Source: Phyllobacterium sophorae (GTDB lineage Bacteria; Pseudomonadota; Alphaproteobacteria; Rhizobiales; Rhizobiaceae). Taken from it: 64,000 nucleotides of DNA. The position numbers and the translations under genes were made by a program. The stretch covers positions 310,001 to 374,000 of the forward strand of contig NZ_PGGM01000002.1 in NCBI RefSeq assembly GCF_003010965.1, read 5' to 3'. The stretch's first letter is position 1. The number at the start of each line of letters is the position of its first letter. Shown here piece after piece: positions 1 through 64,000 of this stretch. A model generated the notes under the pieces. The model worked only from the letters and a program-made list of their open reading frames with translations. It was not told the origin of the DNA and did not search any database.

Positions 1-22
1 CCGTTGGATTATATGAGTATCG

Positions 23-54
23 AGAAAGAACCGGCCTGAGAATAATCAGGCCGG
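23..54 (-). terminator. Intrinsic terminator after the dehydrogenase gene
   Basis: A 9-bp perfect stem (31-39 with 46-54) closes a 6-base loop. Read on the minus strand it lies 14 bases after the stop codon of the dehydrogenase and is followed by a T-rich run (positions 30 to 23). Confidence 0.7.
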
Positions 55-67
55 CGCCGGCGATTGT

Positions 68-937
68 TTATTTCTCCAGCCGCGCCAACAGGGACGATGT
101 ATCCCAGCGATTGCCGCCCATGATTTGCACATCCTTGTAGAACTGGTCGACCAAGGCAGTAACCGGCAGCTTGGCGTTGTTGCGATTCGCTTCTGCGAGG
201 CAAATCCCCAAATCCTTGCGCATCCAATCGACGGCGAAGCCGAAATCATATTTCCCGGCATTCATGGTCTTGTGGCGATTTTCCATCTGCCAGGAGCCGG
301 CTGCGCCCTTGGAGATGACCTCGATGACCTTCTCGATATCAAGTCCCGCTCTCTTGCCGAAATGAATACCTTCCGCGAGGCCCTGGACCAGGCCGGCAAT
401 GCAAATCTGGTTGATCATCTTGGTCAGTTGCCCGGCACCGGCTGGCCCCATCAGGCCGACCATCTTGGCAAACGACTCAATGACCGGCTTTGCCATGTCA
501 AACGCATCCTGTTCGCCGCCGACCATCACCGTAAGTGCGCCATTTTCAGCGCCTGCCTGACCACCGGAGACCGGGGCGTCGAGAAAGTGGAAACCTCTCT
601 TGCGCGCTTCCGCGTCGAGTTCGCGTGCGACTTCTGCAGAGGCGGTCGTGTTATCGATGAAAATCGAGCCCTTCTTCATCGAATGAAATGCGCCGTTTTC
701 GCCTGTTGTCACTGCACGCAGATCGTCGTCGTTGCCAACGCAGGAAAAGACGAAATCCTTGCCCGCTGCCGCCTCTTCCGGAGTTGGTGCGTAAGCGCCC
801 TTGAACTCCCCGGCCCACTTTTTTGCTTTCTCACTGCTACGGTTGAAGACCGTAACGTCATGGCCGCCGCGTGATTTGAGATGACCTGCCATCGGGTATC
901 CCATGACGCCAAGACCGATAAAAGCGAGTGTTGCCAT
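68..937 (-). CDS. NAD(P)-dependent oxidoreductase, 3-hydroxyisobutyrate dehydrogenase family
   Basis: 289-residue cytosolic beta-hydroxyacid dehydrogenase, a family that oxidises 3-hydroxyisobutyrate, tartronate semialdehyde or related short hydroxyacids. Seen: an N-terminal dinucleotide fold with GLGVMG (about residues 7-12), the substrate-binding signature DAPVSGGQAGAENG near residue 120, and the expected catalytic lysine in GAGQLTKMINQ near residue 170. The start at 937 has an AGAGGA ribosome-binding site and puts the GxGxxG motif at the N terminus; a longer frame to 1054 would add 39 unrelated residues. The gene stands alone, divergent from the penicillin-acylase gene, so the true substrate cannot be told from context. 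Confidence 0.9.
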   Translation of the reverse strand: MATLAFIGLGVMGYPMAGHLKSRGGHDVTVFNRSSEKAKKWAGEFKGAYAPTPEEAAAGKDFVFSCVGNDDDLRAVTTGENGAFHSMKKGSIFIDNTTASAEVARELDAEARKRGFHFLDAPVSGGQAGAENGALTVMVGGEQDAFDMAKPVIESFAKMVGLMGPAGAGQLTKMINQICIAGLVQGLAEGIHFGKRAGLDIEKVIEVISKGAAGSWQMENRHKTMNAGKYDFGFAVDWMRKDLGICLAEANRNNAKLPVTALVDQFYKDVQIMGGNRWDTSSLLARLEK

Positions 938-1001
938 TACATAGTTTCCTCTGTCAGATAGGACATAGTGTTGAGTATCCGGATCGGGGGACGTTAGGAC
1001 A

Positions 1002-3461
1002 ATGCGGCGGATCATCAAAGGCCTATTGTGGATTGTTTTCTCCCTCATCCCCATCGCCCTCCTTGGGTCGGTTCTCGGCTACGTCTGGCTTGCACGCTCG
1101 GTCGCGCCTGCAACCGGTGAAATGACGCTTGCGGATCTGTCTGGGGCTGTCACGGTCACCCGTGACAAGAATGCGGTGCCGCACATCAGTGGCAATTCGG
1201 TTGATGACGTCCTGATGGCCCTCGGTTTTGTGCATGCGCAAGAGCGGCTTTGGCAGATGGAAGTGAACCGGATGGCCGGGCAGGGCCGCCTGTCCGAGCT
1301 TTTCGGGGACAAGACTGTCTTCACCGACCGCTTCATCCGGTCAATTGGTCTCTACGAATCCGCGGAAAGCTCCCTTGCGGCGCTGAACGATGCGGACCGC
1401 AAGAAAATTGATGCCTATGTGCATGGAATCAATGAATTTATTGCCAGTGCAGGCCCGACATTTGGCTCCAAATATTCGCCGGAGTTCGTCGTCCTCGGCC
1501 ACAAGCCCGAAAAATGGGCGGCAGCAGATGTGATTGTAACGTTAAAACTGATGTCAGTGACACTGGCAGCCAACATCGATGACGAAGTGTTACGCCTGAA
1601 ATTTGCGCGCCTTGGCATGAACGACGCGGAGATTACCGACTTGCAGCCGCCAGTGCCCGCCGACACGCCGCCGCCCTTGCCGGATTTGCGTCAGGTACTC
1701 GGCTTGCCAAGCGGTACCCTCAAGGCCGGAGCCGTCGAAGCCGAAAAACAGTTTGCGTCGCTGAATGAATTCATGGCCACCGGTGCGTCGAACAATTGGG
1801 TTGTTGGTGGGGCGCGAACCGAAAGCGGAAAGCCGATTCTCGCCAATGATCCGCATCTTGGACTGACGGCACCCGGAATCTGGTATCTCGCGCATCTTCA
1901 AGTCAAGAATGCTGATGGTACCTCAAGGAATCTCGTCGGGGTGACCTTACCGGGTGCACCGCTGGTCCTTCTCGGTCGAAACGACAAGTTGGCCTGGGGT
2001 TTTACGAACACCGGCGCGGATGTTCAGGATATTTTTATCGAAAAGATCAACCCCGCTAATGCGAACGAGTATCAGACGCCGCAGGGCTTCCAGCCTTTCG
2101 AGAAGAAGAACGTAGCGATCAAGGTGAAGGGCGGCGATACCGTCAATTTCGAGCGAATGGTCACGCGCCACGGCCCGGTCTTGCCCGCTGACTATCGCGG
2201 GCTTGACCATTATTTACCTGACGGCACCGTCGCCTCGTTGTCCTGGACAGCCTTGGCTGGTGACGACACGACCGTTTCCGCAGGTCTGAAGCTGTGGGAT
2301 TTTGCCAATGTGTCTGACTTCCAGAATGGTATGCGTGATTTCATCACTCCGATGCAGTCGATCGTCATTGCCGATGTGGAGGGCAATATCGGGTTGATTG
2401 CACCGGGGAGAGTGCCTGTCCGTGACCCGGCCAATCAGATCATGGGTCGCGCCCCATCGCCGGGCTGGGACGCGACATATGACTGGAAGGGCTTCATTCC
2501 GTACGAGGGATTGCCTCGGGTCTACAACCCCGCTGAAAATGTGCTGGCGACAGCGAACACAAAGATCGTGGATGCGGCTTACCCGCATTTCCTTACCTTT
2601 GATTGGGACGAACCCTGGCGGTTCGAGCGGATCAAGACACTTGTATATGGCGCGAACGAGCAAACGCTGGCAACGAACGGCAAGGTGCAAGGTGATGCGT
2701 ACGACAATGCCTATGCAGTATTGCTCCCGGTTATGCTCAAACAAGTCGGCGGCCGCAATGATGTAGATCTGGACGTCGTCAAGCAGTTGAGTGCGTGGAA
2801 CTTCGTCGAAGACCGGGCCCGTGCCGAGCCCTTGCTTTTCAGTGCATGGCTCAGGATGGCGACAAAGCGAATTCTGGAAGATGATCTCGGTGACGCCTTC
2901 CCGTCATTCTGGCAGGGCCATGTTGGCGCCATGTTGCGCTGGCTCGGTCCAAATCCAGCGCGTGATTGGTGCGATGATGGCCGCACGCCGGAGAAGGAGA
3001 GTTGCGGCGACATCCTTGCATTGGCACTTGGCGACGCGGTCAAGGATCTGGAAACGCGTTTGGGTTCTGACCGCTCGAACTGGAGTTGGGGCAAACTGCA
3101 TTATGCCTATGGCGCCCACCGGCCGTTTGCGCAGGTCAGCCCGCTTGACCAGCTTTTCAACGTCACGGTGCCGGCGTCAGGCGGTGCGTTCAGCCTCGAT
3201 CGGGGCAAATCTTCCTTTACCGACGAAAACAATCCCTTTCGGGTGACCCACGGTACGAGCTACCGCGGCCTGTTCGATCTCGCCGATCTCGACCGGTCGA
3301 CTTATATCCAGACCACGGGTCAATCGGGAAACGTATTCTCAGCCAACTATCGTGATTTTGCTCAGAAATGGGCGAACACCGAAGCAATCTCCATTCCAAC
3401 TGGCGAGCGGGCCTATGAGGAAGGTCTGCTAGGGGTGTGGCGCCTGAAGCCAAAAAACTAG
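1002..3461 (+). CDS. Penicillin acylase family protein (N-terminal nucleophile hydrolase)
   Basis: 819-residue amidohydrolase of the penicillin amidase (S45) family. These are exported, made as one chain and self-cleaved into alpha and beta subunits; they hydrolyse amides such as beta-lactam side chains or acyl-homoserine lactones. Seen: a hydrophobic N-terminal signal/anchor (residues about 5-33) and the cleavage/nucleophile site ATGASNNWVVGG, with the nucleophile Ser at about residue 263, followed by the conserved NDPHL. Length is normal for the family. The TGA-to-stop neighbour downstream is convergent (GST). The real substrate is unknown; quorum-signal or peptide amide cleavage are both possible. 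Confidence 0.92.
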   Translation: MRRIIKGLLWIVFSLIPIALLGSVLGYVWLARSVAPATGEMTLADLSGAVTVTRDKNAVPHISGNSVDDVLMALGFVHAQERLWQMEVNRMAGQGRLSELFGDKTVFTDRFIRSIGLYESAESSLAALNDADRKKIDAYVHGINEFIASAGPTFGSKYSPEFVVLGHKPEKWAAADVIVTLKLMSVTLAANIDDEVLRLKFARLGMNDAEITDLQPPVPADTPPPLPDLRQVLGLPSGTLKAGAVEAEKQFASLNEFMATGASNNWVVGGARTESGKPILANDPHLGLTAPGIWYLAHLQVKNADGTSRNLVGVTLPGAPLVLLGRNDKLAWGFTNTGADVQDIFIEKINPANANEYQTPQGFQPFEKKNVAIKVKGGDTVNFERMVTRHGPVLPADYRGLDHYLPDGTVASLSWTALAGDDTTVSAGLKLWDFANVSDFQNGMRDFITPMQSIVIADVEGNIGLIAPGRVPVRDPANQIMGRAPSPGWDATYDWKGFIPYEGLPRVYNPAENVLATANTKIVDAAYPHFLTFDWDEPWRFERIKTLVYGANEQTLATNGKVQGDAYDNAYAVLLPVMLKQVGGRNDVDLDVVKQLSAWNFVEDRARAEPLLFSAWLRMATKRILEDDLGDAFPSFWQGHVGAMLRWLGPNPARDWCDDGRTPEKESCGDILALALGDAVKDLETRLGSDRSNWSWGKLHYAYGAHRPFAQVSPLDQLFNVTVPASGGAFSLDRGKSSFTDENNPFRVTHGTSYRGLFDLADLDRSTYIQTTGQSGNVFSANYRDFAQKWANTEAISIPTGERAYEEGLLGVWRLKPKN

Positions 3462-3472
3462 GAGAATGCCGC

Positions 3473-4093
3473 TCAGGTGAGGGGGATCATCACTGCCTTC
3501 TGAAATGCCGGGCGCTCTTTCAGCCGCTCATACCACGTAACAAGATGCGGGTGATCCGGCCGCTCGATAGGCATTTCCAACCAGGCATAGGCAAAGCAGC
3601 CAAGGGGAATGTCGCCCACACCGAATTTTTCACCGGACAGGTATGGCTGCTGGGCAAGGGCGGCATCAACGATCGCAAACAGCCTGCCGCAGTCCTGAAT
3701 GCCCTTTTCCTTGGCCGCATGATCCTGTTTGTCAGGTGTCAGGCGCACAACATTCCAGAAGACGTCGCGGAAGGGGGTGGCGAGCGTGGACGTCGCCCAA
3801 TCCATCCACTTTTCCGCCTTTGCTCTCGCAGCGGCATCTTCGATGTGGAGCGTCGCTTCGCCATACTGCGCAACAAGGTAGCGCACGATTGTATTGCTTT
3901 CCCAAAGCACCAGATCCTTGTCTTCCAGCGTTGGCACCAAGCCATTCGGGTTCATCGCGCGATACTCGGGATCGGATACGATGCCGAATGCACCCCCAGC
4001 TGGACTGTTCTCGTAGGGAACGCCCACTTCTTCGGCAGCCCAGAGGGCTTTCTTGACATTGTTCGAGTTTGTCCGGCCCCAGATCTTCAGCAT
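3473..4093 (-). CDS. Glutathione S-transferase family protein
   Basis: 206-residue cytosolic GST. The N-terminal thioredoxin-fold domain (about residues 1-80) contains the glutathione-binding pattern PTLEDKDLVLWESNTIVRYL; an all-helical C-terminal domain follows. GSTs conjugate glutathione to electrophiles or act as peroxidases. The start at 4093 has AGAGAA upstream and begins directly with the first beta strand (MLKIWGR); the open frame continues to 4216 but that part is non-coding-like. Lies 29 bp after the permease gene on the same strand, so it may be co-transcribed with the ABC importer, though no functional link is evident. Confidence 0.9.
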   Translation of the reverse strand: MLKIWGRTNSNNVKKALWAAEEVGVPYENSPAGGAFGIVSDPEYRAMNPNGLVPTLEDKDLVLWESNTIVRYLVAQYGEATLHIEDAAARAKAEKWMDWATSTLATPFRDVFWNVVRLTPDKQDHAAKEKGIQDCGRLFAIVDAALAQQPYLSGEKFGVGDIPLGCFAYAWLEMPIERPDHPHLVTWYERLKERPAFQKAVMIPLT

Positions 4094-4122
4094 GGTTCGG
4101 TTCTCTTTTCGTGGATTTGCAA

Positions 4123-4959
4123 TTAGCGAATCAGGTGGCGCGTAATGCGGCGCTCCATCCAATCCCATAGATGCCGCAGTATTTCCACCAGAACCAGATA
4201 AATGATTGCTGTCCATAGATAGGTCTGGAAGTCAAACGTGCGCGAATACGCAAGTTTTGTATAACCCATGAGGTCATAAACCGAAATCAGGGCGACAATC
4301 GCCGAGCCTTTGATCATCAGGATGACTTCATTCCCGTAGGGCCGCAAAGCCACGATCAAGGCCTGCGGCAGAATGATTTTCCAGAATGTGACCGCTTTGG
4401 AAATCCCCAGCGATGCGGCTCCTTCCCATTGTCCCAAGGGAACGCTGCGGATGGCGCCTCGCAAAATTTCAGCCTGATAGGCGGCGGTATTGAGTGCGAA
4501 CGCCAACAGGGCGCAAAACCAGGCTTCGCGGAAGAATACCCACAATCCAATCGATTGCAGCTCTTTATTGAATGAACCGACCCCATAATAGATCAGGAAA
4601 ACCTGGGCGATCAACGGCGTCCCGCGGAAGAAATAGACGTAGAAATAAGCAACCGATGAAATGATACGGTTATTGCTCAAGCGGCCCAATACGACCGGAA
4701 TGGAAAGCACCGCGCCGAGAATGATTGAGCTACCCACAAGGGTGATCGTGGTTCCGAGGCCGGAAAGGTATGTGGGGCCGTATTTCCTTACGAGATCGAT
4801 GTTCCAGGCACTGTAAAGGTAGACCAGCAGCCCGAGAATGAGGGCGGCCCAGACTCCGACGAGTATGTGCCCGATCACGCGTGATCGCGTCCAGCCTTTG
4901 GGTGGCGCGGGCGGACGCAAAACGGTCGGGGTCCGTGCGTTGATGAAGCTCTCGGTCAT
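4123..4959 (-). CDS. Polar amino-acid ABC transporter permease (HisM-like)
   Basis: 278-residue inner-membrane permease of the HisM/ArtM family. After a cytoplasmic N terminus it has about five to six membrane segments. The EAA loop that docks the ATPase is visible (GAIRSVPLGQWEGAASLGIS, about residues 180-200). Start at 4959 overlaps the stop of the upstream permease as ATGA, implying translational coupling. Together with the second permease and the binding protein upstream it forms an importer for a basic or polar amino acid. No ATPase gene is adjacent. Confidence 0.92.
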   Translation of the reverse strand: MTESFINARTPTVLRPPAPPKGWTRSRVIGHILVGVWAALILGLLVYLYSAWNIDLVRKYGPTYLSGLGTTITLVGSSIILGAVLSIPVVLGRLSNNRIISSVAYFYVYFFRGTPLIAQVFLIYYGVGSFNKELQSIGLWVFFREAWFCALLAFALNTAAYQAEILRGAIRSVPLGQWEGAASLGISKAVTFWKIILPQALIVALRPYGNEVILMIKGSAIVALISVYDLMGYTKLAYSRTFDFQTYLWTAIIYLVLVEILRHLWDWMERRITRHLIR

Positions 4960-5669
4960 CGCTTTGCCCCGCTTTTGGCCGACCATCGGTCAATGCCATC
5001 GATTACAAAGGATGACAGGATGGCAAGCACGAGATAGATCATGCAGGCCGTGCCGTAGAACAGGAACGCGTGTTTTGTAACACGTGCGGCAACTGAGGTC
5101 TGGCGCAATATATCGGCAAGTCCGATCGCGGAAACGAGGGCTGTGTCCTTGAGCAGGATCATCCAGAGATTGCCCAGTCCAGGAAGCGCTATCCGGATCA
5201 ATTGCGGCAGGATGACCTTGCGCATTGTCTGGCCGTAGGAGAGGCCAATAGCATAACCGCCCTCGTACTGACCTTTCGGAATGGCGCGGAACGCCGAGAG
5301 GAATACTTCGCTGGCATAGGAGGAAAAGACCGTACCCATCGCGAACATGCCGGCGATGAATGAATTGATCTCGATCGTACCTGTGTAGCCCAGGAGCTGG
5401 CCCAGCTTCTGGATACCAATCTGACCGCCGAAATAGACCAGGAACAAAGTCAGAAGTTCGGGTAATCCGCGGAAAATCGTCGTATACATATTGGCAGCAA
5501 GCTTGACCGACGGTTCTTGCGATTGCTTGCCGAGAGCGACGAAAAAGCCGATAGCCAAGCCGACTGGCAGCGTTGCAAGGGCCAAGCTGACCGTTACGAG
5601 AACACCGCTGGCAATGCTAGGGCCCCATCCGCCTTCGCCAAAACCAAGTAACGCTATTGAGCCTTCCAT
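4956..5669 (-). CDS. Polar amino-acid ABC transporter permease (HisQ-like)
   Basis: 237-residue inner-membrane permease, partner of the downstream HisM-like protein. It has about five membrane segments and an EAA loop (AFRAIPKGQYEGGYAIGLS). I take the ATG at 5669; a TTG two codons earlier (5675) is also in frame. It follows the binding-protein gene after a 129-bp gap holding a strong hairpin, a common layout that lets the binding protein be made in excess of the permeases. Confidence 0.92.
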   Translation of the reverse strand: MEGSIALLGFGEGGWGPSIASGVLVTVSLALATLPVGLAIGFFVALGKQSQEPSVKLAANMYTTIFRGLPELLTLFLVYFGGQIGIQKLGQLLGYTGTIEINSFIAGMFAMGTVFSSYASEVFLSAFRAIPKGQYEGGYAIGLSYGQTMRKVILPQLIRIALPGLGNLWMILLKDTALVSAIGLADILRQTSVAARVTKHAFLFYGTACMIYLVLAILSSFVIDGIDRWSAKSGAKR

Positions 5670-5750
5670 AGGCAACTTTCATGTTTCGCGGGCCATTCCC
5701 CAGGGCTCTTTATTCGAGCCAACCCGTCATTTTTGAAGTTCGTGTTGTGA

Positions 5751-5768
5751 ATGGCGGTCGCCCGCCAT
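5751..5768 (-). terminator. Intercistronic hairpin between binding protein and permease genes
   Basis: Perfect 7-bp GC-rich stem (5751-5757 with 5762-5768) and 4-base loop, 31 bases after the binding-protein stop on the minus strand. There is no strong T run, so partial termination or 3' mRNA protection is more likely than full termination. This matches known differential expression of periplasmic binding proteins (inference). Confidence 0.55.
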
Positions 5769-5798
5769 CCACATATTTAACAAGTCAGATCAATCGGC

Positions 5799-6590
5799 TC
5801 AATCTTCGCCGCCGTAAACGTCGATCTTGAAGTACTTGTCGTTGATTTCCTTGTATTTTCCGTTCTTGCGGATCGCAGCAATCGCCGTGCTGAACTTGTC
5901 AGCCAGGGCGGTGTTGCCCTTCTTCACAGTCACACCGGCACCCGGACCATGGATCGCAACGTCAGGTTCGAGCGTTCCCAGGAGCTTGCAGCATGCGCCG
6001 GCTTCGCTGTCGAGCCACTGGCCGAGAACGATCACGTCGTCCATCGCAGCGTCGATACGACCATTCGCCATTTCGAGTTTATACTCGTCTGCCGTCGGAT
6101 ACATCTTGATTTCGGAGCCGCTATATTTGGCTTCGGCAAAGTTCGAGTGGCTGGTGGAGGCCTGAACGCCAAGGGTCTTGCCCTTTAGCGCTTCCGGAGT
6201 GATGTCCTTGATGTCGGAATCCTTCGGGACGACGATGGCAGGCGGAGTATTGTAATATTTCTTCGAGAAATCGACCTTTTCCAGACGTTCTGGAGTGATC
6301 GACATCGACGCGATTATGGCGTCGAATTTACCGGCCTGCAGAGCCGGGATCATGCCGTCCCAATCCTGGGTCACGAAGGTGCATTCTGCCTTCATCTCTT
6401 CGCACAGAGCCTTGCCGATATCGATGTCGAAGCCTTCCAGCTTGCCATCTGGCGTCAGGTTATTGAACGGCGGGTAGGCACCTTCGGAGGCGATTGTAAG
6501 CTTAAGGGCGTCCTCTGCGTGAGCCGCACCCATGGTAAAGGCAAGGGCCGCAGCGGAAATCGCGAGTGCGAGACGCTTGGTGATACGCAT
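5799..6590 (-). CDS. Periplasmic amino-acid-binding protein of ABC importer (HisJ/ArgT-like)
   Basis: 263-residue substrate-binding protein of family 3. Seen: a clear signal peptide (MRITKRLALAISAAALAFTMGAAHA, cleaved near residue 25), the family signature GFDIDIGKALCEEMKAEC, and an SMSITPERLEKVDFS segment typical of lysine/arginine/ornithine and histidine binders. Two Cys in EAGACCKLLG near residue 200 may form a disulfide. It is the first gene of the importer operon and has an excellent GAGAGG ribosome-binding site. Basic amino-acid specificity is inferred from family resemblance only. Confidence 0.92.
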   Translation of the reverse strand: MRITKRLALAISAAALAFTMGAAHAEDALKLTIASEGAYPPFNNLTPDGKLEGFDIDIGKALCEEMKAECTFVTQDWDGMIPALQAGKFDAIIASMSITPERLEKVDFSKKYYNTPPAIVVPKDSDIKDITPEALKGKTLGVQASTSHSNFAEAKYSGSEIKMYPTADEYKLEMANGRIDAAMDDVIVLGQWLDSEAGACCKLLGTLEPDVAIHGPGAGVTVKKGNTALADKFSTAIAAIRKNGKYKEINDKYFKIDVYGGED

Positions 6591-6824
6591 TTATTTGAAC
6601 CTCTCTTTTATGGCCCGGCTGTTCCCCTGCTTTTTTGGACAGCCTTCCGGGCAAGTCGCAGTTTTACTGCTCCTGACGCGGATATTCCCACTAGTTTTGA
6701 GCCAAAAGCAACTGTGAATCGTGCGCCTCCGGACGAATCTGGAGGGTAAAAACATACAATTATTATTGCTCTTATACTTTTGTTGCGCACGTTTCGGTGG
6801 AAACGTCATTTTCTGACGCGGCCG

Positions 6825-7340
6825 TCAGGAGAGCCCTGTCTCGCGCTCGACGAGGTCGGCCAGGCCGGTGATATCATCAAGGTCGTAGACGGGGATTTTC
6901 TCCCCGGCCAGGAGATGGTCGCTGGCGATCGCTACGATTGCCGCATCGTTCAACGCCAGGCGCTCTCCGGATCTCCCCTCGAGCCTTCTCGTCTCGATCT
7001 TCTTGTGATGTTCACGCTTATAGCCTTCGACGAGCACAAGATCACAAGGAGCAAAGCGTGCAATAATTTCAGCCAGAGAAGGCTCTTTTTCCTCGGCGAG
7101 TTCATGCATCAGCGCCCAGCGCTGATCGGACACAATGGCGACTTCACCCGCACCTGCTTTGCGGTGGCGGTACGAATCGGTGCCCTGCTTGTCGATATCA
7201 AAATCATGATGGGCATGTTTTACCGTCGATACCTTCCAGCCTCGTCGCGTCAGTTCACTGACGAGCTTGACCGTGAGTGTGGTCTTTCCCGAGTTCTTCC
7301 AGCCGGTGATACCGAAAATCCTGTGCATTCCGGATGTCAT
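6825..7340 (-). CDS. mobB: Molybdopterin-guanine dinucleotide biosynthesis protein MobB
   Basis: 171-residue GTP-binding accessory factor of molybdenum cofactor maturation. A P-loop GWKNSGKTTL sits near the N terminus, and the family pattern TVKHAHHDFDIDKQGTDSYRHRKAGA follows. MobB assists MobA in converting molybdopterin to the guanine dinucleotide form. The start at 7340 overlaps the mobA stop as ATGA; an alternative Met at 7328 sits directly before the conserved core. Last gene of the EamA-mobA-mobB transcription unit. Confidence 0.93.
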   Translation of the reverse strand: MTSGMHRIFGITGWKNSGKTTLTVKLVSELTRRGWKVSTVKHAHHDFDIDKQGTDSYRHRKAGAGEVAIVSDQRWALMHELAEEKEPSLAEIIARFAPCDLVLVEGYKREHHKKIETRRLEGRSGERLALNDAAIVAIASDHLLAGEKIPVYDLDDITGLADLVERETGLS

Positions 7341-7972
7341 TGTAGTGCGGTCCATCTTTGCCGGGCGTCGGCAATATCCTGCGGCGTGTTGATGTTGAAA
7401 AATGGGTCGAACAAGGCGCCCGACTGTGTTGTCACAATCGGAAATTCCGCGATCTTGTGCGGATGCCCTTCGATCCAGGCAACGACACGGCGATTTTTGG
7501 CGTCGCTTAGCCAATGGCGAAGGTCAGTTCTGAGAAAGACGGGCCACAGCCCAAAGACCGGATGAAGCCTGTCGCCGGACGCGGCAACGCCGATGTGGCC
7601 GGGCGTTTCGGCGATGGAGCGCCGAAGTGTGCGAACAAGATCATCGGGAAAGAACGGGCTGTCGGCGGCTACAGTCAGGATGTGCGAAAATGGCGTCGGC
7701 TGCCTATTGGCCCATTCCATTGCGGCCAGAATTCCGGCGAGCGGGCCGGCAAAGCCGGAGATGTCGTCCGGTATCACCGGCAGGTGCAAATCTGCAAAAT
7801 GCTCGGGAGCGCCGTTGCTGTTCAAGGCGACGATGTCGATCTGGCGGGACAGGCGTTCGAGTACATGGTCGATCAGGCGGCGGTCGCCGAACGGCAGCAG
7901 CGCTTTGTCCTTCCCCTCCATCCGGCGCGATTGTCCGCCTGCCAATATGATACCCGCAATCCGCACCGTCAC
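7337..7972 (-). CDS. mobA: Molybdenum cofactor guanylyltransferase MobA
   Basis: 211-residue cytosolic nucleotidyltransferase that attaches GMP from GTP to molybdopterin to form MGD. The signature LAGGQSRRMEGKDKAL (about residues 10-25) is the nucleotide-binding loop, and AADSPFFPDDLV carries the metal-binding Asp. The start is GTG at 7972, overlapping the stop of the EamA gene as GTGA, so translation is probably coupled. The end overlaps mobB by 4 bp. Confidence 0.94.
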   Translation of the reverse strand: MTVRIAGIILAGGQSRRMEGKDKALLPFGDRRLIDHVLERLSRQIDIVALNSNGAPEHFADLHLPVIPDDISGFAGPLAGILAAMEWANRQPTPFSHILTVAADSPFFPDDLVRTLRRSIAETPGHIGVAASGDRLHPVFGLWPVFLRTDLRHWLSDAKNRRVVAWIEGHPHKIAEFPIVTTQSGALFDPFFNINTPQDIADARQRWTALQ

Positions 7973-8901
7973 ACTCCATCCGGCGATGTTGTTGCTGCCG
8001 CAGCCGTCATCGCCACAGGTTTCATGCGGTTGACGGTACGCTCACGGTAGAGCGTATAGAGCCCGCTGCCAATGACGATGATGGAACCGATGATCATCGG
8101 GAGATCTGGAAGATCGCCGAAGAACAGGAAGCCGAGGACGATTGCCCAGATCAAACTGGTATAGCGGAAGGGCGCAACGAATGAAATCTCGCCCTCGCGC
8201 ATAGCGAGGATAATGAAATGATACGCAACGATCACGCAGCAAGCCGCGAGTGTCAGGAGCAGCGTATTTGTCAATGTCATCGGCGTCCAACCTCCCAGCG
8301 GGCCGATCATTGCCACGCCAGCGAGGGAAACGCCCACCGAAGTCAACGCGGAAATCATCAAAACGGGAATGGCTTTCGGCACCTTGCGGGTGGCGAGATC
8401 GCGGAGCGCAGCGAAGATGACAGTGATGACGACCAAGAAAATATAGGGGCTTACACCATCATTGCCGGGCCGTACGATGATGAGGACTCCTGTAAAGCCA
8501 ACGGCGATCGCAACCCAGCGCCGCCAGCCCACGGGCTCGCCGAAGAACATAGCTGCTCCCATGGTTACCACAAGAGGCAGCGCCTGCAGAATTGCTGACG
8601 TCAAGGCGAGAGGGACGTGGACAAGGGCGACAAGAAAGCTGACTGTCCCAACCACTTCGCCAATGACCCGCAGAACGGTCATTCTATGCAGGGCCTGGCG
8701 GAGAGGTATCAGCATTCCATTGTGCCAGGCGAGCGCAATGATCAGTATGGTGGCGATCGATCCGCGCACCAGCATGACCTGACCCATATTCATATGCTCG
8801 GCGACGAATTTCACCGTCGCATCATTAAACGTGAAGCTGGCCATGCCAATGGCCATATACAAACTGCCACGCAGATTGGGAGATAGCGCCAAAATTGTCA
8901 T
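7969..8901 (-). CDS. DMT-superfamily transporter (two EamA domains)
   Basis: 310-residue inner-membrane protein with about ten hydrophobic segments arranged as two EamA repeats. Members export small metabolites such as amino acids, purines or drugs. It is first in a tightly overlapping unit with mobA and mobB (GTGA and ATGA junctions). Whether the transport step serves cofactor metabolism is unknown. The ribosome-binding site is not obvious: a GGAGGA lies 20 bases upstream of this ATG, so the true start could differ slightly. Confidence 0.85.
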   Translation of the reverse strand: MTILALSPNLRGSLYMAIGMASFTFNDATVKFVAEHMNMGQVMLVRGSIATILIIALAWHNGMLIPLRQALHRMTVLRVIGEVVGTVSFLVALVHVPLALTSAILQALPLVVTMGAAMFFGEPVGWRRWVAIAVGFTGVLIIVRPGNDGVSPYIFLVVITVIFAALRDLATRKVPKAIPVLMISALTSVGVSLAGVAMIGPLGGWTPMTLTNTLLLTLAACCVIVAYHFIILAMREGEISFVAPFRYTSLIWAIVLGFLFFGDLPDLPMIIGSIIVIGSGLYTLYRERTVNRMKPVAMTAAAATTSPDGV

Positions 8902-8954
8902 TTCCGAATGAGTGAGCGATTCTCCTCCAGAATCGCTAAATTGATATATCAGCC

Positions 8955-8970
8955 TGCGCTCCTGAGCGCA
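8955..8970. other. Perfect inverted repeat between moaA and the EamA gene
   Basis: Two 7-base arms (8955-8961 and 8964-8970) separated by two bases. It lies downstream of moaA and upstream of the EamA gene on the minus strand. No T run follows in either direction, so this could be a weak terminator or an operator; I cannot decide. Confidence 0.4.
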
Positions 8971-9002
8971 TTCGGAATATTTGAGAAGCTCGCGGGAGGA
9001 TC

Positions 9003-9992
9003 TTAACCGCCGGTGACACTCATATGCCGGGAGACGGCCGGGCGATTGTGGCGGCGATCGATGATGAAATCATGCCCCTTGGGCTTGCGCCCAATGGCCT
9101 CATCGATCGCATTGTTCAGAAGCGCATTGCCTTCGGAAGCCCGAAGAGGCTCGCGCAGATCAGCAGCATCTTCCTGGCCGAGGCACATGTAAAGCGTGCC
9201 GGTGCAGGTGAGGCGAACCCGGTTGCAACTCTCGCAGAAATTGTGGGTCATCGGCGTGATAAAGCCGATACGGCCGCCGGTTTCCCTGACCTCGACATAA
9301 CGGGCAGGGCCGCCTGTCTTGTAGGGGATATCCTCCAGGGTAAATTCCTCGCTGAGCTTGGCGCGCAGCAATGAGAGCGGCAAATACTGGTCGGTGCGGT
9401 CGAGATCGATTTCGCCCATCGGCATTGTTTCGATCAGCGTCAGGTCCATGCCTCGCCCATGCGCCCATCGGATCATTTGCGGAATTTCGTGATCGTTGAA
9501 ACCCTTGAGGGCAACTGCATTCAGCTTGATTTTCAGGCCGGCATCCTGCGCAGCGTCGATGCCTTCCATGACACGGTTCAGATCGCCCCAACGCGTGATG
9601 GCACGGAATTTTTCAGGGTCCAGCGTGTCGAGTGATACATTGATGCGCTTGACGCCGTGGTCGGCCAGCTCGTGCGCATACCGTGCCAATTGCGAGCCGT
9701 TGGTGGTAAGCGTCAGCTCTTCAAGAGCGCCGGATTGCAAATGACGGGAGAGTTCGCCAATCAGATGCATGATATTCTTGCGCACAAGCGGTTCACCGCC
9801 GGTAAGACGCAGTTTTTTCACGCCTTTTTCAATGAATGCTGTGCAAACACGGTCGAGCTCTTCGAGCGTCAGGAGGTCCTTTTTCGGCAAGAATGTCATG
9901 TGTTCCGACATGCAGTAGGTGCAGCGGAAATCACAGCGATCCGTTACCGATACGCGCAGATAGCTTATCGTACGCCCGAATGGGTCTATCAT
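9003..9992 (-). CDS. moaA: GTP 3',8-cyclase MoaA
   Basis: 329-residue radical-SAM enzyme catalysing the first step of molybdenum cofactor synthesis, GTP to 3',8-cyclo-GTP. Seen: the N-terminal [4Fe-4S] motif [13 protein letters not shown] (CxxxCxxC, about residues 15-27), the C-terminal cluster motif [19 protein letters not shown], and the conserved terminal Gly-Gly. I chose the Met at 9992 because the family sequence begins there (MIDPFGR); the frame is open to 10169 and a slightly longer form is possible. It lies 101 bp upstream of the EamA-mobA-mobB unit on the same strand. Confidence 0.95.
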
Positions 9993-10181
9993 CGGTGCTT
10001 GACGTTCCGTCCTATCGATCAATGCAAATTGGTCCAAGGCTTCCTCCTGCAAAAGAGATAGGGTGCCAGCAGCCGCTTGTCCAGTCACGGGACGGTGCAT
10101 GCGTTTACACCTTCTGGCATTTGTGCGCTTGCAGGCTTCATTTGCGGTGCTTACAGAGGAGCAGAACAAGGATTATACATC

Positions 10182-10562
10182 ATGACCAATGCTTGGCCGA
10201 AAGAATTGCGTGTAAGCAAGGATCGCCGGTCGCTAACGATCACCTTTGACGACGGCGAAAGCTATAATTTGACGGCGGAGCTTCTACGGGTAGCGTCGCC
10301 ATCGGCGGAAGTTCAGGGGCATTCACCCGAACAGCGCGTCACTGTGCCCGGGAAGGTGAATGTCGAAATTGCCAAGATGGAGCCTGTTGGCAATTATGCA
10401 GTGCGCATCATCTTTGATGACATGCACGACACGGGGCTGTTCAGCTGGGATTATCTGATGGATCTTGGCCGCAACAGGGATGAACGCTGGCAGGCATATC
10501 TCGATGAACTCGCCGAAAAGGGGCTGAGCCGCGAGCCCTTCACTCCACGGCGCTCCCACTAG
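10182..10562 (+). CDS. DUF971 domain-containing protein
   Basis: 126-residue protein consisting essentially of the DUF971 / gamma-butyrobetaine hydroxylase N-terminal-like domain. It begins WPKELRVSKDRRSLTITFDDG and ends with the DTGLFSWDYLMDLG segment usual in the family. Family members are stand-alone small proteins often found near iron-sulfur or cofactor genes; biochemical role is unsettled. It is divergent from moaA. The start at 10182 has an AAGGA-like site. Confidence 0.85.
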   Translation: MTNAWPKELRVSKDRRSLTITFDDGESYNLTAELLRVASPSAEVQGHSPEQRVTVPGKVNVEIAKMEPVGNYAVRIIFDDMHDTGLFSWDYLMDLGRNRDERWQAYLDELAEKGLSREPFTPRRSH

Positions 10563-10590
10563 AGCAAATTTTGTCTTTCTGGAGCCAGTT

Positions 10591-10776
10591 CTATCTCAGA
10601 ACTATGACTTTTGTGCCAATGTCGACATTGGCGTAGAGATGCTTGACATCGTCATTGGCCATTCGGATGCAGCGGGATGACATGGCCTGACCAATCGTCC
10701 AGCGTTGATTGATGTGCAGGCTTTCCGGCCAGGAATATTTTTCTGATAGTTTGATCTTGTGCACGTGCAGGCATAG
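10591..10776 (-). pseudogene. Decayed C-terminal fragment of an L,D-transpeptidase (YkuD/ErfK family)
   Basis: In one minus-strand frame ending at TAG (10591-10593), 61 codons read KYSWPESLHINQRWTIGQ then AMSSRCIRMANDDVKHLY and a final VDIGTKVIVLR. This matches the catalytic end of rhizobial YkuD proteins, normally close to HGTNxPWTIG-xAxSSGCIRM-NxDVxxLY-VxxGTKVxVL. Part of the HGTN segment is missing and the Gly before the active Cys is Arg. A stop codon at 10777-10779 lies just upstream, there is no ribosome-binding site, and the N-terminal two thirds of the domain are absent. I therefore call it a relic, not a gene. Confidence 0.65.
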
Positions 10777-11128
10777 TCAAAGAGGATACGATTTATACTG
10801 TTGCGCATAGCAAAAGCAGGAGGAAAAACTTGTTCACCGTGTCCCCATTCGATCCAGCGAGTCGATTCTTCTGTAACGCTATTGGAAGATTTTTAAAATA
10901 ACTCGGTGGGTCAACGAGTTCTCTTGTAGATCAACATGATAATCAATGTGTATCGCGATTGATGTGTCGAAATCGGCACACAGCTTAAAATTGTGCTCCT
11001 GGATAATAATCAATCGGGGGCGGGGCATTGTTAAAAGAATCTAAATAGGATGCGATGAAACTGGCCGAACACCAAATCAATGGCCCATGTTCACCCGTGG
11101 GCATGACAGTACCATCCGGGCGGACATC
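10777..11128. other. Non-coding region upstream of the L,D-transpeptidase gene
   Basis: 352 bp, more AT-rich than its surroundings, without a convincing reading frame. It contains a 6-base inverted repeat (10900-10905 with 10915-10920). It presumably carries the promoter of the gene at 11129, but I cannot assign -35/-10 boxes with confidence. Confidence 0.5.
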
Positions 11129-13048
11129 ATGAATTCCTTTTCAAAAAAGCGTGCGATTTTTCTGGCTGCATTGTTATCGGCGACGGCAGTCTCGATTTCG
11201 CAGGCCTCGGCAGCAAACAATCTGATGGAATTGCTGTTCGGTAACCGCCGCGTGGAGTCCAAGCCTGTCGGTCCTTCCAGACCCGGCGAGGGCATTGACG
11301 AACAGTCAGCGTCTGTCAGACGCCCGTCAGCGCCGATCAAGCGCGTCACTGTGACTGCGCCGACGAATTACGATTACAAGCCCGAAGCGCTCGTTCAGAT
11401 TGACTTTTCCAGGGTCGATCCTCAGCTGACTGCCTCCGCGGATCATGACACCGTAGCGCCGCCACAGATGGAACAATTCGGTCTCAAAATAGATCACTTA
11501 AAAGACGCGCATGTGCAGGCGGAAAAACAGATCGCCGACGCCATCGTTTCCTATTACGCCACGAAACAGCAGCCGATCTGGACCGCATCATATGATGTGA
11601 CCTCAAAAGCCAAGGCTGTTCTGGCGCTCTTCGCCAAGGCTGGCGAAGATGGCCTTGATCCTCAGGATTACGCCGTCAAGGTGCCGGGCGATGATTATGA
11701 CCGTGCCAATATTCCAGCACGGCTGAAGGAACTCTCCGAGTTCGAATTGACGCTGTCGGCGCGCGCGCTGCGGTATGCGATGGATCAGGGTGAGGGCCGT
11801 ATCAATCCAAATCGTCTGAGCGGGTTCCACGATATCGCGGTTGGCCGCGTCCGTCCACGCGAGGTAATTGATCAGCTCGCTTCTTCAAGCGACCCGAGCG
11901 CCACGCTTGTTGCCTTTGCGCCTCAAAGCAAATGGTATGCCGAATTGAAGCAGAGCCTGGACAAGATCGGCGATGCCAAAGAGCCCACTGTGCGCGTTGC
12001 TCCGGGTACCCTGATAAGGCCGGGCGAAGTAAATCCGGAAATTCGCAATGTCGTAGCCCTGATCAAGGCAAAAGCCCCCGAAGACTATCTGGCAAAGCAC
12101 GAGGCTGTGCTGCTATCGCACGAAAATACCGACGTCTATGACGAGAGCCTCGTCGAAGCCATCAAGGAATTCCAAAAAGGACAGGGGCGCAAACCCGATG
12201 GCATCATCGGCAGCAGCACCATCAATACGCTTCAGGCAGAAACGACCTCATCCAAGCGCGATCGAATTCTCTATTCGATGGAACGCTTGCGCTGGCTGCC
12301 GCATGATTTCGGCACGCGCTACGTCTTCATCAATCAGCCAGCGTACCGTGCTCAGTATTTCGATGACAACACCGAAAAGCTGGCGATGAACATCGTAGTC
12401 GGGTCACCGACGAACCAGACCTACTTCTTCCATGACACGATCGAAACCGTTGTCTTCAATCCATCTTGGGGCGTGCCACGGTCGATCATTCTCAATGAGA
12501 TGATGCCGAAAATTCTCAACAACCCATCCTATCTCGAGAATAGCGGTTATGAAGTCTATGACAAATCCGGGCGCGTCATCCCTTCAAGCGCGGTGAATTG
12601 GTCACAAGTTGCCGCCAGTGGCGGTGGCGTCGGCATTCGTCAAAAACCGAGCCTCGACAATGCATTGGGTGAGCTGAAAATTCTGTTCCCGAACAGCCAC
12701 GACATCTACATGCATGACACACCGGCGAAATCCTATTTCAAGCGGGACATGCGGGCATTGAGCCACGGCTGTATCCGGCTGGAACGACCACGTGATATGG
12801 CCGCCGCCGTGCTTGGTGTTCCGGTCGAAGACCTGAAGCAATATTTCGGCAAGAATGAGCGCAGCGTCAGGGTGAAGGACCAACTGCCCGTTTACGTGTC
12901 CTATTTCACCGCTTGGCCCGATGCCGCCACCGGCGAAATCCAATTCTACAACGATGTCTACGAGCGCGATGCCTACCTCGCAAAGGCATTCGCGAAAACG
13001 CGGGCCGTCCGTCAGGCCGCTGAGGTTGCCCAGACTGCAGGGCTCTGA
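11129..13048 (+). CDS. Large L,D-transpeptidase (LdtD/YcbB-type, YkuD catalytic domain)
   Basis: 639-residue exported murein L,D-transpeptidase that forms 3-3 cross-links in peptidoglycan. Order of parts: signal peptide (about residues 1-30, ending SQASA), scaffold domain (about 110-310), peptidoglycan-binding domain (about 340-390, SLVEAIKEFQKGQGRKPDGIIGSSTI), and YkuD catalytic domain (about 410-590). The active site IYMHDTPAKSYF...RALSHGCIRLE is complete, with catalytic Cys at about residue 548. The start at 11129 has a GGGCGG site and opens the signal peptide. 3-3 cross-links are abundant in Rhizobiales, which grow from one pole. The relic at 10591 is from the same superfamily. Confidence 0.93.
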   Translation: MNSFSKKRAIFLAALLSATAVSISQASAANNLMELLFGNRRVESKPVGPSRPGEGIDEQSASVRRPSAPIKRVTVTAPTNYDYKPEALVQIDFSRVDPQLTASADHDTVAPPQMEQFGLKIDHLKDAHVQAEKQIADAIVSYYATKQQPIWTASYDVTSKAKAVLALFAKAGEDGLDPQDYAVKVPGDDYDRANIPARLKELSEFELTLSARALRYAMDQGEGRINPNRLSGFHDIAVGRVRPREVIDQLASSSDPSATLVAFAPQSKWYAELKQSLDKIGDAKEPTVRVAPGTLIRPGEVNPEIRNVVALIKAKAPEDYLAKHEAVLLSHENTDVYDESLVEAIKEFQKGQGRKPDGIIGSSTINTLQAETTSSKRDRILYSMERLRWLPHDFGTRYVFINQPAYRAQYFDDNTEKLAMNIVVGSPTNQTYFFHDTIETVVFNPSWGVPRSIILNEMMPKILNNPSYLENSGYEVYDKSGRVIPSSAVNWSQVAASGGGVGIRQKPSLDNALGELKILFPNSHDIYMHDTPAKSYFKRDMRALSHGCIRLERPRDMAAAVLGVPVEDLKQYFGKNERSVRVKDQLPVYVSYFTAWPDAATGEIQFYNDVYERDAYLAKAFAKTRAVRQAAEVAQTAGL

Positions 13049-13059
13049 AGTCCGCTGCT

Positions 13060-13800
13060 CTAGCTCCTGGGCTCTATTTCGAATGGGGGCAGGCTCTGAA
13101 ATGCAAGTTTCAAGGCCTGCGACCAACCCTCCGAAATGATCTCGTAATAGGGATCGTGGCGTTCGATCCGCTTTTCGAATCCGAGCTTGAAGCTGTCGGA
13201 TTCATAGAATTGCAGGTCAAGCGGCAGCCCTACCGACAGGTTGGACTTCAATGTTGAATCGAATGATACCAGCAACAGCTTGGTCGCTTCTTCGAATGTC
13301 ATCGCCGGATCGTAGGACCGTACAATAATCGGCTTGCCGTATTTGTGCTCGCCGATCTGGAAAAAAGGCGTGTCGGGCGTGGACTCGATGAAATTGCCTT
13401 CCGGGTAGATCAGGAACAGACGGGGATCCCCGCCTTTGATCTGGCCCCCGAGGATAATCGACGCTCCGAACGAATCCGCGCGTTGCCCCCCGGAATCCAC
13501 CTCGTCGATGACATGTCTTATCGTATCGCCGACGAGCCGCGCGGTCTGGAACATCGATGGCATATCGTAGATCGATGGCGACCGTTCAGAGGGTGTCTTG
13601 GTACGCTCATTCAAAATACTGATGACGGCCTGCGTGGTTGCAAGGTTACCAGCGGATAGCAGCGTGATTACGCGATCGCCTGTTTTGGCCCAGGTGTACA
13701 TTTTCTTGAACGTCGAGATGTTGTCGACGCCAGCATTGGTCCTTGTGTCAGACATGAACACAAGACCACGGTCCAGTTTGAGGCCTACACAGTAGGTCAT
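13060..13800 (-). CDS. Anbu: proteasome-type protease (HslV/20S beta-like)
   Basis: 246-residue N-terminal-nucleophile hydrolase of the proteasome fold. It starts MTYCVGLKLDRGLVFMSDTRTNAG: Thr2 would become the catalytic N-terminal Thr after Met removal, and the Asp of SDTR sits at the conserved catalytic position. Anbu (ancestral beta subunit) is described in the literature as the third bacterial proteasome-like family, assembling into open helical or ring-like oligomers, with substrates unknown. Assignment is strengthened by its three classic partner genes directly upstream: transglutaminase, alpha-E, and circularly permuted ATP-grasp. It is the last gene of the cluster, 38 bp after the transglutaminase gene. 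The start at 13800 has a GGGA site. Confidence 0.92.
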   Translation of the reverse strand: MTYCVGLKLDRGLVFMSDTRTNAGVDNISTFKKMYTWAKTGDRVITLLSAGNLATTQAVISILNERTKTPSERSPSIYDMPSMFQTARLVGDTIRHVIDEVDSGGQRADSFGASIILGGQIKGGDPRLFLIYPEGNFIESTPDTPFFQIGEHKYGKPIIVRSYDPAMTFEEATKLLLVSFDSTLKSNLSVGLPLDLQFYESDSFKLGFEKRIERHDPYYEIISEGWSQALKLAFQSLPPFEIEPRS

Positions 13801-13838
13801 AGCGAATCCCGAATTCCGATTCCGAATGAATTTTGAGA

Positions 13839-14636
13839 TTACTGCTCCACATTGACCTCGACGGCAAGTGATTCGATGCCTGGTCCAAAGCGTATTCCGG
13901 AAATCGGGGCTGCTTCGCGGTAGTCGAGGCCGCATGCTACGCGGACATAGCCTTCATTCGGGCAAATATCGTTGGCTGCATCGAATCCGACCCAGCCGAG
14001 CCCCTCGATGTGGGCTTCGGCCCAGGCATGGCTTGCCGTCTGTTCGATCGTATTGTTGAGCATCAGATAGCCAGATACATACCGTGCCGGAATATTCAGG
14101 ACGCGTGCGACCGACAAAAAGATGTGTGTGTGGTCCTGACAGACGCCTTTACCATTCAAAAGCGCTTCCTCGGCCGTCGTGGCCACATTGGTCGATCCTG
14201 GTATATAGGCCACTCTCTGGTGCAATAGTCCCATCAATTCATGCATGATCGCAAGTTTGTCGGTCCTGATTTGAAGGCCGGCCGCCAATTCGCGAATCGC
14301 CTCTCCGGGCTTTGTCAGCTCGGTCTCCCGCTCATAGAGCCAGATCGGCATGAAGTTATAGACCTTGCCGAGAACGCCCGTGCGATCCTCGGTTTCAACT
14401 TGGCCTGAAGCGCGGATGACGAGCTCCTCGACGTTGCGTTCAAGGCTTATCAAGGTCGTGCGATTGCCATAACCGTCGCGATAGTTCGCCTCCTGCGTTG
14501 CCCCTTTCACCGTCACCGTCCAATCGATAACCTTTTGCCCTGGGCTGCTCTGTGGATGCAGGCGCAAACGCAGTACCGAATAATGCACCGGGGAGTCATA
14601 ACGATAGTTGGAATTGTGATGAATGTTCAAAAGCAT
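13839..14636 (-). CDS. Transglutaminase-like cysteine protease family protein of the Anbu cluster
   Basis: 265-residue protein with an N-terminal bacterial transglutaminase-like domain (about 1-80, NIHHNSNYRYDSPVHYSVLRLRLHP) and a core domain with the catalytic Cys in GVCQDHTHIFL (about residue 165), His in SHAWAEAHIEGLGWVGFD (about 207) and the following Asp. Such proteins usually act as peptidases or amidases on isopeptide bonds. ATG at 14636 is preferred; an in-frame TTG at 14645 would overlap the upstream stop. Predicted to work with the ATP-grasp, alpha-E and Anbu proteins in making and trimming a peptide tag (published prediction, not shown). Confidence 0.92.
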   Translation of the reverse strand: MLLNIHHNSNYRYDSPVHYSVLRLRLHPQSSPGQKVIDWTVTVKGATQEANYRDGYGNRTTLISLERNVEELVIRASGQVETEDRTGVLGKVYNFMPIWLYERETELTKPGEAIRELAAGLQIRTDKLAIMHELMGLLHQRVAYIPGSTNVATTAEEALLNGKGVCQDHTHIFLSVARVLNIPARYVSGYLMLNNTIEQTASHAWAEAHIEGLGWVGFDAANDICPNEGYVRVACGLDYREAAPISGIRFGPGIESLAVEVNVEQ

Positions 14637-14641
14637 GGGCT

Positions 14642-15583
14642 TCAATCGAAGTTGTAGGCCGCAGCAATTTTGCTGCTCAAGCTGTTCGTTTGATAGATGA
14701 GATCGCTCAGAAATTCATGAAGACCGTTGTCAAAGATGGTCCGGATATCATTGTTTTCCAGGCGGATCATTATACTTTCCGACATGTCATGGCATTCGTG
14801 CCGCTTGCCATAATCGCTGGCAAGGTATTTCAGATTATCCACGATGTTCGAATAACAGAAATTGAGCGATCGCGGCATTCTGGAGTTGAGGATCAGATAG
14901 TCTGCAATATTTACGGGATTGTATTCCACGTCATAGACCCAGCGATAGGAGCGGTGCGCTGAAACGGAGCGCAAGATTGACTCCCACTGAAAGTTGTCGA
15001 GTGTCGTGCCAACATACGAGATCGACGGCAGCAGGACGTAATATTTGACATCGAGAATGCGAGCGGTGTTGTCCGCCCGCTCGATAAACGTCCCGATGCG
15101 TGCAAAATTGAAAATCTCGTTGCGCAGCATCGTTCCGTGGAAAGCGCCGCGGATGATCGCGGTTTCACGCTTGATCTGGTCGAGCACACGCGGAAGATCG
15201 GTCTCGGGGACAGCCTGTGCCAGCGTGGATTTGAGGATCATCCACGTCTCGTTCACACTTTCCCAGGCCTCGCGCGTCAGTGCCGTGCGCACCATGCGCG
15301 CGTTTGAGCGAGCTGTCTCGACGCACGACATGACGCTCGACGGGTTTCCGGGATCGCGCAGCAGGAAATCAGACACCAGGCTGGCATTGTATTCGTTGTA
15401 CTTGTTGTCGTACCCGATTTTTACACCGGCGCTCATCAGAACCGAGGACCATTCTTCCGGTGCATCGGAAGTCTTCGTCAGAGCCATGCGCAAACCGGCA
15501 TCGATCAGGCGAGCCATATTCTCTGCCCGCTCAATATAGCGGAACATCCAGTAGAGACCATTTGCGGTTCGGCCAAGAAGCAT
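14642..15583 (-). CDS. Alpha-E domain-containing protein
   Basis: 313-residue all-helical protein of the alpha-E (formerly DUF403) family. It starts MLLGRTANGLYWMFRYIERAENMARLIDAGLR, the family hallmark, and a second related segment, GTFIERADNTARILDVKYY, recurs about 180 residues later. Alpha-E proteins occur almost only with circularly permuted ATP-grasp and transglutaminase genes. Function is not established. A GAGGGAT ribosome-binding site precedes the ATG, and the end lies 5 bp before the transglutaminase start. Confidence 0.93.
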   Translation of the reverse strand: MLLGRTANGLYWMFRYIERAENMARLIDAGLRMALTKTSDAPEEWSSVLMSAGVKIGYDNKYNEYNASLVSDFLLRDPGNPSSVMSCVETARSNARMVRTALTREAWESVNETWMILKSTLAQAVPETDLPRVLDQIKRETAIIRGAFHGTMLRNEIFNFARIGTFIERADNTARILDVKYYVLLPSISYVGTTLDNFQWESILRSVSAHRSYRWVYDVEYNPVNIADYLILNSRMPRSLNFCYSNIVDNLKYLASDYGKRHECHDMSESIMIRLENNDIRTIFDNGLHEFLSDLIYQTNSLSSKIAAAYNFD

Positions 15584-15649
15584 TTTTCGGTGTTATCCCT
15601 CTTTGTCTCTGGAACCGTCTTTGGCGGCCCTCATCCCCTCAGAACAAGT

Positions 15650-17062
15650 CTAATCGTCCAGCACCCACGTGTCCTTCGTGCCTCCGCCCTGACTGGAATT
15701 GACGACAAGCGAACCTTCTTTCAAGGCAACGCGTGTCAGCCCGCCAGGCGTGATGCGAATGCGATCGGAAACAAGAACAAAGGGCCGCAGGTCCACGTGC
15801 CGTGGCGCCAGGCCCTTTTCAGTCATGATCGGGGTCGTCGAAAGTGCCAGGGTCGGCTGGGCGATATAGTTCTTGGGGTTGGCCTTCAGCTTGAGTGCGA
15901 AAGCCTCGCACTCCTTCTTCGAAGCGGCAGGACCCACCAGCATGCCATAACCGCCTGAACCGTGGACTTCCTTGACGACGAGATCGGCGAGGTTTTCGAG
16001 CACGTATTTGAGTGTGTCCGGCTCGGAGCAGCGATGGGTTGGAACATTCTCCAAAATCGCCTTGCGGCCAGTATAGAACTCGACGATTTCGGGCATGTAG
16101 GAATAGAGCGCCTTGTCGTCGGCAATTCCCGTTCCAGGGGCGTTGGCGATTGTGATGTTGCCCGACCGGTAGACATCCATGATACCGGCGACGCCCAGTG
16201 CCGAGTCACGGCGGAAGGTGAGGGGATCGAGGAAAGAATCATCGACCCGGCGATAGAGAACGTCGATCGCGCGATTGCCCTCGGTGGTCCGCATGACCAC
16301 CTTGCCGTTTTCCACTTTCAGATCGCTGCCCTCGACGAGCTCGACACCCATCTGATCCGCGAGGAATGCATGCTCGAAATAGGCCGAGTTGTAGATGCCC
16401 GGCGTAAGAACAGCGATTGTCGGTGTCCCTTTGCATCCGGGCGGTGCAACTGCTGCAAGCGATTGGCGCAGCAGCTTCGGGTATGTTTCGACGGGGCGAA
16501 CCTTGATCTGCTGAAACAGTTCCGGAAACAACTGCATCATCGTTTCGCGGTTCTCCAGCATGTACGAAACACCGGACGGTGTGCGCGCATTGTCTTCAAG
16601 CACATAGAACTGGTTTTCTTCAGTTCTTACGATATCGACGCCGATAATATGCGTATAGACGTTGCCGGGCGGACGGAACCCGACCATTTCAGGTAGATAG
16701 GCATCGTTGTGGGTGAATAATTCTCGCGGAATGCGCCCCGCACGAATGATTTCCTGACGGTGGTAGATATCATCGAGAAACGCATTGAGGGCCATAACAC
16801 GCTGCTCAATGCCTTGCGACAGGCGGCGCCATTCATTGCCGGTGATAATACGGGGAATGATGTCGAATGGAATGAGCCGTTCGGCTGCTTCTTCGTCGCC
16901 ATAGACTGCGAAGGTAATCCCGGTCTTGCGAAATACATTTTCCGCATCCAGCGCCTTCTGCGCCAATCGCTCGGGGTTCTGGGTATCAAGCCAGCATTTC
17001 AGCTGTTCGTATGGCAGGCGCACATCACCGCCGGTTTTGATCATCTCATCAAATGGCTTCAC
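15650..17062 (-). CDS. Circularly permuted ATP-grasp protein of the Anbu cluster
   Basis: 470-residue circularly permuted type 2 ATP-grasp protein (former DUF404/DUF407). Seen: VYGDEEAAERLIPFDIIPRI, then NFYVLEDNARTPSGVSYMLENR-like sequence (here QFYVLEDNARTPSG, about residue 150), and VVKEVHGSGGYGMLVGP (about 360-380), which forms the nucleotide-binding loop. ATP-grasp enzymes ligate carboxylates to amines or thiols, so this is the likely peptide-ligase of the cluster. I place the start at GTG 17062 because AAAGGGGG lies 6-7 bases upstream; the frame opens ten codons earlier at a TTG (17092). Confidence 0.92.
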   Translation of the reverse strand: MKPFDEMIKTGGDVRLPYEQLKCWLDTQNPERLAQKALDAENVFRKTGITFAVYGDEEAAERLIPFDIIPRIITGNEWRRLSQGIEQRVMALNAFLDDIYHRQEIIRAGRIPRELFTHNDAYLPEMVGFRPPGNVYTHIIGVDIVRTEENQFYVLEDNARTPSGVSYMLENRETMMQLFPELFQQIKVRPVETYPKLLRQSLAAVAPPGCKGTPTIAVLTPGIYNSAYFEHAFLADQMGVELVEGSDLKVENGKVVMRTTEGNRAIDVLYRRVDDSFLDPLTFRRDSALGVAGIMDVYRSGNITIANAPGTGIADDKALYSYMPEIVEFYTGRKAILENVPTHRCSEPDTLKYVLENLADLVVKEVHGSGGYGMLVGPAASKKECEAFALKLKANPKNYIAQPTLALSTTPIMTEKGLAPRHVDLRPFVLVSDRIRITPGGLTRVALKEGSLVVNSSQGGGTKDTWVLDD

Positions 17063-17228
17063 TAATACCCCCTTTATATAAGTGTCATTCAAGCGGGTTC
17101 AGCAAAAAAAGCAAGCACATTCCATCGTTTAAGCGTGCACACTTTACTCCAGCACAAAAATTAGGCAGCCAAGACGGGATTGAGGCAAGCGCAATACGAT
17201 TCCGGTTATGGCGTAGGCGCTAAACAAT

Positions 17229-17258
17229 AAGAAGCCCGGATAAGGATCCAGGCTTCTT
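17229..17258 (-). terminator. Hairpin after the BA14K gene
   Basis: An 8-base inverted repeat (17229-17236 with 17251-17258) lies 26 bases downstream of the BA14K stop on the minus strand. Only a short T-containing tail follows, so termination is plausible but not strong. Confidence 0.5.
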
Positions 17259-17283
17259 GGATTCGGCAGGTATCGGTGAAGAC

Positions 17284-17838
17284 TTACCGGTAGGGTGAAT
17301 AGCACTGCCGGCGCGGGCCACCATAGGGTTGATAGGTGTTGTCATAGGCCCGGTAGGACCGGTAACGATTGTAGCACCATTCCGTATGTGAACTGCCGGT
17401 GCGGTATACGGGAGCTGACTGGCTGATCGCATTACCGATGATCAATCCACCCGCGAATGCTGCGAGCGGGAACCAAGCGTCATTATAGTAGCGATAGCCG
17501 GGACGGTAATAACGGTAGCCGCGATATCCATTATAGTAATTGTTTCCATAGTAGCCGTCACCGCGCCAGCCACGATAACCGCGCCAGCCGCGATCGCCGC
17601 GCCAGTTCCCGTCGCCGCGCCAGCCTCGATCGCCGCGCCAGCCGCGATCGCCGCGCCATTCACGATTGTAGCGGGGCATGCGCCTGAGGACGCGATTGTC
17701 CTCATTGACCAACTGAATATTGCTGGGCGTTTCAACGGAAAGCAGTGCCAACGGTGCCGAATAACCGGGCACCGTTCCGGCAGACATCGTACTGACCGAC
17801 ATTGCGAGGGCTGCCAGTACCGAGGTGAGCTTTCTCAT
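17284..17838 (-). CDS. BA14K family exported protein with WRGDRG repeats
   Basis: 184-residue secreted or membrane-linked protein. Signal peptide at residues 1-25. Residues 61-96 are six tandem hexads of the WRGDRG type, followed by a Tyr/Gly/Arg-rich stretch, a hydrophobic segment ([17 protein letters not shown], about 128-145), and a C-terminal BA14K signature ([19 protein letters not shown]...RRQC). The BA14K family is named after an immunoreactive 14-kDa Brucella protein reported to bind immunoglobulin and to affect lipopolysaccharide; its cellular role is unclear. A perfect AGGAGG site lies before ATG 17838. The repeats resemble low-complexity surface segments. Confidence 0.85.
17551..17658 (-). 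repeat. Six tandem 18-bp repeats coding WRGDRG
   Basis: Six consecutive 18-base units inside the BA14K gene encode [30 protein letters not shown] and WRGDGY. Near-identical DNA between units suggests recent slippage expansion. Confidence 0.85.
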
Positions 17839-17989
17839 ATTTCCTCCTGAAATCCGAGGCTTTATGCCTCGCATTTATGTAAGAGCAAAGAAAAGTCTGA
17901 TGGTAAGCCAAATTGGCGTAGCATCAATCGACAGAGTAACGTGCGATTCTCGCTTTTGTTCCAGATCACCTTTGAGTTACTTGATTCCA

Positions 17990-18673
17990 TCAAGCATTAA
18001 CGGCACCGATCAGATCGTCCGCAAGTTCGACTTTCAATTCACGATAGTGTGAGATGATCCGGCTTGGATCGTAAGTCGCAACTGGATGGTCCGAATAGCC
18101 GAAATCGACGGCGACGACAGGAATTCCCGCGGCTTTCGCTGTATCGATATCGGTGCGGCTGTCGCCAATCATGACCGCGCGTTCCGGATCACCGCCGGCT
18201 TTCCTGATTGTTTCAATCAAATGACGGGGGTCGGGTTTGCGAAATGCGAACGTATCCGAGCCGCAGATTGCGCTGAATCGCGATGACTGGCCAAGCCCGC
18301 TCAACAGGTTGACAGAAAGTGCTTCAAACTTGTTGGTACATACCGCCAACAGATAGCCGGCGCCTGAGAGGTCTTCCATCGCCTTCTCGGCGCCTTCGTA
18401 GAGCGCCGAATGGCCGGGCATATGGGCGCTGTAATGTGCAATGAAGACGTCGACCAGCCAATCGAGCTGTTCCGGACTGAGAAGCTTCTGCTGTGCCTCA
18501 AAGGCACGTTCGATCATCACGCGCCCGCCTTGCCCGACATAGCGGCGCAGCGTGACGGGATCGACCTTTTGCATCCCGGCCTCGCTGAGGCAGTGATTGA
18601 GACTATCGAGAAGATCGGGTGCGGTATCCACCAAAGTTCCATCGAGATCAAAAACAACGATTGGTTGCGACAT
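17990..18673 (-). CDS. gph: Phosphoglycolate phosphatase (HAD family)
   Basis: 227-residue HAD hydrolase. Motif I is FDLDGTLVDTAPD (about residues 8-20) with nucleophile Asp; motif II Thr is in AVCTNK (about 112-117); the lysine and Asp motifs are in FRKPDPRHLIE and MIGDSRTDIDTAKAAG. This architecture and the helical cap fit Gph, which dephosphorylates 2-phosphoglycolate made during DNA repair or oxygenase reactions; other small phosphate esters are possible. AGGAAA ribosome-binding site. Divergent from rpiA. Confidence 0.9.
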   Translation of the reverse strand: MSQPIVVFDLDGTLVDTAPDLLDSLNHCLSEAGMQKVDPVTLRRYVGQGGRVMIERAFEAQQKLLSPEQLDWLVDVFIAHYSAHMPGHSALYEGAEKAMEDLSGAGYLLAVCTNKFEALSVNLLSGLGQSSRFSAICGSDTFAFRKPDPRHLIETIRKAGGDPERAVMIGDSRTDIDTAKAAGIPVVAVDFGYSDHPVATYDPSRIISHYRELKVELADDLIGAVNA

Positions 18674-18852
18674 TTGTTTTCCTGTGACGTGGCGAAATTA
18701 ATTCGCCAATTTTGTGGTGGGCACCCTTACACTCAAGTATAAGGCTGGCTGTAAAACAAGCAACGAGCCTTGACCCGATAGCCTGACGTGTTAGGAGCCC
18801 AGTGTCACGTCAAACCGATGTCGAGTCAAAGCTACAAGAGGGCGCACCACGA

Positions 18853-19566
18853 ATGGATGCCAGGACATTGAAAATCAAAGCAGCTGGTGAAGCGCTGACC
18901 TATGTCAGGGATGGAATGCGCCTTGGAATTGGAACGGGTTCGACAGCCGAAGAGTTTGTGCGGCTCCTTGCGGCAAAAGTCGCATCCGGATTGAATGTTA
19001 TTGGCGTGCCAACCTCCGAGCGCACTGCCGCGCTTTGCCGTGAACTTGGCGTCAAGCTCACCACTCTCGAGGATACGCCGGCACTTGATCTGACGATCGA
19101 TGGTGCGGATGAAGTTGGCCCGGAACTCGCGCTTATCAAAGGCGGCGGCGGGGCTTTGCTGCGTGAAAAGATCGTTGCGGCCGCGTCGACAGAGATGATT
19201 GTAATTGCGGACGAATCAAAGCTTGTGGAAACGCTTGGCGCCTTTCCGCTCCCCATCGAGGTTAACCGATTTGGTCTTGCAGCCACCACATTGGCGATCG
19301 AACTTGCGGCTTCCAGACTTGATCTTTCAGGTACACTTACATTGAGGATGACGGGAGCAGAACCATTTGTTACAGACGGCGGGCATTTGATCCTGGATGC
19401 ATCTTTTGGCCGCATTCCGGATACAAGAGCGTTATCGGCCGCTCTGCACGCCATTCCTGGTGTCGTGGAGCACGGACTTTTTTTGGATCTGGCGCGTGTG
19501 GCCATTCTGGCCGGTAGCGACGGTATCCGGACATTACTGCGCCGCGCGCCCGGTTCGGACGCATAA
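18853..19566 (+). CDS. rpiA: Ribose-5-phosphate isomerase A
   Basis: 237-residue cytosolic isomerase interconverting ribose-5-phosphate and ribulose-5-phosphate in the pentose phosphate pathway. Motifs: [12 protein letters not shown] (phosphate loop, about residues 26-37), [29 protein letters not shown] (about 80-108, catalytic Asp/Lys/Glu region). ATG 18853 is chosen because the family begins close to here; a GTG at 18802 would add 17 poorly conserved residues. The DUF2059 gene follows 95 bp downstream on the same strand. Confidence 0.95.
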
Positions 19567-19661
19567 GGACGTAGCAACAAATTAAAATGGCGCATGATCC
19601 TTTGCAAAATCAAAGACGATTTTTGGGTCATGCGCGGCAACGAAAACGGAGCGATAAATTC

Positions 19662-20210
19662 ATGAACCGAGCATCTGGCTTTCGCCGCTTGATTGCACCC
19701 CTGTCTGTTGCGATCATGCTTGGCGGTCTTTGCACTGCACAAGCGCAGGAAATTACCCCCTCGCATCTGGCGGCGGCCCGCGCTGCCGTTTCCGCAATCA
19801 AGACCACGGACATGTTCGACACCATCCTGCCTGACGCTGCGCGCGGGCTGAAGAGTGAATTGATTCAGAAAGATCCGAATCTCGAATCCGTTATCAGCAC
19901 TGCCGTTGACGAGCAGGCACTGGCGCTTGCATCGCGTCGTGCCGATCTTGAAAACGAAGCTGCCCGCGCCTACGCCGTTTCGTTCACCGAAGAAGAGCTT
20001 AACGCCATCACGGGCTTCTACACATCTCCCGCAGGAAAAAAGCTGCTGTCGGAAGGCCCGATCGTGACGCGTGAAGTAAACAAGGCTGCAACGATCTGGG
20101 GGCGCGGTATCGCCCGGGATCTGGCGCAGGCCGTTGCCGAGAAGATCGCAGCCACCGCCGCGGCGACGGCGCCGGCCACGCCTGAGGCACCAGCCAAGCC
20201 GAAACCCTGA
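19662..20210 (+). CDS. DUF2059 domain-containing periplasmic protein
   Basis: 182-residue exported protein: signal peptide (cleaved after AQA, about residue 31), then a helical DUF2059 region (about 85-150) with the typical SFTEEELNAITGFYTSPAGKKLL segment, and an Ala/Pro-rich tail. Function of the family is unknown; it is commonly placed between rpiA and gor in Rhizobiales, as here. The start at 19662 has a GGAG site, and a terminator follows. Confidence 0.85.
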   Translation: MNRASGFRRLIAPLSVAIMLGGLCTAQAQEITPSHLAAARAAVSAIKTTDMFDTILPDAARGLKSELIQKDPNLESVISTAVDEQALALASRRADLENEAARAYAVSFTEEELNAITGFYTSPAGKKLLSEGPIVTREVNKAATIWGRGIARDLAQAVAEKIAATAAATAPATPEAPAKPKP

Positions 20211-20234
20211 TTGCTGCATGGATACAAAATCTGC

Positions 20235-20268
20235 AAAGCCCGGTCTCTAGCCGGGCTTTGTTCTTTTA
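20235..20268 (+). terminator. Intrinsic terminator after the DUF2059 gene
   Basis: Perfect 9-bp stem (20235-20243 with 20251-20259), 7-base loop, then a T-rich tail. It lies 25 bases after the stop codon and separates this unit from gor. Confidence 0.85.
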
Positions 20269-20325
20269 AGCCGCCACGATACAACCCATATGCAATGACC
20301 TGTCGACCAGATTCGGAGTGTTACC

Positions 20326-21717
20326 ATGACAAGCTATGACTACGACCTATTCGTCATCGGAGGCGGATCGGGTGGCGTACGAGCGGGTCGGCTTGCCGGC
20401 GCCATGGGAAAAAAAGTCGGGCTCGCCGAAGAATACCGGATGGGGGGGACCTGTGTCATTCGCGGCTGCGTTCCAAAGAAGCTCTTCGTTTACGCTTCCC
20501 AATTTCCGGAACATTTCGAAGCTGCCGCCGGATACGGCTGGAGCGTTGGGGCGACTACGTTCGATTGGCCCACACTGGTCGCCAACAAAGACCGCGAAAT
20601 TGCGCGGCTGGAAGGGCTCTACCGAAGCGGGCTCGATAACTCAAATGTCGAGATTTTCGACAGCAGAGCCGTGTTGATCGACGACCATACGATTGAAATC
20701 CTCAAGACCGGCAACCGGTTCAGTGCCGATCAAATTCTTGTCGCTACCGGCGGCCACCCCAATCCGCATGTGGCTTTGCCCGGGCATGAGCTATGCATCA
20801 GCTCGAACGAGGCTTTTCACCTCGAGGAACTGCCGAAAGCCATTGTGATCGAAGGCGGGGGCTACATCGCGGTGGAGTTCGCGAACATATTCCATGGTCT
20901 CGGGGTTGAAACCACGCTCGTCTACCGTGGTAAAGAAATTCTTTCACGGTTTGATCATGATTTGCGGCAATTGCTGCATGCGTCCATGGTTGCCAAAGGC
21001 ATTCGCATCCGCTGTGTTGAAGTTATCAAAGAGGTGAAACGGCCGGACAACGGGCGTCTTACCGTTCGTCTGTCAGCAGGCGATGAGCTTGTGGCAGACC
21101 AGGTAATGCTTGCGATCGGACGCGTGCCCAATACAAAAACGCTCGGACTCGAAGCGGCGGGCGTCGAGGTCGACGAGATTGGCGCGATCAAGGTTGATGC
21201 ATATTCGCGTACCACCAAGGGAAATATCTGGGCAGTCGGGGATGTGACGAACCGCGTTCAGCTGACGCCCGTCGCCATCCATGAGGCGATGTGTTTTCTT
21301 GAGACGGCGTTCAAGAATAATCCCACCAGGCCCGACCACCGGCAGATCGCCACCGCTGTTTTCTCGCAACCGGAAATCGGTACGGTGGGCCTCAGCGAAG
21401 AGGAAGCGGGCAAGCAGTTCAAGGAGCTTGAAGTCTATCGCGCCTTGTTCCGTCCAATGCGCAATACGCTTTCCGGGGCCAAGGACAAGATGCTGACCAA
21501 GCTCATTGTCGATGCTGCCAGTCGAAAGGTCGTTGGCGCGCATATATTGGGACCCGACGCCGGCGAGATGGCGCAGCTTCTGGCCATTCCAATCAAGGCG
21601 GGTTGCACCAAGGATGATTTCGACCGGACCATGGCCGTGCACCCGACAGCATCGGAAGAACTGGTGACGATGTATAAGCCGAGCTACCGCATCGTGGATT
21701 GCCAGCGCATGGACTGA
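20326..21717 (+). CDS. gor: Glutathione-disulfide reductase
   Basis: 463-residue FAD flavoenzyme that reduces oxidised glutathione with NADPH. Seen: FAD-binding GGGSGGVRAGRLA at residues about 11-23, the redox-active disulfide GGTCVIRGCVPKK (about 41-53), NADPH-binding GGGYIAVEFA (about 184-193), the second FAD motif AVGDVT (about 305), and the C-terminal HPTASEELVTM with catalytic His-Glu. All catalytic residues are present. GSTs and GFA-family genes elsewhere in the window would use the same glutathione pool. Confidence 0.95.
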   Translation: MTSYDYDLFVIGGGSGGVRAGRLAGAMGKKVGLAEEYRMGGTCVIRGCVPKKLFVYASQFPEHFEAAAGYGWSVGATTFDWPTLVANKDREIARLEGLYRSGLDNSNVEIFDSRAVLIDDHTIEILKTGNRFSADQILVATGGHPNPHVALPGHELCISSNEAFHLEELPKAIVIEGGGYIAVEFANIFHGLGVETTLVYRGKEILSRFDHDLRQLLHASMVAKGIRIRCVEVIKEVKRPDNGRLTVRLSAGDELVADQVMLAIGRVPNTKTLGLEAAGVEVDEIGAIKVDAYSRTTKGNIWAVGDVTNRVQLTPVAIHEAMCFLETAFKNNPTRPDHRQIATAVFSQPEIGTVGLSEEEAGKQFKELEVYRALFRPMRNTLSGAKDKMLTKLIVDAASRKVVGAHILGPDAGEMAQLLAIPIKAGCTKDDFDRTMAVHPTASEELVTMYKPSYRIVDCQRMD

Positions 21718-21725
21718 TACGTTGC

Positions 21726-22610
21726 CTAGGCGGCCTGTGCTATCCGGCGCGGCGCCGCATTTTCGGGAATTTTGGCGTGCAGCAGCCAGTTGGTGACTGC
21801 AGGCCATAATTTTCCGGCCTGGTGCTTCCGGAAAAAGCCCAAATGCCCGATCTGGGTGTCGGCGGATTGGCCCGGCGAAAACCACATTTCGTGAACCGGC
21901 GCATTGCCGAAGCGCGAGAGCAGATCGTTCACCGCTCTTCGCGTGCCCCAGACATCGTCGGTTATTCCGACCGAAAGGAGCGGGATCGCAACCGATTGGA
22001 AATGTCTTGCTTCGGGAACTGCCGGATCGGCGAAGAGGAAATTCGGATTGCGGCACCACCGCGCCCAATCGCGAAAGATGGTTCCCGGAACGGCCTCGCC
22101 CAATCCTCCCCACCTTGGCAGTTTGCCGAAGGGGATGGTGAGAGGCACGCCGAGAAGATTCATCTTGGCATACATCGCGCAGGGTTGGGCCGTGTTGCGG
22201 TAGTAGCCGGAGAGCGAGGCAAGCATCGTGTAACGTTCGAACTCCGAAGCACGATTGCTGAGGCCAAGGGCAACGCCACCATAGGAGTGGCCAATGCCGA
22301 CAAGCGGGCGGGGTCCTGCAATGCGCTTCAATTCGTCCAGGGCAGCCGGGAAGTCGAGTACACCCCAGTCCTTCAGGTTGAGCCGCGCCTTCCAATTTCG
22401 GGGCACGGCCGATTTTGCGACACCGCGATAGTCATATGTCAGCACATACGATGCGCCCAATTCTACCAGACGGCCGGCAAAATGCCGGTAAATCGTGTCC
22501 GGAACCGCCGCAGCAGATGAAATAAGGATGGCTGGGCCGTCGCCGGTCCCTTCAAACAGACTTCCATGCAGCGGAAAACCATCCGCTGCTTCAAATATGA
22601 TGTCGCGCAA
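21726..22610 (-). CDS. Alpha/beta hydrolase family protein
   Basis: 294-residue alpha/beta hydrolase. The nucleophile elbow is GIGHSYGG (Ser at about residue 109), with a likely charge-relay Asp in VGITDDVWG and a His in IGHLGFFRKH. The family includes esterases and thioesterases; substrate unknown. The start is TTG at 22610, preceded by a strong GGGAGG; no usable ATG lies near the conserved N terminus. A palindromic site covers its upstream region (22627-22646). Convergent with gor. Confidence 0.8.
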   Translation of the reverse strand: MRDIIFEAADGFPLHGSLFEGTGDGPAILISSAAAVPDTIYRHFAGRLVELGASYVLTYDYRGVAKSAVPRNWKARLNLKDWGVLDFPAALDELKRIAGPRPLVGIGHSYGGVALGLSNRASEFERYTMLASLSGYYRNTAQPCAMYAKMNLLGVPLTIPFGKLPRWGGLGEAVPGTIFRDWARWCRNPNFLFADPAVPEARHFQSVAIPLLSVGITDDVWGTRRAVNDLLSRFGNAPVHEMWFSPGQSADTQIGHLGFFRKHQAGKLWPAVTNWLLHAKIPENAAPRRIAQAA

Positions 22611-22626
22611 TCGATCCTCCCAGATC

Positions 22627-22646
22627 TTACCTTAACGTTAACGTAA
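22627..22646. promoter_or_regulatory. 20-bp palindrome, likely operator of the alpha/beta hydrolase gene
   Basis: TTACCTTAACGTTAACGTAA reads the same on both strands except for one symmetric pair; the inner ten bases are a perfect palindrome. It lies 17 bases upstream of the hydrolase start and about 160 bases from the DAHP synthase gene on the other side. The shape resembles the TTTACGTTTACGTAAA-like boxes described for MerR-family LiuR regulators, but no such regulator is in the window. Confidence 0.5.
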
Positions 22647-22808
22647 TTCAAATTGATGTAGCGGGCAACGACGAAAATGCTTTGCCGTCACAATCCTTAA
22701 CGGGACTGGTGCAAACGATGTAATTGGACTATATGAGCGCCTTCCGGCATGACCGGAGAAACCCCGAACAATCGCTACCAATATGGAAAGCAAATAACAG
22801 GTGCAATA

Positions 22809-24188
22809 ATGACCAAGAACTGGACACCGACTTCCTGGAGAGGCATGCCTATCAAGCAGGTGCCATACTATCCGGACGCTCAGGCCGTGAGCGATGTCGA
22901 GGCCCGTCTTCGTACTTATCCGCCGCTCGTATTTGCAGGTGAGGCGCGCAAGCTAAAGAAGCAGCTTGCAGCTGTTGCCAAGGGTGAAAGCTTTCTGTTG
23001 CAGGGCGGCGATTGCGCCGAAAGCTTTGCCGAACATGGTGCGGACAATATCCGCGACTTTTTCCGCGTATTCCTGCAGATGGCCGTCGTCCTGACGTTCG
23101 GGGCGTCCAAGCCTATCGTCAAGGTCGGCCGCATCGCCGGCCAGTTCGCCAAGCCGCGTTCCTCGGATACCGAAACGAAGAACGGCATCGAACTTCCGAT
23201 CTACCGCGGTGATATCATCAATGGTACCGAGTTCACGGAACAGTCGCGAACTCCCGATCCGGCCCGTCAGGAAATGGCGTATCGCCAGTCAGCCGCTACG
23301 CTCAACCTTTTGCGCGCTTTCGCACAGGGTGGCTATGCCAATCTGGAGAACGTAAACCAGTGGATGCTGGGTTTCGTTGCCGATAGCCCCCAAGGTGAGC
23401 GTTATGGTTCGCTGGCACGCCGCATCTCCGACACGATGGACTTCATGCGTGCCGTGGGTATTACGTCCGAGAGCAATGCCCAGTTGCGCGAGACGGATTT
23501 CTATACCAGCCATGAAGCATTGCTTCTCGGTTATGAAGAAGCCTTGACCCGCGTCGATTCTACTTCGGGCGACTGGTACGGCACATCAGGCCATATGATC
23601 TGGATCGGCGACCGTACGCGTCAGGCGGATCATGCTCACGTCGAATACTGCCGCGGTATCAAGAACCCGCTTGGTCTCAAGTGCGGTCCGACCTTGGAGC
23701 CCGATGACCTGATCCGCTTGATCGACCTCCTCAATCCGGCGAACGAACCGGGCCGCCTGACGCTGATCAATCGCTTCGGCCACGACAAGGTCGGCGATCA
23801 TCTGCCGAAGCTGATCCGCGCGGTGCAGAAGGAGGGCCGCAACGTGGTCTGGTCCTGTGATCCCATGCATGGCAACACGATCACCGCCAATGGCTATAAA
23901 ACACGGCCGTTCGACCGCATCCTGAAGGAAGTCGAAAGCTTCTTCGCCGTTCATCATGCCGAAGGAACCTATCCGGGAGGCATCCACATCGAAATGACCG
24001 GCAATAACGTGACGGAATGCACCGGCGGTGCGCGGGCGATTTCGGCAGAAGATCTGTCCGATCGCTACCACACCCATTGCGATCCGCGCCTCAATGCCGA
24101 TCAGGCTCTGGAGCTCGCATTCCTCGTTGCCGAACTTCTCAAGAAGGAGCGTGACAGCCATCCGCAGAAGCTGGCCGTCAACGCCTGA
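22809..24188 (+). CDS. 3-deoxy-7-phosphoheptulonate synthase, class II
   Basis: 459-residue plant-type (class II) DAHP synthase, catalysing phosphoenolpyruvate plus erythrose-4-phosphate to DAHP, the first step of the shikimate pathway. Seen: [24 protein letters not shown] (metal Cys, about residue 75), [32 protein letters not shown] (metal His), and [15 protein letters not shown]. Class II enzymes are unrelated in regulation to E. coli AroFGH and are the normal form in Rhizobiales. ATG 22809 has an ACAGGTG site; the frame opens earlier at 22749. A terminator follows directly. Confidence 0.95.
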
Positions 24189-24213
24189 CCTGCTGGCCAC
24201 GCGTGCATATTGC

Positions 24214-24243
24214 AAAGGGCGGTCTCGGACCGCCCTTTGTTGT
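24214..24243 (+). terminator. Intrinsic terminator after DAHP synthase
   Basis: An 11-bp GC-rich stem (24214-24224 with 24228-24238) and 3-base loop, with the stem itself ending in TTT followed by GTTGT. It lies 25 bases past the stop codon. Confidence 0.8.
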
Positions 24244-24317
24244 GGGTGACCTGTGCAATTCCAATTAGCCCGGTGTTTTGGCTGGAGTTTTGCGTTTCAG
24301 GATTCTATCAAGGCTGC

Positions 24318-25493
24318 ATGGACACAAAACCCTCGCGCCGAATCCGCCTGACTGCGTCTTTCCGTTCGTTCATGGAGAATGAGGCCTCCGGGGGCATCAT
24401 TTTGATGGCAGTTGCCGCTTTGGCGCTGATCATTGCCAATTCACCGCTGAGCGAAGACTACTTCGGGTTCCTGAAGACCTATGTCGGCGGGTTGAGCATC
24501 CTGCACTGGATCAATGATGCGCTGATGGCCGTGTTCTTCCTTCTTGTCGGCCTTGAAATCAAGCGTGAGATGATCAGCGGACAGTTGTCGAACTGGTCGC
24601 GCCGAGCATTGCCTGGCTTTGCCGCGCTCGGCGGCATGATCGTCCCGGCGCTGATCTTCCTTGCCTTCAACGAAGGGGAGACCATCCGTGGCTGGGCAAT
24701 CCCGTCCGCCACCGACATTGCCTTTTCGCTCGGGGTGCTGTCGCTGCTCGGCTCGCGGGTCCCGCTATCGCTAAAGGTGTTCCTGACAGCCCTGGCCATC
24801 ATAGATGATCTTGGCGCTGTCATCATCATCGCCCTGTTCTATTCAGACGGCTTGAACGTGCCTGCGCTGGCAGGCGTGGCCGCTGTCTTTGGCATTCTCA
24901 TCGCGATGAACTACCTCGGCATGGTGCGGCTGTGGGCATATCTCGTTCTCGGCGTGATCTTGTGGATATTGGTCTTCAAGTCCGGCATCCACGCGACGAT
25001 CGCCGGTGTGCTGCTTGCCCTGGCCATTCCCATGCGCGGCGAAAAGGGACAGGCGGATTCGCCGCTGCTGGAGCTCGAACACGCGATTCAGCCCTGGGTT
25101 GGATTTCTCATTGTGCCCATCTTCGGTTTCGCCAATGCCGGTGTCTCCTTCAGCGGCGTATCGCTGTCCAACCTTGCCGACCCGGTACCGATCGGCGTTG
25201 CCGCTGGCCTCTTCTTCGGCAAGCAAATCGGTGTTTTCTCGTTCGCCTGGGTGGCCATCAAACTGCGCCTTGCCGAGCGTCCGGCGGGGGCAACCTGGCT
25301 GCAAATTTACAGCGTCGCGATTCTTTGCGGTATTGGCTTTACCATGAGCCTGTTCATCGGATTGCTCGCCTTTGCCAATTCGCCGCTGCTGCAGGATGAA
25401 ACGAAGCTGGGCGTGCTGCTCGGATCGTTGTTGTCCGCTGTTGTCGGCGCGGCGCTGTTGCGCCTGTCGTTGACACGTCCGGCAAAGGCGTAA
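24318..25493 (+). CDS. nhaA: Na+/H+ antiporter NhaA
   Basis: 391-residue inner-membrane antiporter exchanging internal Na+ or Li+ for external H+. About twelve membrane segments. The characteristic [17 protein letters not shown] segment (residues about 131-147) and the ion-binding double Asp in [14 protein letters not shown] are intact. The start at 24318 matches the family N terminus (short cytoplasmic tail, then [13 protein letters not shown]). The GFA gene follows with no gap or a short gap, so both may share a transcript. Confidence 0.95.
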
Positions 25494-25556
25494 ATGCGAA
25501 AGGCGTCGCTTGCGGCGTCGCCTAAGTTCGTCGTCGATAATCGGGAGGTTGTGGTT

Positions 25557-25991
25557 GTGGTCGAGTTGCGTCGGGGCTCTTGTCTTTGCGGGAAAGTACA
25601 TTTCGAAACGCGGGGAAATCTGCGTGGCGTCGTTTATTGCCACTGCTCGCAATGCCGCAAGCAAACCGGCCATTTTCTGGCGGCGACCAATGTTCAGGAC
25701 GATTCGATAAGCGTTTCTGGCGAAGAGAATATCGGCTGGTATGAGGCGAGCCACTTTGCCAAGCGCGGCTTCTGCAAAAACTGCGGCTCGGTCCTTTTCT
25801 GGAAACACAACGAGCTTGACTATATTTCCGTCATGGCAGGGGCATTCGATTATCCTTCCGGACTACGCGCCGAAAGCCATATATTCGTCGCCGACAAAGG
25901 CGACTATTACGAGATTGGCGACGACCTGCCGCAATATGAAAAAAGTGGCGGTGGTGTCGTGGTTGCGGGGACTGACCGTTCAAAGGATTGA
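25557..25991 (+). CDS. GFA family protein (glutathione-dependent formaldehyde-activating/CENP-V fold)
   Basis: 144-residue zinc protein with the GFA/CENP-V cysteine pattern: GSCLCGKVHFE, YCHCSQCRKQTGH and GFCKNCGSVLFW. The prototype was described as promoting S-hydroxymethylglutathione formation, but most relatives have no proven activity. The frame is open from an ATG at 25494 that abuts the nhaA stop. I prefer GTG 25557, because GGGAGG lies eight bases upstream and the conserved domain starts just after it. Confidence 0.82.
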   Translation: MVELRRGSCLCGKVHFETRGNLRGVVYCHCSQCRKQTGHFLAATNVQDDSISVSGEENIGWYEASHFAKRGFCKNCGSVLFWKHNELDYISVMAGAFDYPSGLRAESHIFVADKGDYYEIGDDLPQYEKSGGGVVVAGTDRSKD

Positions 25992-26045
25992 CGCGCGCCA
26001 ATCTCCCCGTAAAGCTGCCCTCAGCGGAAAACACGGGGGCGGGGC

Positions 26046-26396
26046 ATGCATCGGCTAGTATTGGCATTCATCAATTCCATGCGTGCTCTGAAGCATCTGG
26101 CGAAGCATGAGCAAGCGGTCCAGCAAGAACTCATTCTGTTTTTCCTTTCCATTCCCATCGCTGCCCTTATTGCACCCTCCGGTCTTTCTTTCCTGCTTCT
26201 GACCGGGTCCGTTTTGTTTCTGATCATGATTGAAGTGCTCAACACCGGCATCGAGGCAGCGTGCGATGCGGTTTCATTGGATTTTCATCGCGAGATCCAG
26301 ATCGCCAAGGATTGCGGGTCACTTGCCGTGCTGATTTCGATCATCCTGGTTGCAACGGTCTGGTTCTATACGCTCTGGACGGTGTTTTTTTCCTGA
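26046..26396 (+). CDS. dgkA: Diacylglycerol kinase DgkA
   Basis: 116-residue integral membrane kinase with three membrane helices, recycling diacylglycerol to phosphatidic acid. The family core EVLNTGIEAACDAVSLDFHREIQIAKDCGSLAVLIS is present in part as ELILFF...IEVLNTGIEAACD (catalytic Glu and Asn) and AKDCGSLAVL. Length is typical. It lies 54 bp after the GFA gene and 54 bp before nadE on the same strand. Such kinases consume the diacylglycerol left when glycerophosphoryl groups are transferred to periplasmic glucans. Confidence 0.93.
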   Translation: MHRLVLAFINSMRALKHLAKHEQAVQQELILFFLSIPIAALIAPSGLSFLLLTGSVLFLIMIEVLNTGIEAACDAVSLDFHREIQIAKDCGSLAVLISIILVATVWFYTLWTVFFS

Positions 26397-26449
26397 TGCA
26401 TGTTACCGCCCACATTGTTTATCGAACAACGAAATGCTAAATACTCAAC

Positions 26450-28123
26450 ATGAGCAAAAATCCCGACATTCTCCGTATCGCCATCGCCCAACTCAATCCG
26501 GTGCTGGGTGACATCAAGGGCAATCTGGCAAAAGCCCGCGAAGCACGAGCGGACGCCGCACGTCAGGGCGCCGATCTCGTCCTTTACACCGAGCTTTTCA
26601 TTTCGGGTTACCCACCGGAAGATCTGGTGCTCAAGCGCGCTTTCATCGAAGCCTGTGAAAAGGCGGTGCAGGATTTCGCCCTGGATACCGCCGATGGTGG
26701 TCCGGGGGTCATCATAGGAACGCCGCTGAAGCGTGAGACCGGCTTGCACAACTCGGTCATGGTGCTCGACGGCGGTAAAGTGATTGCCGAGCGTTTCAAG
26801 GTCGATCTGCCGAACTATGGCGAGTTCGATGAAAAGCGTGTCTTCCAGGCTGGCCCCATGCCCGGTCCCGTCAATTTCCGCGGGGTGCGCATTGGTATTC
26901 CAATTTGCGAGGATATCTGGGGCGATCATGACGTCTGCGAAACGCTGGCGGAGAGTGGCGCGGAAATTCTCTGCGTACCCAATGGCTCGCCCTATTATCG
27001 CGGCAAGGTCGATGTGCGCTATCAGGTGGCGCTGCGTCAGGTGATCGAGACGGGACTGCCACTGGTCTTTGCAAACCAGCTCGGCGGACAGGACGATCTG
27101 ATTTTCGACGGTGCCTCCTTTGCGTTCAATGCCGACAAGAACCTTGCGTTCCAGATGTCGCAGTTCGAGGAACAGCTGATCGTCACGACATGGCGGCGCG
27201 GAGCCAATGGCTGGGCATGCCATGAAGGGCCGATGTCGAGGATTCCGGAGGGCGAAGAGGCGAATTACCGTGCCTGCATGCTGGGCCTGCGCGATTACGT
27301 CAACAAGAATGGCTTCAAGGATGTCGTGCTCGGCCTTTCCGGTGGTATCGACTCCGCGATCTGCGCTGCGCTTGCGGTGGATGCATTGGGCGAAGAGCGC
27401 CTGCGCGCCGTCATGATGCCTTATACCTATACGTCGAAAGATTCGCTGAAGGACGCCGAGGATTGCGCCCGCATGCTTGGTTGCCGCTACGACATCGTGC
27501 CGATCTTCGAGCCGGTACAGGGCTTCCTCAAGGCGCTTGGCCCGACTTTCGAGGGCACCAAGGAAGGCATTACCGAAGAAAATCTGCAGAGCCGCGCGCG
27601 TGGCACCATCCTGATGGCGATTTCCAACAAGTTCGGCTCCATGGTGGTGACCACGGGCAACAAGTCCGAAATGTCGGTCGGCTATGCCACACTCTATGGC
27701 GACATGAATGGCGGATATAATCCGATCAAGGACCTTTACAAAATGCAGGTCTATGCCATGTCGGAATGGCGCAATAACAATGTCCCCGCCGGTGGTCTCG
27801 GCCCTTCGGGCGAGGTTATCCCGGTGAACATCATCAAGAAGGCGCCCTCGGCCGAGCTGCGTGAAAACCAGACCGACCAGGATTCGCTGCCGCCTTATCC
27901 GGTGCTCGACGATATTCTGGAATGCCTCGTCGAGCACGAGATGGGCGTCGATGAAATCGTCGGGCGCGGTCATGACCGCGCGACGGTCGAACGCATCGAG
28001 CACCTGCTCTACATTGCCGAATACAAGCGCCGCCAGTCTGCGCCGGGTGTAAAGGTGACAAAGAAGAATTTTGGCCGCGACCGGCGTTATCCGATCACCA
28101 ACCGGTTTCGGGATCGAAGCTAG
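26450..28123 (+). CDS. nadE: NAD+ synthase, glutamine-hydrolysing
   Basis: 557-residue two-domain enzyme forming NAD from nicotinate adenine dinucleotide with ammonia from glutamine. N-terminal nitrilase-type glutaminase (residues about 5-270): catalytic Glu in LYTELFISGYPPEDL, Lys in KVDLPNYGEFDE, Cys in IPICEDIWG. C-terminal synthetase (about 285-557): PP-loop LGLSGGIDSAICAALAVDALG near residue 300 and TTGNKSEMSVGYATLYGDMNG-type ATP/NaAD-binding segment near 405. All catalytic residues present. A hairpin follows 40 bases after the stop. Confidence 0.95.
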   Translation: MSKNPDILRIAIAQLNPVLGDIKGNLAKAREARADAARQGADLVLYTELFISGYPPEDLVLKRAFIEACEKAVQDFALDTADGGPGVIIGTPLKRETGLHNSVMVLDGGKVIAERFKVDLPNYGEFDEKRVFQAGPMPGPVNFRGVRIGIPICEDIWGDHDVCETLAESGAEILCVPNGSPYYRGKVDVRYQVALRQVIETGLPLVFANQLGGQDDLIFDGASFAFNADKNLAFQMSQFEEQLIVTTWRRGANGWACHEGPMSRIPEGEEANYRACMLGLRDYVNKNGFKDVVLGLSGGIDSAICAALAVDALGEERLRAVMMPYTYTSKDSLKDAEDCARMLGCRYDIVPIFEPVQGFLKALGPTFEGTKEGITEENLQSRARGTILMAISNKFGSMVVTTGNKSEMSVGYATLYGDMNGGYNPIKDLYKMQVYAMSEWRNNNVPAGGLGPSGEVIPVNIIKKAPSAELRENQTDQDSLPPYPVLDDILECLVEHEMGVDEIVGRGHDRATVERIEHLLYIAEYKRRQSAPGVKVTKKNFGRDRRYPITNRFRDRS

Positions 28124-28163
28124 ACCGGCTAACTGTTGCAATCTGGCCGCACCAATATCCGAA

Positions 28164-28190
28164 AAGCGCCTGCCTAAAAAACAGGCGCTT
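28164..28190 (+). terminator. Hairpin downstream of nadE
   Basis: 9-bp perfect stem (28164-28172 with 28182-28190) with a 9-base A-rich loop. It is not followed by a clear T run, so termination efficiency is doubtful. Confidence 0.5.
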
Positions 28191-28491
28191 GGCGCCCGGG
28201 AACGATTCACCTATAAGCGATCTTCCGGCAATGAAGACCGGGAGGTTCACGAATGACAGCTTTTTCCATGTCCCCGCGGGGCGGCGTTCGTTCCTGACAC
28301 GTGATGACGGGAAGCCTTACGGCCTCTCGATTGACTTCACGAAGTCAAGGTAACTCATCGCCGACATTGGCCTTTCCTGTATCCAGGCGAGTCGCCAAAT
28401 CAATCATGCCGTACTGATTCTTGTTCCCTTTTCACGGCATTCTTGTCTGAATTTTCTATTGAGGCCGGTGCGCTTGGCGCTGGACATTATC
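28191..28491 (+). promoter_or_regulatory. Structured untranslated region with a short upstream reading frame before the ABC exporter
   Basis: No full gene is visible between nadE and the exporter. A 14-codon frame (28253-28297, reading MTAFSMSPRGGVRS) has an ideal GGGAGG site (28240-28245) seven bases ahead. It is followed by several hairpins: 28331-28338 with 28341-28348 (perfect 8-bp arms) and a nested pair, TTGGC/GCCAA enclosing CCTG/CAGG (about 28367-28399). This arrangement fits a leader peptide plus attenuator or riboswitch-like control of the exporter, but no known riboswitch class is recognised by eye. Confidence 0.4.
28253..28297 (+). CDS. Possible 14-residue leader peptide
   Basis: Short frame encoding MTAFSMSPRGGVRS with a consensus-quality ribosome-binding site at correct spacing. 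Its RGGVRS end loosely resembles the start of the exporter downstream (MSFFRFDLRGGAFRS). Coding status is unproven; the argument is the ribosome-binding site and the position ahead of stable hairpins. Confidence 0.35.
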   Translation: MTAFSMSPRGGVRS

Positions 28492-30306
28492 ATGTCTTTT
28501 TTTCGATTCGACCTGCGCGGTGGTGCATTCCGCAGCGTTCTTGGATTCACCTGGAAACACTGGCAAAAGCAGCCGGTGCGTCTGGCTGTCATTCTTGGTG
28601 CGGTGTTGCTTTCGACACTGGCCGACGTTTTGACACCGCTCTATTCAGGGCGGCTCGTCGATGCGGTCGTCAATGGTCACGCCACCGAAGCAGTGGTCTG
28701 GAATGCCGCAATCGCGGCGTTCTCGGCGTTGCTTGCCTTGTCGCTGGGTGCGATCGTCCTGCGGCACATCACCTTTATTGCGGTCACGACTCTGACATTG
28801 AAGATGATGTCGGATATTGCGTTGGGTGCATTCTACCGCATCCAGCGGTTTTCGACCGACTGGCATGCAAACAGCTTTGCCGGCTCGACCGTGCGCAAGG
28901 TAACGCGCGGCATGTGGGCGCTCGATCTCCTGAACGATACGCTGTTGCTCGCCCTGTTCCCGTCGATTGTCATGCTCGCTGGCTCAACAGCACTTATGGC
29001 GTGGTACTGGCCAATGATGGGTGTGATCATCGGCATCGGATCGCTGGTCTTTGTCTCGGTCACGATGATGATGTCGCTTGGTTATGTCGCACCGATGGCA
29101 AGCCTTGCCAATCGCTGGGACACAAAGCTCGGCGGGTCGCTCGCCGATGCTGTCAGCTGCAATATGGTGGTGAAGGGGTTTGGTGCGGAGAGCCGTGAAG
29201 ATGCGCGCCTGGCCAAGGTTCTGACCAAATGGCAGGACCGTACAGCCCGCACCTGGATCCGCGGCACACGCAACGGCACGACGCAAGGCTCGATGCTGCT
29301 TATCCTTCGGGCTGCGGTCATCGGCTTTGCGCTGGTCCTGTGGTCGAATGGGCAGGCGAGTGCGGGTGACATCACCTTTGTGCTGACATCCTTCTTCATC
29401 CTGCAGGGCTACCTGCGGGAAGTCGGGATGCATATCCGCAATTTGCAGCGTTCGGTCAATGACATGGAGGAATTGGTTGATATCCAGAGTCAGCCGCTTG
29501 GCATTGAAGACAGGCCTGGCGCCAAGCCGATCCGGATCACCAATGGCAAGATCGAGTTCGACAATGTGACCTTCCTCTACGGTGCGCATCGTCTGCCGCT
29601 CTACGACCGGTTCTCGGTGACGATCCGGGCAGGCGAGCGGGTGGGGCTGGTCGGTCACTCCGGATCGGGCAAGACGACTTTCGTCAAGCTGATCCAGCGA
29701 CTGCATGATGTGAAGGCCGGTCAGATCCTGATCGACGGTCAGGATATTGCCGGCGTGCGCCAGGCCTCGCTGCGTCAGCAGATCGCCATCGTGCAGCAGG
29801 AGCCGATCCTGTTTCATCGGTCTTTGGCGGAAAATATCGCCTATGCGCGGCCCGGTGCCACGCAGGAGGAGATCGAGGAGGCCGCAAGGCAGGCCAGCGC
29901 GCATGACTTCATTTCGGCTTTGCCGAAGGGGTACAGCACGCTGGTGGGGGAGCGCGGTGTCAAGCTTTCCGGCGGTGAGCGGCAACGCGTGGCCATCGCG
30001 CGGGCGTTCCTGGCAGATGCACCCGTTCTCATTCTGGACGAGGCAACCTCCAGCCTCGATTCTGAATCGGAGGTGCTGATCCAGCAGGCCATGGAACGGC
30101 TGATGCTGGGACGGACGACGCTGGTGATTGCTCACCGCCTGTCGACCGTGCGTTCGCTCGACCGGCTTCTGGTCTTCGACCACGGCCGGATCGCCGAGGA
30201 AGGCAACCATGAAGCGCTGATCAGGCTCAATGGCGGTATCTACCGCGGCCTGTTTGAGCGGCAGGCGCTCGAGCTGACCAAGGGGCTTGTCCTCAACGAC
30301 GACTAA
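28492..30306 (+). CDS. ABC transporter, fused permease and ATP-binding domains (exporter type)
   Basis: 604-residue half-transporter. Residues about 30-310 form a six-helix exporter membrane domain; residues about 350-595 form the ATPase, with Walker A GHSGSGKTTFVKL, Q-loop IVQQEPILFH, signature LSGGERQRVAIARAF, Walker B VLILDEATSSLD and switch His in VIAHRLSTV. It probably works as a homodimer exporting a lipid, peptide or drug; substrate unknown. ATG 28492 starts MSFFRFDLRGGAF; the frame opens at a TTG 33 bases earlier. Confidence 0.9.
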   Translation: MSFFRFDLRGGAFRSVLGFTWKHWQKQPVRLAVILGAVLLSTLADVLTPLYSGRLVDAVVNGHATEAVVWNAAIAAFSALLALSLGAIVLRHITFIAVTTLTLKMMSDIALGAFYRIQRFSTDWHANSFAGSTVRKVTRGMWALDLLNDTLLLALFPSIVMLAGSTALMAWYWPMMGVIIGIGSLVFVSVTMMMSLGYVAPMASLANRWDTKLGGSLADAVSCNMVVKGFGAESREDARLAKVLTKWQDRTARTWIRGTRNGTTQGSMLLILRAAVIGFALVLWSNGQASAGDITFVLTSFFILQGYLREVGMHIRNLQRSVNDMEELVDIQSQPLGIEDRPGAKPIRITNGKIEFDNVTFLYGAHRLPLYDRFSVTIRAGERVGLVGHSGSGKTTFVKLIQRLHDVKAGQILIDGQDIAGVRQASLRQQIAIVQQEPILFHRSLAENIAYARPGATQEEIEEAARQASAHDFISALPKGYSTLVGERGVKLSGGERQRVAIARAFLADAPVLILDEATSSLDSESEVLIQQAMERLMLGRTTLVIAHRLSTVRSLDRLLVFDHGRIAEEGNHEALIRLNGGIYRGLFERQALELTKGLVLNDD

Positions 30307-30310
30307 GAAT

Positions 30311-30336
30311 ATGGGCCGCGTGCAGGCGCGGCCCAT
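30311..30336 (+). terminator. Hairpin after the ABC exporter gene
   Basis: Perfect 10-bp GC-rich stem (30311-30320 with 30327-30336) and 6-base loop, starting five bases after the stop codon. The downstream T tract is poor. Confidence 0.6.
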
Positions 30337-30372
30337 ATTGCCAATTGTAGCGGCATCCGATATGCCCCCAGC

Positions 30373-31746
30373 ATGACCATCACCGTCCGTTTTGCACCAT
30401 CTCCGACCGGTTACATCCACATTGGCAACACGCGGATTGCCTTGTTCAACTGGCTGTTCGCGCTGAAGAACAATGGCCAATTCATCCTGCGCTTTGACGA
30501 TACGGATACTATTCGTTCCAAGACGGAATATGCCGAGGCGACGATCGCGGATCTTGACTGGCTGGGTATCAAACCGGTGCGTATCGAATACCAGTCTAAG
30601 CGTATTGCGAACTATGACGCGGCAGCCGCGAGGCTCAAGGCATCGGGCCTGCTTTATCCCTGTTATGAGACGGCCGAGGAACTGGAACGCAAGCGCAAAC
30701 TGCGTCTGGCTCGCCGCCTGCCGCCAATCTATGGCCGGGATGCCCTTAAACTGACAGATGCCGACAGGGCAAAGCTTGAAGCGGAGGGCCGGCGTCCGCA
30801 TTGGCGTTTTCTCCTGCCAAACTTCAAGGACGATCCATTTTCGATTGCGAGGACCGAAGTTCACTGGGACGATCTCGTGCGTGCCAGGGAAACGGTTGAT
30901 CTTTCGTCGCTGTCGGACCCGGTTCTGGTGCGTGAGGACGGCACCTATCTCTATACGTTTACATCGGTCGTCGACGACATAGATATGGAAATCTCCCATA
31001 TCATCCGTGGCAATGACCATATCACCAATAGCGGCGTTCAGATCTCGATCATCGAGGCTCTGGGGGCGAAGGTCCCCGAACTCGGGCATATCAACCTCCT
31101 GACGACCGCCTCCGGCGAGGGAATTTCCAAACGTACCGGGGCACTCTCGATCGGCAGCTTGCGCCGTGACGGTTATGAGCCGATGGCTGTTGCCAGCTTG
31201 GCGGTGTTGATCGGTACATCGGAAAATGTCACTGCTGTATCCAGCATGGATGCGCTTGCAGCGATTTTTGATCCCGCGGCCACATCGAAATCCGCGTCGA
31301 AGTTCGACCCTGCAGACCTCGATGCACTCAATCGGTCGCTGATTCACGCCATGCCCTTCGCCGACGCGAAAGAGCGTCTTGAGGCGCTGGGGATCAAAGG
31401 CGATCGCGCAGAAGATTTCTGGCTGGCTGTGCGCGGCAATCTTTCGCGCGTGTCGGATGCCGCCAGCTGGTGGAAGATCATCAAGGACGGCCCTGCAACG
31501 GATGAGCAGCTTGCCGAAGAGGATCGCGAGTTCGTCGGGGCCGCGTTCGATCTGCTACCGCCTGAGCCGTGGAATCGTGACACATGGAAACAGTGGACCG
31601 ATGCCGTAAAAGCGCAGAGCGGGCGAAAGGGCAAGCCGCTATTCATGCCGCTGCGTGTCGCGCTTACCGGCCTGACTTCTGGTCCGGAGCTTGCAGACTT
31701 GTTGCCCCTGCTTGGTCGGGAAGGAACGCTGGCCCGACGACCCTGA
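30373..31746 (+). CDS. gltX: Glutamate--tRNA ligase
   Basis: 457-residue class I aminoacyl-tRNA synthetase charging tRNA with glutamate. HIGH-type motif is YIHIGNTR (about residues 14-21) and the KMSKS counterpart is [10 protein letters not shown] (about residue 250). A full anticodon-binding C terminus is present, so it is not a truncated glutamyl-Q enzyme. Many alphaproteobacteria carry two GluRS paralogues, and this could be either. The 3' end overlaps the convergent DUF2865 gene by 83 bp. Confidence 0.93.
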
Positions 31747-32656
31747 CCTTGCGGTTGGGGTCGATGGGCTTGTCTTCGGTCAAGGGTTTCGGCTTCTCGA
31801 TATTTCCCTTCGCTGGCTCGCCCAATTGAATAATTGAAGAGGGGTTCGCTGCCTCCGCAGCAGGTGCGGGCTCCGCAGGCTTGCTTTCCGTGGGTTTCGC
31901 CGGTTCTGACCTGGCTTCGAGCGATTTGTTTGCATCGGGAGCTGGTACGGGTTTGACTGGTTCCACGGGTACTTCCCGCGGATTTCCCAGCGTCTTGAAG
32001 TTTCCGGCAGGCTTCTGGCAAAAACATTGCGGCGTTGCAGTGGCGCCAACATTCCTGAACTTGAAAGCGTTCGGCATGTTTTTGTAAACATCCCCTCTCA
32101 GCGAAATCATTGTTTCAGGATTCTGGTTGTCGGTCGGCTGATAAAAAAGCTTTGCGCCCGGGCATTGGGCCTGACATTGCGTTTGATCACGCGAGAAATT
32201 CTCGGCACCCGTTTCGTAGGAAATCGGGAAATAGTAACCGTCGCATGTGCGCACGCACAGCGTCTGATAGCGGCCGCCGTAAACCGGTGCTGTGCTCATT
32301 TCCCGCTCGATCGGTTCCGGCTCGTTCCCGAGGATATCATAGGGACGCGGCTGAGCCACATCGCCTGGCAACTCCTGCAATGGCTGGTCGCGTTGCGGCT
32401 CATCGTAAAGCGGGACATCGCGCCGGGGCTCCGCATGGATCGGCTCATCGATTGTGGGGCAGTCATTTGCATCAAGCGCCGCTTCAACCCGATCGCGCCG
32501 GAGCGTGAGTTCATAATCGTCCGGATCAGAGCTGCTGTTAAGCTGATCAAGCCGTTGCTGCATCCGCATGCAAATATCTGAATTTGCAGAAGCAAGCTGC
32601 GTCGTTGCCACAATGGCGGCAACGGCAAATACAAGGAGGTGAAGTAACCGATACAT
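31664..32656 (-). CDS. DUF2865 domain-containing exported protein
   Basis: About 330 residues. N-terminal signal peptide ([24 protein letters not shown]), a helical segment, then the Cys-containing DUF2865 core (about 120-220: [42 protein letters not shown]), and a Pro/Glu/Lys-rich tail. Paired Cys suggest disulfides in the periplasm. Function unknown. The start is uncertain: in-frame ATGs at 32683 and 32677 are alternatives and none has a good ribosome-binding site. It is tail-to-tail with gltX, overlapping it by 83 bp. Confidence 0.8.
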
Positions 32657-32748
32657 CCAGAAGCCCGGGGTTATCATGCGCATTCGAGGGGAAACGAATG
32701 CGCATGACCCATCCACAATGATGCGGCAGTAATGAGACATTCGCAGGC

Positions 32749-35046
32749 TTATTCCGTACGTTGTGATGCCTCCACAACAGCCAGAGCCGTCATGTTGACG
32801 ATCCCGCGTGATGTCACGGACGGCGTCAGGATGTGCGCCGGCTTAGCCGCGCCAAGCAGGATCGGTCCGACGTGCAGTGCGTCGGTTACCGTCTTGACGA
32901 CGTTGAGCGTGATGTTTGCGGCATCGAGGTTGGGGAAGACCAGCAAATTGGCTTCGTCGCGCAGACGCGAATGCGGAAGAACGCGCTCACGCAGGACCTG
33001 CGAAAGTGCGGAGTCGCCGTGCATTTCGCCGTCCTGTTCCAAATCTGGGGCCTTCGCCCGCAGGATTTCCGAGGCAGTACGCATTTTTGCGGCGCTATCG
33101 GAATCGCGCGAGCCGAAATTGGAGTGAGACAGCAATGCTGCCTTTGGCTCGATTCCGAAGCGGCGGATTTCATTGGCCGCAAGAACAGTCTTTTCGGCGA
33201 TTTCCTCGGCGGTCGGATCAATGCTGACATAGGTGTCAGTGAGGAAGAGCACGCCGCGCTGCGAGATGAGCAGGCTCAGGGCAGAGAAATTGCGAATGCC
33301 TTCGGATTTGCCGATGATCTGGTCGACGTTGCGCAGGTGCCGTTCGAAACGGCCCTCGAGACCGCAAATCATCGCATCAGCTTCACCGCGGACGATGGCA
33401 AGAGCAGCAATGGCAGTGCTGCTGCCGCGAACGACGCTTCGCGCCACTTCCGGCGTCGTGCCGCGCCGCCCGGTCAAATTGACGAGGAGATCGACATAGT
33501 CGCGGTACCTCGGATCGTCTTCGGGGTTGATGACGTCGAAATCGGTGCCGATCTTGATCTTCAGGCCGTAGCGCTGCAGACGAGACTCGATGACCTGCGG
33601 ACGCCCGATCAGCGTAGGGACGGCGATCCCTTCCTCCAGCACCACCTGCGCAGCACGCAGGACGCGCTCATCTTCGCCGTCAGAATAGATCACGCGCTTC
33701 TTCTCGGCAGTCTTTGCTGCCGTGAAGATCGGCTTCATGATCAGGCCGGAGCGGAAGACGAAACGGTTCAACCGGTCAAGATAGGCGTCGAAATCCTCGA
33801 TGGGACGCTCGGCAACCCCGGTCTCCATGGCCGCTTTCGCCACTGCCGGGGCGATGCGCAGGATGAGGCGCGGATCGAAAGGCGAAGGAATGAGGTAGTT
33901 CGGACCGAAAGTTGGCGTTTCACCGGAATAGGCGCGCGCCGCCACATCCGATGGCTCTTCGCGGGCGAGCGCCGCAATGGCCTTCACCGCGGCCATTTTC
34001 ATTTCCTCGTTGATCGCGCTCGCCCCGCAATCAAGTGCGCCACGGAAGATGTAGGGGAAGCAAAGAACGTTATTGACCTGGTTGGGGAAATCCGACCGGC
34101 CCGTGCAGATCATGGCATCAGCGCGCGCGGCGCGTGCTTCTTCCGGCATGATTTCCGGGTTCGGGTTGGCAAGTGCCATGATCAGCGGGTTGGGGGCCAT
34201 CTGCTTCAGAAGCTCAGGCTTCAACACGCCGGCGGCGGACAGGCCAAGGAAAACGTCAGCGCCGCCGATGACGTCGGCGAGCACGCGTGCATCGGTCTTC
34301 TGCACGTAGACTGATTTCCAGCGATCCATCAACGTATTGCGGCCTTCATAGACGACGCCATCGATGTCACAGACCCAGATGTTCTTCCGGTCCGCACCGA
34401 GTTTTACCAGCAGGTTAAGGCAGGCAAGGGCCGCTGCGCCGGCGCCGGAAGCGACGATCTTCACCTTGGAAAGGTCTTTGCCAGCAAGCTCCATACCGTT
34501 GAGGATAGCCGCTGCCACGATGATCGCCGTGCCGTGCTGATCGTCATGGAAGACAGGAATGTTCATCTTGGCGCGGAGCTGTTCCTCGACCTCGAAACAT
34601 TCAGGAGCCTTGATGTCTTCGAGGTTGATACCGCCGAAGGTCGGCTCGAGTGCCGCTACCACATCGACGATCTTGTTGATCTCCTGGGCGTCGATTTCGA
34701 TGTCGAAGACATCGATATTGGCGAATTTCTTGAACAGGACGGCTTTGCCTTCCATAACGGGCTTGGATGCAAGCGGTCCGATATTGCCGAGGCCAAGAAC
34801 CGCAGTGCCGTTGGAGATGACGGCGACGAGGTTGGCACGGCTCGTATAATCTGCTGCCGTTGCCGGATTCTCGTGAATGGCAAGACATGGCGCGGCAACG
34901 CCAGGCGAATAGGCAAGTGCCAGGTCGCGTTGATTCCCCAGCGTCTTCGTAGCCTGGATTTCCAGCTTACCCGGTTGAGGAAAGCGATGATAGAACAGGG
35001 CGCTTTCTTCAAGGTCGGAACTGCTGGGTAGGTTGTCCTTGGCCAT
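32749..35046 (-). CDS. maeB: NADP-dependent malic enzyme with phosphotransacetylase-like C-terminal domain
   Basis: 765-residue two-domain enzyme. Residues about 1-430 are the malic enzyme proper (YSPGVAAPC, the malate site, [17 protein letters not shown]-type nucleotide fold, here [19 protein letters not shown]). Residues about 440-765 resemble phosphate acetyltransferase, known in this family to be regulatory rather than catalytic. It decarboxylates malate to pyruvate, supplying NADPH and linking the TCA cycle to gluconeogenesis; in rhizobia the two such enzymes are called Dme and Tme, which I cannot separate by eye. GGAGGA site before ATG 35046. Confidence 0.93.
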
Positions 35047-35272
35047 GGATGAAGTCCTCCGGGAAAATTGGCTCAGCGTCATAAATTCGCGTTTCAATTT
35101 GTGTAGCACGCATAAATAACAGCGCGAGGCATAAATGAAGTCTATTTTGTTACAAGTGTTTATCTTCTGAAAACACCGACTTTTCCGTGCCGTCATATGA
35201 TTGTGACATGAATCGGGTTTGTGTCAGCGCAACTGGACGCCCCGGCGTCAGCGCTGAACGGAGATCAGCACC

Positions 35273-36094
35273 ATGGTCGAGCACGAGGCCCGTAAGTTCC
35301 GTACGCTGTTTTTGTCCGATGTACATCTCGGCTCGAAAGGCGCGAAGGCAAATTTCCTTCTCGATTTCCTGAAATACCACGATGCGGATACGATTTATCT
35401 TGTCGGCGACATTGTCGATGGCTGGCGCCTGCGCCGCAGCTGGCATTGGCCACAGGAACACAACGATATCGTCCAGAAGCTTTTGCGCAAGAGCCGCAAG
35501 GGCGCCCGCATCCTCTATATCGCGGGCAATCACGACGAGTTCCTGCGCGATTTTCAGGGGACGCATTTCGGCGGCATCGAGGTGATGGATCGCACGATGC
35601 ATGAGACAGCCGACGGCCGGAAGTTCCTGGTCATCCATGGCGACCAGTTCGACGTCGTGGTGCGCAATGCCCGGCATATCGCCTATCTCGGCGACTGGGC
35701 CTACGACGCCGCGCTGGCCATCAACACGATCATGAACAAGGTACGGCGCATGCTCGGCCTGCGCTACTGGTCGTTTTCGGCCTGGGCAAAGTTCCGGGTC
35801 AAGAAAACTGTGAACTTTATCGGTTCATTTCAGACAGTGGTTTCCGAGGAAGCCCGGCGTATCGGCGCTGACGGCGTAATTTGCGGTCACATCCACCACG
35901 CAACGATCGAGCACATAGACGGTATAGAGTACATCAATACCGGCGACTGGGTGGAAAGTTGCACCGCAATTGTCGAACATCATGATGGCCGCATGGAGCT
36001 GCTGTCGTGGACGCATCTGATCGGCGAGCTGGCCGGTTTCGCACCCGTCGTTCGACTGGACGACAAGCGTCCAAAGGCGGCGAATGCGGCCTGA
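35273..36094 (+). CDS. UDP-2,3-diacylglucosamine diphosphatase-like metallophosphoesterase
   Basis: 273-residue calcineurin-type phosphoesterase. Metal-binding motifs in order: LSDVHLGS (about 15-22), GDIVDGW (about 45-51), GNHDEF (about 84-89), HGDQFD (about 121-126) and GHIHHA (about 205-210). The family includes LpxH, which cleaves UDP-diacylglucosamine in lipid A synthesis. However, alphaproteobacteria normally use LpxI, and this gene sits by a glycosyltransferase rather than lpx genes, so another phospholipid or glycolipid substrate is likely. GGAG ribosome-binding site. Confidence 0.88.
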   Translation: MVEHEARKFRTLFLSDVHLGSKGAKANFLLDFLKYHDADTIYLVGDIVDGWRLRRSWHWPQEHNDIVQKLLRKSRKGARILYIAGNHDEFLRDFQGTHFGGIEVMDRTMHETADGRKFLVIHGDQFDVVVRNARHIAYLGDWAYDAALAINTIMNKVRRMLGLRYWSFSAWAKFRVKKTVNFIGSFQTVVSEEARRIGADGVICGHIHHATIEHIDGIEYINTGDWVESCTAIVEHHDGRMELLSWTHLIGELAGFAPVVRLDDKRPKAANAA

Positions 36095-37166
36095 GGGTAG
36101 CGCCCAGCCAAAACGGCTCGTCATTGTTTCTGACGCCTGGCACCCGCAGGTGAACGGTGTGGTGCGGACGCTGACCAAGTTGCGCGAGCAGATGGAAGCG
36201 CGCGGCTTTGAGGTGACGATCATTTCGCCAGCAGACTATCGTTCGGCCCCCTGTCCAACTTATCCGGAAATCCGCCTGGCATTGACCCATCCGTTCGCGG
36301 TCAAGGCGCGGATCGAGGCGCTTCAGCCGGCATTCGTCCATATTGCCACGGAAGGCCCACTCGGCATCATGGCGCGGCGAGCTTGCCTGAAGAACAATTG
36401 GCGCTTTACCACCAGCTTCCACACGCGATTTCCCGAATATCTGCGCGAGAGGCTGCCGATCCCGCTTTCCTGGACCTATGGTTTCCTCCGGCGTTTTCAT
36501 AATGCGGCTGAAAGCTGTCTTGTCCCCACGCAATCGATCCATGACGAACTGGTGGCCCGAGGCTTCGATACGCTTAAGGTGTGGACGCGCGGCGTGGACC
36601 GTGAACTCTTCCGTCCCCGACCGGAAGTTGATCTCAAGCTGGCCCGTCCGATTTTCCTGTGCGTCGGCCGTGTTGCACCGGAAAAAAACCTCGAAGCGTT
36701 CCTGTCGCTTGATCTGCCTGGAACCAAGCTCATCGTCGGCGACGGTCCGGATCTGGAGGAATTGAAGCGGAAATTCCCGAAGGCCGTGTTTGCCGGCAAG
36801 AAAGAGGGCGATGAGCTTGCCCAATTCTATGCGGGGTCTGATGTCTTCGTTTTCCCAAGCCGCACCGACACATTCGGACTGGTGCTCCTGGAAGCCATAG
36901 CCTGCGGTCTGCCCGTGGCTGGCTATCCCGTGCCCGGCCCAAAGGATGTAATCGGCGCCTCGGGTGCGGGCGTCCTCTCAAACGACTTGCGGGAAGCGGC
37001 GCTCGCCGCGCTGGATATGGGCCGCGTCGATCCCGATGTCAGGCTCCAGGGTTTCAGCTGGGAGGCCTGCGCCGATATTTTCGAGAGCGTGCTGACGACA
37101 ATTGTCGGTTCGAGGGAACTTGCAGCGAGCAAGGTGAAATCCAGTCGCGCTGTATCTGCTCAATAG
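36084..37166 (+). CDS. Glycosyltransferase family 4 protein
   Basis: 360-residue GT-B retaining glycosyltransferase. N-terminal acceptor domain starts VIVSDAWHPQVNGVVRTL; the C-terminal donor-sugar domain has the FVFPSRTDTFGLVLLEAIACGLPVAGYP signature with the paired Glu (about residues 255-280). It resembles enzymes that glycosylate diacylglycerol or other lipids with mannose or glucuronic acid-type sugars. It overlaps the phosphoesterase gene by 11 bp, so the pair is probably coupled and acts on one envelope lipid pathway (inference). Confidence 0.9.
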   Translation: MRPEGSAQPKRLVIVSDAWHPQVNGVVRTLTKLREQMEARGFEVTIISPADYRSAPCPTYPEIRLALTHPFAVKARIEALQPAFVHIATEGPLGIMARRACLKNNWRFTTSFHTRFPEYLRERLPIPLSWTYGFLRRFHNAAESCLVPTQSIHDELVARGFDTLKVWTRGVDRELFRPRPEVDLKLARPIFLCVGRVAPEKNLEAFLSLDLPGTKLIVGDGPDLEELKRKFPKAVFAGKKEGDELAQFYAGSDVFVFPSRTDTFGLVLLEAIACGLPVAGYPVPGPKDVIGASGAGVLSNDLREAALAALDMGRVDPDVRLQGFSWEACADIFESVLTTIVGSRELAASKVKSSRAVSAQ

Positions 37167-37319
37167 CAATATTCCATTTGTTGGGAAGTCAAATCTCAAT
37201 CGAAGAATAAAATCACCAGCGTTTCTAGGCGCTTGGGAATTTTCGTGTTAGTTCGAAAATTCAGGCAATGCAGGGTTGCGATTCTGCCTGGGCCATTCTG
37301 ATCTTCCGAAAGTTCTTCA

Positions 37320-38525
37320 ATGATAGCCGCCGCCTCAGCGGACACGTACCAGGAGAAGCCGCCTCGTTTCGAGCTGCGGGTTGCACTGGCCTATTTCGCG
37401 ATTTTCATGTCCAGCGGATTGCACCTGCCGTATTTTCCGCTGTGGCTCGAGTACCGCTCCCTGACGCCGACGCAAATCGCCATCGTCCTGTCCATGCCGC
37501 TTTTCGTGCGTGTCATTGCAGCGCCGCTGGTTTCCATGCTCGCAGACCGCTCAAACGACCGCGCGCATATTCTGACCATTGCCACGATCCTCGCGGTCCT
37601 GGTCGCTGCCTTCTACTTTGTGCCCTTCGGCTTTGCGGGAATTCTGGTTGTTTCGCTGGCATTGGCACCGCCGTGGACATCGCAGGTACCGCTTGCCGAC
37701 ACAATCGCCTTGTCGGGTGTGCGCCGCTATGGCGCTGATTTTGCCAAGATGCGTGTATGGGGATCGATATCCTTTCTGCTCACCTCGTTCGTTGGCGGTA
37801 TTTTTATCCAGAATGTGGGCGAACACATCATACCGTGGGCATTGCTGGGCACACTGATAGCAGCATGCGCCATGAGCTTCATTGTGCCGCGCATCGGCAA
37901 GCCGCGCCGCCTGTCTCCACTTTCGGATGTGGACATGGCGGACGCGGGCAGGGCGCTGCGACGGCCGGCCTTCGTCACCTTTCTGATCGCCACCGGCATT
38001 ACCCAGGCCAGTCATGCCTATGGCTACAGTTTCTCCGCGATCTATTGGAAATCGATCGGTATCGGGGAAACCATGATCGGAACGCTGTGGTCGATTTCCG
38101 TGGTGGCGGAAGTGATCATGTTCACCTGTTTCCGCCGGCTTTTCGGCCGCCTTCACCCGGCCAAGGTGCTGATGATCGGCTCGGCAGTCGCGATGTTCCG
38201 ATGGACGGTGTTTCCGCTCATTGCTCCGGCCGGTCTGGGCGTCGCCGGGTTTCTGGTTGTCCAGAGCCTGCATGCTTTCTCGTTCGCGCTTTCGTTTCTC
38301 GGCATGCAGAAGATGATCGCGCTTACAATTCCCGAAGAACGTGGTGGCACTGCCCAAGGACTTTCAACATTTTTTATCGGCACATCTCTGGCAATTGTCA
38401 CGATGGCATCCGGCCCGCTCTACAGCGCCACCGGCATCTATGGTTTCTATGTTATGGTCGCTTTCGCTGCTTTCGGGCTCTTCCTCGCGAATGTCTCGCT
38501 AAGGCTCGAACAACGGGAGGCCTAG
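37320..38525 (+). CDS. MFS transporter (HcaT/3-phenylpropionate permease-like)
   Basis: 401-residue inner-membrane permease with twelve hydrophobic segments, of the MFS_1-like group (GLHLPYFPLWLEYRSLTPTQIAI after helix 1). A conserved loop, SMLADRSNDR, lies between helices 2 and 3. Substrate unknown; the best-known relative takes up phenylpropionate. Its stop lies 10 bp from the convergent racemase gene. Confidence 0.88.
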   Translation: MIAAASADTYQEKPPRFELRVALAYFAIFMSSGLHLPYFPLWLEYRSLTPTQIAIVLSMPLFVRVIAAPLVSMLADRSNDRAHILTIATILAVLVAAFYFVPFGFAGILVVSLALAPPWTSQVPLADTIALSGVRRYGADFAKMRVWGSISFLLTSFVGGIFIQNVGEHIIPWALLGTLIAACAMSFIVPRIGKPRRLSPLSDVDMADAGRALRRPAFVTFLIATGITQASHAYGYSFSAIYWKSIGIGETMIGTLWSISVVAEVIMFTCFRRLFGRLHPAKVLMIGSAVAMFRWTVFPLIAPAGLGVAGFLVVQSLHAFSFALSFLGMQKMIALTIPEERGGTAQGLSTFFIGTSLAIVTMASGPLYSATGIYGFYVMVAFAAFGLFLANVSLRLEQREA

Positions 38526-38535
38526 GAAAAGGAAT

Positions 38536-39519
38536 CTAGCCCCAGAGTTCCGGTTCGGGTGGTGAGACACGGCTGCCTTCGAAAACCAGACCGGGATCGC
38601 GATCTTCTTTCAGGATCAGGGGACCATCGAGATCGACAAAATCCGCGTCCTGAGCTACCAGTGTGGCAGGTGCCATCGCCAGCGACGTTCCGACCATGCA
38701 GCCGACCATGATGCCAAAACCAAGTTCGCGGGCGCGCTTTTGCATGCGCAGCGCCTCCGTCAGACCGCCGGTCTTGTCGAGCTTGATGTTGATACTGTCG
38801 TAGCGGCCAAGCAACGTGTGAAGATCATCGGTGCCATGGGCGCTTTCATCGGCACAGACCGGTACCGGGTGCGGTATCTCGGCAAGGATATCGTCCTTTC
38901 CGGCAGGGAGAGGCTGCTCGATGAGCACCACGCCGGCCTTGGCCGCAGCAAGCATGTTCTCAACGATGTTGTCGCCGCTCCAACCCTCATTGGCGTCGAT
39001 GATGATGCGGCTCGCGGGTGCCGCCTCGGCAACCAAGCGAATGCGTTCCGCATCATTGTCCCCGCCCACTTTGACCTTGATCAACGGCCGGTCGGCAAAG
39101 GCAGCAGCTGAAGCAGCCATCGCCCGGGCATTACCGAAAGAGACGGTAACTGCCGTGGTAAGGTCCCGCAACGGAGGCAGCCCGACCATGTCCGCCACCA
39201 GCTTGCCGCTGCGCTTGGCCTCCAGATCCCATAATGCACAATCAATGGCGTTGCGGGCGGCACCTGCACCGATGAGAGCGGGCAAATCCTCCCGGGTGGC
39301 GCCGTTCAGCAACGCGTCGCGCAGCTTTTCAATTTCGCCGCAGACAGAATCGAGGCTTTCGCCATAGCGTGCGTAGGGCACACATTCGCCACGTCCGACA
39401 TAGTCGCCATCGGTCAGAATGCAGAGCACGACCGCAGCTTCGGTTTTTGAGCCGCGGGAGATTGTAAACGCCCCCGCTATGGGCCAGCGCTCAACCATTA
39501 TCTCCATTTTTAGTGCCAT
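38536..39519 (-). CDS. dgcA: Enolase-superfamily racemase/epimerase (N-acetyl-D-glutamate racemase DgcA or Ala-Glu epimerase)
   Basis: 327-residue muconate-lactonizing/mandelate-racemase enzyme. Barrel residues: KxK in LIKVKVGGD (about 151-158), metal ligands Asp in DANEGW (about 177), Glu in EQPLP (about 203) and Asp in CADESAH (about 226), and the second catalytic Lys in INIKLDKTGG (about 248). The N terminus (WPIAGAFTISRGSKTEA, ECVPYARYGE) matches the DgcA group acting on N-acetyl-glutamate; dipeptide epimerase activity is the alternative. The usual DgcN partner is not adjacent. Symbol is tentative. Confidence 0.82.
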   Translation of the reverse strand: MALKMEIMVERWPIAGAFTISRGSKTEAAVVLCILTDGDYVGRGECVPYARYGESLDSVCGEIEKLRDALLNGATREDLPALIGAGAARNAIDCALWDLEAKRSGKLVADMVGLPPLRDLTTAVTVSFGNARAMAASAAAFADRPLIKVKVGGDNDAERIRLVAEAAPASRIIIDANEGWSGDNIVENMLAAAKAGVVLIEQPLPAGKDDILAEIPHPVPVCADESAHGTDDLHTLLGRYDSINIKLDKTGGLTEALRMQKRARELGFGIMVGCMVGTSLAMAPATLVAQDADFVDLDGPLILKEDRDPGLVFEGSRVSPPEPELWG

Positions 39520-39576
39520 TTTTCACGCCTTAATTGTTCAAGTGACATCAGCCAAGAGACTCGATATGTGTGTGTG

Positions 39577-40752
39577 ATGTTGACCGATAGAGCAAACAAT
39601 TCAAGTGCTTCTACCGCAGCGCCGCCTCACGTTGAATTCAGCAAGGAAGGCGATCGCGCGACGGTCACGCTTACTGGTGCATGGACGACCCGCAACGTTC
39701 GCCGCGTTGACGAGCGTATGCGCGAAATCGGTCGCGATAACGGCTTTTCAAGTGCTGTAATTGACCTTTCGGGCATTGAATTGCTCGATACCGCCGGAAC
39801 CTGGCTGGTCGAACGCTTGCGTACCAGGCTTGAAAAGGCCGGCAAGCAAGTCACGATCGAGGGCCAGGCCGAGAGTTGGGGCGCGCTGTTTGAGGCTGTG
39901 GGCGAAGCTGCGGCAGCCCCCGAGGATGCAGTTCCTGCCGCAAAGCCCAGTCTGGTGATTCGCTTTCTGGAGACCATTGGCAAAACCGTCTACGCCTTTG
40001 GGGACGATTTCATCATGGCGATGCACATCCTGGGCGCCACCGTACGCGGCGCCCAGATGAAGGGTAGCGGCCGCAGCGGCATCAGGCCCGCGGCCATCGT
40101 TCACCAGATCGACAGCATGGGTATCGGCGCCGTTCCAGTCGTTGTGCTGATGTCAACGATCATCGGCGCGATCATCGCGCAACAAGGTGCGTTTCAGCTG
40201 CGCTATTTCGGGGCCGAGATTTTCGTCGTTGATCTCGTCGGTATTCTCGTCCTGCGCGAAATCGGCGTGCTTCTGACCGCGATCATGATTGCCGGGCGTT
40301 CCGGCAGTGCGATCACGGCAGAGATAGGCTCGATGAAGATGCGTGAGGAGACGGATGCGCTGACCGTCATCGGTCTCAATCCGGTGGGTGTTCTGGTATT
40401 TCCGCGCCTTGTCGCGCTGGTGATCTCACTGCCATTGCTGACGATCATAGCCGACTTTGCCGCTCTCATGGGCGCAATCGTCATCACCTGGGCCTACTCC
40501 GGAATCACTCCCGACGCATTCATTCAGCGGCTGCGCGATGCCATTGATTTGTCGAGCTACTTGGCGGGCTTGATCAAGGCACCATTCATGGCGATGATCA
40601 TCGGCATCATGGCTTCCGTCGAAGGAATGAAAGTCGGTGGAAGTGCGGAGTCGCTTGGCCAGCGTGTGACCGCATCCGTGGTCAAATCGATTTTCGTGGT
40701 GATCGTCGTTGATGGTATTTTCGCTATCTTCTACGCATCGATCAATTTTTAG
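39577..40752 (+). CDS. MlaE-family lipid ABC transporter permease with N-terminal STAS domain
   Basis: 391-residue inner-membrane protein fusing two Mla components. Residues about 15-105 are a STAS domain (AVIDLSGIELLDTAGTWLVERL), equivalent to MlaB. Residues about 130-390 are the MlaE permease with five to six helices, including the conserved ELGPVLTA-like region (here LREIGVLLTAIMIAGRSGSAITAEIGSMKMREETDAL). First gene of a four-gene retrograde phospholipid/MCE system. GTG 39568 with AAGAGA upstream is an alternative start. Confidence 0.92.
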   Translation: MLTDRANNSSASTAAPPHVEFSKEGDRATVTLTGAWTTRNVRRVDERMREIGRDNGFSSAVIDLSGIELLDTAGTWLVERLRTRLEKAGKQVTIEGQAESWGALFEAVGEAAAAPEDAVPAAKPSLVIRFLETIGKTVYAFGDDFIMAMHILGATVRGAQMKGSGRSGIRPAAIVHQIDSMGIGAVPVVVLMSTIIGAIIAQQGAFQLRYFGAEIFVVDLVGILVLREIGVLLTAIMIAGRSGSAITAEIGSMKMREETDALTVIGLNPVGVLVFPRLVALVISLPLLTIIADFAALMGAIVITWAYSGITPDAFIQRLRDAIDLSSYLAGLIKAPFMAMIIGIMASVEGMKVGGSAESLGQRVTASVVKSIFVVIVVDGIFAIFYASINF

Positions 40753-40772
40753 GTCAGGGACCGCCGAGGCGC

Positions 40773-41651
40773 ATGACTCCGACAGCAGCCAACAAACAGA
40801 TCCCCGACACAGAGGCCAAGGATGTCATCCTTTCTATAAAGGATGTCAGCGTTTCATTCGGCACGTCGAAAGTGCTCGATAATCTGTCACTTGACGTCTA
40901 TCGCGGCGAGATTCTTGGTTTCGTTGGTGCATCCGGTACTGGCAAGTCGGTTCTTATGCGGGCAATACTTGGCCTGAACCAGAAGCAATCCGGAAAGATC
41001 AGCATTTTTGGCCACGATATCGACAAGGCTTCCGAACAGGAAAAGCTCGGCGTCGATATGCGCATGGGGGTACTGTTTCAGCATGGCGCGCTGTTTTCAT
41101 CGCTGACGGTGCTGGAAAACATTCAGGTCCCCATGCGTGAGTACCTTGATATTCCACAAAGGCTGATGGATGAATTGGCGCGCCTGAAGATCGACCTCGT
41201 CGGACTGAAGCCCGACACGGCGGAAAAATACCCGTCGGAACTTTCCGGCGGCATGATCAAGCGCGCGGCTCTTGCCCGTGCACTGTCGCTCGATCCGGAG
41301 ATTGTCTTTCTCGACGAGCCGACCTCGGGTCTCGATCCGATTGGCGCGGCGGATTTTGATGAGCTTATCGCCAACCTGCGCGATACGATGGGGCTTACGG
41401 TCTACATGGTGACCCACGACCTCGACAGCCTGTTCGCGGTTTGCGACCGAATCGCTGTATTGGGTAAGAAGAAGGTTCTCGTTGAAGGAACCATCGACGA
41501 CATGCTGGCGTTTGATGACCCGTGGGTTCAAGAATATTTCCGCGGCAAGCGTGCGCGCCAGATCGTCAGCAATGGCAACAGCAGGCGGCGGCCAGGAGGC
41601 GATGGAACGACGCCACAGCCTGCACAAGGACGAGAAGGTCAGGTGGAATAG
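40773..41651 (+). CDS. MlaF-like ABC transporter ATP-binding protein
   Basis: 292-residue cytosolic ATPase energising the MCE lipid transporter. Walker A GASGTGKSVLMRAIL (about 51-65), signature LSGGMIKRAALARAL (about 152-166), Walker B IVFLDEPTSGLDPIG (about 172-186) and switch His MVTHD. The C-terminal tail beyond about residue 265 is basic and unusual, with Ser/Arg/Gly. It lies 20 bp after the permease gene and 3 bp before the MCE gene. Confidence 0.94.
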   Translation: MTPTAANKQIPDTEAKDVILSIKDVSVSFGTSKVLDNLSLDVYRGEILGFVGASGTGKSVLMRAILGLNQKQSGKISIFGHDIDKASEQEKLGVDMRMGVLFQHGALFSSLTVLENIQVPMREYLDIPQRLMDELARLKIDLVGLKPDTAEKYPSELSGGMIKRAALARALSLDPEIVFLDEPTSGLDPIGAADFDELIANLRDTMGLTVYMVTHDLDSLFAVCDRIAVLGKKKVLVEGTIDDMLAFDDPWVQEYFRGKRARQIVSNGNSRRRPGGDGTTPQPAQGREGQVE

Positions 41652-41654
41652 ACC

Positions 41655-42647
41655 ATGGAAACGAAAGCCAATTATGTCCTGGTCGGGATTTTCACGCTGG
41701 TCGTCTGCATTTTTGCGTTCGGCTTTGTCTACTGGATCGCCCGTTATGGCGATCGAAGCGAAACTGCCACGCTTGAAATCCGCATCGTCGGCTCTGTTAC
41801 CGGCCTCGCCGAAGGCAGTCAGGTGCTTTTCAACGGTATCAAGGTGGGCAGCGTCCGGCGGCTGTTCATCGACGCCAATAATCCCGATGCGGTGATCGCC
41901 CAGACGGAAGTCAACGCAACGACTCCGATCACCCGTTCGACACAGGCGACGTTAGGCTTTGCCGGCTTGACCGGTCAGGCGTTCATCGAGCTCAAGGGCG
42001 GCAAGCTCAACGAGCCGAACCTGCTCGAGGAAGCCGCGAAAGACGATCAGATCGCCCGCATGGATGCTGATCCTTCGGTGGTGAACAACCTTCTGCAAAA
42101 GGCGCAAACGATCCTCGAACGCGTCGACGGTGCGGTGAGCACGATCGAAAGTTTTATTACCGAAGTGAAGGGCCCTTTGGTCGATACGGTCAACAATACG
42201 AAGAAGTTTACCGACGCGCTCGCGAACAATTCGGAAGTCATCGACAAGTTCAGCCAAAGCGCGGAAGACGTGCAGGCCGTGGTCAAGGAGGCGCGGGAAA
42301 TGATGACGCGTCTCAATTCTGCATCGACCCGGGTCGATGGCGTTCTCGTCAAACTCGACAAGCAACTTTCGGATCAGGATGGCAGTGTTGTGAGGGAAGC
42401 GCGCGAAACAATGCAATCCTATCGCGCAGTGGCCGACAATCTCAACGCGCGACTCGGTCCGATCACCGACAACATCAACCGATTCTCTGGACAGGGCTTG
42501 CGCGACGTGCAGGCGCTCGTAAATGAGAGCCGTCAATCGGTCCAGCGGATCGAGCGGGCGATCACCGATCTTGAAAAGAACCCCCAGCGCGTGATTTTCG
42601 GTGGGGGAGGCAACGTTCCTGAATATGACGGGCGCACACGCCGTTGA
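41655..42647 (+). CDS. MlaD family (MCE domain) lipid-transport protein
   Basis: 330-residue periplasmic protein anchored by one N-terminal helix (residues about 7-28). The MCE domain (about 38-115) contains GSVTGLAEGSQVLFNGIKVGSV and GFAGLTGQAFIELKGG. A long helical region follows (about 140-310), predicted to build a hydrophobic conduit across the periplasm. It pairs with the MlaE and MlaF homologues upstream. Its stop overlaps the reading frame of the lipoprotein gene. Confidence 0.94.
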   Translation: METKANYVLVGIFTLVVCIFAFGFVYWIARYGDRSETATLEIRIVGSVTGLAEGSQVLFNGIKVGSVRRLFIDANNPDAVIAQTEVNATTPITRSTQATLGFAGLTGQAFIELKGGKLNEPNLLEEAAKDDQIARMDADPSVVNNLLQKAQTILERVDGAVSTIESFITEVKGPLVDTVNNTKKFTDALANNSEVIDKFSQSAEDVQAVVKEAREMMTRLNSASTRVDGVLVKLDKQLSDQDGSVVREARETMQSYRAVADNLNARLGPITDNINRFSGQGLRDVQALVNESRQSVQRIERAITDLEKNPQRVIFGGGGNVPEYDGRTRR

Positions 42648-42667
42648 CTTTGGCAGATTCGCATCGC

Positions 42668-43297
42668 ATGAAGGCTAACGGATCGTTGCGCTTCGCGGGG
42701 ACAGGGGCATTGGTGAATTCAAGAACGACAGTTGCCGCTCTGCTGATCACCTTGTCCGTATCAGCCTGCGCCAGCAGCAAAAAGCTTGATACATTTGATC
42801 TTTCCAGTGCCTCGCCGTCCGTTACTTCACCGCGAAAGCAGGGGCGTCAAATCCTGATTGCCGCGCCGTCTGCACTCAAGGCGCTCGATGGCGAAAACGT
42901 TGTCGTTCGCTCGGGTCCCAATTCGATTTCGTTCCTCAAAGGGGCGCAATGGGCCGACCGGCTGCCGAATATCGTGCAGTCACGCCTGATTCAGGCCTTC
43001 GAAAGCACACGCCGCCTTGGCGGCGTGGGCCGTCCAGGCGATGGCCTTGCCATCGACTATCAGGTGATCAGCGAGATTCGCACCTTCGACATCGATGCTT
43101 CGGCGGGAGAGACCGCGGTTGTCGAGCTCGCCATAAAGATTCTCAATGACAAGAATGGAACCGTGCGCTCTTCGCGCGTCTTCCGCTCGACATCGCCGGT
43201 CAGCGGGCCAGGCAATGAATCGTATATCGCCGCTCTCGATCGCGCGTTCGACAGTGCCACAAGCGATATAGTGGCCTGGACACTGTCGGTTATTTAG
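42668..43297 (+). CDS. PqiC-like ABC-type transport auxiliary lipoprotein
   Basis: About 209 residues. A lipobox LSVSAC places the lipidated Cys near residue 34, followed by the DUF330/PqiC domain. PqiC-type lipoproteins sit at the outer membrane and dock MCE tunnels. The start is uncertain: ATG 42668 has no clear site, while GTG 42713 has AGGGG six bases upstream and would give a compact 19-residue lipoprotein signal; a TTG at 42644 overlaps the mlaD-like stop. Last gene of the Mla-type operon. Confidence 0.88.
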   Translation: MKANGSLRFAGTGALVNSRTTVAALLITLSVSACASSKKLDTFDLSSASPSVTSPRKQGRQILIAAPSALKALDGENVVVRSGPNSISFLKGAQWADRLPNIVQSRLIQAFESTRRLGGVGRPGDGLAIDYQVISEIRTFDIDASAGETAVVELAIKILNDKNGTVRSSRVFRSTSPVSGPGNESYIAALDRAFDSATSDIVAWTLSVI

Positions 43298-43301
43298 CCG
43301 C

Positions 43302-43727
43302 TCAGGCAGCCTTGCTCAGGTCACCGGCGTCGGGGCCGGAAGCAAAGGGCAGCTCTTCGTCCGCCCATCCGGTGATTCCGCCGATCATGATTTTCACGGG
43401 ACGGCCAAGTCTGGCGAGTTTCAGCGCGGCCTGATCGGCTCCATTGCAATGAGGGCCGGCACAGTAGGCGATGAACAGCGTGCCGTCTGGCCATTCTGCC
43501 GTACGTTCGGCCGATATTTCGCGGTGCGGCAAATGGATCGCGCCAGGAATGTGGCGGCGTTCGTATGCAGCCACTGTCCCGACAACATGGAGAAGCACGA
43601 AATCCTGGTTGCCTGTCATCAATGCCGATGCGACATCGGCACAATCGGTCTCTACTGAAAGCCGGCGGGAAAAATGTTCGATGGCGATCTTGGCCGGGGC
43701 GGCGGGAACATCGGTTACGTAGCTCAT
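43302..43727 (-). CDS. Rhodanese-like domain protein
   Basis: 141-residue single-domain rhodanese. The active-site loop is YCAGPHCNGADQAA, with the catalytic Cys in a CxxxxC context (about residues 91-100). HIPGAIHLPHREIS is the conserved region preceding it. Such proteins carry sulfane sulfur or sense persulfides. AGGAGA lies directly before ATG 43727. It is divergent from an FtrA-type regulator, a pairing that suggests it is that regulator's target (inference). Convergent with the lipoprotein gene, 4 bp apart. Confidence 0.9.
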   Translation of the reverse strand: MSYVTDVPAAPAKIAIEHFSRRLSVETDCADVASALMTGNQDFVLLHVVGTVAAYERRHIPGAIHLPHREISAERTAEWPDGTLFIAYCAGPHCNGADQAALKLARLGRPVKIMIGGITGWADEELPFASGPDAGDLSKAA

Positions 43728-43812
43728 TTTGTTCTCCTTTGTGGATGGCCTATCAATAGGACAGCCATGGAAGGTCTGGTAGTTGGCGAGATTGCCATAT
43801 ATCGTCAAGATC

Positions 43813-44808
43813 ATGTCAAACTCATCCGTTGCTTCCCGCCTTGAAAACCCGCTCGTCGTTGCTGTTGCCTATGATGGGCTCTGCACGTTCGAATTTGGCG
43901 TCGTCGTCGAAATGTTCGGACTGCCCAGGCCCGAGATGGGCGATGACTGGTACAAATTCGCAGTCGCCAGCATTGAAATGGGCGAACTGCGTGCCACGGG
44001 TGGTGTGCGCATCATCGCCGATGGTGGCCTCGATCTCTTCGACCATGCGGGAACGATCATCATGCCGGGCTGGCGCGGCGTCGAACACTCCGTGCCTGAA
44101 TCGCTGGTGCAGGCGTTGAGACGGGCGCATGACAACGGCGCCCGCATTCTTTCCATCTGTTCCGGTGTCTTCGTTCTGGCCGCGGCGGGCCTTCTGTCGG
44201 GGCGCAGGGCAACCACCCATTGGCGCTATGCGGACCTGCTGACAGAGCGCTATCCGGACATCGAATTTGCCCCGAATGTACTCTATGTGGACGAGGGCAA
44301 CATTCTGACCTCAGCGGGAAGTGCGGCCGGAATCGATCTTTGCCTGCATCTCATTCGCCGGGATTTCGGTACAGAAGCGGCGAACAAGGTAGCACGGCGT
44401 CTCGTGGTTGCCCCGCACCGCGATGGGGGACAGGCGCAATTCGTCGAACGGGCTGTGCCAGCGCAGCATGAGGGTGCGCGATTCTCCCCGCTGCTCGAAC
44501 GCATGCGTAAAGAACTGCACCACGGCTATTCCATCGCGGCCTTGGCAAAGGCCGCCGGCATGAGCCCGCGTACTTTCCTTCGCCGGTTTCAGGCCGCGAC
44601 AGGTTTGACGCCAGCGAAATGGCTGTTGTCGGAGCGTTTGGCAAAAGCACGGGAGATGCTCGAGAGCTCATCCATATCTGTCGAAAAGATCGCTAAATCC
44701 ACCGGGTTTGGTACCGCAGCGACATTGCGGCACCATTTTCGCCAGGAACTGGCCACGACGCCGACTGCTTACCGCGAGATGTTCGGTCAGGAACAGGAAT
44801 TGTTGTAG
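43813..44808 (+). CDS. ftrA: GlxA/FtrA-type transcriptional regulator (DJ-1/PfpI domain plus AraC DNA-binding domain)
   Basis: 331-residue regulator. Residues about 10-190 are a DJ-1/PfpI domain with the nucleophile elbow SICSGVFVLAAAGLLSGRRATTHW (Cys about 118). Residues about 225-325 hold two AraC helix-turn-helix motifs (YSIAALAKAAGMSPRTFLRRFQAATG; SVEKIAKSTGFGTAATLRHHFR). The family probably senses a small molecule through the DJ-1 domain. The 85-bp divergent gap with the rhodanese gene would contain the shared operator. Symbol given by family resemblance. Confidence 0.88.
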   Translation: MSNSSVASRLENPLVVAVAYDGLCTFEFGVVVEMFGLPRPEMGDDWYKFAVASIEMGELRATGGVRIIADGGLDLFDHAGTIIMPGWRGVEHSVPESLVQALRRAHDNGARILSICSGVFVLAAAGLLSGRRATTHWRYADLLTERYPDIEFAPNVLYVDEGNILTSAGSAAGIDLCLHLIRRDFGTEAANKVARRLVVAPHRDGGQAQFVERAVPAQHEGARFSPLLERMRKELHHGYSIAALAKAAGMSPRTFLRRFQAATGLTPAKWLLSERLAKAREMLESSSISVEKIAKSTGFGTAATLRHHFRQELATTPTAYREMFGQEQELL

Positions 44809-44837
44809 TGGCTGAAATGTTTTCGCTTCGTCTGACA

Positions 44838-44868
44838 AAAAAACGCGGCTCAAGGCCGCGTTTTTTCT
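44838..44868. terminator. Bidirectional intrinsic terminator
   Basis: A GC stem (44844-44849 with 44855-44860) is flanked by an A run upstream and a T run downstream, so it can serve both the regulator gene and the convergent large coiled-coil gene. Confidence 0.9.
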
Positions 44869-44884
44869 TGTCTGGACCAAGATG

Positions 44885-47800
44885 TTACCGCAGGCGATTA
44901 CTCGCATGCGCCAGCATCGTGTAGACCTTGCCAGTGTCTGACGTCAGATAGTTCTGCGTCATGACATTGTCGCGGTCGTTGCGGCTCACGTCTTCGAGAA
45001 GACGTTCGAAATCATCCATGTAACGATCCACAGCGCGGCGGAATTCGCTGTCCGCCGTGTACTTGCGCTTGATCTCGTCGAATGTCTGCTGACCCTTGAG
45101 CGTATAGAGGCGGCGCGTGAACACGTTGCGCTCGCCGGCACGGTAACGTTGCCAGAGTTCGACCGATGCCTCGTGATCGATCGCACGGGTAATGTCGATC
45201 GACAGCGAGTTCAGCGATTCGACCACCTGGCCCGGGGAACGGGCACCGGTCTCAGGCGATTTCGCCTTGGGATCCGACTGGGCCTCGTCGCTGGAAGCGC
45301 GGCGCAGCAGGTCCGAGACCCAGCCATTGCCGGCCGGACGCTGAGCCTGTGCCGCGGTGCCACGGACATCGATGCTGCCGCGCATTGCCGGTGCGGCAGG
45401 CGCTTGAGCTGTTGTGGCCCTCGGTGCTGTCGCCGGTTCGCTACGCTGCGGCTGCGCCGCAACGGCGGCTGTGCGAGCCGGAGCAGCTGCGCGGGCGGCG
45501 CGAGCTTCGCCAACGTCCGTGAGACGGCCGGATTTCTGAACGATTTCCGACAGTTCCTTCAAAGCGTTGATCTGTTCGGAAACAGCCTTGCGCATTTGTG
45601 CGGTCGACTGTTTTGCTTCTTCCGGCATGTCCATAACGCCGCGCTGCAATTCGGAACGGGTTTCCTCGAGTTCCGCGCGAATGGCGGCGGATGAGCGACG
45701 GATTTCGTCCGTTGCAGTGGCGAACTTCTGCGATGCCTGTTCGACAACCTCCGAGATAGAATTGCGGATCTGTTCGGTCGTCTGTGACGCACGGCCTTCG
45801 GCTCGATCGAATGCCGAGGATACCAGCGATTCGAACGAACGCATGGTCTTCTCGATGCCCTCCGATTTTGCCACCAGTCCGGCTGCCAGATTTTGCAGCG
45901 CTTCCTGGCGTTCGTCGAAGGTCGATGCGAGGTTCGACTGCGATGCGTTGATCAGTTCCGATGCCGAGTTCAGCATGCGGCCATGTTCATCGAAGCGCTT
46001 GGCGATGGCGGCAATGTCCGTCAGCGTCGAACCCGACAGCTCTGACAGCTTGCCGAGATTACCGTCGATGAGACGCGTCGATGTCTCGAAAGACTCCGCA
46101 GCCTTGGTGGCATTTTCGGCAAATGCGGTCGTCGTGTCGAGAAGACGCCCGTCGATGTCGCCGAGGTTCTTGGTCGCCATATCGATCAGTTCACCGAGCT
46201 TCGCATTGGAGGCGGAGAGGCGGTCGATGAGATTGCTGACGTCGTCGGTGAGGCCAGCCTTAGCCGCCTGGACAGCAGTGATCGTCTCGGCCGTGCGGCT
46301 GGCGATCGCGTTGATCAGAGCCGCATTTTCGACACGCAGACGTTCCGTTGCGGCCGTTGTCGCTTCGACGAGCTGTGAAGCCAGCGTGCGGCCATTGTCT
46401 GCGAGGCTGTCGACCAGCGGCTGTGCGGTATTGTCAAGGATGCCGATGATTTCCTGCGAACGGGCAGCAAGGACTTCGTTGAGTTCGCGGGTGCTCTCGG
46501 CAAGCTTGGATGCGGTAGAATCCGTCGCGGCGGAGAAGCGGGCCTCGAGCGCTTCCAGATTGGCTGCGGCTTCGCGGGCGCGCTCACCAAGACGCTGTTC
46601 GGTTTGCGCCAGGCTCTCATTCATGCGCTGGCTGAACGCCTCGCCATGACCGTCCAGCGCTTCACCGGCCTTCTGTGCCTCACCCGTGAGCGAAGAGGCG
46701 GCCTCGGTGATCTTGTCGCGCAAGGTGCGTGCAACGACGGAAGCGCTCTGCTCCAGCGACTTGCGCACATTGTCCACGCCCATCGCGAGCGCGTCCTGCA
46801 TGGTCGTCGTGCGCTCGTCGATGGTTCCACCGTGGCTTTCGAACGCCTTTGCCAGCACTTCGGCGCTGTCCTGCAGCACAGCCTGAAGCGCAACTGTGCG
46901 GTCGCTGATCGCGCTGGCTTGATTGTCCAGCGTCTGGCCGATGGCGGCATTGCCCTGTTCCATGGCAGCCCGGATGCCGGCGATACGGTCATCAAGCACG
47001 CTTGCATGCGCATTCAATGTATCACCGATACGGGTGTCGCTATCCGACAGGGTTGCCCGGATCGCCGCGGCCCGCTCTTCGAGAGCGCCGATATGCGAAG
47101 CGAGCGTGTCGCCGATCTGGCTGTTGCTGGTGTCGAGCACCGAGCGAATACCCGATGTGCGCTCTTCAATATCGTGGGCATGCTGAGCGAGGGTCTCGCC
47201 AATGCGTGCGTGGGTATTCTCGAGTGCCGACTGGATGCCGGCAGTCCGCTCATCGAGCGAAGACGCATGGGTCGCAAGCGTCTGGCTGATGCGCGCATCG
47301 CTGTTGACCAAGGCCTGCTCGATACCCGCGGTGCGATCCTCGATAGAGCTGGCATGAGAAGCCAGAACGTCGCTGATGCGTGCGTCGCTGTCGATGAGTG
47401 CCTGGCCGATCCCTGCAGTGCGTTCTTCGATTGCGCTGGCGTGAGTGGCCAGAACATCACCGATACGCGCATCGCTGCTGGTAAGTGCGGACTCGATGCG
47501 GTTCGTCCGATCGTCCACGGAATCAATGAATCCACCGAGCGTGTCATCGATACGCGCGCCGCTGTTAAGCAGTGTCGATTGAATCTCCGCGTTGCGGGCG
47601 TCGATGGCCTGCGTATGGGCCGAAAGGGTCTCGCCGAGCTTGATATCGCTGCTCGACAATGCCTGCTGGATTTCCTGATTGCGCTCGTCAAGGCTCTTGG
47701 CGTGCTGATCCAGGGTCTGGGCGATCTTGGAATGCGTATCGACGAATGCAGCGCGCATTCCGGATGTGCGATCGTCAATGATCTTGGCATGGGCATCAAG

Positions 47801-49852
47801 CGTCTGACCGATGCGGGAGTCGTTCGTCTGGATCGCCGCCTCGATGCTGGAACTGCGCAGGTCGATTGTGCGTGCATGTTCGTCGAGCGTTGCGCGAATC
47901 TTGGCATCAGTATCCGAGAAGGCGGCGTGCATGCCAGAGGTACGGTCTTCGATCGCTTTTGCGTGTTGTTCAAGCGCCGAGCCGATGCGGGCATCATTGT
48001 CGTCGAGGGCCGTACGCAGCCCGGCAGCGCGATCTTCGAGGGAGACAGTGTGGCCCTCGACAATCTGGCCGATGGCGGCGGTGCTGCTTTCGAGAATGGT
48101 TTTGAGATTTGCGGTGTGATCGCCAATCTGACCGGCCTGTTCGAGAATGAGCGAGGCGGCGCGATCCGTTTCACTCGACAGCGTGGCTGCCAGTGCCTCA
48201 CGGCTTTCAACCAGTCTGTCCGCAAAGGCTGCCGCATTGGTGGACAGCAGGCTGCCAACCGATTCCGACAGGCTCGACAGATCGTTGCCGATCTTGGCTT
48301 TGGTCTCGTCGACGATCCCGTCGATCGAGGCGCGGCCATCGGTGAAGGTCTTGGCGATATCGCGGGTGCGCTCGATCAGCTGTTCGTTGATCTGGCGTGC
48401 ACGGGCTTCAAGCGCCGAGTTGAGACGCTCTGTGCTTGTGTCCAGCGACTGCGCGCGTGTCTCGAACTCGGCAAGCAGCGAACGCCCGCGTTCGTTGATC
48501 GTCGTATCGAGGCCGGCAAGACGTGTGTCGAATTCGCCGACAAGGGTCTGGGTTGCGTCGCCGAGCAGCGAGAGCATGCTGTTGGTGCGGCCATCGAGTG
48601 TGTCGGCCAGTTTCAGCGTTACGGCGTCGGTCTGTTCGGACAGGGCAGCAATGCGCATTTCCAGAAGATTTGCAAAGGCTTCGCCGGAAGTGCTGATCTT
48701 ATGTGAAATGTCGTCGGAGCGCGTAACGATCGATTCGGAAATTGCCTGGCCGCTCTGGGTCAGGCGGTCGATGAGGGTCTCGCCCGACTGGCTGATCGAC
48801 ATCGTCAGGTTCGTCGAAGCACTGGAAAGGTTTTCGCGCAACGCATCACCGGCTTGCGACAGTTCATCCTTCAACTGTTCATGCGCACTCGATATCGAGG
48901 CGCGAACACGTTCGGCGTGGCCAATGACAGACTCGCGTTCACCGCCGAGCCGGTCGACCAGCGTCCGGATACGATACTCATTGTCCGTATAGACGCGTTC
49001 GAGCTGATTGACTTCGGTCTGGACAAGGGTTTCGAGTTCAACGGCGCGGGCGAGCGTGCGCTCGACACCCTCGCTCATCGCCGCAACTTCGCGGCGCACG
49101 GCTTGTCCCAGCGAGGCAACACGGTCCGAAGACAGCATTTCCGGTTCGGACAGACGCATGGCGGCTTCAGCCATGGAGCGCGCGGCATATTGCATTTCCT
49201 GAGCGCGGCGTACCATCAGGGCGAAAGCCCAGAACAGCATGATCGGCACAATGATGGCCGCGGCCAGTCCGATTGCATAAGGCGCTGCGGCGAAGTCCGA
49301 CAATGAGCGGATCGACCATAGCGAGGACCCGTAAAGTGCGTTGCCGAGGACAAGCACGCCGGCGGCCCAGAGGACGCTTATGATTGCGGTAACGAGACTA
49401 TAGGATCTTGGTGCCTGCACCGGGGCCGATGGACGCGAGGCTGATTTCGTCTGCAGCAGATCATCGTTTGCCGGCTTGAATGTCTGCGCCGGTATGGCCG
49501 GAGCCTTGGGTGGCGCGGGCGGTGCGGCGGGGATCGGATTTGCAGCCTTGATCTGAGGTTTTGGCGCGGGCAGGGGAACGGCAGCCGCCGCCGCAAGGGG
49601 CGCCTTGATTTCAGCCGCTTTCACAGGTTCCGGCTCTGAAGGAGCATTGTGCTTTTCGGCTGCGAGCTCCTGTGCTGCCTGTGAAATCTGGGCTTCCAGA
49701 TCGTTCAAGGACAAAAGATCGTCATCGATTGGGGACAAATCCATGTCCATCCCAAGCGTCGACTCGTCGAAATCAATTTCGAGAGCCTTTTCAAGAGCTT
49801 CCCCGAGTTCTTCTTCGGTCTTCGCTGCTTTGCTTTTAGGAGCTGTGGCCAT
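44885..49852 (-). CDS. GPR/RgsE-like polar-growth protein, giant membrane-anchored coiled coil
   Basis: 1655 residues. Order: acidic N terminus (1-75), Ala/Pro-rich linker (75-150), two membrane helices (about 151-174 and 192-214), then a helical periplasmic or cytoplasmic rod of about 1200 residues, a low-complexity Ala/Pro region (about 1480-1550), and a conserved C-terminal domain (about 1570-1655). Residues 601-1035 are fifteen tandem 29-residue repeats. This design matches apolipoprotein-like proteins of Rhizobiales such as Agrobacterium GROWTH POLE RING and Sinorhizobium RgsE, needed for unipolar growth; assignment is by architecture, not alignment. ATG 49852 begins the acidic motif; the frame extends ten codons further. 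Confidence 0.82.
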   Translation of the reverse strand: MATAPKSKAAKTEEELGEALEKALEIDFDESTLGMDMDLSPIDDDLLSLNDLEAQISQAAQELAAEKHNAPSEPEPVKAAEIKAPLAAAAAVPLPAPKPQIKAANPIPAAPPAPPKAPAIPAQTFKPANDDLLQTKSASRPSAPVQAPRSYSLVTAIISVLWAAGVLVLGNALYGSSLWSIRSLSDFAAAPYAIGLAAAIIVPIMLFWAFALMVRRAQEMQYAARSMAEAAMRLSEPEMLSSDRVASLGQAVRREVAAMSEGVERTLARAVELETLVQTEVNQLERVYTDNEYRIRTLVDRLGGERESVIGHAERVRASISSAHEQLKDELSQAGDALRENLSSASTNLTMSISQSGETLIDRLTQSGQAISESIVTRSDDISHKISTSGEAFANLLEMRIAALSEQTDAVTLKLADTLDGRTNSMLSLLGDATQTLVGEFDTRLAGLDTTINERGRSLLAEFETRAQSLDTSTERLNSALEARARQINEQLIERTRDIAKTFTDGRASIDGIVDETKAKIGNDLSSLSESVGSLLSTNAAAFADRLVESREALAATLSSETDRAASLILEQAGQIGDHTANLKTILESSTAAIGQIVEGHTVSLEDRAAGLRTALDDNDARIGSALEQHAKAIEDRTSGMHAAFSDTDAKIRATLDEHARTIDLRSSSIEAAIQTNDSRIGQTLDAHAKIIDDRTSGMRAAFVDTHSKIAQTLDQHAKSLDERNQEIQQALSSSDIKLGETLSAHTQAIDARNAEIQSTLLNSGARIDDTLGGFIDSVDDRTNRIESALTSSDARIGDVLATHASAIEERTAGIGQALIDSDARISDVLASHASSIEDRTAGIEQALVNSDARISQTLATHASSLDERTAGIQSALENTHARIGETLAQHAHDIEERTSGIRSVLDTSNSQIGDTLASHIGALEERAAAIRATLSDSDTRIGDTLNAHASVLDDRIAGIRAAMEQGNAAIGQTLDNQASAISDRTVALQAVLQDSAEVLAKAFESHGGTIDERTTTMQDALAMGVDNVRKSLEQSASVVARTLRDKITEAASSLTGEAQKAGEALDGHGEAFSQRMNESLAQTEQRLGERAREAAANLEALEARFSAATDSTASKLAESTRELNEVLAARSQEIIGILDNTAQPLVDSLADNGRTLASQLVEATTAATERLRVENAALINAIASRTAETITAVQAAKAGLTDDVSNLIDRLSASNAKLGELIDMATKNLGDIDGRLLDTTTAFAENATKAAESFETSTRLIDGNLGKLSELSGSTLTDIAAIAKRFDEHGRMLNSASELINASQSNLASTFDERQEALQNLAAGLVAKSEGIEKTMRSFESLVSSAFDRAEGRASQTTEQIRNSISEVVEQASQKFATATDEIRRSSAAIRAELEETRSELQRGVMDMPEEAKQSTAQMRKAVSEQINALKELSEIVQKSGRLTDVGEARAARAAAPARTAAVAAQPQRSEPATAPRATTAQAPAAPAMRGSIDVRGTAAQAQRPAGNGWVSDLLRRASSDEAQSDPKAKSPETGARSPGQVVESLNSLSIDITRAIDHEASVELWQRYRAGERNVFTRRLYTLKGQQTFDEIKRKYTADSEFRRAVDRYMDDFERLLEDVSRNDRDNVMTQNYLTSDTGKVYTMLAHASNRLR
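46748..48052 (-). repeat. Fifteen tandem 87-bp (29-residue) repeats
   Basis: Exactly fifteen contiguous units of 29 residues with no insertions, of the form HAxxIxxRTxGIxxALxxSDxRIGxTLxx. Most units begin His-Ala; the sixth and thirteenth do not. The DNA copies are diverged, so the period is kept by selection on the protein. Confidence 0.9.
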
Positions 49853-50235
49853 GTTTACCTCACAATATTGGGCGGTGACCACATGTGGAGCTCACCGCGC
49901 CATACTCATTACGCCGCTACTGTATCGTACTGGCACATGGCTTGGAAAGAAACAATGGATTCGGGAAATGCTTAAAAGTTTAAACACAAGGTTAATTTTT
50001 GCGCGTGACCCAAAAAATCGCTTGTTTGATTTTTTGACGCCCGCTGCGTCCTTGGTGAGGCCCAGGAACCAGCGGCACAGTATGATCGAATGAAATTTCA
50101 CAGGAAAATCAAAATTTACCGAACGTTCACCATAAGTGCCTGTTTTTACACCGCGACTGCCACGTTTTAACCTTGAATCATCGGCATTTGAATAAACTCG
50201 TTAGTTCATTTGTAAATGCGTTGAGGAGAGTAAAA
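49853..50235. other. Divergent intergenic region between the giant coiled-coil gene and the Hpt-like gene
   Basis: 383 bp, AT-rich in the middle, no supported gene. It holds an A/T-rich 8-bp hairpin (50012-50019 with 50028-50035) ending in a T run, odd for a region that should contain only two promoters. A TTAA-N8-TTAA pair (about 49978-49994) resembles half of a CtrA box but spacing is off by one. Confidence 0.45.
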
Positions 50236-50604
50236 ATGGCACAGCAAGCATCGATGGCCTTCGCGCTGCCGGGAGGCGAAAAATCGAAGCCATCGCGAAA
50301 GCGCCCCATCGATCTCGTTCATCTCACACGCGAGACCTTTGGCAACAGAGCCCTCGAAATCGAAATTCTCAGCCTCTTCTCGCGTCAGACATGCGGTATC
50401 GTTGACCGGCTCGCTCAGGCCAATCCGGACGAGCGCGTCCGTCTCGCCAGATCGTTGAAGGGATCGGCCCGGGCTATCGGCGCTTTCGGTGTCGCAGAGC
50501 TGGCGGAGGCGATCGAGCAGGCGCCATCCGATTCCCGAAAGGTCAAGGACCTGCGCCCGGTCGTTGACGATGTCCGTGATTATATAGCGGCAATTACCCG
50601 GTAA
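50236..50604 (+). CDS. Hpt-domain-like protein lacking the phosphoacceptor histidine
   Basis: 122-residue protein: a basic disordered start, then one four-helix Hpt-like domain (about 35-122). The motif that is normally AHxLKGxARAIGA reads ARSLKGSARAIGA: the His is replaced by Arg72. It therefore should not carry phosphate as a normal Hpt and may bind response regulators or kinases without transfer, or may be decaying. The start at 50236 has a perfect AGGAG site, arguing it is expressed. An in-frame start 63 bases upstream is less likely. Confidence 0.75.
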   Translation: MAQQASMAFALPGGEKSKPSRKRPIDLVHLTRETFGNRALEIEILSLFSRQTCGIVDRLAQANPDERVRLARSLKGSARAIGAFGVAELAEAIEQAPSDSRKVKDLRPVVDDVRDYIAAITR

Positions 50605-50739
50605 CGTTCCTGGCCAGCAAGCTCGCCGCTTTCCGGGGAAGGGTGGAACCGTCATCGTAAGGCTGCGTCAGGGAGTACAATTGACTTCCCTGTCCGAATC
50701 CCTATGTCAGCGGTAACTTTCCTGCTTGGGGCATTTTTT

Positions 50740-51060
50740 ATGGCAAAGATCACGTTTGTCACTTTCGATGGCGCGCGAATTGAGGCGAACGCCGAAAACG
50801 GCTCGACCGTGATGGAAAACGCCATCCGCAATGCGGTCCCGGGTATCGATGCGGAGTGCGGCGGCGCTTGCGCCTGCGCCACATGCCATGTCTATGTCGA
50901 TGAAGATTGGACTTCCACGACGGGGGAGCCCGAAGCCATGGAAGAGGACATGCTGGATTTCGCCTACGATGTTCGCCCTAACTCCCGCTTGTCCTGCCAG
51001 ATTCGGGTTTCAGACGATCTGGATGGTTTGGTTGTGCATGTGCCGGAACGCCAGGCCTGA
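50740..51060 (+). CDS. [2Fe-2S] ferredoxin, adrenodoxin type
   Basis: 106-residue electron carrier. Cluster ligands are in [14 protein letters not shown] (CxxxxxCxxC, about residues 39-48) with the fourth Cys in LSCQI (about 86). Adrenodoxin-type ferredoxins serve iron-sulfur cluster assembly or monooxygenases. The reductase gene lies 215 bp downstream on the same strand and probably supplies its electrons. The start at 50740 begins the family sequence ([11 protein letters not shown]); the frame opens 12 codons earlier. Confidence 0.93.
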
Positions 51061-51224
51061 TTGGACGGCTGTTTTTTTCTCATCCACCGATTAGAATAAC
51101 TGCCATGCCCGCCGTTTTGGTGTCACGGCAAAGCGCATTCTCTTGACCTCGACGAATGCAGTCGTTACGCGCTGTGCAGCCCGTGCGTATCCAGACCAGA
51201 AAGGCGCTGACGCACCAGCCATAA

Positions 51225-52301
<1,077 letters not shown>

Positions 52302-52302
52302 A

Positions 52303-52323
52303 GACCCATTGTGGAAATGGGTC
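52303..52323 (+). terminator. Hairpin at the end of the reductase gene
   Basis: Perfect 8-bp stem (52303-52310 with 52316-52323), 5-base loop, beginning two bases after the stop codon. No T run follows. It may end transcription partly from either side. Confidence 0.4.
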
Positions 52324-52392
52324 GATGAACCATCTGGCGCGGTTCGAGAACCGGAAGCGCAGAAAATCGCATGAGATGTCCATCAGGATGCA

Positions 52393-53010
52393 TCAAGGAT
52401 TTTTGCCGAATTCGCGAATAATCCGGTAGGTAAGAAGCCGCCCAAAACGATCTTCGAAATTTTTTGCCTCGACGCGGTCGAACTGGACTTGAGCGAGGTC
52501 GTGCTGCAGCATCAGTTTGACCGTCAGGGCATCGATATCGGCCTTCAAGGTGGGGCAATCGCTGCGCCAGGGGAGCGCCTTGAGCCGGCGCTCCATATCC
52601 CCGGCTGCAGTACGGGCAATGGAGATATGACTTTCCTCGTGCCGCTTGATATCTGACGACAGCGTGTCCCATACCATGGCGAGGTCCGGCTTGGCTGTCC
52701 GGCGCTGCTTCCACCGCGGCAGATATACCTGCGCATGGACCGTGATGCTGGCTTCGACGACACGGCAGCTGCTGCCATCCGAACCGTACTTGATCCGGTT
52801 GGTGAGACGCATCCTCGTCATGCCGGGATGGCGTTGCCCCGTCTTTTGCAACAACGGTCCGCGTCGGTACAATTCGCGGTCGAGATCTGCGGCGGTGCGG
52901 CCATTCAAGGAAAAATATTCGTATTTTCGCAAGACTGTTGCCGCGTCGGCGGCCGGCGCGGCCAAGAAAAGCGCCATACCGAGTGACACAGCTTTGGCTA
53001 GAGTATGCAT
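52393..53010 (-). CDS. DUF922 family exported zinc-protease-like protein
   Basis: 205 residues with a signal peptide (about 1-24, ending ADAAT). The DUF922 region carries an HEESH metal-protease motif (HExxH, about residue 133) after WDTLSSDIKRHEE. DUF922 proteins are predicted secreted zinc proteases; substrates are unknown. The start at 53010 has AAGGGA upstream. A second, longer frame over the same DNA is a shadow. Confidence 0.82.
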   Translation of the reverse strand: MHTLAKAVSLGMALFLAAPAADAATVLRKYEYFSLNGRTAADLDRELYRRGPLLQKTGQRHPGMTRMRLTNRIKYGSDGSSCRVVEASITVHAQVYLPRWKQRRTAKPDLAMVWDTLSSDIKRHEESHISIARTAAGDMERRLKALPWRSDCPTLKADIDALTVKLMLQHDLAQVQFDRVEAKNFEDRFGRLLTYRIIREFGKNP

Positions 53011-53140
53011 GTAGATTTCCCTTCTCAGCCAAGTCTGCCTGATCCTGACCCTATCGTCAAAAACATTGCTGATGAATTGACGTTACGCTCGTTCTGATCA
53101 AAAACAGGACAAGGATTTGTGAAGTTCAAGGAGCGCGCCG

Positions 53141-53980
53141 ATGCAACGGGAATGGAAACTGGCACATGGCCGGTCTCTGACTTTGGGGAACGAAGCGCTC
53201 ATCATGGGAGTCCTGAATGTCACGCCTGACTCCTTTTCCGATGGCGGCGTTCACTATTCGTTGAGTCACGCGCTGGACGGCGCGCGCAAGATGATCGCCG
53301 AGGGCGCATCCATCATTGATGTCGGCGGCGAGTCGACGCGCCCTGGTGCGACGCGCGTTGAGCCGGCCGTCGAGCAATCCCGCGTGCTGCCGGTGATCGA
53401 AGCGCTGGTGAAAGAGACGGATATTATAATATCCGTCGATACCTATCGCGAAGAGACCGCTCGCCTCGCCGTTGCCGCCGGTGCTCACATTGTAAACGAC
53501 GTCTGGGGCGTTCAGCGCGAGCCGGCTATTGCCGATCTCGCCGTCGAAACCGGTGCTGGCCTTGTCATTATGCATACTGGACGCGAGCGGGAGCGTGATC
53601 CGGATGTCATTGCCGATCAGTTCGCGTTCCTCAACCGGTCGCTCGAAATTGCCAAGGTCGCTGGTGTCTCACGCGACCAGATTGTGCTCGATCCGGGGTT
53701 CGGATTTGCCAAGGACACAGCGGAAAACATCGCCCTGATGGACCGCTTCTCTGAACTTTTGGCCTTCGGCTATCCGTTCCTCGTTGGCACTTCGCGCAAA
53801 CGCTTCCTCGGCGCAACGTCGGGCGGAGAGGCCGAGCAGCGCGATGTCGCGACCTCCGCCTCGTCGGCGATCTTGAGGCTCGGGGGTGCGGACATTTTCC
53901 GCGTGCATGATGTTGCGATGAACCGGAGCGCTCTGGCACTGGCGGACGCCATGCTGAACGCGCGCCGCCGGCGAAGTTGA
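53141..53980 (+). CDS. folP: Dihydropteroate synthase
   Basis: 279-residue folate enzyme condensing 4-aminobenzoate with hydroxymethyl-dihydropterin pyrophosphate. MGVLNVTPDSFSDGG (about 22-36) and IDVGGESTRPGA (about 60-71) are the two DHPS signatures; GTSRKRFLG is the pterin-binding C-terminal segment. It is the sulfonamide target. AAGGAG site before the ATG. folK follows immediately; the folB gene usual between them in related genomes is absent here. Confidence 0.95.
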   Translation: MQREWKLAHGRSLTLGNEALIMGVLNVTPDSFSDGGVHYSLSHALDGARKMIAEGASIIDVGGESTRPGATRVEPAVEQSRVLPVIEALVKETDIIISVDTYREETARLAVAAGAHIVNDVWGVQREPAIADLAVETGAGLVIMHTGRERERDPDVIADQFAFLNRSLEIAKVAGVSRDQIVLDPGFGFAKDTAENIALMDRFSELLAFGYPFLVGTSRKRFLGATSGGEAEQRDVATSASSAILRLGGADIFRVHDVAMNRSALALADAMLNARRRRS

Positions 53981-53982
53981 GC

Positions 53983-54498
53983 ATGCCGATGCGCAAGGCC
54001 TGGCTGGGGCTTGGTGGCAATATCGGCGATCCGGTGGCGTCCATGGGACAAGCCCTGCGCGCATTGGACAGCCGAAATGATACGAACGTCCGTGCGGTAT
54101 CTCCCGTTTACAAGACCCCGCCATGGGGCAAGACCGATCAGGCCTGGTTTCACAATGCCTGTGCCGAAGTTGAGACCGCGCTTGAACCGGAGGCATTGCT
54201 TGCCAGCTGCCTCGATATCGAAGCGCGCATGAAGCGCCAGCGCCTCGAGCGCTGGGGTCCGCGCATCATCGACATCGATGTCCTTGCCTGTGAAGGCATG
54301 GACAAGTTTGAAAGCCCGACACTGACACTGCCGCACCCGCGCATGACCGAACGTGCCTTCGTGCTGGTCCCGCTCGCCGATATCGCACCGGAATTAATGG
54401 TAAGCGGCAGGCCGGTCGCCGCATGGCGCGAGCTATGCGATAAGACCGGCATGACAAAAGCCAGCAGCGACGGGGGCTGGTGGCGTCAGACAGATTAA
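53983..54498 (+). CDS. folK: 2-amino-4-hydroxy-6-hydroxymethyldihydropteridine pyrophosphokinase
   Basis: 171-residue HPPK, adding pyrophosphate from ATP to hydroxymethyl-dihydropterin, one step before FolP. Motifs: LGLGGNIGDP (about 5-14), PPWGKTDQAWFHNAC (about 43-57), and the family signature RWGPRIIDIDVLACEG (about 86-101) with metal-binding Asp pair, then LPHPRMTERAFVL. Starts at ATG 53983 (also 53989), two bases after the folP stop; a TTG at 53977 would overlap it. Confidence 0.94.
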   Translation: MPMRKAWLGLGGNIGDPVASMGQALRALDSRNDTNVRAVSPVYKTPPWGKTDQAWFHNACAEVETALEPEALLASCLDIEARMKRQRLERWGPRIIDIDVLACEGMDKFESPTLTLPHPRMTERAFVLVPLADIAPELMVSGRPVAAWRELCDKTGMTKASSDGGWWRQTD

Positions 54499-54541
54499 TG
54501 GAAAAAAGGCCCGGTAACGTTGCACTGCGGACCATTTATGC

Positions 54542-55078
54542 TCAGTTTTTGGCGATGCTGCCGACCGCCGTCTGGTCAACGCGCTTCAAGGACATGCCGA
54601 CAACCGGAATGAGTTGATCTTCCAGCCGCACGGAAATGGTGACGTTCATCGTGTTGTCGCTGGTGAACTTCGCCTGCATGGCGCCATTGAGTTGCTTGCG
54701 GCTGATTGACAGGACCACCTTGTCGCCGGAGACATTTCCGCCGGTGATGTCGAGGCCCTTGCCAGCCGAGCCATCGAGGAAACTGCCCTTGTAGCTATTG
54801 CCTGCCCGGACGATCGTTGCCCGCATCGGCTGATTGAAGATGCCAACGCGGCAGCTGCCATCGAGCGTCATGCCGGCTTTCTCTCCGGGTGTCGTGCCAT
54901 CAAGGGTGCAGGTGAACTTGGTGCCTTTGTATTTGCCGGCAACAATCTCGCCCGGCCCCACCCATTGGCCTTCAACGGTCTGGAAAAACTCGGCATCCTT
55001 ATCCTTGGCTTGCGCCGGCAACGCCAGAAGCGCGCAGGCGAACAGGGACAGGGTAGCGGCTGCTGCGCTTCTTTTCAT
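54542..55078 (-). CDS. Exported protein of unknown function
   Basis: 178-residue protein with a signal peptide cleaved near residue 25 (AQA-KDKDA). The mature part alternates beta strands and glycines (VEGQWVGPGEIVAGKYKGTKFTCTLDG) with a single pair of Cys (TCTLDG and GSCRVG) that could form a disulfide. The pattern suggests a small beta-barrel or lipocalin-like domain, but I recognise no family. ATG 55078 rather than the TTG at 55084. Convergent with folK. Confidence 0.75.
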   Translation of the reverse strand: MKRSAAAATLSLFACALLALPAQAKDKDAEFFQTVEGQWVGPGEIVAGKYKGTKFTCTLDGTTPGEKAGMTLDGSCRVGIFNQPMRATIVRAGNSYKGSFLDGSAGKGLDITGGNVSGDKVVLSISRKQLNGAMQAKFTSDNTMNVTISVRLEDQLIPVVGMSLKRVDQTAVGSIAKN

Positions 55079-55211
55079 CGACAAGACTCAACACAAATCA
55101 TTGGAATGGCACTGGTCCGATCATCGTCCGGAATGGTTAACGGATAGTTGTCATCCACAGAAAACTTGGCTTGACGGAAATTGCAACCCCAAGAGGTCGG
55201 TAAAGCGACGC

Positions 55212-56285
55212 CTATGGCTTTCTTGCACCACCAATGCGTGCCAGATCCCCGATGAAATCGCCAATGCTCGGGCGTCGTTCCGCATTGAAGGGAAAAGGCC
55301 GCACCAGATCCATGGCTGAAATGCCGATGCGTGCCGTCATCAAGCCATTGATGACGCCTTCGCCCAGCCGCGCCGATAGTTTCGCGGCAAGGCCGTGTCC
55401 CACGAGCTGCTGGATGATGCTGTCGCCCATCGCCACCGTGCCCGTGACAGCCAGATGCGCTATCACATTGCGCGTGAGCTTGAGGAAGCCGAGCGTTCCG
55501 GGCCGTCCGCCATAGAGTTCGGAGAGACGGCGGATGAGGCGTGCCGACTCGAACACCACGTAGCCGATATCGACCAGCGCGCGGGGGCTGACCGCCGTCA
55601 CGATTGAAACGCGCTTCGAGGCGGCGAGGATCATATCGCGCGCCTGCCGGTCAAGCGGGCGCAGCAGTTCGGTCTCGCTGAGCCGGATCAGATCGCGGCC
55701 GTCTATGACATCGTCGCGCAGATCATGAAGGAGTGCCCGGCCCTTGGCCGTCGCGGGGAGGGCTTCCGCAATCGAGACAAGTTTGCCGACGGCAGCTTTG
55801 GCGGCCCGCACATCATTGTCGGCGGCGGCCTTGGCGGCCTCGTCGCGCAGGTTCTGAACTGAGGCGAGACGGCGCAGTGCGAACGCTTCCCTCAGCACGA
55901 TGGCCATCAGGGCAAAGGCGGCGACAGCGCTGACGCCGAGCGCGACCCAGCCGAGCCACGGCACGCGCTCGAACAGCGTGCGGATGAGGTTGTCGGCCCA
56001 AAGGCCGAGCGCCAGCGATACCAGCACGCCAAGCGTAACAGTCAACAGGGAGGCAAAGGAGAAGCGCCGTTTTTGGGCGATAGCTGGTGGCGGGGTCAGC
56101 CCGTCCAGTTCGTCAGCCGTGGCGGTGTCCGGATCGAATACATCGACCGCTGCCGGCGTGATAACTGCGGTATCCTTGATCGCGGCCGGCTTGCGCTGCT
56201 GTATCGATGTGGCCTTGCGCGGCGCTTCGGCCGGTTCCTGCGGCTCCAGGCGAAAGGAGGCGGGTCTGCGAGGATGATCCGTCAT
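55212..56285 (-). CDS. TIGR01620/YcjF family membrane protein
   Basis: 357 residues: disordered N terminus (1-85), two membrane helices (about 95-115 and 122-145), then a long helical cytoplasmic part with the conserved DUF697-like segment MILAASKRVSIVTAVSPRALVDIGYVVFESARLIRRLSELYGG. The family accompanies YcjX and, in enterobacteria, the phage-shock regulon; function unknown. It overlaps the YcjX homologue by 4 bp (ATGA). Confidence 0.88.
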   Translation of the reverse strand: MTDHPRRPASFRLEPQEPAEAPRKATSIQQRKPAAIKDTAVITPAAVDVFDPDTATADELDGLTPPPAIAQKRRFSFASLLTVTLGVLVSLALGLWADNLIRTLFERVPWLGWVALGVSAVAAFALMAIVLREAFALRRLASVQNLRDEAAKAAADNDVRAAKAAVGKLVSIAEALPATAKGRALLHDLRDDVIDGRDLIRLSETELLRPLDRQARDMILAASKRVSIVTAVSPRALVDIGYVVFESARLIRRLSELYGGRPGTLGFLKLTRNVIAHLAVTGTVAMGDSIIQQLVGHGLAAKLSARLGEGVINGLMTARIGISAMDLVRPFPFNAERRPSIGDFIGDLARIGGARKP

Positions 56286-57742
56286 GCGAGGCGATCTCCG
56301 ATGAGGAACTGTAGTGCGCGATCGAGCCTAATGTGCGGCAAGGACAGCGTGAAACCTTCCGCTGTCTTTTCCAGCCGGGGCGGGCGAAAACGGACGAAGC
56401 GGATCGCGGGGTCTTCAGAAACTGATTCCGCCTGCTCAAAAATTGAATCCGGTTTTGCCGGTAAGTCGCCGGGAAATATCGCAGTTTCCGTTTTGCCGTC
56501 GAACTGTTCGCCATTGATCGTTTCGCCCTTGAGGGGTGTTCCGACAATAACCGGCAGAACTTCCTTGCCCTGCGTCACCGTTGCCTCGCGTGTGGTCCGT
56601 ACGGCGGCCATGGCGAGAACATCAACGCTCGCACCGGAAAAATCTGCCCGGCTTATGGCGCGGTCAACAAGGCGGCGGACAATTGCCTGCAGCCGGTCAT
56701 GGCTCTCATGATGCAGATGATCGGCTTTCGTCGCCGCAACCAGGATGCGGCCGATGCGCCGCTGCACGAGGCCCGTGAGGAAATTGGTGCTGCCAGGGCG
56801 AAAGCAGGAGAGAATTTCGGTCAGCGCCCGTTCCAGATCGGCAATTGCAGCCGGGCCGGCATTCATTGCCTGCATGGCGTCGACAAGGACGATTTGCCGG
56901 TCAAGCCGGGCAATGTGCTCGCGGAAAAACGGCTTCACCACGTGGGTCTTGTAGGCCTCGTAGCGCCGTTCCATCATCGCACCAAGTGATCCCGGACGCA
57001 GTTTCGCGCCAAGATTTGGCAGTGGGGCGAAGGTAAGCGCTGGCGAACCGTCGAGGTCGCCCGGCATGAGGAAGCGGCCGGGTGGGAGCGTCGAGAGCGC
57101 GCGCTCGTCGGCTTTGCCTGCCTTCAGGTATTCGGTAAAACTTTTTGCCAGCCGTTGCGCCGCCATCTCGTCCGCAGCTGAATCCGCGTCGGCACTGTCA
57201 GCTACCTTCAGCCAGTCCACCGCAACGTCGCAGTGGCTTGGCTGTTTTGCCAATTCAAAGGAGTCTTTTGAAAACTGTGCGTAGGATTTGCCGAGCAACG
57301 GCAAATCGAGCAGCCATTCGCCAGGATAGTCGACAATGTCTACCGACAGCTTGCCGCCGGCAAACATGCGGTTCCACATCGAAGCCGATTCATATTCGAT
57401 CGTAAGGCGCAGTTCGGATATTGCCCGGGTTGAATCCGGCCAGACGCGGTCATCGATCAGCGCCTTCAGATGATCTTCGTACTGGAAGCGCGGCACCGCA
57501 TCGTCCGGCTGCTCTTCAAGATAGGCGCGGGCGATGCGGCCGGATTTTTGAGCCTCAAACATCGGAAGCCGTCCGCCGTGGATGAGATTGTGCACGAGCG
57601 CGGTTATGAAAACGGTCTTGCCGGCGCGCGAAAGACCCGTGACACCGAGCCGAAGCGAGGGCGAAACCAGCGCGCTGGTTCGATCGGCCAAGGTGTCCAG
57701 CGCAATTTTCGCTTCGTCGGTAAGCGTCGTCAGTGTTCCCAA
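56282..57742 (-). CDS. YcjX family P-loop ATPase/GTPase
   Basis: 486-residue predicted nucleotide-binding protein (DUF463). The P-loop is GVTGLSRAGKTVFITALVHNL (about residues 33-50), followed by DIVDYPGEWLLDLPLL, which resembles a G3-type DxxG region. In E. coli ycjX-ycjF lie next to psp genes, suggesting membrane-stress roles. There is no psp gene here. The start is TTG at 57742 preceded by AGGACGG; no ATG is available before the P-loop. Confidence 0.88.
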   Translation of the reverse strand: MGTLTTLTDEAKIALDTLADRTSALVSPSLRLGVTGLSRAGKTVFITALVHNLIHGGRLPMFEAQKSGRIARAYLEEQPDDAVPRFQYEDHLKALIDDRVWPDSTRAISELRLTIEYESASMWNRMFAGGKLSVDIVDYPGEWLLDLPLLGKSYAQFSKDSFELAKQPSHCDVAVDWLKVADSADADSAADEMAAQRLAKSFTEYLKAGKADERALSTLPPGRFLMPGDLDGSPALTFAPLPNLGAKLRPGSLGAMMERRYEAYKTHVVKPFFREHIARLDRQIVLVDAMQAMNAGPAAIADLERALTEILSCFRPGSTNFLTGLVQRRIGRILVAATKADHLHHESHDRLQAIVRRLVDRAISRADFSGASVDVLAMAAVRTTREATVTQGKEVLPVIVGTPLKGETINGEQFDGKTETAIFPGDLPAKPDSIFEQAESVSEDPAIRFVRFRPPRLEKTAEGFTLSLPHIRLDRALQFLIGDRLA

Positions 57743-57830
57743 TTCAACCGTCCTATGGCCGCAGTCACAATCTGAGCCATATGGGACGAACCCCGTTCAA
57801 TGGCAAGAAACTGAGCAAGAATTTGGCGTG

Positions 57831-58346
57831 TCAATGATGCGTGGAGGGAGAGAAGAATGCTTGCAACGTGCCGGTCCCCGGGCGGATCTCTGCGAGCGGC
57901 CCGTCAAACTGGATCACGGCGAGACCTGCCGTTGGAAAACCGGACTCAAAATTCGGGTGCGACGGCGGCTTGCCGCGTCCGGCGAGGGCGATGGCCAGTT
58001 CCTCCATCATGGGATTGTGGCCCACGAGCATGATAGAACTGGCGTTTTCATGCTCCAGTCCGGCCATGCGGATCGCCATGAGATAGGCGTCGGGCCCGCC
58101 CGAAAACAGTTTCTCGGACTGTTCGAGGACGAATGGAGGTTCGAGGTCGAGATATTCGAGGGTTTGCTGCGCTCTTATGGCGGCCGAGCAAACGACGATT
58201 TCGGGTTTCAGGCCGGCTCGCCTCAGTTCCTGTCCCAGAATCCTGGCGGCTTCGATCCCATCTGTATCCAGCGTCCGGTCGAAGTCCTTCTGCCCGGGGG
58301 AAGGCCATGCCGCTTTCGCATGCCGCAGCAAATAGACCTGGCTCAT
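57831..58346 (-). CDS. SixA-like histidine phosphatase family protein
   Basis: 171-residue phosphoglycerate-mutase-fold phosphatase. The N-terminal LLRHAKAAWP holds the catalytic RH pair; a second His lies in LVGHNPMMEELA (about residue 113). The compact size fits SixA, which dephosphorylates phosphohistidines of Hpt domains; small metabolites are also possible. It lies 88 bp upstream of the YcjX homologue on the same strand. No phosphorelay partner is adjacent except the distant Hpt-like protein and CckA. Confidence 0.85.
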   Translation of the reverse strand: MSQVYLLRHAKAAWPSPGQKDFDRTLDTDGIEAARILGQELRRAGLKPEIVVCSAAIRAQQTLEYLDLEPPFVLEQSEKLFSGGPDAYLMAIRMAGLEHENASSIMLVGHNPMMEELAIALAGRGKPPSHPNFESGFPTAGLAVIQFDGPLAEIRPGTGTLQAFFSPSTHH

Positions 58347-58744
58347 CCGTTATCTCCAGTGCATTCCGTTCTAGACAAAGCTTGCTCTAGATAAGGTGTC
58401 ATGCTTCATGAAAAGACACAAATAGTCGATAAATGTCTGCGGAAAATGTGACAGTTATCAAATAATTGTGCAAAACCGGTTTGCGACAATTCTGTGCGGG
58501 ATGCGTTTTTGCAAGGCAGCGCGCAACGGGTCTTAGTGCGTTGGAGCTATGAAACGGCGGAAATTGGGCCAGTTTCCTCATCTTTCGGATCAGAAAATCG
58601 CGAAACTTCGCGGATTTTGCCAATAATTTGAGCAAATTCGTGGCATTTCTTTCTTTGATTTACATGTCTTTTTGTAGTTGTGCGCCCCTTTGACACGACC
58701 TATATAGGCCTCCTCGCGTCTCATAGGTGCAGGGTGATTCAAAG
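58347..58744. other. Upstream region of dksA with a strong inverted repeat
   Basis: 398 bp, AT-rich, no supported gene. A hairpin, 58594-58604 paired with 58607-58618 (one bulge), would be stable enough to terminate or to serve as an operator. A TTGTGC-N17-TATATA pair (58678-58683, 58701-58706) is a weak promoter candidate for dksA. A TTGACA lies at 58690-58695 but has no partner at the right distance. Confidence 0.45.
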
Positions 58745-59161
58745 ATGAATAAACTTATCGATCTTGACTATAAGCCCACGGATGACGAGCCCTTCATGAG
58801 TGATCGGCAGAAATCCTATTTTCGTGAAAAGCTCATCAACTGGAAAAACGACATTCTGCGGGAAGCGCGCGAAACGCTTGAAATCCTGCAGCAGGAAAAC
58901 GCGAACCTGCCGGATATTGCAGATCGTGCATCCTCCGAAACCGACCGGGCCATTGAACTGCGCGCGCGTGACCGCCAGCGCAAGCTGATCTCCAAGATCG
59001 ATGCCGCATTGCAGCGTATCGACGATGGAACCTACGGATTCTGCGAAGAGACAGGGGATCCGATCAGCCTGAAGCGTCTGGATGCGCGTCCAATCGCAAC
59101 TCTATCCATCGAAGCTCAGGAACGTCACGAAAGGCGCGAGAAAGTCTACCGCGACGACTGA
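58745..59161 (+). CDS. dksA: RNA polymerase-binding transcription factor DksA
   Basis: 138-residue coiled-coil regulator that enters the RNA polymerase secondary channel and, with ppGpp, adjusts rRNA and amino-acid promoters. The coiled coil spans about residues 25-90 with the tip Asp/Ala region ASSETDRA. The zinc-finger region reads YGFCEETGDPISLKRLDARPIATL: only one Cys (about residue 100) of the canonical four remains, as reported for some alphaproteobacterial DksA proteins. Start at 58745 by the conserved LDYKPTDDEPFMS. A terminator follows. Confidence 0.93.
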   Translation: MNKLIDLDYKPTDDEPFMSDRQKSYFREKLINWKNDILREARETLEILQQENANLPDIADRASSETDRAIELRARDRQRKLISKIDAALQRIDDGTYGFCEETGDPISLKRLDARPIATLSIEAQERHERREKVYRDD

Positions 59162-59180
59162 GCTGGCAACTGCAAATGAG

Positions 59181-59212
59181 AAAAAGGCCCGGTTTCCCGG
59201 GCCTTTTCTTTT
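59181..59212 (+). terminator. Intrinsic terminator after dksA
   Basis: 11-bp stem (59182-59192 with 59197-59207), 4-base loop, followed by CTTTTTG. Strong; it may also act in reverse on the FliO-domain gene. Confidence 0.9.
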
Positions 59213-59231
59213 TGCAGCAACAGCAGGCGCT

Positions 59232-60275
59232 CTAGCGTTTTTCTGGCTTGGACAAATCACCCAGCAAACGTTCCATCTCGTCTTCGATGCTGTCGGCCTT
59301 TGCAGGCTTTTCATCCTTGCCCGGCGCAATGTGCAGTTCGCTTTCGACATCGGTCTCGAATGCATCCGTAAAATCGAGATCCCCCAAGGTAACTTCCGGC
59401 TCCTCCGTCTCAGCAGGGCCTTCGAGCGAGGGTTCCTTGTAGGCTGATGATGTCGGTTCGCTGCGTACGGCAAAGGGGAAGGCGGCCGCAGTCGTCGTTC
59501 TGGCCTCTGCCGGTGCCGCCCGCTCTGGTACAGCCGTTTCGGCGGCCGGTTCACTTCGGGCCGCGGTGCCAAAGGAAGGAGACGCCGTACGTTGCCAGTT
59601 GTTGCCGTTGTCTCGTGCCGGTGCGTTGACCGCGGGCGGTTCGGCCGCCGGCGCTGTTGCCGGAGCTGGGTCCGGCGTGATTGTTACATAGGGAACGGGT
59701 GCCGGAGCATGTTTCGGAGGCTCCGCCAAGCGCAGGTCCCTGGGTGGTGACACCGGCTGCGGCGGCGCCGGGCGAAGCGGTACCTGTGGTGCTGGTGCGG
59801 CCTGAACCGGTTGGGCCGGCCGCTGCGTTGGCGGGGCCGGAGGGGCGACGCGCGGAGCTGGCACGGCTGGTGCGGCCGGTTGCGTGCGCGGCGTTTCCGC
59901 AGTCCCGCTTGCAGCCCTTGGTTCAGGTTCGGCCGGTGCTGCGTGCGCAGCCGGTTCGGCGCGCGAAGGCTGCTTGGCGAACTGCCGGATGTTCTGCTCG
60001 ATGACCAGATCGCTGGGGCCGCCGATCAGGATCAGATGTTCGACATCGTCGCGCCTGACCAGCACGAGCCTCCTCCGATTGTCGACCGCGGCCGCGTCGG
60101 TAACTGACAGGCGCACCTGCCTGTTGCGCCCGCCGGCAACGAAAGTGCCGCCCGTCACCCGCCGCAGGATCGCGAAGACGATAAGGAGGAGCGCAATCAC
60201 CAGAATGAAAAGCAGTACAAATCCCACGATAGGGGCAGCGGTGTCGCCAACGATAGTGGCAAGCCAAGCGTTCAT
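59232..60275 (-). CDS. FliO-domain membrane protein with long Pro/Ala-rich tail
   Basis: 347 residues. One membrane helix (about 13-36), then a short domain with RLVLVRRDDVEHLILIGGPSDLVIEQNI, the FliO/MopB pattern, then about 230 residues rich in Pro, Ala and Glu ending in an acidic stretch. FliO is a flagellar export-gate chaperone, but no flagellar gene is nearby; the domain may have another job here. AAGGAG site before ATG 60275. The C-terminal tail is highly repetitive in composition but has no fixed period. Confidence 0.75.
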   Translation of the reverse strand: MNAWLATIVGDTAAPIVGFVLLFILVIALLLIVFAILRRVTGGTFVAGGRNRQVRLSVTDAAAVDNRRRLVLVRRDDVEHLILIGGPSDLVIEQNIRQFAKQPSRAEPAAHAAPAEPEPRAASGTAETPRTQPAAPAVPAPRVAPPAPPTQRPAQPVQAAPAPQVPLRPAPPQPVSPPRDLRLAEPPKHAPAPVPYVTITPDPAPATAPAAEPPAVNAPARDNGNNWQRTASPSFGTAARSEPAAETAVPERAAPAEARTTTAAAFPFAVRSEPTSSAYKEPSLEGPAETEEPEVTLGDLDFTDAFETDVESELHIAPGKDEKPAKADSIEDEMERLLGDLSKPEKR

Positions 60276-60364
60276 GACGAACTCCTTATTTGCGATCTCC
60301 GAACCCGAAACTTGGTCCCCGACACGGGCTCCGGAGCATTACTTTGCGTGACACAAGGGTCAGG

Positions 60365-60614
60365 ACCCATTGATCTGGTCGAAATGGTATGAGGCTTTTC
60401 GTCCGGATACAAGGAGCAAAAGGCGACGGAAATGTGGTTCATTTTCAAGTCTTTGCGACAATGCAGCCGGTCGAAAAGACCATATCCTCCGGACGCCGGA
60501 ACCGCTGAAAGCTCCAATGTCGAACCGTTCGTCCGGGGCGAAGACTCCGCCCTTCAAGCTTCTCCTCGCATCTTTTTGCCGTTTCAGGCGCCATTGTCGA
60601 CCATATCAATGGGT
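60365..60614. repeat. About 250-bp palindromic element, MITE-like
   Basis: The ends are inverted: 60365-60387 (starting ACCCATTGATCTGGTCGA) matches the reverse complement of 60591-60614 with one mismatch and a one-base gap. It sits in a gene-poor stretch (60276-60841). Short frames occur on both strands inside it but none has a ribosome-binding site or known domain. The design matches a miniature inverted-repeat element or other dispersed repeat; I see no second copy in this window. The rest of the gap, 60615-60841, should hold the cckA promoter. Confidence 0.5.
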
Positions 60615-60841
60615 CTGGGCCCTGATGCGAGCGATTGTTAGCCGCATCCCCGATGATGCGATGCTCAACGATCATCCGCAGGCCGAAATTGAACAATTGT
60701 CGAACGGAATGGTGGAATACCCTGTGGCACATAAATGATGGGGTTTATACCGCCTCAAAGATATGATCCAAACGATTCGGTAATAGACCTCGGCCCGATC
60801 CAGGGATGTGGCCGATGATGAAGAAAAGGGGTTTGAGACGC

Positions 60842-63439
60842 ATGTCTCAAGAAACGAACAGCGATCTTTATCCAGAACCGATCATTGCGAACACCAAGTC
60901 GAGCAAGGCGGGCTTGCGTCTGGTCATTCTCGGCGTGTTGCTCGTCGGAGTTTCAATCCTCTATTTCATCTATCGCGATCAGCTTGGACAGCAGTTCCTC
61001 CTCGGCCTTCTCGGCACGCTTGCCATGACCGGCGTGTTTTACCTGTTCGGTTCAGCAATCAACGTCATCCAGTTTACGCCGCGCGGCACGAGCGACGAAC
61101 TCACCCGCGCCTTTGTCGATACATTTCCGGAAGGCACAGTCGTTTGCGACCAGAAGGGCCGTATCGTCTATGCCAACCGGGCTTATGCCGAACTCACCGG
61201 CGTCACCAATTCCAATGATGTGCGCGCGATAGAGCATATTCTTTCCAGCGAAGCTGCGGCCTCCGATCCGATCTACAGGCTCGCCAACGCCGTGCGCGAT
61301 GGGGTTTCCGGCCAGGAGGAATTGCGCCTGTCGCGGCCGCTCGACCCGTCGCGCGAGCCAGTGCCGACCTGGTACAGGGTCAAGGCGCGGCCCGTTGCCG
61401 GTATTCCCGACCAGACGGCGCCGGTCTATGCTTGGCAGATCGCCGACATTTCGGCGGAGCGGGCGGAGCAGGAGCGCTATTTCCAGGATATTCAAGAAGC
61501 CATCGATCATCTCGACCATGCGCCGGCAGGCTTTTTCTCTGCCGATCCGGATGGCCGCATCATCTATATCAATGCCACCCTCGCCGAATGGCTTGGCGTC
61601 GATCTGACCCGGTTCACTCCGGGCTTGATGATGGTTCGCGACATTGTCGCAGGCAATGGCATGGCGCTGATCAATGCGGTCAAGACCGAACCCGGCACGA
61701 GCCGCAATACGGTCATCGATCTCGATCTGGCAAAATCCAATGGCCAGAGCCTTGCCGTGCGCTTCTATCACCGCGTTCAGGCCCAGCGCGATGGCAGGCG
61801 TGGCCCGACCCGCACCATCGTCCTCAACCGCGCCGAGGGCGAAGACACTTCCGCTGCGTTGCGCGCGGCCGAGGTAAGGTTCACGCGCTTCTTCAATTCG
61901 GCGTCCATGGCAATTGCCGCCGTCGACGCCACCGGCAAGATCCTGCGCACCAATGCAAGGTTCCTCGGCCTTTTCGCGCCTGTGGTTGATCGCGATGACA
62001 TCGATCGGCGCATCCCGCTGGAAACCGTGGTGCATGAACGTGATCGCGAGGCTTTCGACCGGGCGCTGGCAGCAGCCTTCGCCGGCCAGGCGGAGATTTC
62101 TCCGGTCGATACGGTAATCCCCGGCAATGAAGAGCGGCATTTGCGCTTCTATATCAGTCCGGTCTTTGACGCTGGTTCGGAAGACGGTGCCGAGGAAGCG
62201 GCCATCGTTTCCGTGGTCGAGACCACGGAGCAGAAGGCGCTCGAAGCCACCATGGCCCAAAGCCAGAAAATGCAGGCGGTGGGGCAGCTTGCAGGCGGTA
62301 TCGCACACGACTTCAACAATGTTCTCACCGCGATCATCATGTCGTCGGACCTGCTTTTGACCAATCATCGCGCGTCGGATCCGTCCTTCGCCGACATCAT
62401 GAATATCAAGCAGAACGCCAACCGCGCTGCGTCATTGGTCCGTCAGTTGCTGGCATTCTCGCGCCGTCAGACCCTTCGGCCGGAAGTTCTCAATCTGACC
62501 GATGTGATTGCAGATGTACGCATGCTGTTGACGCGCCTTGCCGGTACGCAGGTCAATCTCAAGATCGAGCATGGGCGCGATCTGTGGCCGGTACGCGCCG
62601 ATCTCGGCCAGTTCGAACAGGTCGTGGTCAATCTCACCGTCAATGCACGCGATGCCATGCCCGAAGGCGGAGACCTGATCATTCGTACGCGAAACATGAG
62701 CGAAGCCGAGAGCGCCGAGCTGAATTATCGCGATCTCGTGCCGGGCGATTATGTATTGGTCGAGGTGGCGGACACCGGCACCGGCATGACGCCGGATGTG
62801 ATCGCGAAAATCTTCGAGCCATTCTTCACCACCAAGGAAGTGGGCAAGGGCACTGGCCTCGGTCTGTCGATGGTCTATGGTATTATCAAGCAGACTGGCG
62901 GTTCGATCCATGCCGAGTCGGAACTCGGCATGGGTACGACATTCCGCATTTTCCTGCCGCGTCATGTGGAGGAAACGCACCCAGCGATGCTGGACGCCAA
63001 TGGCGAAGTCCTGGTGACGGAAGTGCCCAGGAAGGAGAAGAAGACGGAAAAAGCCACCGATCTTTCCGGTTCCGCAACCGTGCTCCTGGTCGAGGACGAG
63101 GACGCGGTTCGCATGGGCGGCCTGCGCGCGCTACAGTCGCGCGGCTACACGGTGCACGAGGCATCGAGCGGCGTCGAGGCCCTGGAGGTGATGAAGGAGC
63201 TTGGCGGCAAGGTCGATATCATCGTCTCCGACGTCGTCATGCCGGAAATGGATGGCCCGACGCTTCTGCGCGAACTGCGCAAGGAGTATGGGGATATCAA
63301 GTTCATATTTGTTTCGGGCTATGCGGAAGACGCCTTTGCCCGAAACCTGCCGGAAGATGCCAAATTCGGCTTCCTGCCGAAGCCGTTCTCGCTGAAACAG
63401 CTGGCAACGGCGGTCAAGGAAATGCTCGAGAGCGAATAG
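60842..63439 (+). CDS. cckA: Hybrid sensor histidine kinase CckA
   Basis: 865-residue master kinase/phosphatase of the CtrA cell-cycle phosphorelay (CckA-ChpT-CtrA/CpdR). Order: two membrane helices (about 22-70), PAS domains (about 90-210, 215-330 and 340-460), HisKA with [16 protein letters not shown] (His489), HATPase (about 590-710: [36 protein letters not shown]), and a receiver domain (about 740-860) with phosphoacceptor Asp797 in [17 protein letters not shown] 60842 is preferred; Met codons at 60815 and 60818 are in frame. Essential in Rhizobiales and Caulobacter. Confidence 0.95.
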
Positions 63440-63451
63440 ATTCTGGAGATC

Positions 63452-63479
63452 GGTGGCGCAGGTATCAATTGCGCCCACC
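63452..63479. terminator. Hairpin between cckA and cysK
   Basis: A 9-10-base stem with one bulge (63452-63460 with 63470-63479) lies between the convergent ends of cckA and cysK. No T run follows on either strand, so the call is tentative. Confidence 0.4.
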
Positions 63480-63510
63480 AAGGGAATAAGGCATCGCTCA
63501 GCGATAGAAG

Positions 63511-64000
63511 CTATTCCAGTCCTTCAAACAGCACCGTTGAAAGATAACGTTCGGCGAAGGAGGGGATGACGACCACAAGGTTCTTGCCCTTGTTTTCGGG
63601 ACGCCTGCCAACCTCTATGGCAGCGGTCAGCGCCGCACCGGAGGAAATACCGACCGGCACGCCTTCGAGCCGCGCCACCAGTCGCGCATTGGCGAAGGAA
63701 TCCTCGTTGGAAACCTGGATGACCTCATCGTAGATATGCGTATCGAGAACTGCAGGCGCGAAGCCGGCGCCAATGCCCTGGATCTTGTGCGGGCCGGGAT
63801 TGCCGCCTGACAGCACCGGAGAATCCTTCGGCTCGACCGCGATGATCTGCACGTCCGGTTTGCGTTGCTTCAGGACCTGGCCGACGCCAGTGATGGTACC
63901 GCCAGTACCAATGCCGGCGACAAAAATATCGACCTTGCCGTCGGTATCGTTCCAGATTTCCTCGGCCGTGGTCCTGCGGTGGATTTCGGGATTGGCCGGA
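63511..64000 (-). CDS. cysK: Cysteine synthase A, partial (5' end beyond the window)
   Basis: The last 162 codons of a PLP-dependent O-acetylserine sulfhydrylase, making cysteine from O-acetylserine and sulfide. Visible: [14 protein letters not shown], the glycine-rich PLP-phosphate loop [29 protein letters not shown], and GISSGAAL, where the Ser binds the pyridine nitrogen. The frame is open to the window edge at 64000, so the N-terminal half with the catalytic Lys is not seen. Confidence 0.93.

Follow-up and report, generated by a model that had tools for sequence, protein, structure and literature searches.

Excerpts of the literature describe Anbu as a relative of the proteasome without a known function (PMC8665760), and its occurrence with three partner genes in Phyllobacterium sophorae, a soil bacterium associated with plants, raises the question of what such a set does and when it is used. 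The window, by which we mean the whole 64,000-nucleotide stretch analyzed, carries the set as a minus-strand unit at 13060-17062. Open reading frames and Pfam profiles agree on the four families and on the order given in a preliminary description of this DNA: a permuted ATP-grasp gene (15650-17062; 470 aa, GTG start; PF14403 and PF04174), an alpha-E gene (14642-15583; 313 aa; PF04168), a transglutaminase-like gene (13839-14636; 265 aa, ATG start; PF08379 and PF01841), and a type 1 Anbu gene (13060-13800; 246 aa, ATG start, MTYCVGL; PF00227). Spacers of 66, 5, and 38 bp separate the four genes; the last two had been given correctly, and the first, put at 67 bp, was one too many. No terminator-like site was predicted on the minus strand between the four genes, which, with the short gaps, is consistent with a single transcript. 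The sole minus-strand terminator-like site lies upstream of the operon (17258-17229) and the sole minus-strand promoter-like site within the Anbu gene, but counts of such sites do not exceed the shuffled expectation, so these predictions carry little weight. The GTG start is common to all 11 aligned Phyllobacterium-type upstream regions, and a purine-rich sequence on the minus strand at 17068-17075, whose AAGGGG is kept in that alignment, is a candidate ribosome-binding site for it.

Of the 80 named loci that the search retained, 70 show the same four-gene order, and no further conserved gene came to light beside the four. By sequence analysis, then, the unit is confirmed as a real, complete, and ordinary Anbu-1 operon of a Phyllobacterium-like genome. 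The set itself is already in print, and this locus is a further copy: the excerpted texts of PMC5666114 and PMC6376114 trace the operon of Pseudomonas and Yersinia bercovieri to Valas and Bourne 2008 and Iyer 2009. This agrees with the earlier statement that the genes form a published set predicted to ligate and process peptides. The window operon is like those of Pseudomonas and Yersinia in its four families, in having them run from ATP-grasp through alpha-E and transglutaminase to Anbu, and in the Thr1/Asp17/Lys32 site. It differs from them in host and in promoter, having a dyad and a sigma70-like block with no recognizable sigma54 element.

It is instructive to compare the window Anbu with better known proteasome-fold proteins. 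HslV and the 20S beta subunit share with Anbu the Ntn fold and the Thr1-Asp17-Lys32/33 set, whereas Anbu forms an open split ring and has no known AAA+ partner (PMC5666114). The Pfam Proteasome profile gives the window protein only 37.7 bits, five Anbu sequences in the PDB (5loy, 5nyj, 5nyf, 5nyw, and 5lox) match over nearly the full length (E 4e-89 to 4e-64), and the sole further PDB match is a proteasome beta at E 9e-4. The protein starts Met-Thr, and the N-terminal Thr is the predicted nucleophile once Met is removed; in alignments with solved Anbu it coincides with their N-terminal Thr (residue 1 in 5loy, residue 2 in 5nyj), so the placement of Thr2 at the active site proposed earlier stands. 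Precursor residues T2, D18, K33, and G51, which are mature T1, D17, K32, and G50, are invariant in nine Anbu and reach 98.5% identity or more in 79. The S1 pocket (T20 F30 S48 L52 T55 in mature numbering) has two conservative differences from that of P. aeruginosa Anbu-1 (T20 F30 T48 L52 S55; PMC5666114) and does not match the basic Anbu-2 pocket. On these comparisons the protein classifies as Anbu type 1, and not as HslV or a beta subunit.

Whether the system "looks active," as the preliminary description put it, is another matter. The residues on which that judgment was based, Anbu Thr2 and the transglutaminase Cys-His pair, are intact. The wording is nevertheless too strong, because in excerpts of PMC6376114 none of YbAnbu, HyAnbu, and PaAnbu showed peptidase activity when assayed. 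Thr1 of P. aeruginosa Anbu does bind epoxomicin and MG132, and the authors of that work judge degradation likelier than peptide synthesis (PMC5666114), contrary to the earlier leaning toward synthesis.

We turn now to the three partners. The first gene product covers the full PF14403 (CP_ATPgrasp_2, 550 bits) and PF04174 (491 bits) profiles, and 221 of its 470 positions are at least 98.5% identical among 75 sequences. It thus classifies by sequence as a circularly permuted ATP-grasp protein with a conserved core and a putative amidoligase role; according to excerpts of PMC6376114, the ATP-grasp protein of the Yersinia operon liberates phosphate from ATP. Alpha-E (312 bits to PF04168) is all-helical in an AlphaFold2 model (pLDDT 89.8), and no solved relative was recognized. 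The protein is an internal duplication bearing two ER motifs: its residues 16-116 can be aligned to 166-273 with a score of 90, 300 shuffles giving 28 ± 4.5, and hhalign assigns the pair a probability of 97. The third product matches Bact_transglu_N (PF08379, 80 bits) and Transglut_core (PF01841, 74 bits); its C166, H203, and D219 are invariant among 52 sequences, and its model (pLDDT 95.6) has 3isr as best fold match (E 5.6e-23, TM 0.80). Profile and model thus place it as a transglutaminase-fold protein with a Cys-His-Asp triad and a putative enzyme reaction.

Which members of the set belong most closely together is indicated by 190 alphaproteobacterial genomes. Anbu is present in 54 of them, accompanied by CP ATP-grasp in 54/54, alpha-E in 53/54, and transglutaminase in 53/54, a co-occurrence that bears out the proposed association of the families (Fisher P 9e-33 for Anbu and ATP-grasp, uncorrected for genome size and phylogeny). 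Linkage alone does not account for this retention, because 24 of 58 Anbu genes lie more than 3 kb from any unfused alpha-E, although a few of the 24 stand at the end of a contig or are set apart by inserted genes. Likewise, all 11 genomes with only a distant Anbu (29-34% identity) retain ATP-grasp, alpha-E, and transglutaminase. An inseparable system of four genes, as had been supposed, is not supported: some operons have no transglutaminase, and in Aureimonas loci and the class survey ATP-grasp and alpha-E are retained where Anbu or transglutaminase is absent or unlinked. The three partners are kept without Anbu in 17 of the 190 genomes, so what they make need not go to Anbu. ATP-grasp and alpha-E look like the core, with Anbu and transglutaminase as probable downstream, partly replaceable components.

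As to when the operon is used, published work points to nitrogen. We take DUF404/407 of a Burkholderia cenocepacia cluster to be ATP-grasp and DUF403 to be alpha-E. In excerpts of PMC5491218, which do not name Anbu there, this cluster of DUF404/407, DUF403, and transglutaminase needs NtrC and sigma54. P. putida PP_2685-2688 is up under nitrogen limitation and assigned to NtrC in the excerpted texts of PMC7801951, PMC8050072, and PMC3325844; in the first of these, the three partners rise 11-fold or more and the Anbu gene only 1.12-fold and 1.45-fold in two columns. The preliminary description did not mention a link to nitrogen. The P. putida operon has a reported response to nitrogen limitation, and the window operon has a putative NtrC-type dyad. 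The link is already published for Pseudomonas and the related Burkholderia cluster, and DNA motifs support its extension to alphaproteobacteria.

The dyad TGCCTAATTTTTGTGCT (17151-17167) lies 89-105 nt 5' of the start codon of the ATP-grasp gene and has one mismatch to TGC-N11-GCA, the S. meliloti NtrC motif for which excerpts of PMC10746234 report a footprint. It ranks first among 63,984 window positions with a matrix from 13 chosen nitrogen-gene sites, and third with one from PII-gene sites only, two window sites outscoring it. The best-scoring dyad lies 104-107 nt 5' of the start in all 12 Phyllobacterium-type upstream regions, which represent 11 distinct genomes (L036 is identical to L066). 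Across operon upstream regions, TGC-N11-GCA occurs at 67 sites in 92, against 6-13 for other gaps, and 27 PII-family upstream regions hold 28 sites against 6.5 expected. After thinning to below 60% likeness, 74 operon upstream regions still hold 47 sites against 3-13, and 19 PII-family ones hold 18 against 3-8. The longer form TGCC-N9-GGCA is found in 24 of 91 operon upstream regions (50 shuffles: mean 0.7, maximum 3), against 0-2 for other gaps and 25 of 1960 control windows. The dyad is enriched 5' of the Anbu operon and PII genes at exactly the N11 spacing.

Its exact form is unevenly distributed: 12/12 Mesorhizobium upstream regions have it, several with a second dyad copy near 157 nt upstream, as do 13/27 in Rhodobacterales, 1/12 of Phyllobacterium type, 1/3 in Aureimonas, and 0/2 in Brucella/Ochrobactrum. 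The strict form, which the window dyad fails, has a single match in the 6.35-Mb genome, 5' of glnK-amtB. In eight genomes it has nine matches, four untied to nitrogen genes; the reversed pattern has three. The dyad also stands 5' of urtA in other genomes.

A sigma54 promoter is usual, though not universal, for NtrC activation. The genome's own NtrC contains GAFTGA and its glnK carries a sigma54-type element, TGGCACGGAACTTGA; no -24/-12 element was seen 5' of the Anbu operon, where the best window score, 7/11, is not above control and the consensus is unenriched. On the minus strand at 17085-17123 stands a promoter-like block, GGAATGTGCTTGCT...CTTGAATGA, conserved in the 11 aligned Phyllobacterium-type upstream regions, with CTTGCT as candidate -35 and TTGAAT as candidate -10. 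Its CTTG(C/A)TTT-like part is visible in many other Rhizobiales upstream regions (uncounted). From its DNA, the operon is a candidate, not a proven, member of the NtrC regulon.

Our preferred reading, to which we give a probability of about one half, is that this Anbu-1 operon is a controlled amide-ligation and hydrolysis system tied to nitrogen status, for turnover or salvage of nitrogen compounds. NtrC would bind the predicted dyad, and transcription of the four genes would change when nitrogen is short. The permuted ATP-grasp protein, with alpha-E as partner, would activate a carboxylate with ATP and couple an amine. The transglutaminase-like Cys-His-Asp enzyme would cleave or transfer the amide, and the open Anbu ring would hydrolyze the product or released peptides. 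The net role would be to turn over or salvage a peptide or amide that contains nitrogen when nitrogen is limiting; for salvage, an ATP-spending ligase is admittedly an odd tool. Excerpts of PMC6376114 report that the proteins of the Yersinia operon formed no specific complex.

A rival reading is small-molecule amide metabolism, which we regard as rather doubtful. Glutathionylspermidine synthetase and gamma-glutamyl-amine ligases join glutamate or a short peptide to amines. The ATP-grasp protein could do the same, with the transglutaminase-like protein and Anbu as amidases, so that nitrogen is stored or used. Its extreme conservation would suit a fixed small substrate, and the dyad held in common with PII genes and urtA fits as well. 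The only solved relative found, 3n6x (E 9.9e-195), is titled a putative glutathionylspermidine synthase, but that name is an annotation and not a tested function. Moreover, no gene for a transporter, an oxidase, or amine degradation was conspicuously conserved near the operon, and a small amidase would not call for a structure as elaborate as a dodecameric Anbu ring.

The actinobacterial Pup-proteasome also joins an amide ligase to a proteasome-fold protease and is tied to nitrogen starvation; it has a glutamine-synthetase-like ligase, a tag gene, and an unfoldase. The mycobacterial Pup system recycles amino acids under nitrogen limitation, for which nitrogen control of the window operon would also be suited. 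By analogy, ATP-grasp and alpha-E would tag proteins with a peptide or amino acid, the transglutaminase-like enzyme would detag them, and Anbu would degrade them. The ligase does adjoin a protease of proteasome-type fold whose N-terminal Thr binds proteasome inhibitors, in which the authors see support for degradation (PMC5666114). We nonetheless consider this unlikely: unlike the Pup system, the operon shows no tag gene or unfoldase, no fifth conserved gene of either kind being found within about 10 kb, the partners persist Anbu-less in the 17 genomes, and the excerpted assays show no peptidase activity (PMC6376114). Equally improbable is a genuine operon whose expression in Phyllobacterium is essentially constitutive, its dyad a relic or the site of another Fis-type regulator: the degenerate window copy, the ordinary-looking conserved promoter block without a visible sigma54 element, and expression called constitutive and moderate (PMC5666114) would fit, but equal placement in 12/12 Phyllobacterium-type upstream regions, exact dyads in 12/12 from Mesorhizobium, and the motif 5' of glnK in this genome argue against it.

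The preferred nitrogen-turnover reading may extend to a second cluster in the same genome (L046), which encodes a 1113-aa large transglutaminase, an ATP-grasp/alpha-E fusion (an 825-aa open frame), and a small transglutaminase. It shares the ATP-grasp, alpha-E, and transglutaminase families with the window operon, and its TGC-N11-GCA dyad is similarly placed: an exact match, the best dyad in 16 kb, 86-102 nt 5' of the first gene. It differs in lacking Anbu, in the fusion, and in the extra large transglutaminase, and its proteins are ~24-31% identical to those of the window. The genomes and this natural fusion pair ATP-grasp with alpha-E; the chemistry of the pairing we infer. Among ten further loci scanned (this cluster, Anbu-less operons, and unlinked genes), the best dyad lies directly 5' of the first gene in L046 and L059 only, and elsewhere in the other eight. 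Tentatively, and with more doubt than confidence, the window operon and its paralogue without Anbu could be two branches of a single nitrogen-recycling pathway under NtrC control in alphaproteobacteria, with the duplicated-helix protein alpha-E setting ATP-grasp specificity and Anbu or the large transglutaminase opening the amide. If this were true, a proteasome-fold protease would serve a starvation metabolite and not general protein quality control.

These observations suggest where the biology of Anbu may be approached. A regulatory site in common with glnK and PII genes points to a condition under which Anbu can be studied, and the pattern of co-retention suggests starting from ATP-grasp and alpha-E, not from the protease. 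The partners of Anbu are widespread, and in harmless soil bacteria its function becomes directly testable.

We consider, at roughly even odds, that the Anbu operon serves amide ligation and hydrolysis under nitrogen control, its core being the ATP-grasp/alpha-E pair; this reading is based on gene content, residues, co-retention and upstream dyads. Four adjacent minus-strand genes within 13060-17062 are assigned by Pfam above cut-offs, in agreement with the preliminary description: a permuted ATP-grasp with a GTG start (15650-17062; PDB 3n6x, E 9.9e-195), alpha-E (14642-15583), a transglutaminase-like enzyme (13839-14636; PDB sequence match 3isr) and Anbu (13060-13800), whose best PDB matches are five Anbu sequences. 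The intergenic gaps are 66, 5 and 38 bp; the first had been put at 67 bp, and the other two were as claimed. A terminator scan listed no minus-strand terminator-like sites between the four genes.

Of 584 confirmed stretches, the 80 best, almost all from alphaproteobacteria, served as the set of named relatives. Among these 80, the nearest to the window Anbu are two Phyllobacterium records (91%), and the flanking genes are kept in both as well as in all nine same-genus loci fetched, which points to a Phyllobacterium-like host. The exact order ATP-grasp, alpha-E, transglutaminase, Anbu occurs in 70 of the 80 loci, and a search near the operon across the relatives' loci found no fifth conserved gene. 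Three of the 10 deviating loci (L070, L113, L129) are cut by contig ends. Three Aureimonas loci (L098, L118, L123) read ATP-grasp, alpha-E, Anbu without a transglutaminase between, and their genomes carry operon-family transglutaminases elsewhere (2, 3 and 2 matches, respectively). The others show Anbu alone (L107), an ATP-grasp match split in two pieces (L114), an additional transglutaminase-like match (L127) or a rearrangement (L120). In two genomes the stretch from transglutaminase to Anbu is interrupted by other genes (L047:5903-14258 and L048:3551-9910), with the four operon genes still on one strand; in one genome an EnvZ-like sensor kinase ORF (L204:174-1493) sits immediately upstream of the Anbu operon.

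We searched 190 alphaproteobacterial genomes, as one common set, for all four families; the survey counts are raw and ignore kinship and genome size. Anbu is present in 54 genomes, together with CP ATP-grasp in all 54, alpha-E in 53, the transglutaminase N-domain in 53 and all four families in 52. An inseparable four-gene system is not supported: 17 further genomes hold the three partner families without Anbu. The 20 listed genomes without an Anbu match are mostly small. With fused alpha-E frames excluded, unfused alpha-E lies within 3 kb of 34 of the 58 Anbu genes; some of the remaining 24 are at contig ends (e.g., G185) or behind insertions (G222). In 7 of the 34 linked pairs the alpha-E–Anbu distance is 37-335 bp, too short to fit a transglutaminase. 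A distant Anbu (29-34% identity), unlinked to alpha-E, is the sole Anbu of 11 genomes, every one of which retains all three partners; the four of these that were translated have pocket residues like those of the published Anbu-2 type. Four genomes (G120, G166, G198, G205) have two Anbu genes each, the second copy unlinked to unfused alpha-E, and in G198 and G205 some S1-pocket residues of that copy are unlike those of the window Anbu.

The active sites appear intact, as the preliminary description held. Anbu T2, D18, K33 and G51 are invariant in 9 sequences, and across 79 their identity is 98.5% or higher; comparison with the residues in PMC5666114 places the S1 pocket in the Anbu-1 type. Transglutaminase C166 and H203, the claimed Cys-His pair, are invariant with D219 in 52 sequences; the model (pLDDT 95.6) matches the fold of 3isr (TM 0.80). 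Positions at least 98.5% identical number 221/470 in ATP-grasp (75 sequences), 61/246 in Anbu (79), 51/313 in alpha-E (78) and 44/265 in the transglutaminase (75). Within this alphaproteobacterial set, the ligase is the most constrained member. The published assays of PMC6376114 detected no peptidase activity for Anbu and no specific complex among the proteins of the Yersinia operon, whose ATP-grasp turned over ATP. Anbu Thr1 binds inhibitors (PMC5666114, section 13), and the authors of that study favour protein degradation over peptide synthesis (section 14).

An Anbu-less second cluster lies elsewhere in the same genome (L046:2471-9240, contig C4), where a family search gave no Anbu match. 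Its alpha-E shares an 825-aa open frame with an ATP-grasp domain; on the 5' side of this frame is a 1113-aa ORF containing a transglutaminase N-domain, on the 3' side a 295-aa transglutaminase ORF. Because the two are naturally fused in this frame, it supports a putative ATP-grasp/alpha-E pairing. By its sequence, alpha-E is an internal duplication: residues 16-116 and 166-273 align with a score of 90 (300 shuffles: mean 28, sd 4.5, maximum 50), hhalign gives the halves probability 97 and E 4.8e-11, and an ER motif occurs once per repeat (E18-R19, E168-R169), unchanged across 58 sequences. The AlphaFold2 model is all-helical (pLDDT 89.8); the PDB gave no convincing sequence match (best E 0.12), and further searches recognised no solved relative.

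The dyad TGC-N11-GCA is described as the NtrC motif, with a footprint in S. meliloti (PMC10746234). It occurs at 67 sites in 92 operon upstreams (other gaps, 6-13) and at 28 sites in 27 PII-family upstreams (6.5 expected). Once upstreams 60% or more alike are removed, there are 47 sites in 74 operon upstreams versus 3-13, and 18 in 19 PII upstreams versus 3-8. The form TGCC-N9-GGCA is found in 24/91 operon upstreams (shuffle mean 0.7; other gaps, 0 to 2). A stricter form, TGCCYNWWWWWNRGGCA, has a single match in the Phyllobacterium genome, upstream of glnK-amtB. Across eight genomes it has nine matches (reversed pattern, three): this glnK, two Anbu operons (L200, L204), urtA (L198), a xanthine-dehydrogenase-like operon (L201) and four without a tie to nitrogen genes (L196, L197, L202, L203).

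The window dyad, TGCCTAATTTTTGTGCT at 17151-17167, is one mismatch from TGC-N11-GCA. Each of the 12 Phyllobacterium-type upstreams (from 11 genomes) has its highest-scoring site 104-107 nt ahead of the start, but only one of the 12 has the exact motif. The window dyad ranks first of 63,984 positions with a PWM from 13 chosen sites and third with one built from PII sites only; the latter places 36/91 operon upstreams above the 99th percentile of control windows. The second cluster has an exact dyad, the best in 16 kb, 86-102 nt before its first gene; among nine other loci scanned alongside, only at L059 does the best dyad lie shortly ahead of the first gene (5377-5393; best in 15 kb, slightly more than 100 nt before the ATP-grasp start of an operon without Anbu). 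Elsewhere in the window, a high-scoring NtrC-type dyad, TGCCAATAATTTGAGCA, at 58618-58634 precedes ORF 58727-59161, a putative DksA-like gene, and a dyad-like match at 28171-28187 is part of a hairpin just 3' of ORF 26450-28123 (NAD synthetase-like by eye).

Nitrogen regulation has been published for P. putida and, for a related cluster, B. cenocepacia. In P. putida, nitrate versus ammonium raises PP_2685 (proteasome beta-like) 2^4.4-fold and PP_2688 (ATP-grasp) 2^4.0-fold (PMC8050072), and nitrogen limitation raises PP2685-2687 7- to 11-fold (PMC3325844). PMC7801951 lists the operon under NtrB/NtrC, with three partners up at least 11-fold and PP_2685 itself at 1.12, 4.81 and 1.45. A B. cenocepacia DUF404/407, DUF403 and transglutaminase cluster depends on NtrC and sigma54, in a passage that does not name Anbu (PMC5491218). 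A consensus scan of the operon upstream revealed no sigma54 element; the genome's NtrC carries GAFTGA, and its glnK has a -24/-12 element. Caulobacter NtrC lacks GAFTGA and, in its authors' view, acts at sigma70 promoters (PMC10274813); in S. meliloti, NtrC is able to work through a dyad of this kind as a repressor, with no need for sigma54 (PMC10746234). Given these precedents, an NtrC effect on the operon may be of either sign.

In the mechanism we propose, NtrC would bind the upstream dyad and place the operon under nitrogen control, ATP-grasp/alpha-E would carry out amide ligation, cleavage of the amide product would follow, and the overall role would be one of salvage. The four-gene system and its order were already known, and the Phyllobacterium operon is another member. 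Our additions, none of them decisive, are useful ones: dyads in alphaproteobacteria, co-retention without linkage, and the duplication within alpha-E.
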